Shown here: in pieces, positions 1-39,683 of the stretch
Numbering within the stretch: the first letter of the stretch is position 1
Layout: each line of letters starts with the position of its first letter
DNA from: Trueperaceae bacterium
GTDB taxonomy: Bacteria; Deinococcota; Deinococci; Deinococcales; Trueperaceae
Direction: 5' to 3'
Length of the DNA stretch: 39,683 nt
Assembly (NCBI GenBank): GCA_003567075.1
Contig: PXAU01000134.1
Coordinates: 1-39,683 of the forward strand
Made by a program: the position numbers and the translations under genes
Notes under the pieces: generated by a model
What the model was told of the DNA's origin: nothing
Seen by the model: the letters and a program-made list of their open reading frames with translations, nothing else
Database searches by the model: none

Positions 1-813
1 GGCGCTCGGCTCGCCGATCTGGCCGCCGAGCACGGCGAGGCCTTCGTCGGCCGCATCCCGTTCGCCCGCTACGGCGCGCGCGTGCCGCTGTTGGCGAAGC
101 TGCTCGACGCCGCCGAACCGCTCTCGCTCCAGGTCCACCCGGACGATGGGTACGCGCTGCGCGAGGAGGCGCACACCGGTCACCTGGGCAAGACCGAGGC
201 CTGGTACGTGCTGGAGGCAGCGCCCGGCGCCAGCGTGCTGTGGGGCTGGGAGCGCGAGGTCGAGGTGCGCGAGGTGCGCGACGCCATCGACGCCGGCCGC
301 CTGGAGCAGCTGCTGCGGCGCCTGCCGGTGCAGGCCGGCGACGTGATCGTGAACCAGGCCGGCGTGGTGCATGCGGTCGGTGCGGGGATCATGCTCTACG
401 AATTGCAGCAGGCCAGCGACCTCACTTATCGCCTCTACGACTACGATCGTCGTGACGAGCACGGTCGCGCGCGCGACCTGCACCTCGACAAGGGGTTGGC
501 CGTAGCGCGGCTGACGCCGGAGGCGACGCCCGAACCGCCGCGACCGCTGGGGCAGGGCCGAGTGCGGTTGGCTCGGACCGAGGCCTTCACGCTCGAGCGT
601 TGGGCCGTCGGCTGCGAGGACGCGCCGCGCGAGCAGGTCTGGCAGGTGGCGCCGGACAGCCTCGAGGTGTGGACCGTGCTCGAGGGAGCCGTGCGCCTCA
701 CCAGCACGGCCGGCCGCTGGGAGCTACGGGCCCACGACACGCTGCTGGTGCCGGCGAACGCCGGCACGCTCCGCTGGCAGGGACACGCGCTGCTGGTGCA
801 GGGACGCGCGTGA
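1..813 (+). CDS. manA: Mannose-6-phosphate isomerase, class I (5' truncated by window edge)
   Basis: Frame is open from base 1 (GARLADLAAEHGEAFVGRIPFARYG...PLLAKLLDAAEPLSLQVHPDD); LLAKLLDAAEPLSLQVHPDD and the GDVIVNQAGVVHAVGAGI cupin region are typical of ManA. Confidence 0.88.
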   Translation, partial: GARLADLAAEHGEAFVGRIPFARYGARVPLLAKLLDAAEPLSLQVHPDDGYALREEAHTGHLGKTEAWYVLEAAPGASVLWGWEREVEVREVRDAIDAGRLEQLLRRLPVQAGDVIVNQAGVVHAVGAGIMLYELQQASDLTYRLYDYDRRDEHGRARDLHLDKGLAVARLTPEATPEPPRPLGQGRVRLARTEAFTLERWAVGCEDAPREQVWQVAPDSLEVWTVLEGAVRLTSTAGRWELRAHDTLLVPANAGTLRWQGHALLVQGRA

Positions 814-2663
814 GCGCACGGCGCGTCGAGCCCAGCGAAGGCGAGGCGGCCAGCGGCGCGTCGCGTAGCGTGGCGCGTGCGCTGCCGCGAGCGTTGCCGC
901 GGCTCCTGCGCCTGCTGGCGCCGTACCGAGCCCAGGTGGCGGGCGTGTCGCTGCTCATCGCGCTCGCATCGGCGCTCAACCAGATCGGGCCCCAGTTCGC
1001 CCGCTTCACCCTCGACGTCGCCATCCCGTCGGCCGACCTGCGGCTCTTCGGCCTGCTGGCGCTGGCGCTGGTGGGCTACTACCTGCTGCGCGAGGCGCTC
1101 GACTACGCCGGCATGCTCGTCTCCTTCGCCTTCACCCAGCGCGTCGTCGACGACGTGCGCCGCAGCACCTACGCCCACCTGTTGACGCTGCCCGTGGTGC
1201 GCTTCACCAAGGAGCGCTCGGGCAGCCTGGTGTCGCGCGTGGTGGGCGACGTCAACGCCCTCGAGGCGATGATCCAGGCGGGCGCCTCGCGCATCGTGGG
1301 CCAGCTGTTCAGCATCCTCGTCGTGCTGGTGCTCATGTTCACGATGCATTGGCCGCTGGCGCTCGTGGCGCTCGTGGTGGTGCTGCTCATGAGCGCGGTC
1401 ACGCTGGTCTTCCAGGAGCCCTTGCGGCGGCTCGCGCGGGCCATCCGCGCCAAGGTGGGCGACCTGACGGCGGTCGCCAGCGAGGCCCTCGGCGACATCG
1501 CCACCGTCAAGGGCTTCACCGCCGAGCCGCAGGAGGCCGAGCGCTTCGCGGACGAGTCGCGGGCCTACCGGCGCCTGAACCTCGAGCGCCGTCGCCACCT
1601 GGGCCTGATGCAGGGCGGCATCGGCCTGGCAGGCGGGCTGGGCACCGGGGCGCTGCTGGTGCTCGGCGGGATCGCGGTGTCGGGTGCGGCCGCTGACGCG
1701 CTCGCGGCGCTGCCCGGTCCGGAGCTGACGGCCGGCGTGTTGGTGGCGTTCCTCTTGTACCTGAACCAGCTGATGGGGCCGGTCGTGTTCGTGCTGAACT
1801 TCAACAACCAGCTGCAGGCGGGCGTGGCGGCGCTGGAGCGGCTCGACGACCTGCTCACGATGCCGAGCGAGGCCAGCGGCGCGCTGGCGCTGCCGGCGAG
1901 CGCGGAGCTGTCGTTCGAAGCGGTCCGCTTCCGCTATCCGGGCGCCGACCGGGACGCGCTGACAGGGCTCGACCTGCGCGTCCCTGCGAGCCGCACGCTG
2001 GCCCTGGTGGGGGCCTCGGGCGGCGGCAAGAGCACCGTGACGCGCTTGCTGCAGCGGCTCTACGACCCGGATTCCGGCGTGATCCGGTTGGGTGGCGTCG
2101 ACCTGCGCCGTGTGCGCCTGGGCGAGCTGCGACGGGCGATCGCGCTGGTGCCGCAGGAAGCCAGCGTGTTCTCCGGCAGCGTCCTCGACAACGTCCGCTA
2201 CGGCAGCCCCGGGGTGGATGCAGGCGCGGCGCAACGCGCGCTCGAGTTGGCCGGTGCCTGGCCCTTCGTGCGGCAGCTGCCGCAGGGGCTGCACACCGAG
2301 GTGGGCGAGCGCGGCGTGAAGCTCTCCGGCGGCCAGCGTCAGCGTCTCGCCATCGCGCGGGCGCTGCTTCGTGGTGCGTGCGTGCTGGTCCTCGACGAGG
2401 CCACCTCCCACCTCGACGCCGAGGCCGAAGCGGTGGTGCAGGAGGCGCTCGCGGGGCGCTTGGCCGAGGGGCGGGTGACCACCGTGGTCATCGCCCATCG
2501 GCTCGCGACCGTCCGCGACGCCGATGCGATCGCGGTGCTGGAGGGCGGCCGGGTGGTGGAGCAGGGCGATCACGGCACCCTGCTGGCGCGCAGGGGGCGC
2601 TACGCGCGGCTGCATGCGCTGCAGCACCGCGGGCTGGTCGGCCCCGGCCAGGACGTGGCCTGA
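810..2663 (+). CDS. ABC transporter, fused permease and ATP-binding domains (multidrug/lipid exporter type)
   Basis: GTG at 810 overlaps the manA TGA (GTGA). Walker A GASGGGKST, signature KLSGGQRQRLAIARALL, Walker B VLVLDEATSHLD, H-loop AHRLATV, N-terminal TM domain. Confidence 0.92.
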   Translation: MSARRVEPSEGEAASGASRSVARALPRALPRLLRLLAPYRAQVAGVSLLIALASALNQIGPQFARFTLDVAIPSADLRLFGLLALALVGYYLLREALDYAGMLVSFAFTQRVVDDVRRSTYAHLLTLPVVRFTKERSGSLVSRVVGDVNALEAMIQAGASRIVGQLFSILVVLVLMFTMHWPLALVALVVVLLMSAVTLVFQEPLRRLARAIRAKVGDLTAVASEALGDIATVKGFTAEPQEAERFADESRAYRRLNLERRRHLGLMQGGIGLAGGLGTGALLVLGGIAVSGAAADALAALPGPELTAGVLVAFLLYLNQLMGPVVFVLNFNNQLQAGVAALERLDDLLTMPSEASGALALPASAELSFEAVRFRYPGADRDALTGLDLRVPASRTLALVGASGGGKSTVTRLLQRLYDPDSGVIRLGGVDLRRVRLGELRRAIALVPQEASVFSGSVLDNVRYGSPGVDAGAAQRALELAGAWPFVRQLPQGLHTEVGERGVKLSGGQRQRLAIARALLRGACVLVLDEATSHLDAEAEAVVQEALAGRLAEGRVTTVVIAHRLATVRDADAIAVLEGGRVVEQGDHGTLLARRGRYARLHALQHRGLVGPGQDVA

Positions 2664-2690
2664 CGCGCCAATCCGGACGCGAAGCGCGGC

Positions 2691-5087
<2,397 letters not shown>

Positions 5088-5214
5088 GGCGTCAGTCAAC
5101 ACCAGCGCCGGGACACCGTGCGTAAGGTATCTGACGCACGTCGCACGGGCGACCAGGCGCCGCACGGCGCCACGCGCTGAGGCGTCGCGGCGCGCGCCTG
5201 CGCTTTCGCTTGGG

Positions 5215-5994
5215 TCACGCGCCACCTCGTGGGGCCAGCGCCCGCTGCAGCAGCTGGCTGCGCCCGCGCACGCCGCCCAAGCCGGCGGCCTCGGCGGCGG
5301 CCAGGACCTGGCGCAACTCGGCGTCGTCGGCCGCCACCACCGCGGCGTCGGCGCGCAACTGCAGCGCCTGCGGCCGGCAGCCGGCGAGTGCCCAGGCGCG
5401 GGCCAGCCGCGCGGCTCGCCGCGCGCCCACCGCGCGCGGGATCTGGCCCAACCGCACCGCGACCACGAGCCTGACCCAGCCCGCGTGGCGCGCTCGCGCG
5501 CGGAGCGACGCATCGCGCGGCGTCGGGAGCGTCGCCGCGCGCTCGAGCGCGCGCTCGGCCAGCGCCCGGCCCTTGCGCGGCGCCAGATGCAGGGCATGCA
5601 GGCTCGCGAGCGTCAGCAGCGCTGCCACGGCAGCGGGATGCCCGGGTTGCCACTCCGTCTGGCCCAGCGCCTCGCCGGCGAGCGGCAGCGCGGCGCGCAG
5701 GTCGCCCGCCCGGATGGCGGCCTCGGCGGCGGCGAGGGCCAGCCGGTGCCGCGCCAACCAGGGGGTCGCGGCGCCGGGCAGCAGGGCGCGGGCGCGCGAG
5801 GCGCGCGCTCGCGCCGCCGCCAGGTCGCCGCGCCAGCCCGCCAGCCGCACGCCCAGGGTCCACGTCTCGACGTCGTACGCCGCCGCCTCGCGCAGGCCTT
5901 GCCAGCGGGCCTCGGCGTCGTGGCCATCGGCGTCCGCCAAGGCCTGCAGGACGCCGCTCGGGTCGGCCGGTGCGGCCAGCGGGGCGGGGCTCAC
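5215..5994 (-). CDS. Hypothetical alpha-helical TPR-like protein
   Basis: 259-aa Ala/Arg-rich helical repeat protein; overlaps the upstream MBL gene by 4 bp. Confidence 0.6.
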   Translation of the reverse strand: MSPAPLAAPADPSGVLQALADADGHDAEARWQGLREAAAYDVETWTLGVRLAGWRGDLAAARARASRARALLPGAATPWLARHRLALAAAEAAIRAGDLRAALPLAGEALGQTEWQPGHPAAVAALLTLASLHALHLAPRKGRALAERALERAATLPTPRDASLRARARHAGWVRLVVAVRLGQIPRAVGARRAARLARAWALAGCRPQALQLRADAAVVAADDAELRQVLAAAEAAGLGGVRGRSQLLQRALAPRGGA

Positions 5995-6908
5995 GGGGCG
6001 AGCGGCGACGCCGCGAACCAGCGCAACTCGCCGTCCACGATCCGTGGCTGGCAGGTGCCGCGGGCGCGTGCCGCCGACAGGTAGGCGCTCACGGTGGTGT
6101 GGAGCAGGTGCCAGCGCGCCAGGTCGTCGGTGCTGGCGCCCAGCGCCTGCGCCACGTGCCGCAGCACCTGCGTGGTGGTGGCGCCCGCGCCTTCGTGCGC
6201 CTCCAGTGCCGCCCGGATGGCGGCGTGGCCACGGTCGATCGCGGCGAGCGTGGCCTGGGCCAGCGCCGCGGGCGTGTCGGGTTCGCCGTGGCCGGGGATG
6301 GCCAGCCGTGCGCCGTCGTTGCCGACGAGCGCGGCGGCGTCGGCTTGAGCGCGCACGTCGTGCGCGAACAGCAGCGGGTGGCGCGCCGCCACGGTGGCGG
6401 CGAAGACCGCGTCGGCGGCCACCAACACGTCGTCGACCCGCAGCGCCAGCTGGCGGTGCGCGTGGCCGTCGACGGCCAGCAGCTCGAGCGGCAGGTCGAT
6501 GAGGGTCAGGGGGCCTGCAGCTATGACCTGGTCCACGCGGCTCGCTTCGGCCTGGAACCAGCGGCTGGTCAGCTCGGCGAGCGGCGCCGCGCCGTGGAAG
6601 AGGTAGCTGGGTTCGAGCAGCGGCGCCCGCATGAGCTCAGCCTCCACCGGGGGCGCGAGCACCGGCACGTCGAGCTGGCGCAGGAGCGCCGCGTGCCCAC
6701 CGAAGTGGTCGGCGTGGGCGTGGCTGGTGAGGATCGCCTCGAGCTTCCAGCTGCGCTCGCGGATGCCGCGTAGGAGGCGCTTGCCGCTGTCGCGGTCGGG
6801 TCCGCTGTCGATCAGAACGGCGCGTCCGCGGTGCTCCAGGACGACCGCGTTGACGCCGCCGGGGACCAACCAGCAGTGTTCCGAGACGTGTCGCCAGGCC
6901 GCCGGCAT
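5991..6908 (-). CDS. MBL-fold metallo-hydrolase
   Basis: Metal motif SHAHADHFGGHAALL and the N-terminal VVLEHRGRAVLIDSGPD pattern of beta-lactamase-fold hydrolases. Confidence 0.87.
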   Translation of the reverse strand: MPAAWRHVSEHCWLVPGGVNAVVLEHRGRAVLIDSGPDRDSGKRLLRGIRERSWKLEAILTSHAHADHFGGHAALLRQLDVPVLAPPVEAELMRAPLLEPSYLFHGAAPLAELTSRWFQAEASRVDQVIAAGPLTLIDLPLELLAVDGHAHRQLALRVDDVLVAADAVFAATVAARHPLLFAHDVRAQADAAALVGNDGARLAIPGHGEPDTPAALAQATLAAIDRGHAAIRAALEAHEGAGATTTQVLRHVAQALGASTDDLARWHLLHTTVSAYLSAARARGTCQPRIVDGELRWFAASPLAP

Positions 6909-6941
6909 GGGACCGAGGCTACCGCGTGGCGCCCGCGCTCG

Positions 6942-8180
6942 TCAGGCGCGACGGGACAGCACGGCGAGGTAGAAGCCGTCGAGGCCGTCCTCCGGCAGGA
7001 TGTAGCGGCCGGGGCCGACCGCCAGCGTGCCCTCGAGCGGCAACGCCGGCGCCTCGGCGCGAAGATCGCGCTCGCGCGCCAGCAGCGCTTCGACCTGCTC
7101 GGGCCCCTCGTCGGCCGTGAGCGCGCAGACGGCGTACACCAGGCGCCCGCCTGGGGCGAGGCAGGCCAGCGCGCTGCGCAGCAGCTGGCCTTGCAGGTGC
7201 GCGAGTCGCGCGACGGCCTCGGGCGTGAGGCGCAGCGCGATCTCGGGATGCCCGCGCAGCGTGCCGGTCCCGCTGCAGGGGGCGTCGAGCAGGACGACGG
7301 GGGCGGCTGCGAGCGGTGGCGGCGTGGCCAGGTCCCAGGCCAGCTGGTCGACATGGACGCCCAAGCGGTCGGCGTTGGCGGTGGCGGCGCGTAGCTTGGC
7401 GGGGTCGCGCTCGACGCTGGTGACGCGCGCGCCGGCAGCGGCCAGGGCTGCGGCCTTGATGCCGTGGCCGCCGCAGAGGTCGAGCACCCGCACGCCGGTT
7501 ACGTCGCCGCAGGCCCGCGCGACGGCCAACGAGGCCGGGTTCTGGGGTTGCACGAGCCCCTCGCGGTAGGCCGCCAGCCGCCCGAGCGGCTGCGGGCTGC
7601 GCACCCGCATGCTTCCCGGAAGCGGCCCTGGCCGCACCTCGGCACCCTCGCTTCGCAGCCGGGCCGTGGCTGCGCTCGCGTCGGCCGCGCTCAGCCACAA
7701 TGGCTCGGGCGCCAGCATGCCGAGCGCCGCGCGTTCCGCCGGCTCGGGCCCCAGCGCCCGGGCCAGTGCGGTGAACAGCCACGGCGGCAGGCTCTGGGCA
7801 CCCGCTGGGCTGGGGAGATCGTCGGGCGAGAGGCGCCGTAGCACCGCGTTGACGAGGCCCGCCAGGCGCCGCTGGCGGGTCGGGCCGCGCTTGACCAGTT
7901 CGACCCAGGCGTGGACCGCCGCGTGGGCCGGCGTGCCGCGCACCAGGCGCTCGTACGCGCCCGCCAACAGCGCCAGGCGGACCCGCTCGGGCAGCCGCTC
8001 GGGGTTGGCCAGGCGCGGGGCCAGGGCCGCCTCGAGCAGCCGCGCGTGCCGCAGGGTGCCGTAGGCGAGGTCGGTGACGAAGGCGCGCGCCTCGCGCGGT
8101 TCGAGGCCGTGCAGCGCCTGATCCAGCGCGGGCGCCAGATGACGGCCGCCGCTGCGCACCTGCGCCAGCAGCGCGAGCAC
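6942..8180 (-). CDS. rsmB: 16S rRNA m5C methyltransferase RsmB-type (NusB-like N-terminus plus SAM-MTase)
   Basis: VLDLCGGHGIKAAALAAAGARV, LLDAPCSGTGTLRGHPEI catalytic motif, LVYAVCALT. Start ambiguous: GTG at 8180, or a CTG at 8225 overlapping the yugP stop; no ATG near the homologous N-terminus. Confidence 0.88.
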   Translation of the reverse strand: MLALLAQVRSGGRHLAPALDQALHGLEPREARAFVTDLAYGTLRHARLLEAALAPRLANPERLPERVRLALLAGAYERLVRGTPAHAAVHAWVELVKRGPTRQRRLAGLVNAVLRRLSPDDLPSPAGAQSLPPWLFTALARALGPEPAERAALGMLAPEPLWLSAADASAATARLRSEGAEVRPGPLPGSMRVRSPQPLGRLAAYREGLVQPQNPASLAVARACGDVTGVRVLDLCGGHGIKAAALAAAGARVTSVERDPAKLRAATANADRLGVHVDQLAWDLATPPPLAAAPVVLLDAPCSGTGTLRGHPEIALRLTPEAVARLAHLQGQLLRSALACLAPGGRLVYAVCALTADEGPEQVEALLARERDLRAEAPALPLEGTLAVGPGRYILPEDGLDGFYLAVLSRRA

Positions 8181-8221
8181 GAGCTCGCGCGGGGCGTCGC
8201 TGGCGCTGGTGGCGTCGGCCT

Positions 8222-8902
8222 TCAGCGGCGGCTCTGCAGGATGAAGTAGACGAGGTACATGAGCGAGGTGGCGGCAGCGGCCACGTACGTCATGGCGGCG
8301 GCGTTGAGCACCGCGCGCGAGCCGCCCTCGTCGGCCGGGGTGACGACGCCCAGGGCTCGCATCTGCGCCAGGGCGCGGCGTGAGGCGTCGAACTCGACCG
8401 GCAGGGTGATCAGCTGGAACAGCACGGCGGCACCGAACAGGGCGATGCCGAGGTCGAGCAGGCCCCCGGCGCCGAGCATCAGCCCGAGGATCGCCAGCAT
8501 GGGGCCCCATCGGCTGCCGATCTGGGCGACGGGCAGCACCGCGTTGCGCCAGCGCAGGGGGGCGTAACCGCGGGCGTGCTGGAGCGCGTGCCCGACCTCG
8601 TGGGCGGCGACCGCGACCGCCGCCACGCTGGTCTGGCCGTAGACCGGTTGCGAGAGCGCCACCACCCGCTTGCGCGGGTCGTAGTGGTCGGTGAGCTGGC
8701 CTGGGGTGGCCACCACCTGCACCTCGCCAGCCAGACCGTTGGCCCGCAGGATGGCCTGGGCCACGTGCCGGCCGGTGAGGCGCGCGGTGTTGGGCCGCCG
8801 GCTCCAGGTGCCGAAGGTGCTGCGCAACCAGCCCTGCACCAGCAGGGATCCGACGAAGGCGACGAGGGCGATGAGCAGGTAGGTCTGATCGAAGAAGAGC
8901 AT
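8222..8902 (-). CDS. Zinc metallopeptidase, YugP family, membrane associated
   Basis: MLFFDQTYLLIALVAFVGSLLVQGWL...; HEVGHALQH zinc motif; several TM helices; SD GAGAGG upstream of the ATG. Confidence 0.9.
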   Translation of the reverse strand: MLFFDQTYLLIALVAFVGSLLVQGWLRSTFGTWSRRPNTARLTGRHVAQAILRANGLAGEVQVVATPGQLTDHYDPRKRVVALSQPVYGQTSVAAVAVAAHEVGHALQHARGYAPLRWRNAVLPVAQIGSRWGPMLAILGLMLGAGGLLDLGIALFGAAVLFQLITLPVEFDASRRALAQMRALGVVTPADEGGSRAVLNAAAMTYVAAAATSLMYLVYFILQSRR

Positions 8903-9037
8903 GCTGAACCTCTCGTGTGAGCGCCCGCGCAGCACCGGGGCGGCCGCGCGGGCGTGTGACGCCGAGGCTTCGGCACCACGATCTGAGCGCATGCTACTCA
9001 GGTTACATGAGCTTGCGCTGAGGGCGTTGACCGGTCG

Positions 9038-9382
9038 TCACACCGGCTCGGCGTCACCGGCCCGCTCGGCGTCACCGGCCGACGCGTCGCTCCCAGGCGC
9101 GTCATCACCTGCTGCGGCGCGCGGCACCGCCTTCACGTCGAAGCGTACCGCGGTGCGCTCCTCGTCGTGCAGCGCCAGCTTCACGAAGCTCGGGGCGGTG
9201 GTCAGGTCCAGTCGGTCCTGCTCGAGGTAGCTCCGCGCCACGGCCAGCGCCTTGACGGCCTGGTTCACCGCGTGCGGCCCGATCGCCTGCACCTCCACGG
9301 CGCCGCTTTGTCGCAGCAGGGCGGCGATGGCGCCGGCGACCGCGTTGGGTCGGGAGCCTGCGGACACGCGTAGCGTTTCGAT
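9038..9382 (-). CDS. spoVS: SpoVS-family (stage V sporulation protein S) DNA-binding-like protein, likely non-ATG start
   Basis: ETLRVSAGSRPNAVAGAIAALLRQSGAVEVQAIGPHAVNQAVKALAVARSYL matches SpoVS; ATC at 9382 sits where homologs have ATG, with GGAGG 7 nt upstream. Longer ORF to a GTG at 9445 is also possible. Confidence 0.82.
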   Translation of the reverse strand: METLRVSAGSRPNAVAGAIAALLRQSGAVEVQAIGPHAVNQAVKALAVARSYLEQDRLDLTTAPSFVKLALHDEERTAVRFDVKAVPRAAAGDDAPGSDASAGDAERAGDAEPV

Positions 9383-9463
9383 GTCGGCACCTCCGGATGG
9401 TGCGGCCTCCCGAAGTCGAGTCGGGAGCACCGATGGAGACGGCACGCGTACAACGATCCTCGG

Positions 9464-9492
9464 TTGACACGCAGTCTACCACCACGTATGCT
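9464..9492 (+). promoter_or_regulatory. Sigma70-type promoter of the ilv leader
   Basis: TTGACA (9464-9469), 17-nt spacer, TATGCT (9487-9492). Confidence 0.8.
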
Positions 9493-9500
9493 TCCGAGCT

Positions 9501-9572
9501 ATGAACCGTCAGCAGTCCCGCCACCGTGCCCTGCTGAACGCCCACCCCGTACGCCTAGCGCTGCTGGGGTAA
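9501..9572 (+). CDS. Putative ilv leader (attenuator) peptide, 23 aa MNRQQSRHRALLNAHPVRLALLG
   Basis: ATG 8 nt after the -10 hexamer; Leu/Val codons clustered at the 3' end (GTA CGC CTA GCG CTG CTG GGG TAA); followed by terminator/antiterminator alternatives. Confidence 0.7.
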   Translation: MNRQQSRHRALLNAHPVRLALLG

Positions 9573-9607
9573 GCGCCGGTTCACCGCCCGCGGTCGACAA
9601 CGCTTTT

Positions 9608-9641
9608 GACCCCGCCATGGTCACCGATCAGGCGGGGTCTT
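9608..9641 (+). terminator. Attenuator terminator hairpin upstream of ilvB
   Basis: GACCCCGCC (9608-9616) pairs with GGCGGGGTC (9631-9639); inner TGGT/ATCA extension around a CACCG loop; only a short T-rich tail. Confidence 0.65.
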
Positions 9642-9714
9642 GTGCATGCCGAGGGTGCGCGCGCTGCCCGACGAGGCGCGCGGAGAGGAGCGATGCGATG
9701 ATGGGAGCGAGCAC

Positions 9715-11415
9715 GTGAACGGGGCCGCGGCCCTGCTCAAGGCCCTGGAGCGCCAGGGCGTGACGACGGTGTTCGGGCACCCGGGTGGTGCCATCATGCC
9801 CGTCTACGACGCGCTTTACGACTCGTCGATCAAGCACGTGCTGGTACGCCACGAGCAGGCTGGGGCGCACGCCGCCGACGCCTTCTACCGGGCCTCGGGC
9901 CGCGTTGGCGTGTGCTTCGCCACGAGCGGACCCGGCTCCACCAACCTCGTCACGGGGCTGGCGACAGCCCACATGGACTCCTCGGCCATGGTGGCCGTCA
10001 CCGGCAACGTGCCAAGCAGCCTGATCGGCACCGACGCCTTCCAGGAGGCCGACATCACCGGGATCACGCTCCCCATCACCAAGCACAACTACCTGGTGCA
10101 GCACGTCGACGACATCCCCCTGGTCGTGGCCGAGGCCTTCCACATCGCCGCCACCGGCCGCCCGGGGCCCGTGCTGATCGACATCCCCAAGGACATCCAG
10201 CAAGCCGAGTTCACGGGCAGCTTCGAGGTCGAGCTCGACCTGCCCGGATACCGTCCGACAGTGATCGGCAACGCCCGGCAGATCAAGCGCGCTGCCCAGG
10301 CCATCCGCGAGGCCGAGCGGCCCGTCCTGATGGTGGGTGGGGGAGGTCAGAGCGCGCCCGAGGCGGTCGCGCGCTTCGCCGAGGTCACCGGTATCCCGGT
10401 GATCACCACCCTCATGGGCATCGGCGCGTACCCGGCCGGCGCCGAGCAGGCGCTGGGCATGCCCGGCATGCACGGCACCGTCACGGCCAACCGCGCCATC
10501 ACCCACTGCGACCTCATCGTCGGTGCCGGGCTGCGCTTCGACGACCGCGTCACCGGCAAGCTGTCGCGCTTCGCGCCCAACGCCACCGTCGTGCACATCG
10601 ACGTCGACCCGGCCGAGATCTCCAAGCTGGTCAAGGCCCACGTGCCGGTGGTGGGCGACCTGCGCGACGTGCTGCCGCGCCTGACCGAACTGCTGGGCAG
10701 GCTCGAGCTCGACGCCTGGTGGCGCCAGCTGGACGAGTGGAAGGCGCGCTACCCCGAGCGCTACAAGACCGACAAGCCGCTGGTCTCACAAGAGGTCATC
10801 CAGCTGCTCGAGTCCGCCAGCGGCGGCGAATGCGTCGTCACCACCGAGGTCGGGCAGCACCAGATGTTCGCGGCACGGCTCTTCCCGACCTCGAAGCCCC
10901 GCACCTGGATCACCTCGGGGGGCTTGGGCACCATGGGCTTCGGCCTGCCCGCCGCGATCGGCGCCGCCTTCGCGCGCCCGGGCGAGACGGTGGTGTGCGT
11001 GGCCGGTGACGGCAGCGTCCAGATGAACATCCAGGAGCTCGCGACCATCTACAAGCACCAGCTGCCCATCGTCATCGCCATCACCAACAACGGCATGCTC
11101 GGCATGGTGCGGCAGTGGCAGGAGATGTTCCACGCCCAGCGCTACTCCGAGGTGTTCCTGGCCGACTCCAACCCCGACTTCGCCAAGCTGGCCGAGGCCT
11201 ACGGCATCGAGGGGCACAACCTCTTCGACCGCGAGACCGCCGCTCGGATCATCCCCGAGGCGATCGCCGCGAAGCGACCGGTGCTACTCAACTTCGTGGT
11301 GTACGAGTCCGAGAAGGTGTTCCCGATGATCCCCGCCGGCGCCGGTGTCGACGAGATGATCATCGGCGACCAGGAGCCCGAGGAGCACGAGGGCGGGAAG
11401 GCGGTGCCGGCATGA
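9715..11415 (+). CDS. ilvB: Acetolactate synthase large subunit
   Basis: GTG start VNGAAALLKALERQGVTTVFGHPGGAIMPVYDAL; ThDP motif GDGSVQMNIQELATIYKHQLPIVIAITNN. Confidence 0.96.
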   Translation: MNGAAALLKALERQGVTTVFGHPGGAIMPVYDALYDSSIKHVLVRHEQAGAHAADAFYRASGRVGVCFATSGPGSTNLVTGLATAHMDSSAMVAVTGNVPSSLIGTDAFQEADITGITLPITKHNYLVQHVDDIPLVVAEAFHIAATGRPGPVLIDIPKDIQQAEFTGSFEVELDLPGYRPTVIGNARQIKRAAQAIREAERPVLMVGGGGQSAPEAVARFAEVTGIPVITTLMGIGAYPAGAEQALGMPGMHGTVTANRAITHCDLIVGAGLRFDDRVTGKLSRFAPNATVVHIDVDPAEISKLVKAHVPVVGDLRDVLPRLTELLGRLELDAWWRQLDEWKARYPERYKTDKPLVSQEVIQLLESASGGECVVTTEVGQHQMFAARLFPTSKPRTWITSGGLGTMGFGLPAAIGAAFARPGETVVCVAGDGSVQMNIQELATIYKHQLPIVIAITNNGMLGMVRQWQEMFHAQRYSEVFLADSNPDFAKLAEAYGIEGHNLFDRETAARIIPEAIAAKRPVLLNFVVYESEKVFPMIPAGAGVDEMIIGDQEPEEHEGGKAVPA

Positions 11416-11990
11416 CGGCCACGACGCTCGAGCCCATCCAGCGGCACGTGATGTCGGTCACCGTGCGCGATCGACCGGGCGTGCTGGTGCGCATCGCCGC
11501 GCTGTTCGCTCGGCGCGGCTTCAACATCGAGTCGTTGGCGGTGGCGCAGTCCGAGACGCCTGGCGTCAGCCGCACCACCTTCGTGGTCTACGGCGAGGAC
11601 CAGGTGATCGAGCAACTGCAGAAGCAGCTGCAGAAGCTGATCGACGTGATCAAGGTCATCGACCACTCGGAAGGACCATCGGTGGAGCGCGAGCTCATGC
11701 TGATCAAGGTCGCCGTGCGCACGCCCGAGGACCGCGTCGAGCTGCGCCAGATCGCGCACGACTTCCGTGCCCGCATCATCGACGTCGACCGCCACGCGCT
11801 GGTGTTCGAAGTGACCGGCGACGAGAACAAGACCGACGCCTTCATCGAGCAGATGCGCCCCTTCGGCATCCTGGAGCTGATCCGCACCGGCCGCGTGGCG
11901 CTGCCGCGCAGCGCCGGCCAGCGCGCCGCCAACGGCGACGCCGGCAGCCGCAACGGTGGCACCCGCGACACTGCCAACCGGGCCGCCTGA
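11412..11990 (+). CDS. ilvN: Acetolactate synthase small (regulatory) subunit
   Basis: ATG overlaps the ilvB stop; ACT domain HVMSVTVRDRPGVLVRIAALFARRGFNIESLAV. Confidence 0.95.
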   Translation: MTATTLEPIQRHVMSVTVRDRPGVLVRIAALFARRGFNIESLAVAQSETPGVSRTTFVVYGEDQVIEQLQKQLQKLIDVIKVIDHSEGPSVERELMLIKVAVRTPEDRVELRQIAHDFRARIIDVDRHALVFEVTGDENKTDAFIEQMRPFGILELIRTGRVALPRSAGQRAANGDAGSRNGGTRDTANRAA

Positions 11991-12017
11991 GTCGGCCCAC
12001 GAGGAGACATCGACACC

Positions 12018-13022
12018 ATGCCCACCACCATCTACTACGACGACGACGCCAACCTGCAACAGCTCGAAGGCCAGACCATCGCCGTCATCGGCTACGGTTC
12101 GCAGGGCCACGCCCACGCCCTCAACGCCAAGGAGTCGGGGCTCGACGTGGTGGTGGGCCTGCGCCCCGGCTCGAGTTCGTGGAGCGAGGCCGAGGCGGCC
12201 GGCCTGCGCGTGCTCGAGGTGGCGGACGCGGCCGCGGCCGGCGACCTGGTGATGGTGCTGCTGCCCGACGAGGCGCAGGGCGCCGTCTACCGCGAGCAGA
12301 TCGCCCCCCACCTGGAGGCGGGCAACGCGCTGCTGTTCGCGCACGGCTTCAACGTCCACTTCAACCAGGTGCAGCCGCCCGCCGACGTCGACGTCTTCAT
12401 GGTCGCCCCCAAGGGGCCAGGCCACCTCGTCCGCCGCACCTTCAGCGAGGGCGGTGGCGTGCCGTGCCTGCTGGCCGTCCATCAGGACGCCAGCGGCGCC
12501 GCCATGCAGCGCGGCCTGGCCTACGCCAAGGCGATCGGCGGCACCCGCGGAGGCGTGCTGCTGACGACCTTCCAGGAGGAGACCGAGACCGACCTGTTCG
12601 GTGAGCAGGCGGTGCTGTGCGGCGGCGTGACCGCGCTCATGCAGGCCGGCTTCGAGACGCTCATCGAGGCGGGGTACCAGCCCGAGGTGGCGTACTTCGA
12701 GTGCGTGCACGAGATGAAGCTGATCGTCGACCTGATCTACGAGGGCGGCTTCGAGCGCATGCGCCACTCGATCTCCAACACCGCCGAGTACGGCGACTAC
12801 GTCACGGGCCCGAAGCTGGTGACCGAAGGGACGCGCGCGACCATGCGCGAGGTGCTGCGCGACATCCAGACCGGCAGCTTCGCGCGCGAGTTCCTGCTCG
12901 AGAACCAGGTCGGGCAGCCGCGGCTCCAGGCGCAGCGGCGCGCCACGGGCCAGACGCAACTGGCCGAGGTCGGCGCGAGGCTACGGACGATGATGCCGTT
13001 CATCGCCCAGAAACGGGGTTGA
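12018..13022 (+). CDS. ilvC: Ketol-acid reductoisomerase
   Basis: [59 protein letters not shown]. Confidence 0.97.
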
Positions 13023-13084
13023 CGCCCCGGCCCGCCGCACTCGCGCCCAGCCGCGCCGCCCCGGCCGGCACGACGGAGGACTCC

Positions 13085-14626
13085 ATGGCGCACATCCGGA
13101 TCTTCGACACCACGCTCCGCGACGGCGAGCAGACGCCCGGCGTGGCGCTCGACACCGCCCAGAAGATCGAGATCGCCAAGCAGCTCGCCCGCTTGGGCGT
13201 CGACATCATCGAGGCCGGCTTCCCGATCACGAGCCAAGGCGACTTCGAGGCCGTGCAACGCATCGCCCGCGAGGTGCAGGGTCCGGTGGTGTGCGCGCTC
13301 GCGCGCACGGCGCGCGCCGACATCGAGCGCGCCGCGCAGGCGCTCGAGCCCGCTTCGAGCGGACGCATCCACGTCTTCACCTCGGGCTCGAAGATCCACC
13401 TCGAGTACATGCTGCGCAAGAGCGAGGAGGAGGTGCTCGAGGCCACCGTCGAGAGCGTCCGCTTGGCGTGCGAGTACACCGACGACGTGGAGTTCTCGGC
13501 GCAGGACTGCACCCGCAGCGAGCTCGGCTTCCTGATCCGGCTCTACGGCGCCGCGATTCAAGCGGGCGCGACCACGATCAACATCCCCGACACGGTCGGC
13601 TACGGGATGCCCGAGGAGTACGCGGCGCTCATCCGCACCCTCCGTGAGCGCATCCCCGGTGCCGACGCCGTGCACATCAGCACCCACTGCCACGACGACC
13701 TCGGCTTGGCCGTCGCCAACTCCCTGGCCGCGGTCGGGGCGGGTGCCACCCAGGTCGAGTGCACCGTCAACGGCATCGGCGAACGGGCCGGCAACGCCTC
13801 GCTGGAGGAGGTCGTGATGGCGCTGGAGACACGCAAGGACGTCTGGGGGCACCACACCCAGATCGTCACGCGCGAGCTCTACCGGACTTCGCGCATGGTG
13901 AGCATGATGACCGGCACGCCGGTCCCGCCCAACAAGGCGGTGGTGGGCGACAACGCCTTCGCGCACGAGTCCGGCATCCACCAGGACGGCGTGATCAAGG
14001 CGCTCGAGACGTACGAGATCATGTCGGCCGAGACGGTGGGGCGCGATGCCGGCGTGCTGGTGATGGGCAAGCACTCGGGTCGCCGCGCGTTCCGCCGCAC
14101 CCTCGAGGAACTCGGCTTCGCCGAGCTCGGCGACGACCAGATCAACGCGCTCTTCAAGGCCTTCAAGGACCTGGCCGACCGCAAGCGAACCGTCACCAGC
14201 GAGGACATCCGCGCCCTGGTCGAGGTCGAGACCGCGCGCGTGCCGCAGACGTACACCCTCGAGGCGGTGCAGTTCCAGTCCGGTACCCACATGACGCCGG
14301 TCGCCACCGTGCGGCTCAGGACCGACACCGGCAGCTACGAGGAGGCCGCCACCGGCGACGGCCCGGTCGACGCCGTCTACCACGCCCTGGAGCGCATCTC
14401 GCAGGTGCCGATCGCGCTGGAGGCGTACGAGATCCGCTCGGTCGGCAGCGGCAAGGACGCCCTGGGCGAGGTGAGCGTGCGCGTGTCGAGCGAGGGGCGC
14501 TCGGTGCACGGGCGTGGCCTCTCGACCGACGTGGTCGAGGCCTCCGCCAAGGCCTACGTCGACGTGCTGAACAAGCTCGCCGCCGGGGTGGCGCGACGCC
14601 TCGGCGAGAGCGTCGCCACGCCGTGA
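13085..14626 (+). CDS. leuA: 2-isopropylmalate synthase
   Basis: [71 protein letters not shown]-terminal LeuA allosteric domain. Confidence 0.95.
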
Positions 14627-16308
14627 ACGTAGGGCACGCGCAGGACGAGGCCGGCGCTCGCGACGTCCTGCGCGGTCGCTGCATCGAGGTCTACGACACC
14701 ACGTTGCGCGACGGCACCCAGGGCATCGGCGTCAGCTTCACGAGCGACGACAAGGTCGCCATCGCGCGCCGCCTCGATGCCTTCCGGGTCGACCTGATCG
14801 AGGGCGGCTGGCCCGGCTCCAACCCGCGCGACGCGCGCTTCTTCGAGCGCATGCGCGACGTCGAGCTCGACCACGCCCGGCTGGCGGCCTTCGGCAGCAC
14901 CCGGCGCCGGGACGCAGCTGTCGAGGACGACGCCAACCTGGCGGCCCTGGTGGCGGCCAGGACGCCCGTCGTGACGGTGTTCGGAAAGTCCTGGACGCTG
15001 CACGTGCGCGAGGCGCTGGGCGTCGAACCGGACGCCAACCTGGCCATGATCGGCTCCTCGGTGGCCTACCTGCGCAGCTGCGGGCGCGAGGTGGTGTACG
15101 ACGCCGAGCACTTCTTCGACGGCTACGCCGACGATGCCGACTACGCCCTGGCGACGCTGCTGGCGGCCGCCGAGTCGGGCGCGCAGCGGATCGTCCTGTG
15201 CGACACCAACGGGGGACGCCTGCCGGCGGAGGTGGCGCGCGCCACGCGCCTGGCAGGTACGCACCTCGCGGCTGCCGGCGCGCCAGTGCCGCTCGGAATC
15301 CACCCCCACAACGATTCCGCGCTGGCGGTCGCCAACGCGCTCGCGGCCCTCGAGCAGGGAGCCAGTCACGTGCAGGGCACGATCGGCGGTTACGGCGAGC
15401 GCTGCGGCAACCTCGACCTACTCAGCCTGTTGCCGACGTTGGCGCTCAAGCTCGGCGCCGCGCAGCCGCAACCGCTGGTCGAGGCCACGGCGTTGGCGCG
15501 GTTCGTCGACGAGCGCGCCAACCTGGCCCCCAACCCGCGCGCTCCCTACGTGGGCGAGGGCGCCTTCGCGCACAAGGGCGGCATCCACGTCTCGGCCGTC
15601 AACCGCCGGCCCGACACCTACGAGCACGTGGCGCCCGAAGCGGTCGGCAACGTGCGACGCGTGCTGCTCTCCGACCTGAGCGGCCGCGCCAACCTGGTGG
15701 CGAAAGCCAATGAACTCGGCGACGGCGCGCTCGCCAGCGACGCCGGCGCGCTGGTAGGGCGGCTCAAGGAGCTCGAGCACCTCGGGTACGCCTTCGAGGG
15801 CGCCGAGGCCTCGTTCCATCTGGTGGCGCGCAAGGTGCGCGGCGACCACCGGCCGTACTTCACGCTGCATGGCTACACGGTGATGTTCGACAAGCGCGAC
15901 GGCGACGACGGGCCCCGCTGCGAGGCCAGCGTCCGGGTGCAGGTGGGCGAGAGCTTCGAGCACACCGCCGCCGACGGCGACGGACCGGTGAACGCGCTCG
16001 ACCGTGCGCTGCGCAAGGCGCTCGAACGCTTCTTCCCGAGCCTCGCGAGCTTGCGCCTCACGGATTACAAGGTGCGGGTGCTGGCCGGTCCCGACACCGG
16101 GACCGCCAGCGTGGTGCGCGTCCACGTCGAGACCACCGACGGCGAGCGCACGTGGGGAACGGTGGGGGCGCACGCCAACATCATCGACGCCTCGTACCAG
16201 GCGCTCCTGGACGCGATCGACTCCAAGCTGCACGCTGACGGCGTGGTGCCGGGCCAAGCCCTGACCTTCGAATCCCAGGTCGCCAGGGCCCAGCACGTAC
16301 GAAGCTGA
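14623..16308 (+). CDS. cimA: Citramalate synthase (CimA-type)
   Basis: GTG overlaps the leuA stop; [54 protein letters not shown] is typical of the CimA subfamily; C-terminal LeuA-like domain. Confidence 0.92.
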
Positions 16309-16372
16309 GGCGCGGTCCCCCGTTCGGGCCCGTTCCTTGCGTCCAGCACGCAGCTTCTAGATCCTCGTCGAG

Positions 16373-16402
16373 TTGACCGGTCGGGCTCGGCGCTGCTATC
16401 GT
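16373..16402 (+). promoter_or_regulatory. Candidate gltB promoter
   Basis: TTGACC (16373-16378), 18-nt spacer, TATCGT (16397-16402). Confidence 0.55.
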
Positions 16403-16530
16403 GCCGCCACGGCCGCCAGCCGCCCCTCCGGCGGCCACCCGTGCCACAGTCGCATCTGCGTACGCCCCTGCGGTCGCTGCCGCCGCCGCGGGCCGCGGAC
16501 CTGTTTCATCCGCCACGGAAGGGAGCGCGC

Positions 16531-21129
<4,599 letters not shown>

Positions 21130-21152
21130 GGCGAGCGCTGCGGTCGCGCGCG

Positions 21153-23009
21153 TCACTCGTAGCAGTGCACCGTGCCGTCGACCGCCGCCACCACGAGACC
21201 GTCGCCCAGGGGCAAGGGGCTCGCCTGGATCGGGGCGTGCGCCACCGGATGCCGTCCCGTCGGCCGTCCGCTCGAGGCGTCGAAGGCGAGCAACTCGCCC
21301 CCTTCGGTCGCGACGTAGACCACGCCCGCCGCGACGATCGGGGCCGCGGTCACCGCCGCGGGCAGCGGGCGCTCCCACACGTCGTCGCCGCTGCGGAGCG
21401 CCAGCGCGTGCAGGCGCTCTCCCCAGGAGGCCACGAAGACGTGGGGTCCGGCCACCGCCGGCGGCGCCCACAGGGCCCCCTCGACGTCGTAGGTCCAACG
21501 CACGTCGTGGTGCTCGACGTCGAAGGCGTGCAGCTCACCGGCGCGCGACGAGAGCAGCAGCGCGCCGTCGATCGCGACCGGCGGCGCCACGCTCGGACCC
21601 ACCTCGACCCTGAAGCGCCGTACGCCCTTGTCGACGTCGATGGCGTGCAGCCAGCCGCCCTCGTCGAAGACGAAGGCGAGGGCCCGGTGAAGACACGCGG
21701 CGCTCACCAGCCCGCTTCCCGCCTCGAAACGCCAGCGCGTGGCCCCGTGCTCGTCCCAGCGCTCCAAGCGGCCGTCACGGCACGTCACCAGCAGGTCGCT
21801 GCCGTAGCGGGCCAGGCCGGCCGCATCGACGTCGTCGCGGCTCCAGGCGCGCTCACCGCGGGGCCACCGTAACGCGCTCACGACCCCGTCACGGCTTGCC
21901 ACCACCAGCTGACCGTGCGCGAACAGGGGCGCGGTGGCCACCTCGTCGCTGAGGGCGAAGCGGCTGCTGACGCTGCCGTCGGCCGGATGCAGCAGGGCCA
22001 GTTGATCGGAGCGCTGTGCGACCGCGATCCAACCGGCAGCGGCACCCAGCCCGGCCGGCCACTGGGGTCCCTCGTCGAGCTGCCGCTCCCAGCGCAACCG
22101 CAGGGACCGCGTGCCGGCGGGCCCGCTTGAGTAGGCGCCGCGCAGACCCGGGCCGGCCCGCGGCAGCTCGCCGGCGCGGGCCAGGAAGGCAGCCCGGATG
22201 GCCCGGAGGCTGGCGGCGACGGCCGCGGCCGACGGCGGCCGCTCCTCCGGGCGCTTGGCCAAGAGCGCGTCGACCAGCGCCGCCAGCGGTGGTGGGGCCA
22301 CCGGTACCAGCTCGGCGACCGGTGTGGCGTTGCCGTAGACGTGTTGGTACAGGACCGCCTGGTCGTTGTCGGCGTCGAACGGCGCGCGGCCGGTCAAGGT
22401 GCGGTAGAGCACCGCGCCGAAGGCGTAGAGGTCGACCGCCGAGCCGAGCGGCGCGCCGCCGGTCGCTTGCTCTGGCGCCATGTACTGCGGCGTTCCCAGG
22501 GTGAAGCCCGTGCGGGTGAGCTCGCGCGAGGTCTCGGTCAGCTGGACTAAGCCGAAGTCCATCACCTTGGGGTGTCCGCTGCGCGTGAGCAGGATGTTGC
22601 GCGGGGTCAGGTCGCGGTGCACCATCCCCAGCCGATGCACGTAGTCGAGCGCGTCCGCGACGGTCGTGGCCGCGCCGAGCAAGGCCTCGACGCTCTCGGG
22701 GTCACCGTCGAGCGGCCCCAAGTCGGTGATGGGGCCGCCCTCGACCAGCTCCATGGCGAAGTAGACGTGCTCGCCTTGGCCGAGGTCGTAGATGGCGACG
22801 ATGCCGGGGTGGTTGAAGCGCGCGAGCGCACGGATCTCGCGGCGGAAGCGCTCGGCATCGGTCTCGGTCAAGTGGGGCCGCAGCACCTTCAGCGCGACGG
22901 TGCGCTCGAGGCGCCGATCCTGGGCTCGGAACACGTGCGCCATGCCACCTTGGCCCAACGGGCCCAGGACGTCGTAGCGGTCGTCGATGACCTCGCCGGG
23001 CTGGAACAC
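21153..23009 (-). CDS. Ser/Thr protein kinase with C-terminal PQQ-like beta-propeller domain
   Basis: GPLGQGGMAHVFRAQD, VALKVL, catalytic loop HRDLTPRNILL, DFG, APEQATGG; C-terminal PQQ-like repeats (VYVATEGGELLAFDASSGRPTG, LVVAAVDGTVHCY). No obvious TM segment. Confidence 0.92.
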   Translation of the reverse strand: MFQPGEVIDDRYDVLGPLGQGGMAHVFRAQDRRLERTVALKVLRPHLTETDAERFRREIRALARFNHPGIVAIYDLGQGEHVYFAMELVEGGPITDLGPLDGDPESVEALLGAATTVADALDYVHRLGMVHRDLTPRNILLTRSGHPKVMDFGLVQLTETSRELTRTGFTLGTPQYMAPEQATGGAPLGSAVDLYAFGAVLYRTLTGRAPFDADNDQAVLYQHVYGNATPVAELVPVAPPPLAALVDALLAKRPEERPPSAAAVAASLRAIRAAFLARAGELPRAGPGLRGAYSSGPAGTRSLRLRWERQLDEGPQWPAGLGAAAGWIAVAQRSDQLALLHPADGSVSSRFALSDEVATAPLFAHGQLVVASRDGVVSALRWPRGERAWSRDDVDAAGLARYGSDLLVTCRDGRLERWDEHGATRWRFEAGSGLVSAACLHRALAFVFDEGGWLHAIDVDKGVRRFRVEVGPSVAPPVAIDGALLLSSRAGELHAFDVEHHDVRWTYDVEGALWAPPAVAGPHVFVASWGERLHALALRSGDDVWERPLPAAVTAAPIVAAGVVYVATEGGELLAFDASSGRPTGRHPVAHAPIQASPLPLGDGLVVAAVDGTVHCYE

Positions 23010-23013
23010 GACG

Positions 23014-23223
23014 TCAGCCGTCGTCGAGCGACTTCAGCAACTCCGGGTCGACCTCGCCCGTTTCGACGGCGCGGTTCAGCATGGCGATGCCCAGCCGGAC
23101 CACTTCGGACTTCGACACCAGCCGTTCGGGGTTCGACAGCTGGTAGGCGGTCTTGGTGATCAGGGAGTCCTGTTCCTCGCTGATGACCACCTGCAGACGC
23201 TTGCTCTTGTCGCGTTTCGGCAC
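23014..23223 (-). CDS. Ribbon-helix-helix (CopG/Arc-like) DNA-binding protein, 69 aa
   Basis: GTG start after SD AGGAGGA; RLQVVISEEQDSLITKTAYQLSNPERLVSKSEVVRLGIAMLNRAV fits the RHH pattern. Confidence 0.75.
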   Translation of the reverse strand: MPKRDKSKRLQVVISEEQDSLITKTAYQLSNPERLVSKSEVVRLGIAMLNRAVETGEVDPELLKSLDDG

Positions 23224-23246
23224 GCTGTTCCTCCTGCTGCGGGCAT

Positions 23247-23274
23247 ATCGTAGCATGATACACACCCCCACCAA
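23247..23274 (-). promoter_or_regulatory. Candidate RHH-kinase promoter
   Basis: Minus strand TTGGTG (23274-23269), 16-nt spacer, TACGAT (23252-23247). Confidence 0.4.
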
Positions 23275-23284
23275 GCGGGTCGTG

Positions 23285-23313
23285 TTGACATCACGTACGG
23301 TACTCCATAGACT
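23285..23313 (+). promoter_or_regulatory. Promoter of murA
   Basis: TTGACA (23285-23290), 17-nt spacer, TAGACT (23308-23313), 52 bp before the murA ATG. Confidence 0.75.
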
Positions 23314-23364
23314 ACGGATGAGCATCATGTGTAAACACCGCATGGTGGTGCGGAAGGGAACGCG

Positions 23365-24699
23365 ATGGAACGATCGCGACAGACGATGGTCATCGAGGGC
23401 GCCCGGCCGCTGCACGGTGCCCAGACGATCCACACCGCGAAGAACTCGGCCCTGTACCTGATCCTCGCCAGCTTGCTCAGCGACGAACCGCTGCTCCTGC
23501 GCGACGTGCCGCGGCTGGCCGACGTGCTGGTGGAACTCGAACTGCTCGAGCACTTGGGAGCCCAGGTGCGTTGGGACGGGCGCGACCTCCACCTGCACGC
23601 GCGCGAGGTGAAGCGCACCAGCGCGCCGTACGCCCTCGTCAACCGTATGCGCGCCAGCTTCGTGGCGATGGGCGCGCTGCTGGCCAGAGCGGGGGAGGCC
23701 CGCATCTCCATGCCGGGTGGCTGCGCTTTCGGGCCGCGCCCGGTGGACCGTCATCTGGCCGCCTTCCGCGCGCTCGGCATCGAGGTGGAGGAGGCCGGCG
23801 GCGCCTTCGGGGTGCGGCGGCGCGGCGCCGTGAGCGGCACGGTCACGTTCGAGGCGCCCACCGTTGGCGGCACCCAGAACGTGCTCCTCGCCAGCGCGCT
23901 GGGCACGGGCGAGGTCACCATCGAGAACGCCGCGCTCGAGCCGGAGGTCGCCGACCTGGCGGCGCTGCTGAACGCCATGGGTGGCCAGGTGGCGGGCGCC
24001 GGCACCCCGGTGATCCAGGTGCGGGGCGTACCGCGCATGCACGGCGCCAGCTTCCGGCCCATCCCCGACCGCATCGAGGCGGGCACCTTCATGCTGGCCA
24101 CCGCCGCGACCCGCGGCAACGTGCTGCTCGAGGGCCTGCGTCCGACCCACGTCCAAGCGGTGCTCGACGCGCTGACCGAGACCGGGGTGCGGGTGGTGCC
24201 CGAGGGGCCGACCAGCGTGCGGATCGACGCCACCGGCGACCTGGTCGCCACCGACGTCACGGCCACGGAGTACCCCGGCGTCCCTACCGACCTGCAAGCC
24301 CCCTTCGGGGCATACCTCGCGACGCTTCCAGGCGTGAGCGTGGTGCGCGACCGGGTGTACCCCGACCGCTTCACGCACGTACCCGAGCTGCAGCGCATGG
24401 GGGCGTCGCTGGAGCTGACCGACCGCACGCTCGTCATCCGTGGCGGGCAGCCGCTGCACGGCGACGCGGTGCACGCGGCCGACATCCGCGCCGGCGGGGC
24501 GCTGGTGGTGGCTGCGCTGGCGGCGAAGGGCCGCTCGCGGGTCAGCGGCCTCGAGGTGATCGACCGGGGCTACGAGCGCTTGGCGCCCCGGCTCGCGTCA
24601 CTCGGCGCCGAGGTCTGGCTCGAATCCGGCGTGGCCTCCTCGTCGGGCGCCTCGCTCTCCGTGCCGTCTGCGGGCGCGGGCGCGTCCTCGTCACCCTGA
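23365..24699 (+). CDS. murA: UDP-N-acetylglucosamine 1-carboxyvinyltransferase
   Basis: KNSALYLILASLLSDEPLLLRDVPRLADV; catalytic loop PGGCAFGPRPVDRHL with conserved Cys; YPDRFTHVPELQRMGA; SD GGAAGGGA. Confidence 0.94.
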   Translation: MERSRQTMVIEGARPLHGAQTIHTAKNSALYLILASLLSDEPLLLRDVPRLADVLVELELLEHLGAQVRWDGRDLHLHAREVKRTSAPYALVNRMRASFVAMGALLARAGEARISMPGGCAFGPRPVDRHLAAFRALGIEVEEAGGAFGVRRRGAVSGTVTFEAPTVGGTQNVLLASALGTGEVTIENAALEPEVADLAALLNAMGGQVAGAGTPVIQVRGVPRMHGASFRPIPDRIEAGTFMLATAATRGNVLLEGLRPTHVQAVLDALTETGVRVVPEGPTSVRIDATGDLVATDVTATEYPGVPTDLQAPFGAYLATLPGVSVVRDRVYPDRFTHVPELQRMGASLELTDRTLVIRGGQPLHGDAVHAADIRAGGALVVAALAAKGRSRVSGLEVIDRGYERLAPRLASLGAEVWLESGVASSSGASLSVPSAGAGASSSP

Positions 24700-25763
24700 T
24701 CGAGCGCCGCGGCGTCGTCCGCGGCCTCGTGGGCGGCCTCATCCGCGACATCGTCCGTGGTCTCGTCGCCCGCGTCCGCGGCCTCGGGCTGGATGCCCGA
24801 CTGCTCAGACGCCACCAGGGCAGGCGGCAGATCGACGTCAGCGATCAGCTCGGGGCCGGCGGCCGCTGGTTGCGTGTCGGCGGCTTCCGTCTCGGGCGTC
24901 GCGACATCGGTCTCCGCTGGTGTCTCGCTCGCGACGGCCGTTGCCGGCCGATGGCGCGACGGCAGCGAACGAACGCGTAGCACCACGCCGGCGAGCGCAA
25001 CGACGAACCCGGTGACCATCAGCACGATCCACGACCACGTGCCCAGGTCCCCTGGGCCGCGCGTGACCTGCCGTGGCAGCTCACCGCGCGCGAGCGCCGC
25101 GGCGCGCTGCTCCAGGTCCGACGGGAACACGTCCACGACCGGCACCACCTGGCTGGGTGAGGAGAAGGCCCAGGCCGATGCGTCGCGCGTCAAGGGCCGC
25201 CAACCGTCGGGTCGGAAGGGATCGTAGACGCCGCTGATCGCGTACACGCGGGGCGGCTCCTGTGGCCGTCGGAAGGGTGTCAACAGGGTCAGGTCGCGGC
25301 CGTCCACGACCACCTCGATCGGTACCGGCGCTGCCAGATCGACGCCGCCCTGCGGGTCGGCCTGCCAGCCCCAAGCGCCGTCACCGGTGATGCGGAAGGC
25401 GAGTTGCCAGCCCTCGCCCAGCGGCATCGACAGCCCCGATCCCGGTAGCAGCGCCTCGGCGCCGCCCGGCTCCGTGTCGAGGTACACCTCGATGATGGGC
25501 TGGGTGATGCCGATCGGTAGTCCACCGCTGCCGTCGACCGCCGCCAGCGTGACGCTGATGCGGATCGGGTCACCTTCGAGCAAGCGCACGTCCAGCAGGT
25601 CGTACCAGGCCGGATCCGAGTAGCGCGGTGCGGTCGGCGGCCGCAGGCTCCCATCGCCTGCGGCGTCGAGCTGCGCCGAGGCGGTGCCGTGGCCGATGCC
25701 GGCGAGCAGCGCCAGGACAGCGAGGAGCCAGGTGCCTGCGCGCTGACGGGCGCGCGCGCTCAT
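24570..25763 (-). CDS. Secreted/membrane-anchored protein with glucodextranase-like DOMON domain, TM helix and acidic C-terminal tail
   Basis: Signal peptide (LLAVLALLAGIGHGTASAQ), beta-rich DOMON-like domain (RYSDPAWYDLLDVRLLEGDPIRISVTLA...YAISGVYDPFRPDGWRPL), TM WSWIVLMVTGFVVALAGVVLRVR, Asp/Glu/Ala-rich tail. Confidence 0.65.
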   Translation of the reverse strand: MSARARQRAGTWLLAVLALLAGIGHGTASAQLDAAGDGSLRPPTAPRYSDPAWYDLLDVRLLEGDPIRISVTLAAVDGSGGLPIGITQPIIEVYLDTEPGGAEALLPGSGLSMPLGEGWQLAFRITGDGAWGWQADPQGGVDLAAPVPIEVVVDGRDLTLLTPFRRPQEPPRVYAISGVYDPFRPDGWRPLTRDASAWAFSSPSQVVPVVDVFPSDLEQRAAALARGELPRQVTRGPGDLGTWSWIVLMVTGFVVALAGVVLRVRSLPSRHRPATAVASETPAETDVATPETEAADTQPAAAGPELIADVDLPPALVASEQSGIQPEAADAGDETTDDVADEAAHEAADDAAALDQGDEDAPAPADGTESEAPDEEATPDSSQTSAPSDASRGAKRS

Positions 25764-27079
25764 CGGCGCCCACCCGCCCCCGTGGCCAGCTCGACGAGCG
25801 CCGCCGCCAGGCGCTCGGGGTCGTGCTGCGCGTGGACGCCGGCGTCGAGCATGGGCCGCTGCAGCAGCCGGATGCCGGCCTCGGTGAAGGGCGCTGGATC
25901 CACCGTCACCAAGCTGGCGCCTTCATCGGCGTAGGCGGCGAGCCGACGCTCGTCGAGCGGCTCGTCGTTGACCATGACCACGTCGGGGTAGCGGCCGAGG
26001 TGCTCATGGAGGGCCGCGACGTGCTCCCAAGCGTCCAAACCGGTCGTCTCGCCGTCTTCCGTCATGATGTTGCACACGTAGGTCAGCGGTGCCCTGGTCT
26101 GCAGCAGTGCCGCCCGCACCGCGGGCACGAGCAGCGGCGGCACCGTCGAGGTGAAGAGGCTTCCCGGCCCGAGCACCACCAGGTCGGCGGCCTCGAGCGC
26201 CTCGAGCACCTCGGGCAGCGCCTCGGGTTCGGCTGGCTGCAGCCGCACCGTGGTGATGGCGCCGCCGCCTTCGTGCGCGCGGCGTTCGCCGACCAACTCG
26301 CGCCCGTCGCGCTTGCGCACCGACAGCTCGACCGGATGGGCGGTCACGGGGTAGACCGCGCCCCACAGGTCGAGCATGCGGTTGGCGGTCCGCAACGCGT
26401 CGCCGAAGTCCTGCTCGACTTCGGTCAGGGTGGTCAGGAAGAGGTTGCCGAAGGTGTGCCCGCGCAGCTCGTCGCCGCGCGAGAAGCGGTACCCGAGGAG
26501 CCGCCCGAGCGCCGCTTCGTCGCTCGACAGGGCGGCCAGGCAATCGACCAGGTCACCGGGTGCGGGCATCCCGAACGCCGCGCGCAGCCGGCCGGAGGAG
26601 CCGCCGTCGTCGCTCACGGCAACGACCGCGGTCAGGTTCGAGGTCGACCGGCGCAGGCCGCGCAGGAGACGCGAGAGCCCGGTCCCGCCACCCAAGGCCA
26701 CGATCCGGGGGCCGCGCGCGCATCGCAGTCGCTCGTGCAGCAGGGCCCCGGCGGCGCTCGGCTCCGACAGCCAGTGCGACAGCAGCGAGCGGTTCAGTCG
26801 CTTCACCGCGTAGCTGACCACCCAGACGCCCAGCAGCACCAACGCCAACGCCAACCAACCCCCCAGGAGCGACCAGGATGGCGCCGCGAGCACGTCCTCG
26901 ATCGGCTCGGCAACCGTCTGCCGCGCCTCGCCCAGGAGCCACACCACCCCGGCGGCGGCTCCCAGGGCGAACACGAGACCACCTGCCACTGCCAGCGCCA
27001 CGTGGCGCTTGACGCCCATCCCCGGCGTCAACCAGTAGCGCCAGGTCCGCAGCCCGGCGGCCCGTCCGCGACGGCTCAC
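25760..27079 (-). CDS. YvcK/CofD-like gluconeogenesis factor with N-terminal TM helices
   Basis: IVALGGGTGLSRLLRGLR, VAVSDDGGSSGRLR, MPAPGDLVDCLAALS, HTFGNLFLTTL. Start GTG 27079 (GTGA overlap) or ATG 27106. Confidence 0.88.
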   Translation of the reverse strand: MSRRGRAAGLRTWRYWLTPGMGVKRHVALAVAGGLVFALGAAAGVVWLLGEARQTVAEPIEDVLAAPSWSLLGGWLALALVLLGVWVVSYAVKRLNRSLLSHWLSEPSAAGALLHERLRCARGPRIVALGGGTGLSRLLRGLRRSTSNLTAVVAVSDDGGSSGRLRAAFGMPAPGDLVDCLAALSSDEAALGRLLGYRFSRGDELRGHTFGNLFLTTLTEVEQDFGDALRTANRMLDLWGAVYPVTAHPVELSVRKRDGRELVGERRAHEGGGAITTVRLQPAEPEALPEVLEALEAADLVVLGPGSLFTSTVPPLLVPAVRAALLQTRAPLTYVCNIMTEDGETTGLDAWEHVAALHEHLGRYPDVVMVNDEPLDERRLAAYADEGASLVTVDPAPFTEAGIRLLQRPMLDAGVHAQHDPERLAAALVELATGAGGRR

Positions 27080-27846
27080 GGTGCGGTGCCGGCCGGTGGG
27101 CGGCATGCCACGACGGCGTCCTCCCAGACGACGATCACCACGTCGGCGACCTGGCCGATCAGCCTCCCTGGACAGAGCACCACGGGCACGCCGTCGCTCT
27201 CGTCGAAGACCACGGGTCCGCCGGCGATCGCACCGCTGCGGTAGCGCCAGCTCAGCGCCGACGTCGCCAGCGGCTCGGGTTCGCCGTCGCCCTGCAGCAC
27301 CTGCCAGCGCACGCCGTCGTGGCGCAGGTGGCCGACGTGGCCGGCCAACTCGACCCTGAAGGTCGGTTTGTGGCCCACGTCGTGCAGCGCCGTCCACGAG
27401 GCCGGGGTCAGGAAGCCGACGTCGACGTGGACGCAGGCCCGCTCGGATGCGGGGTCGTGCGGCACCACCACGGCCTCGCGCGCGTGGCCCTCGAGGAGGA
27501 GCGCCGCGATGCCGACGGCCGCATCACGTGAGGTCCAGCAGCCGACCCGGACCCGCACGAACTGCAGCCCGTCGGCCATGGTGAACTCGGTGAAGGCCGG
27601 GAAGCCGGCGAAGCGCAGCGTTGCGGCCGAGCGCTCGGCCTCACGCAGGTCGCGCAGCGCCACGGTCTGGACCGCCCAGCCGACGGCCTCGTCCTGCGCC
27701 TTGGCGAACGTCAGCAGCGCGAACAGGGTCAGGGCCACGCCCAGACTGCCGGTCAGGCCGCGCCGCCAGGCCAGCGCCCGCCGCCCCGGACGCGCGGCGT
27801 CGCCGGCGATCGCCTGGGGCGCGGCGTCGATGACGACCGTGTTCAT
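27076..27846 (-). CDS. SPOR-domain-like membrane protein
   Basis: N-terminal TM (GLTGSLGVALTLFALLTFA) then SPOR-like AVQTVALRDLREAERSAATLRFAGFPAF...VRVGCWTSRDAA; ATGA overlap with hisH. Confidence 0.6.
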   Translation of the reverse strand: MNTVVIDAAPQAIAGDAARPGRRALAWRRGLTGSLGVALTLFALLTFAKAQDEAVGWAVQTVALRDLREAERSAATLRFAGFPAFTEFTMADGLQFVRVRVGCWTSRDAAVGIAALLLEGHAREAVVVPHDPASERACVHVDVGFLTPASWTALHDVGHKPTFRVELAGHVGHLRHDGVRWQVLQGDGEPEPLATSALSWRYRSGAIAGGPVVFDESDGVPVVLCPGRLIGQVADVVIVVWEDAVVACRPPAGTAP

Positions 27847-28472
27847 GGGGCGTCGCCACGCACGACGTCGCCGAAGTTGCGCAGCACCTGCAAGCCGACC
27901 GCCTGGCTCTTCTCGGGGTGGAACTGGGTGGCGTGCAGGCGCCCGAGCGAGACGGCGCTCAGGAAGCGTGTGGCGCCGTAGATCGTCTCGGCGCCCTCCG
28001 GCACGGCACCGGCAGGGAAGGTCACGTAGTAGGAGTTGGCGAAGTACACGAAGGCGCCCGCGGGCACGCCGCGCAGCAGCGCCGGTGCGCCGAGCGGCCA
28101 CAGCTGGTTCCAGCCCATCTGCGGCACGCTCGCGGCGCCCGCCGGGAAGCGTCGCACCTCGGCGTCGAGGACGCCGAGGCCGGGCACGCCCGGCGCCTCC
28201 TCGGAGCCTCGCGTGAGCAGTTGCAGGCCCACGCAGATGCCCAGGAAGGGGGCGTCGGAGGCCAGGTGGTCGGCCACGACCGGCGCGAAACCGGAGCGCT
28301 CGAAGGAACGCATGACCTGCCCGAAATGGCCCTGCCCGGGTAGGACCAGCGCTCGTGCCTCGCGCGCCTCCTCGGGGTCGGCACTGCGGCGCACGGGTAC
28401 GCCCGCCGCCAGCAGCGCCTTCTCGACGCTGTGCAGGTTCCCGGCACCGTAGTCGATCAGGACCACGTTCAC
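27843..28472 (-). CDS. hisH: Imidazole glycerol phosphate synthase, glutamine amidotransferase subunit
   Basis: MNVVLIDYGAGNLHSVEKALLAAG; LVLPGQGHFGQ; FLGICVGLQLL; MGWNQLW; FANSYYV; HATQFHPEKS. Confidence 0.96.
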   Translation of the reverse strand: MNVVLIDYGAGNLHSVEKALLAAGVPVRRSADPEEAREARALVLPGQGHFGQVMRSFERSGFAPVVADHLASDAPFLGICVGLQLLTRGSEEAPGVPGLGVLDAEVRRFPAGAASVPQMGWNQLWPLGAPALLRGVPAGAFVYFANSYYVTFPAGAVPEGAETIYGATRFLSAVSLGRLHATQFHPEKSQAVGLQVLRNFGDVVRGDAP

Positions 28473-29068
28473 GGTGCGAGCAGCGTCCCCTTGGTCGAGG
28501 GGAGTTCGTCGTGGGTGGTGCGCGTCGCGCTGCGCAGCGCTCGCGCCAGGGCCTTGACGGCCGCTTCGCAGACGTGGTGTGCCTCGCCGGGCGCGAGGAT
28601 GCGGACGTGGAGGCTGACGCGGGCATGGTTCACGAAGCCGCGCAACAGCTCCCGCAGGTGGTACGCGGAGAAGCCGTTGGCGCTGCCGGGCACGCCGGCG
28701 GGCTCGAACGCCAGGAAGGGACGCCCGGACAGGTCGAGCACCACCTGAACGAGCGTCTCGTCCATCGGCACGATCGCGTCGGCGTAACGCTCGATCCCAT
28801 GGGCGTCGCCAACCGCCGCTTGCAGCGCCTGGCCCAGGGTGATGCCGACGTCCTCGGCCAGGTGGTGCACGTCGACGTGGAGGTCGCCGCTGGCCTCTAC
28901 CTCCAACCCCATGCGACCGTGCCGCAGCAGCTGCTCCAGCAGGTGCGCCACGAAGCCGTGGTCGCAGCGGATCGCGCCGCCCTGCCCGTCCACGTCGAGC
29001 ACGATGCGGATGTCGGTCTCCTTGGTGACGCGGTGGACCTCGGCGCGGCGGGCCTCAGACGTTGGCAT
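28469..29068 (-). CDS. hisB: Imidazoleglycerol-phosphate dehydratase
   Basis: HGFVAHLLEQLLRHGRMGLEVEASGDLHVDVHHLAEDVGITLGQAL; FVNHARVSLHVRILAPGEAHHVCEAAVKALARALR. Confidence 0.95.
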   Translation of the reverse strand: MPTSEARRAEVHRVTKETDIRIVLDVDGQGGAIRCDHGFVAHLLEQLLRHGRMGLEVEASGDLHVDVHHLAEDVGITLGQALQAAVGDAHGIERYADAIVPMDETLVQVVLDLSGRPFLAFEPAGVPGSANGFSAYHLRELLRGFVNHARVSLHVRILAPGEAHHVCEAAVKALARALRSATRTTHDELPSTKGTLLAP

Positions 29069-30152
29069 GGTGCGCTCCTTCCGGGCTCGCGGCGTCAGCG
29101 AGCGCCTCGTCCAAGGCTGCCACGAAGGCGTCGTTCTCGGCGCGGGTACCGACGCTGACGCGCAAGCACCCCTCCAGTCCCGGCAGGTGGTCCTGGCGGC
29201 GCACGAGCACCCCGCGCGCCGCCAGGCCCGCGAAGGTGGCCTCTGCGTCCGCCACGCGCAGCAGCAGGAAGTTCGTCACCGAGGGGAAGATGGTGAGCGC
29301 TGGGCGTGCACGCAGCAACGCCGCGAGGCGATCGCGCTCGGCGCGCAACGTCGCCACGCGCTCGGCGACGTAGGCCGGTGCTTCGAGCACGGTCTCGAGC
29401 ACCGCCGCCTGCAACGACGACACCGCGAAGGGGAGCACCACCTTCTGCAGCTGTTCCGCCAGGGCCTCGTCGGCCAGCGCGTAGCCGAGGCGCACGCCGG
29501 CCAGGCCGAAGGCTTTGGAGAAGGTGCGCAACGACACCACCGTGTCGTGCTCGCGCACGACCGCCGCGTGGTCGCTGCCGGCGAAGGCGCCGTAGGCCTC
29601 GTCGACCACGGTGAGCCAGCGGCGTTCGCCGGCCCGTACCAGGGCCTCGACCTCGGCCGCCTCGACCGCGTTGCCGGTGGGTGCCATGGGGGCGGCCAGG
29701 AAGTGCACGCCCTCACCGTGCGCCAGCTCGCCTAGGAGGGCCGCACGCGGCAGCTCGAAGCCGGGATCGAGCGGCACCAGCCGCAGGTCGGCACCCACCA
29801 GCTGGGCCTGCAGCGCGTAGAGCGAGAACGAGGGTGTCACGCTGAGCACGCGTCGGCCGAGGCCAGCGGCGATGGCGGCAGCCTGGATGAGCACGTTCGA
29901 GCCCGGCGCCACGACCACGCCCGCTTCGGGCCAGTCCTCGAAGCTGGCGATGCGCTCGCGCAGGCGCTCGGCATGCAGCTCCGGGTAGCGGTGCGACGGC
30001 AGCTCGGCCAGACGCTCGAGCGACCGTTCTCGCAAGGCCTCGGGCAGGTCCCAGGGGCTCTCGTTCTGGTCGAGCTTGACCGGTTGATCGTGGTGGCGGA
30101 AGTGGTACGCCGGCAACGCCGTGACGGCGGAGCGGATGGGCATGGCCGTCAT
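29055..30152 (-). CDS. hisC: Histidinol-phosphate aminotransferase
   Basis: KLDQNESPWDLPEALRE; PLP-Lys region SLRTFSKAFGLAGVRLGYALA; start among 30176, 30152 and 30143 uncertain. Confidence 0.93.
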   Translation of the reverse strand: MTAMPIRSAVTALPAYHFRHHDQPVKLDQNESPWDLPEALRERSLERLAELPSHRYPELHAERLRERIASFEDWPEAGVVVAPGSNVLIQAAAIAAGLGRRVLSVTPSFSLYALQAQLVGADLRLVPLDPGFELPRAALLGELAHGEGVHFLAAPMAPTGNAVEAAEVEALVRAGERRWLTVVDEAYGAFAGSDHAAVVREHDTVVSLRTFSKAFGLAGVRLGYALADEALAEQLQKVVLPFAVSSLQAAVLETVLEAPAYVAERVATLRAERDRLAALLRARPALTIFPSVTNFLLLRVADAEATFAGLAARGVLVRRQDHLPGLEGCLRVSVGTRAENDAFVAALDEALADAASPEGAHHANV

Positions 30153-30194
30153 GCTACCGCACCCCCTGACCGCCACGGCGCGAGGGGGCCGGGA

Positions 30195-32333
30195 TCACCG
30201 TTGGCTACGACGACGCGCCTCGGCCAGGAACGGTTCGACGCTGGCTGCCAGTTCCGGCGCCAGCGCCACGGTGCGCTCGAACGAGGCGGCCGCCTCGACG
30301 AAGCGCGCCACGCCGAGTTGCGCCATGCCGAGGTTGAAGTGCGCCTGCGGGTTCTCGGGGTTGCTCGCGACCGCCGCCTGCAGCGCGTCGAGCGCCAGGT
30401 CGAAGCGGCCCAGCTGCAGGTGGGCGAAACCGAGGTTCGACAACAGCACGTCGTTGTCGCCCAGCAGGTCGCGCGCGTCGCCGTAGGCCGCGATGGCGGC
30501 TCGCTGGTCACCCGAACGCTGCAGCGCGTACGCCTGGTAGAAGGCCAGCAGCCCCGCGTCGCCGTGCGTACGCGCGCGGGCGAAGCCGTCGGCGGCCGTG
30601 ACCCAGTCACCGGACTCCAGCGCCGAGAGCCCCTGCTCGAACGCGACCGCGGCGTCGCCTTCGAGCGCCAACGCGTCGTCGTCGCCGACGATGCGCCGCT
30701 GCTGCTCCAGGACGTTGAGCGCGCGCGCGGCGAGCGTCACGTCGGGCGCCTCGGCGCGCACCGCTTCGAGCACGGTCTGCGCCTCGGCGACGCGACCGAC
30801 GCGCCCCAGGGCGATGCCGTAGTAGGTGCGCAGCAGCGGGTCGCTCTCGCCCGCTTCGATGAGCGGCTCGAGGCGCGCGAGGGCGGTCCGGGCGCGGCCC
30901 GAGCTCAACTGCATCTCGATGATGCGGCGCTCGAGCGCGTCACTCGGTCCGAGCGCCTCGGTGAGGAGCGTCTCGGCTTCGTCCAGGCGGCCGGCGCGGC
31001 CCAGCACCGTGGCCAGCGCGTCGATCGCCACGACCGCGTCGGGCTCCATGGCCACGACCGCGCGCAGCGCCGCCTCGGCGGCCTCCAGGTCGCCCGAGGC
31101 GACCAACAGGTCAGCCTCCGCGATGGCCAGGCTGACGTTCTCCGGGAAGGCCGCGCGGCCGTCGCGCACGAACGCCAAGGCTTCGCTCCCGACCACGTCC
31201 GGGAGCTGTGCCGCCAGCGCGTACACGGCTGCCGACCGGCCGATCGGGTCGGCGACGGCCTGTTGCAGCAGCGCCAGGGCGCCGCGCGGGTCGCCTGCCG
31301 CCAGCACGGTTTCCTGCAGCGCGCGTTGGATGGCGAGCGAATCGGGCACCCGTTCGGCCGCCCTGCGCAGCGCCTGCAGGCGGCGCTGGGGGGCGGTCTG
31401 CAGGGCAGCGAGCGACAGGTGGGCGTCCACCAAGCGCGGCGCGGCCGCCACCGCGCGCTCGAGCAGCACCTGACGTTCGTCGGGGTCTTGGCGCGTGTCG
31501 GCCAGGCCGGCCAACGCCAGCGCATGTGCGGGGTTGATCGCGAGCGCGCTCTCGAAGGCGGTCGTAGCCGCCGCGTCGTCACCCACGGTGGCCAGCACGA
31601 TGCCCTCGAGGACGCGCACGTCGGCGATGTCGGGCGCAGCCGCAGCCGCCTCGCGCACGAGCCTCTCGGCCCGCTCGGCGTGCCCCTCGAGAACGGCCAC
31701 GCGGCCGGTCTCGGCGAGCAACCAGGCGCTGTCGCCGTCGAGCTCGAGCGCGGTCTCGAGGTCGTCCAAGCGGGCCCCGGGCAAGCGCGACGCGGCCACG
31801 CCGAGCGGCCCGAGGGTCGGCACCGAGGGGGCGCGCTCGAGGGCACCGCGCAGCTGTGCCAGGTCGGCCGGTGCCAGGGCGATGCCGGCGCTCTGCAGAC
31901 TGGTCTCGGCGAGCTGCCGCCACAGCCGTGCCAGCTCGCCGAGTGAACCGGTCACGTTCGACTCGCGGTCCTCGCCGTCCACGACCACGACCAGATCGAC
32001 GCTGAGCTGGCTTTGCCCGCTGATGCGCGCCAGCACGATCGCATCGGCCTGGAACAGGCGCTCGATGGCGGCGATGCCGTCGACGCCGGCCTGGTCGGCG
32101 CGTTGGAGCACGAGCAGCGCGTCGCCGACCGGTGGCGCGTAGAGGCCCTCGACCTGGTTGAAGGCCCGCTGGACGGCGGCGGCGCTCACGAGCCCGAGCG
32201 CGCCCAACGAGCGACTGGCGTCGAAGGGCAGCACCACCACGCGGGTCGGTACCGCCTGGGCGAAGGCGCTGGGCACGAGCAAGAGCAGCGTCAGCAGCGC
32301 TGTGGCGGCGGCGAGGATCGGGGTACGTTGCAT
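30195..32333 (-). CDS. Large secreted TPR-repeat protein
   Basis: Signal peptide (MQRTPILAAATALLTLLLLVPSAFAQA) then many TPR-like repeats (e.g. NPENPQAHFNLGMAQLGVARFVEAAASFERTVAL). Confidence 0.8.
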   Translation of the reverse strand: MQRTPILAAATALLTLLLLVPSAFAQAVPTRVVVLPFDASRSLGALGLVSAAAVQRAFNQVEGLYAPPVGDALLVLQRADQAGVDGIAAIERLFQADAIVLARISGQSQLSVDLVVVVDGEDRESNVTGSLGELARLWRQLAETSLQSAGIALAPADLAQLRGALERAPSVPTLGPLGVAASRLPGARLDDLETALELDGDSAWLLAETGRVAVLEGHAERAERLVREAAAAAPDIADVRVLEGIVLATVGDDAAATTAFESALAINPAHALALAGLADTRQDPDERQVLLERAVAAAPRLVDAHLSLAALQTAPQRRLQALRRAAERVPDSLAIQRALQETVLAAGDPRGALALLQQAVADPIGRSAAVYALAAQLPDVVGSEALAFVRDGRAAFPENVSLAIAEADLLVASGDLEAAEAALRAVVAMEPDAVVAIDALATVLGRAGRLDEAETLLTEALGPSDALERRIIEMQLSSGRARTALARLEPLIEAGESDPLLRTYYGIALGRVGRVAEAQTVLEAVRAEAPDVTLAARALNVLEQQRRIVGDDDALALEGDAAVAFEQGLSALESGDWVTAADGFARARTHGDAGLLAFYQAYALQRSGDQRAAIAAYGDARDLLGDNDVLLSNLGFAHLQLGRFDLALDALQAAVASNPENPQAHFNLGMAQLGVARFVEAAASFERTVALAPELAASVEPFLAEARRRSQR

Positions 32334-32339
32334 CGCCGG

Positions 32340-32345
32340 AGTCTA
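32340..32345 (-). promoter_or_regulatory. -10-like TAGACT positioned for a leaderless transcript of the TPR gene
   Basis: TAGACT-CCGGCG-ATG: 6 nt between hexamer and start codon, no SD. Confidence 0.5.
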
Positions 32346-32389
32346 CACCGGAGGCAGTGAGAACACTGAGGCGCGTGCTGGTCGTGCTC

Positions 32390-32833
32390 TCAGCCCGGTT
32401 CGTCGGGGCCGCTGCGGGCGTCTGCGGTGTGGCTGTCGTGCAGGTCGAAGGCCCCCGGCAGGAGCGCGTCGACGCTCGTGCGCAGCTGCGCCTCGCCGCC
32501 GAGTCGCACGAGCCACACCTCCGCCTGCGGTGCGAACTCGTGCAGCACCTGCCGGCAGGCGCCGCAGGGGCTTGCGGGGGGATCGGTGTCGGTGACGACG
32601 ACGAGCGACTCGAAGCCGCGCGCGCCGGCGCTGGCCATGGCCTGAACGGCCGATTGCTCGGCGCAGCGCGACAACCCGTACGAGGCGTTCTCGACGTTCG
32701 CGCCCGCGTAGATGCGCCCGTCGTCCGCCAGCAGCGCCGCGCCGACGCGGAACCCTGAGTAGGGGGCGTAGGCCTGCTGCCACGCGCGGGTGGCGGCCGC
32801 GACGAGGGCGGCGGGCGGCGCGTCTCGGTTCAC
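32390..32833 (-). CDS. cdd: Cytidine deaminase
   Basis: YAPYSGFRVGAALL; GANVENASYGLSRCAEQSAV; SPCGACRQVLHEF. Confidence 0.95.
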   Translation of the reverse strand: MNRDAPPAALVAAATRAWQQAYAPYSGFRVGAALLADDGRIYAGANVENASYGLSRCAEQSAVQAMASAGARGFESLVVVTDTDPPASPCGACRQVLHEFAPQAEVWLVRLGGEAQLRTSVDALLPGAFDLHDSHTADARSGPDEPG

Positions 32834-33219
32834 GACAGCCACCCGGCCAGGCGCTGGAGGAGCGCCGGCCCCAGGCTCACCAAGCCGACCAGCGCGGCGG
32901 CCACGGCACTCACCAGCACGGCGCCGGCGGCCGCGTCCTTGGCCGCCCCCACCAGCGGGTGCGGGGCTGGGTGCAGGGCGTCCGCCAGGCGTTCGAACGC
33001 CGCGTTCAGCAGTTCGCTGGCGATGACCAGACCGCAGCACAGGAGCACCACGGCGGTGCCGGTGCCTAGCCACAGCGACACGGCTACGGCTGCGGCCCCG
33101 ATGACGCCCTGGATGCGCAGGTTGGGTTCGCTCCGAAAAGCCTCGTGAAGCCCGCGTCCGGCGCTCCGGAGGGCCGCGAGGAAGCCGCGCGGCGAGGGCC
33201 GTCGCGTGGCGCGGTTCAC
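32830..33219 (-). CDS. dgkA: Diacylglycerol/undecaprenol kinase (DgkA family)
   Basis: FRSEPNLRIQ; VIASELLNAAFERLADAL; KDAAAGAVLVSAVAAALVG. Confidence 0.9.
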   Translation of the reverse strand: MNRATRRPSPRGFLAALRSAGRGLHEAFRSEPNLRIQGVIGAAAVAVSLWLGTGTAVVLLCCGLVIASELLNAAFERLADALHPAPHPLVGAAKDAAAGAVLVSAVAAALVGLVSLGPALLQRLAGWLS

Positions 33220-33689
33220 GTGCCGGCCACCCGGCGAGCCTCGTCGGGCGCCGGGGGCGCCTCGAGCAGTGCGAGCACGCGCGCCTGCGCCGTCTCGAAC
33301 GGTCGCCAGCCCGCCTCGTCGACGTGGTCGAAGCCGAGCAGGTGCACCAGGCCGTGGGCGGCGAGGATGGCCACCTCGCGCCATGGGGCATGCCCATGGC
33401 GGTGCGCCTGGACCGCCGCGGTGTCGAGGCTCACGATCACGTCGCCCAGTGCCTGCACCTGCGGCATGCCGGTGTCGTCGGGCTCGTGCAGGGGGAAGGA
33501 GAGCACGTCGGTGGGGCCTGGTTCGCCCAGGTGGCGCTCGTGCAGCTCGGCCATGGCAGCGTCATCGACGAGTACCAGCGTCATCTCGCGCTCCGCGGCG
33601 CCGAGCTCGTCACCCAACCTCGCCAGCGCCCGTGCCAGCACCTCATGCCGCCGGAAGCGGCCGGTCTCGTCGAGGATCTCGACTCTCAC
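33216..33689 (-). CDS. ybeY: Endoribonuclease YbeY (rRNA maturation)
   Basis: PTDVLSFPLHEP; GDVIVSLDTA; HGLVHLLGFDH metal-binding motif. Confidence 0.95.
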   Translation of the reverse strand: MRVEILDETGRFRRHEVLARALARLGDELGAAEREMTLVLVDDAAMAELHERHLGEPGPTDVLSFPLHEPDDTGMPQVQALGDVIVSLDTAAVQAHRHGHAPWREVAILAAHGLVHLLGFDHVDEAGWRPFETAQARVLALLEAPPAPDEARRVAGT

Positions 33690-35607
33690 GACGCAACCCC
33701 TTGATCTCCTCGGCGCTCGGGTAGCTGATGCGGCGGTGCAGCACGGCCGTCAACATGCGCTCGAAGGTGGTGGTGATCACCTCCAGGTCGTGGAGGTTGA
33801 GCGGGCTCTGGGACAACTGCTCGTCCTGCAGCCGCTGCTCGACCAGTCGGTCGATGAGGGCGCGGATACTCCCCTGGGTGGGGTCGGTGAGGGTCCGCGA
33901 GGCCGACTCGACGGCATCCGCGAGCAGCAGCACGGCCGTCTCCTTCGAGCGCGGGCGGGGTCCCGGATAGCGGAAGTTGAGTTCGCTCAGGCTGCCCGTG
34001 TCCTCGAGCGCGCGCTTGTAGAAGTAGGCCAGCACCGTCGTGCCGTGGTGCTCGAGCACGTACGGATCGAGCTCGCGCGGCAGCTTGTACTCGCGCAGCA
34101 GGTCGATGCCGTCACGGACGTGGCTGGTGATGATGAGGTAGGAGAGGGGCGGGCTGATGCTGTCGTGCGGGTTGTCACCGCTGAACTGGTTCTCCACGAA
34201 GAAGTGCGGCCGCCGCAGCTTGCCAACGTCGTGGTAGAGCGAGCCGACGCGCGCCATCAAGGCGTTGCCGCCGATGGCGGCCACGGCCTGCTCGACCAAG
34301 TTGGCGATGATCTGCGAGTGCTGGTACGAGCCAGGCGCCTCGAGCAGCAGGCGCTGCAGCAGCGGGTGGCTGGGACTGGACAGCTCCAGGAGTCGGAAGT
34401 CGGTCAGGAAGCCGAACACGCTCTCGGCAAGCGGCAGCAGGCCGAGAGCCACCACGCCCGCGAGCACGCCCCCGGCGACGAACAACGCGAAGGCGGTCGC
34501 CGTGCCGATCGGTGACAGGCCGCCGCCGACGAGCACCATCACGGTGAGCGCCGTGCCTCCGGCAGTGCCGCCGAGCACGCCCGCCAGGAACACCCCGCTG
34601 CGGTTGGTCACGTAGCGCACGCCGAGCACCGCGGCCAGCGACCCCGTCGCCGCTGCCAGCAGCGTCACCACCGGCGTTCCAGGCACCAAGACGGCTGTGG
34701 CTACGGCCATCCAGACGCCCCATAGGACCGCGCTGGCCTCGTCCACGAGCACCGCCACCACCAGCGGGAGCGCCAACACGAACACGAAGCTCGGCGAGAG
34801 CATCAGCGCGAAGCGCTGGAGCGCCAGCAGCGCCAGCGTGAGGCCGATCAGGAACGCGATTTGGCGCGACGAGAGGCGCACCGCCAGCCGTTCGCTGGCG
34901 TACATGGCGGGGAGGGGCAGCAGCAGCCCCAGCAGCAGGCTGCCGAACACGACCAGCACTGCCCGGCTCAACGCGTCGACCTGCGGTGAGTAGAGCCCAG
35001 CGGCTTCCAGGGTGCGGAGGTGCTCGTCGGTGATCGTCTCGCCCTCGCGCAGCACGACCTGGCCCGCCTCCAGCGCCTGGGTGCGCAGCGGCACGGCCGC
35101 CGCCGCGCCGGCACGCGCCGCCTCGGTCAGCCGTTCGTTGGGTACGGCGGTGGCGACCAGCCGCCGCTCGAGCAGGACGCGCACCTCGCGTTGCCTGTCC
35201 GCGGGCGCCGCCGCGACCGCCTCGTCGATCAGGCCGGCGAGCTCCTGCTCGCGCACACCCGAGGGGCTGCCGTAGCGGCGCGCCAGAACGTCGAAGCTGG
35301 CGTCGGGTAGCCCGATCCCCGCCAACGAACCCAGCACGACCTGCTGCAGTGTCGGGTCCATCGTGTAGATGGTGGGCACCTGCTCCCGGGCGGCTTGCCG
35401 CTCGCGTTCGGTGGCGATGCGGTCGGGCACCAGGAGATCGACCGGCGTCACGTACGACTGGGGGCTGGGATCGCCGATGGCGAGCAGCGCCGTACGCCGC
35501 TCGGCGTACACCGAGTACACCAGTCCCGCCAACGTCGCCACGACCAACGCCCAAGGCAGGACACGACGCAGCGGCATGCGACGGCGGCGGCTGGTGTCAG
35601 CCATCAC
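33643..35607 (-). CDS. pgpH: 7TM-HD domain phosphohydrolase (PgpH/YqfF family)
   Basis: Extracellular domain then several TM segments, HD domain with HSQIIANLVEQA, GSLYHDVGKLRRPHFFVENQ, TSHVRDGIDLL, HHGTTVLAYFYKRAL. Confidence 0.92.
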   Translation of the reverse strand: MMADTSRRRRMPLRRVLPWALVVATLAGLVYSVYAERRTALLAIGDPSPQSYVTPVDLLVPDRIATERERQAAREQVPTIYTMDPTLQQVVLGSLAGIGLPDASFDVLARRYGSPSGVREQELAGLIDEAVAAAPADRQREVRVLLERRLVATAVPNERLTEAARAGAAAAVPLRTQALEAGQVVLREGETITDEHLRTLEAAGLYSPQVDALSRAVLVVFGSLLLGLLLPLPAMYASERLAVRLSSRQIAFLIGLTLALLALQRFALMLSPSFVFVLALPLVVAVLVDEASAVLWGVWMAVATAVLVPGTPVVTLLAAATGSLAAVLGVRYVTNRSGVFLAGVLGGTAGGTALTVMVLVGGGLSPIGTATAFALFVAGGVLAGVVALGLLPLAESVFGFLTDFRLLELSSPSHPLLQRLLLEAPGSYQHSQIIANLVEQAVAAIGGNALMARVGSLYHDVGKLRRPHFFVENQFSGDNPHDSISPPLSYLIITSHVRDGIDLLREYKLPRELDPYVLEHHGTTVLAYFYKRALEDTGSLSELNFRYPGPRPRSKETAVLLLADAVESASRTLTDPTQGSIRALIDRLVEQRLQDEQLSQSPLNLHDLEVITTTFERMLTAVLHRRISYPSAEEIKGLRRESRDPRRDRPLPAA

Positions 35608-36583
35608 GCTCGTACGCGCGGATGATGCGCGCGACCAGCGGGTGCCGAACCACGTCGGCGTCGTCGAAGTTGACGAAGGTGAGACCCTCGATGCCGGCCA
35701 GGATCCGCTCGGCCACGTGCAAGCCGCTCTCGACGTTGCCGGGAAGGTCCACCTGGGTGCGGTCGCCGGTGACGACCACGCGGCTGTTGAAGCCCATGCG
35801 GGTCAGGAACATCTTCATCTGCTCGGGCGTGGTGTTCTGGGCCTCGTCCAGGATGATGAAGGCGTCGTTCAGCGTGCGCCCGCGCATGAACGCCAGCGGT
35901 GCCACCTCGATGGTCCGGGTCTCGAGCAACTGATCGACGCGATCGGGCGGCATCATGTCGTAGAGGGCGTCGTAGAGCGGGCGTAGGTAGGGGTCGATCT
36001 TGGCCTGGAGGTCGCCCGGCAGGAAGCCGAGGTGCTCGCCGGCCTCGACCGCAGGGCGCGTCAGGATGACGCGCTTCACCTGCCGCGAGGTGAGCGCCTG
36101 GACCGACATGGCCACCGCCAGGTAGGTCTTGCCGGTCCCGGCGGGTCCGATGCCGAAGGTGATCGGGTGCTCACGGATGGCGTTGACGTAGTGACGCTGG
36201 TTGACCGTCTTGGGGCGCGTACGCCCCGGCAGGCCGAGGCTGGGACCGTCGCGCTCCTCGGGCTCGGGTTGCTCGAACCGCCCGAGGTCGGCGTGCGCGA
36301 TCTCGGTGCCATGCACCTCGCCGCCGGCGCGGACCGTGGCCAGCAGCGAGCGGAAGGTCCGCTCGGCCTCGGCCACCGCCTCAGGCGAGCCGCTCAGGCG
36401 CACCTCGTCGCCGCGCGCGACGACCTTCGCGGCCAGACGACCGCGCAAGGCGCGCAGATGCTCGTCGTTGCGTCCGAACAGCCGGAGCGCCTCGCTGGGG
36501 CTCCGCAGCTTCAGCGTGACGCTGGTGGCGATGGCTTCCTCCGGTTCCGGTACGCCACCGGATCGCTCAACACCAGGTGCCAC
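35597..36583 (-). CDS. phoH: PhoH-family ATPase
   Basis: PKTVNQRHYVNAIREHPITFGIGPAGTGKTYLAVAMSVQAL; ILTRPAVEAGEHLGFLPGDLQAKIDPYLRPLYDAL; FIILDEAQNTTPEQMKMFLTRMGF. Confidence 0.95.
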   Translation of the reverse strand: MAPGVERSGGVPEPEEAIATSVTLKLRSPSEALRLFGRNDEHLRALRGRLAAKVVARGDEVRLSGSPEAVAEAERTFRSLLATVRAGGEVHGTEIAHADLGRFEQPEPEERDGPSLGLPGRTRPKTVNQRHYVNAIREHPITFGIGPAGTGKTYLAVAMSVQALTSRQVKRVILTRPAVEAGEHLGFLPGDLQAKIDPYLRPLYDALYDMMPPDRVDQLLETRTIEVAPLAFMRGRTLNDAFIILDEAQNTTPEQMKMFLTRMGFNSRVVVTGDRTQVDLPGNVESGLHVAERILAGIEGLTFVNFDDADVVRHPLVARIIRAYERDG

Positions 36584-37347
36584 AGCATCCCCTTCCGGAA
36601 CGAGCTGGGATCCACGGTGACCAGGTCGTCGGCGCGCAACCGCGCGACCTCACGCGCGCGCCGCTCCGATCCGCTCGACAACCTGGTCCGGGACGGACGC
36701 TCCACTTCGAGCGCCGGCGCGTCGTCAGATAGGGAGGCGCGCCGCGCCGACGTGCCTCGGTTCCACGGGGCGGGCGGCCGCTCGCTCGCCTTCGGGAAGG
36801 GGTCGCGCGCCGCTCGTGGGCGTCGAGGTTGGTCGGCGCGGGCATCCGGGATGGGTTTGCTGGGGGGTGCCGGCGTGGCGATCGTGCGTTGCGCAGGAGG
36901 GCTGGCCGACTGGCTCGAGGCCTGGGCACGAGCCTGGCCCGCGCGCTGGCTGCTGTCCTGGCTCGCGCTCGCGCCGGCCCCACCAGCACCGCTGGCCTCG
37001 CGCACGCGCCTGCGCGCCTCCTCGAGCCGCTCGGCCAGTTCTGCGAACGGATCACCTTGGCGTCGCTGACGCCCCGTGTCGGTCGCGGTCTGTGCCGAGG
37101 GCGCGGCACGCTCAGCGCCGGCACGCTCCTCGCGCGCACGCGTCTCGCGCTCGCCCGCCGCCGCCGGGCCGCCGGCCCGGCCGGCCTGCGGCGCGCGCGG
37201 CTGCGTCGCCGCCGACGGGCGCTGGCGGCCGGGCTGGGGCGCACCCGGGGGCGCGCCCCCACGACCGCGCTGCTGCAACCGGTTCAGCAGGGGCAACCCG
37301 ATGAACACGATGAACAGCAGGAGGGCGAACAGGTCGTCGAAGCTCAA
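36511..37347 (-). CDS. Hypothetical protein: N-terminal TM, long low-complexity linker, conserved-looking C-terminal segment
   Basis: MSFDDLFALLLFIVFIGLPLLNRL then Pro/Ala/Arg/Gln-rich region, ending DPSSFRKGMLWHLVLSDPVAYRNRRK; overlaps phoH by 73 bp. Confidence 0.6.
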   Translation of the reverse strand: MSFDDLFALLLFIVFIGLPLLNRLQQRGRGGAPPGAPQPGRQRPSAATQPRAPQAGRAGGPAAAGERETRAREERAGAERAAPSAQTATDTGRQRRQGDPFAELAERLEEARRRVREASGAGGAGASASQDSSQRAGQARAQASSQSASPPAQRTIATPAPPSKPIPDARADQPRRPRAARDPFPKASERPPAPWNRGTSARRASLSDDAPALEVERPSRTRLSSGSERRAREVARLRADDLVTVDPSSFRKGMLWHLVLSDPVAYRNRRKPSPPASR

Positions 37348-37357
37348 GCTGCGATCA

Positions 37358-38326
37358 CTACTCCTCGGAGTCGCTGGCCTTGGCGATGTTCTTGCGCATG
37401 TCGGTGTCGGACTGGATGTTGCGCAGGTTGTAGTAGTCCATCACCCCGAGGTTGCCGGCCTTGAAGGCGTCGGCGATGGCCAGCGGAATCTGGGCCTCGG
37501 CCTCGACCACCTTCGCCCGCATCGCTTCGACGTGCGCTCGGTTCTCCTGCTCGGCCGCGACGGCCATCGCGCGGCGTTCCTCCGCCTTGGCCTGCGCGAC
37601 GCGCTTGTCGGCCTCGGCCTGATCGGTCTGCAGTTCGGCCCCGATGTTGCGGCCGACGTTGACGTCGGCGATGTCGATGGACAGGATCTCGAAGGCCGTG
37701 CCGGCGTCGAGGCCCTTCGACAACACCGTCTTGGAGATGACGTCGGGGTTCTCGAGCACGCGCTTGTGGGTGTCGGTCGAGCCGATCGACGAGACGATGC
37801 CTTCGCCGACACGCGCGATGATCGTCTCCTCGCCGGCGCCGCCGACCAGGCGTTCGAGGTTCGCGCGTACGGTGACGCGCGCGGTGCTGATCAGCTCGAT
37901 GCCGTCCTTGGCGACGGCCGAGACGTTCGGCGTCTGGATCACGCGCGGGTTGACCGACACCTTCACCGCGTCGAGCACGTCACGGCCGGCAAGATCGATG
38001 GCAGCGGCGCGGTCGAACGGCAGGGCGATACGAGCCTTGTCGGCCGCGATCAGGGCGTCGACGACGCGGTCGACGTTGCCACCGGCGAGGTAGTGCGCCT
38101 CGAGCTGGTTCTGCTCCACGTCGAGTCCGGCCTTGTCGGCCTTGATGAGCGGCAGGATGATGCGGTGGGGCGGCACGCGCCGCAGCCGCATCGCGACCAG
38201 GCTGACCAGCGACACCTTCACGCCGGCCGCGACGGCCGAGACCCACAGGCCCACGGGCACGACCGTGAACAGGATGAGGAAGAAGAGGACGACCGCGCCG
38301 GCGATCAGCAGGATTCCGATGTCCAT
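37358..38326 (-). CDS. floA: Flotillin-like protein FloA (SPFH/YqfA family)
   Basis: [51 protein letters not shown]-terminal [24 protein letters not shown]. Confidence 0.95.
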
Positions 38327-38358
38327 GTGGTGATGCGCTCCTTATGCGAACTGAGGTG

Positions 38359-39683
38359 TCAGATGGTGGCCCTGGCGGCGTCGTCGGACGCCCTGGCCTC
38401 GGCACTGGCTTCTCGCACGGTGACACGGTTGCCTTCGACGTGCAAGACCTTGATGGTGGTCCCGTTGGGGATGAAGTCGCCCTGGGTGACGACGTCGACC
38501 CGGTCGTCGCCGAAGCGCGCCGTGCCGGCGGGGCGCAGGTCGGTGAGCGCGAGGCCGAGTTCGCCCACCAAGTCGGCGCGCTCGCGGTAGCGGCCGGGTT
38601 CCACGCTCTCCTCGTCGTGGCTCGAGCGCCCGATACGGGTGTGCAGGCGCAGGCGTGCGGCGAAGCGGCTGTTGGGCAAGAACCACAGCAGCACCGCCAG
38701 CAGCACCCCGCCGAAGACACCGCTGTATCCAAGCACGAAGACCCAGCTCTCCTGGAAGATACGGAAGACCGCGAACGCCAGGACCCCGATGCCGAGCACG
38801 CCCGCGACGCCGAAGCCAGGGATGATCAGCGCCTCCACGGCCAGGAGGATCACGCCAACCAGGATCAGCAGCACGTCCCACGCGCCAGCGGGGGTTGCGA
38901 CAACCGCGGTCAAGGCGAGGAGCGCGAGGGCCAGGACGCCGATGGCGCCGGGGATCCCGAAGCCGGGCGTGAAGAACTCGATGACCAGACCGCCGATGCC
39001 CAGCACCAAGAGCAGGCCCGCCACGATCGGCATCGCCAGGAAGCCGCCCAAGCGCTCGGTCAGGTTCGGCTCCAACCGCTCGATGCGGGCGCCGCCGTAG
39101 CCGAACAGCTCCAGGGCGTCGCCGATCGAGCGCGCCTCGGTGTCGGCGATGTCGAACTCGACGGCCTGAGACGCGGTCAACGTGAGCAACTCGTTGCCGG
39201 TGGAGAGCCCGGGGATCTCGATGCGTTCGTCCACCATCGCCTCGGCGATGCGGGGATCGCGGCCGCGCGCCTCCGCGACCGACCGGAACTCGCCGCGGAA
39301 GGCCGAGGTGAACTTCTCGTCGACCGGCGCGATGCCCGTCGGCGTGACCTGGATCGGCAACGCTGCGCCGATGGCGGAGCCCGGCAGCATGGCCAACTGT
39401 TCGGCCGCCATCGCGATCAGCGCGCCCGCCGAGAAGGCGTTGCGCACGACCGCCATGGTCGGCACCTCGACCCGGTTGAGGATGTCGTCGACGATGCGCT
39501 GCATGGCCGGCACCGCGCCGCCGGGCGTGTCGATGACGAACAGGAGCGCGAGCGGCTGCTCACGGTTGGCGCGGTCGATGCGGGCGCGCACGAACTGGGC
39601 GGTGGCGCTGGAGATCTCGCCCTCGATCGGGATGAGCCAGACGGCGTTGGCGACGGATTGCGCACTGGCACGCGGCGGAGCGA
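38359..39683 (-). CDS. NfeD-family membrane-bound ClpP-class serine protease (5' truncated by window edge)
   Basis: Frame open to the window end (APPRASAQSVANAVWLIPIEGEISSATAQFVRARID); FVIDTPGG, FSAGALIAMAA, several TM helices and C-terminal OB-like NfeD domain. Confidence 0.92.
   Translation of the reverse strand, partial: APPRASAQSVANAVWLIPIEGEISSATAQFVRARIDRANREQPLALLFVIDTPGGAVPAMQRIVDDILNRVEVPTMAVVRNAFSAGALIAMAAEQLAMLPGSAIGAALPIQVTPTGIAPVDEKFTSAFRGEFRSVAEARGRDPRIAEAMVDERIEIPGLSTGNELLTLTASQAVEFDIADTEARSIGDALELFGYGGARIERLEPNLTERLGGFLAMPIVAGLLLVLGIGGLVIEFFTPGFGIPGAIGVLALALLALTAVVATPAGAWDVLLILVGVILLAVEALIIPGFGVAGVLGIGVLAFAVFRIFQESWVFVLGYSGVFGGVLLAVLLWFLPNSRFAARLRLHTRIGRSSHDEESVEPGRYRERADLVGELGLALTDLRPAGTARFGDDRVDVVTQGDFIPNGTTIKVLHVEGNRVTVREASAEARASDDAARATI

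Follow-up and report, generated by a model that had tools for sequence, protein, structure and literature searches.

A probable leaderless leader-peptide attenuator ahead of ilvBNC-leuA-cimA, conserved in the class Deinococci

The locus and its operon

The window considered here, 39,683 nt from a 2.72-Mb draft genome of a member of the Trueperaceae (Deinococcota), contains five consecutive genes, ilvB, ilvN, ilvC, leuA and cimA, whose products make leucine, isoleucine and valine, the amino acids that an attenuator in front of them would be expected to sense. An earlier note, written from the letters of the sequence, had recognized this operon, and curated NCBIfam models confirm its identity (Table 1). 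Between a promoter and ilvB lie a short ORF and several RNA segments with alternative pairing partners, which the same note took to be a leader-peptide transcription attenuator; every element that it described was found, base for base, at the position given in the table.

Table 1. Features of the ilvB upstream region and the operon (coordinates are those of the window)
Feature	Coordinates	Strand	Basis or remark
Promoter: TTGACA (9464-9469), 17-nt spacer, TATGCT (9487-9492)	9464..9492	+	Sequence; all 99 Deinococci regions compared share the layout
Putative leader peptide ORF, ATG-TAA, 23 codons, MNRQQSRHRALLNAHPVRLALLG	9501..9572	+	No Shine-Dalgarno; TAA at 9570-9572
Segment 1, ACCCC	9544..9548	+	Candidate protector with 9566-9570; pairs in predicted fold; doubtful
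Candidate control codons GTA (9549-9551) and clade-conserved CTA (9555-9557)	9549..9557	+	In-frame enrichment; fixed spacing
Segment 2, GGGGTAAGCG, antiterminator 5′ arm spanning leader stop codon	9566..9575	+	Predicted fold; G-run near stop conserved in class
ACCG-CCCG-CGGT apical hairpin inside antiterminator	9583..9594	+	Alignment A2 and folds; block conserved only in window clade
Segment 3, CGCTT (9601-9605)...GACCCCGCC (9608-9616)	9601..9616	+	Antiterminator 3′ arm and terminator 5′ arm
Intrinsic-terminator-like hairpin GACCCCGCC / GGCGGGGTC (segments 3:4), then poor U-tract TTGT	9608..9643	+	Segment 4, GGCGGGGTC, at 9631-9639
Minicistron ATG GGA GCG AGC ACG TGA, stop overlapping ilvB GTG start (GTGA)	9701..9718	+	Similar in 7/8 clade members examined
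ilvB, acetolactate synthase large subunit	9715..11415	+	NCBIfam TIGR00118, 777 bits; first structural gene of operon
ilvN	11412-11990	+	NCBIfam match above curated cut-off
ilvC	12018-13022	+	NCBIfam match above curated cut-off
leuA	13085-14626	+	NCBIfam match above curated cut-off
cimA	14689-16308	+	NCBIfam match above curated cut-off; operon remainder after ilvB, 11412..16308

The minicistron just before ilvB has its own Shine-Dalgarno sequence. Its counterparts, of 5-6 codons, encode MGPSS, MGPDS, MQRGIG, MQRGNG and MGGSA in the clade members that have one (it is missing in L004), and to judge from the overlap it is probably coupled translationally into ilvB.

A promoter that abuts the leader ORF

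DNA upstream of ilvB was compared across the class Deinococci, Trueperaceae included, where 99 regions with sufficient sequence span 31 genera and five families, none recognizable as the genus Deinococcus. All 99 have one layout: TTGAC(A), a spacer of about 17 nt, a -10 element resembling TANNNT, a gap of 6-10 nt, the ATG or GTG of a leader ORF of 16-36 codons that has a G-run toward its end, a GC-rich hairpin with a 5′ arm complementary to the G-run, and then ilvB. T. igniterrae (L034) shares it. The gap in the window, between TATGCT and the leader ATG, is 8 nt.

A Shine-Dalgarno sequence (GGAG or GAGG) precedes none of the 99 leader starts and 91 of the 99 ilvB starts, though its absence from the former is partly forced, as the -10 element occupies that very place and so excludes a start of the conventional kind. 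A -10 element adjoining an ORF is a common route to leaderless mRNA in Deinococcus-Thermus (PMC12340547; PMC3160421), and the first of these reports describes the same promoter-to-start geometry, though for ordinary genes and without mention of leader peptides. The leader ORF is probably translated from a leaderless mRNA that begins at or near its ATG.

For other leaders in the genome the search was for a single promoter-start pattern. TTGACA-N16-18-TANNNT-N7-9-RTG has two matches in the 2.72 Mb, one here and one before dnaK, and the reversed pattern, used as a control, has none. The dnaK site (L184 1501-1650, G000:C283) is the sole other perfect instance of TTGACA-N17-TANNNT-N8-RTG in the genome.

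Leaderless ORFs can load ribosomes, and an excess of leader genes near structural genes has been reported, Deinococcus-Thermus included, in connection with a reinitiation model (PMC4833913). An ORF serving chiefly to recruit ribosomes that then reinitiate at ilvB would fit those observations; here, however, some 140 nt separate the leader stop from ilvB and include a strong hairpin, and the reported distances peak at 10-11 bp, with about 40 bp given as the least that attenuators require (PMC4833913), which leaves reinitiation a vanishingly small probability.

Rare codons in frame

The earlier note had remarked that GTA and CTA look rare, and they are: in the ilv, leuA, cimA and gltB genes of the window CTA makes up 5 of 357 Leu codons (1.4%) and GTA 7 of 330 Val codons (2.1%). 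The leaders of the Trueperaceae have CTA at 46 of 111 Leu codons (41%) and GTA at 15 of 67 Val codons, and those of the family that contains Thermus have CTA at 148 of 236 (63%) and GTA at 74 of 177. Among 31 genus representatives the two codons account for 89 of 674 codons in the leader frame versus 11 of 643 and 7 of 643 in the other two frames. Base composition cannot account for an enrichment that is specific to one frame, and selection has thus acted on the translated codons.

Within the clade of the window CTA is retained in all nine leaders, and it stands 11 nt before GGGG in eight of them and 14 nt before it in the ninth. It is this fixed spacing, together with the in-frame enrichment, that marks the ORF as one with codons for the amino acids of the pathway; the overall Leu/Ile/Val content of the clade's leaders is not raised, being 0.24 versus a background of 0.228. 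Of the Leu/Val sensing proposed at the outset, the leucine part is the better supported, through the single conserved CTA, and valine has less in its favor.

Some leader peptides from Thermus-like genomes are hydrophobic, MRFGLVLSLGLVLIVGPAGGRV for example, and the ORF might on that account be thought to encode a functional small peptide, perhaps of the membrane, with a terminator of its own and ilvB nearby by chance. Yet between genera the peptides diverge beyond alignment while the rare codons, the G-run and the hairpin persist, the peptide of the window is not hydrophobic, and the ORF is invariably directly upstream of ilvB; a peptide with such a function is very unlikely to be the explanation.

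Within the leader ORF of the window there is also CAGCAG...CTGCTG (9513-9535), kept in the genus (in part in L003, and in L008 and L187). It is possibly a 5′ pause hairpin.

Alternative RNA pairings

The hairpin that separates the leader ORF from ilvB has the character of an intrinsic terminator, with a predicted -23.9 kcal/mol (z = -5.1 relative to shuffled sequences), and is conserved in every leader found. Its U-tract, which the earlier note had already called poor, has 4 T in 8 and is weak throughout the clade of the window.

Taken by itself the fold of the proposed antiterminator, segments 2:3, is unremarkable in the window (z = -1.5), and so the case for it depends on comparison. When segments were permuted among the 31 genus representatives, the matching of every segment 2 with its own segment 3 was on average stronger than any of the 20,000 permutations, with a mean of -19.6 versus -16.6 kcal/mol. 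Restricted to genus representatives of the Trueperaceae the same test was without significance (5484/20000), and the window clade likewise gave no signal, because GGGGT and ACCCC are nearly invariant there. In one family all three segments differ together, GAGGGTC/GACCCTC/GAGGGTC in L174 and L176 versus GGGGGTC/GACCCCC/GGGGGTT in L175 and L177. It is the covariation across genera and these triple changes that establish an antiterminator exclusive of the terminator, a pairing that the Trueperaceae alone do not resolve. Comparison of related ilvB upstream regions, the kind of check that had been suggested for the initial reading, finds leader ORF, rare Leu/Val codons at fixed spacing, terminator and antiterminator all conserved, with compensatory changes across genera.

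A third pairing, between segments 1 and 2, had been put forward as a protector. As an evolved element it lacks support across the class: the class-wide mean for pairing of segment 2 with the leader ORF, 0.79, is indistinguishable from the 0.71 of shuffled sequences. In the window itself the value is 0.99 versus 0.86 for shuffled sequences, 7 of 100 of which reached it, and there a protector hairpin may exist. It is not needed, as a terminating ribosome over segment 2 would serve just as well to explain the off state.

The antiterminator of the window clade is predicted to consist of GGGGU:ACCCC, then a helix that varies between species (AAGCG:CGCUU in one, GGCGUCGG:CCGACGCC in another), and then the small ACCG/CGGU hairpin. 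That hairpin is part of a block, TTCACCG-NNNN-CGGTCGAC (9580-9598), that is situated between the leader stop codon and the terminator and is near-invariant in the clade in alignment A2, in which the G-run is misplaced in G012, G014 and G015; the conservation includes the flanks of the loop and so goes beyond what hairpin formation involves. No such block was seen in other Trueperaceae.

A conserved non-coding block in this position brings to mind an RNA that binds a ligand or a tRNA, a riboswitch or T-box, governing the terminator with the ORF incidental to it. Rfam has no match in the window at gathering thresholds and returns noise only at relaxed ones, and in ten relatives there is none save an unrelated tRNA. 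With the codon enrichment being specific to the reading frame as well, control by such an RNA is highly improbable.

A probable switch set by the ribosome

Given the anatomy of the element, its conservation across the class, the in-frame selection on rare Leu and Val codons and the mutual exclusivity of the two pairings with segment 3, what lies upstream of ilvBNC-leuA-cimA is very probably a ribosome-mediated transcription attenuator. The core of the original reading is in this way supported by the comparative tests, with regulation deduced from sequence.

RNA polymerase would start at the leader ATG or a few bases from it, and a 70S ribosome would begin on the leaderless end. With a plentiful supply of the charged Leu-tRNA that reads CUA, and perhaps of the Val-tRNA that reads GUA, the ribosome would reach the stop codon and, since segment 2 is positioned around that codon, cover it; with GGGGU masked, segment 3 would be left to pair with segment 4 and the terminator would form. 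With the charged tRNA scarce, the ribosome would be expected to pause on CUA or GUA, and as these codons are upstream of segment 2 most of that segment would then be free. GGGGU(AAGCG) could pair with (CGCUU)ACCCC, no terminator would form and the operon would be transcribed.

In a folding model that sets the edge of the ribosome 13 nt after the A site, and that treats folding as an equilibrium with co-transcriptional order left out, moving the ribosome from the stop codon to a rare Leu/Val codon made the antiterminator likelier in 85 of 96 leaders and less likely in 4. The leader of the window gave 0.75 for GTA, 0.53 for CTA and 0.67 for the stop, an ambiguous outcome without a clear switch, due to the ability of segment 3 to pair also with sequence just past the stop codon. 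There GGGG starts 11 nt past CTA, which puts the G-run just at the limit of the stretch covered by a ribosome whose A site holds CTA.

This ambiguity, the weak U-tract and the background Leu/Ile/Val content raise the thought that in the window clade an attenuator ancestral to the class has degenerated and today serves chiefly as a constitutive partial terminator, or gives a weak response, with control having moved elsewhere, for instance to the minicistron coupled to ilvB; the extra conserved block (TTCACCG...CGGTCGAC) and the minicistron, both features of that clade, would fit. Degeneration is nonetheless rather unlikely when CTA, at about 0.1% of host-gene codons, is still 11 nt from GGGG in eight of nine leaders, when the terminator stem and GGGGT are retained in all, and when the connecting helix of the antiterminator varies in sequence yet pairs.

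Relation to known attenuators

Other bacteria are known to use this mechanism, and as known it stays unchanged; what the comparison adds is its probable class-wide occurrence in the Deinococci. A literature search for attenuation in Deinococcus and Thermus found no description, though an earlier mention may exist. Leaderless ilvB attenuators are already established in the Actinobacteria, with IlvL of C. glutamicum (PMC11857589, PMC10272879) and ilvL of S. lividans (PMC8079986), and for ilvB1 of M. tuberculosis the published model has the terminating ribosome masking the antiterminator (PMC13236596), as is proposed here. The actinobacterial ilvBNC attenuators resemble that of the window in having a short ORF coding for Leu, Ile or Val before ilvB, and those of C. 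glutamicum and S. lividans in having the start codon at or beside the transcription start, a site that for the window is inferred. GUA is among the control codons in both C. glutamicum and M. tuberculosis. The mycobacterial ilvB loci included in the present comparison have the same gap between -10 element and ATG, and the codons CTC GTA GTA. The differences are of phylum and sequence, of the main control codon, which in the window clade is CTA, and of geometry: segment 2 of mycobacteria (TTGCGCG) is able to pair next to the terminator arm, and GGGGT of the window pairs with the arm itself.

The leu attenuator of Salmonella and E. coli is similar in its rare CUA control codons and different in that it controls leuABCD, not ilvB. 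Its leader, unlike the putatively leaderless one of the window, is not known to be leaderless. In Salmonella leu, CUA is the control codon classically regarded as sensitive (PMC1183508), and substitution by CUG lowered the sensitivity (Carter et al. 1986, cited in PMC1183508). Mycobacteria also have leaderless cysteine attenuators in which the speed of the ribosome on a short ORF serves to sense the amino acid (Canestrari et al. 2020, cited in PMC9031893); these serve cysteine genes, and PMC9031893 describes them as controlling genes downstream without the terminator architecture of ilvB.

One may speculate that the leaderless attenuator of ilvB was already present in the ancestor of all Deinococci instead of having arisen repeatedly, that the similar leaderless ilvB leaders of Actinobacteria perhaps have the same origin, and that control in the window clade has been reduced to a single CUA and a small hairpin inside the antiterminator; at present that history has to be regarded as doubtful.

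The known range of leader-peptide attenuation of branched-chain amino acid synthesis would now include an entire class where leaderless genes are the rule, and dozens of small ORFs that lack annotation are predicted. About 100 independent sequences become available for studying the control of termination by a ribosome that translates a leaderless message, and occurrence of the same element in Thermus, for which genetics exist, raises the matter of termination control at high temperature.

On the other side of the promoter, on the minus strand, a divergent gene that resembles SpoVS appears to start at 9382-9380 and extends to about 9038. Its apparent start codon is ATC (GGAGGTGCCGAC ATC GAA ACG CTA), not ATG, GTG or TTG. 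ATC after a Shine-Dalgarno sequence is found also in the SpoVS-like genes examined from the same genus (L003, L008, L187, L188) and in L004, with GTG or ATG in others, and a conserved non-canonical start would be of interest in its own right.
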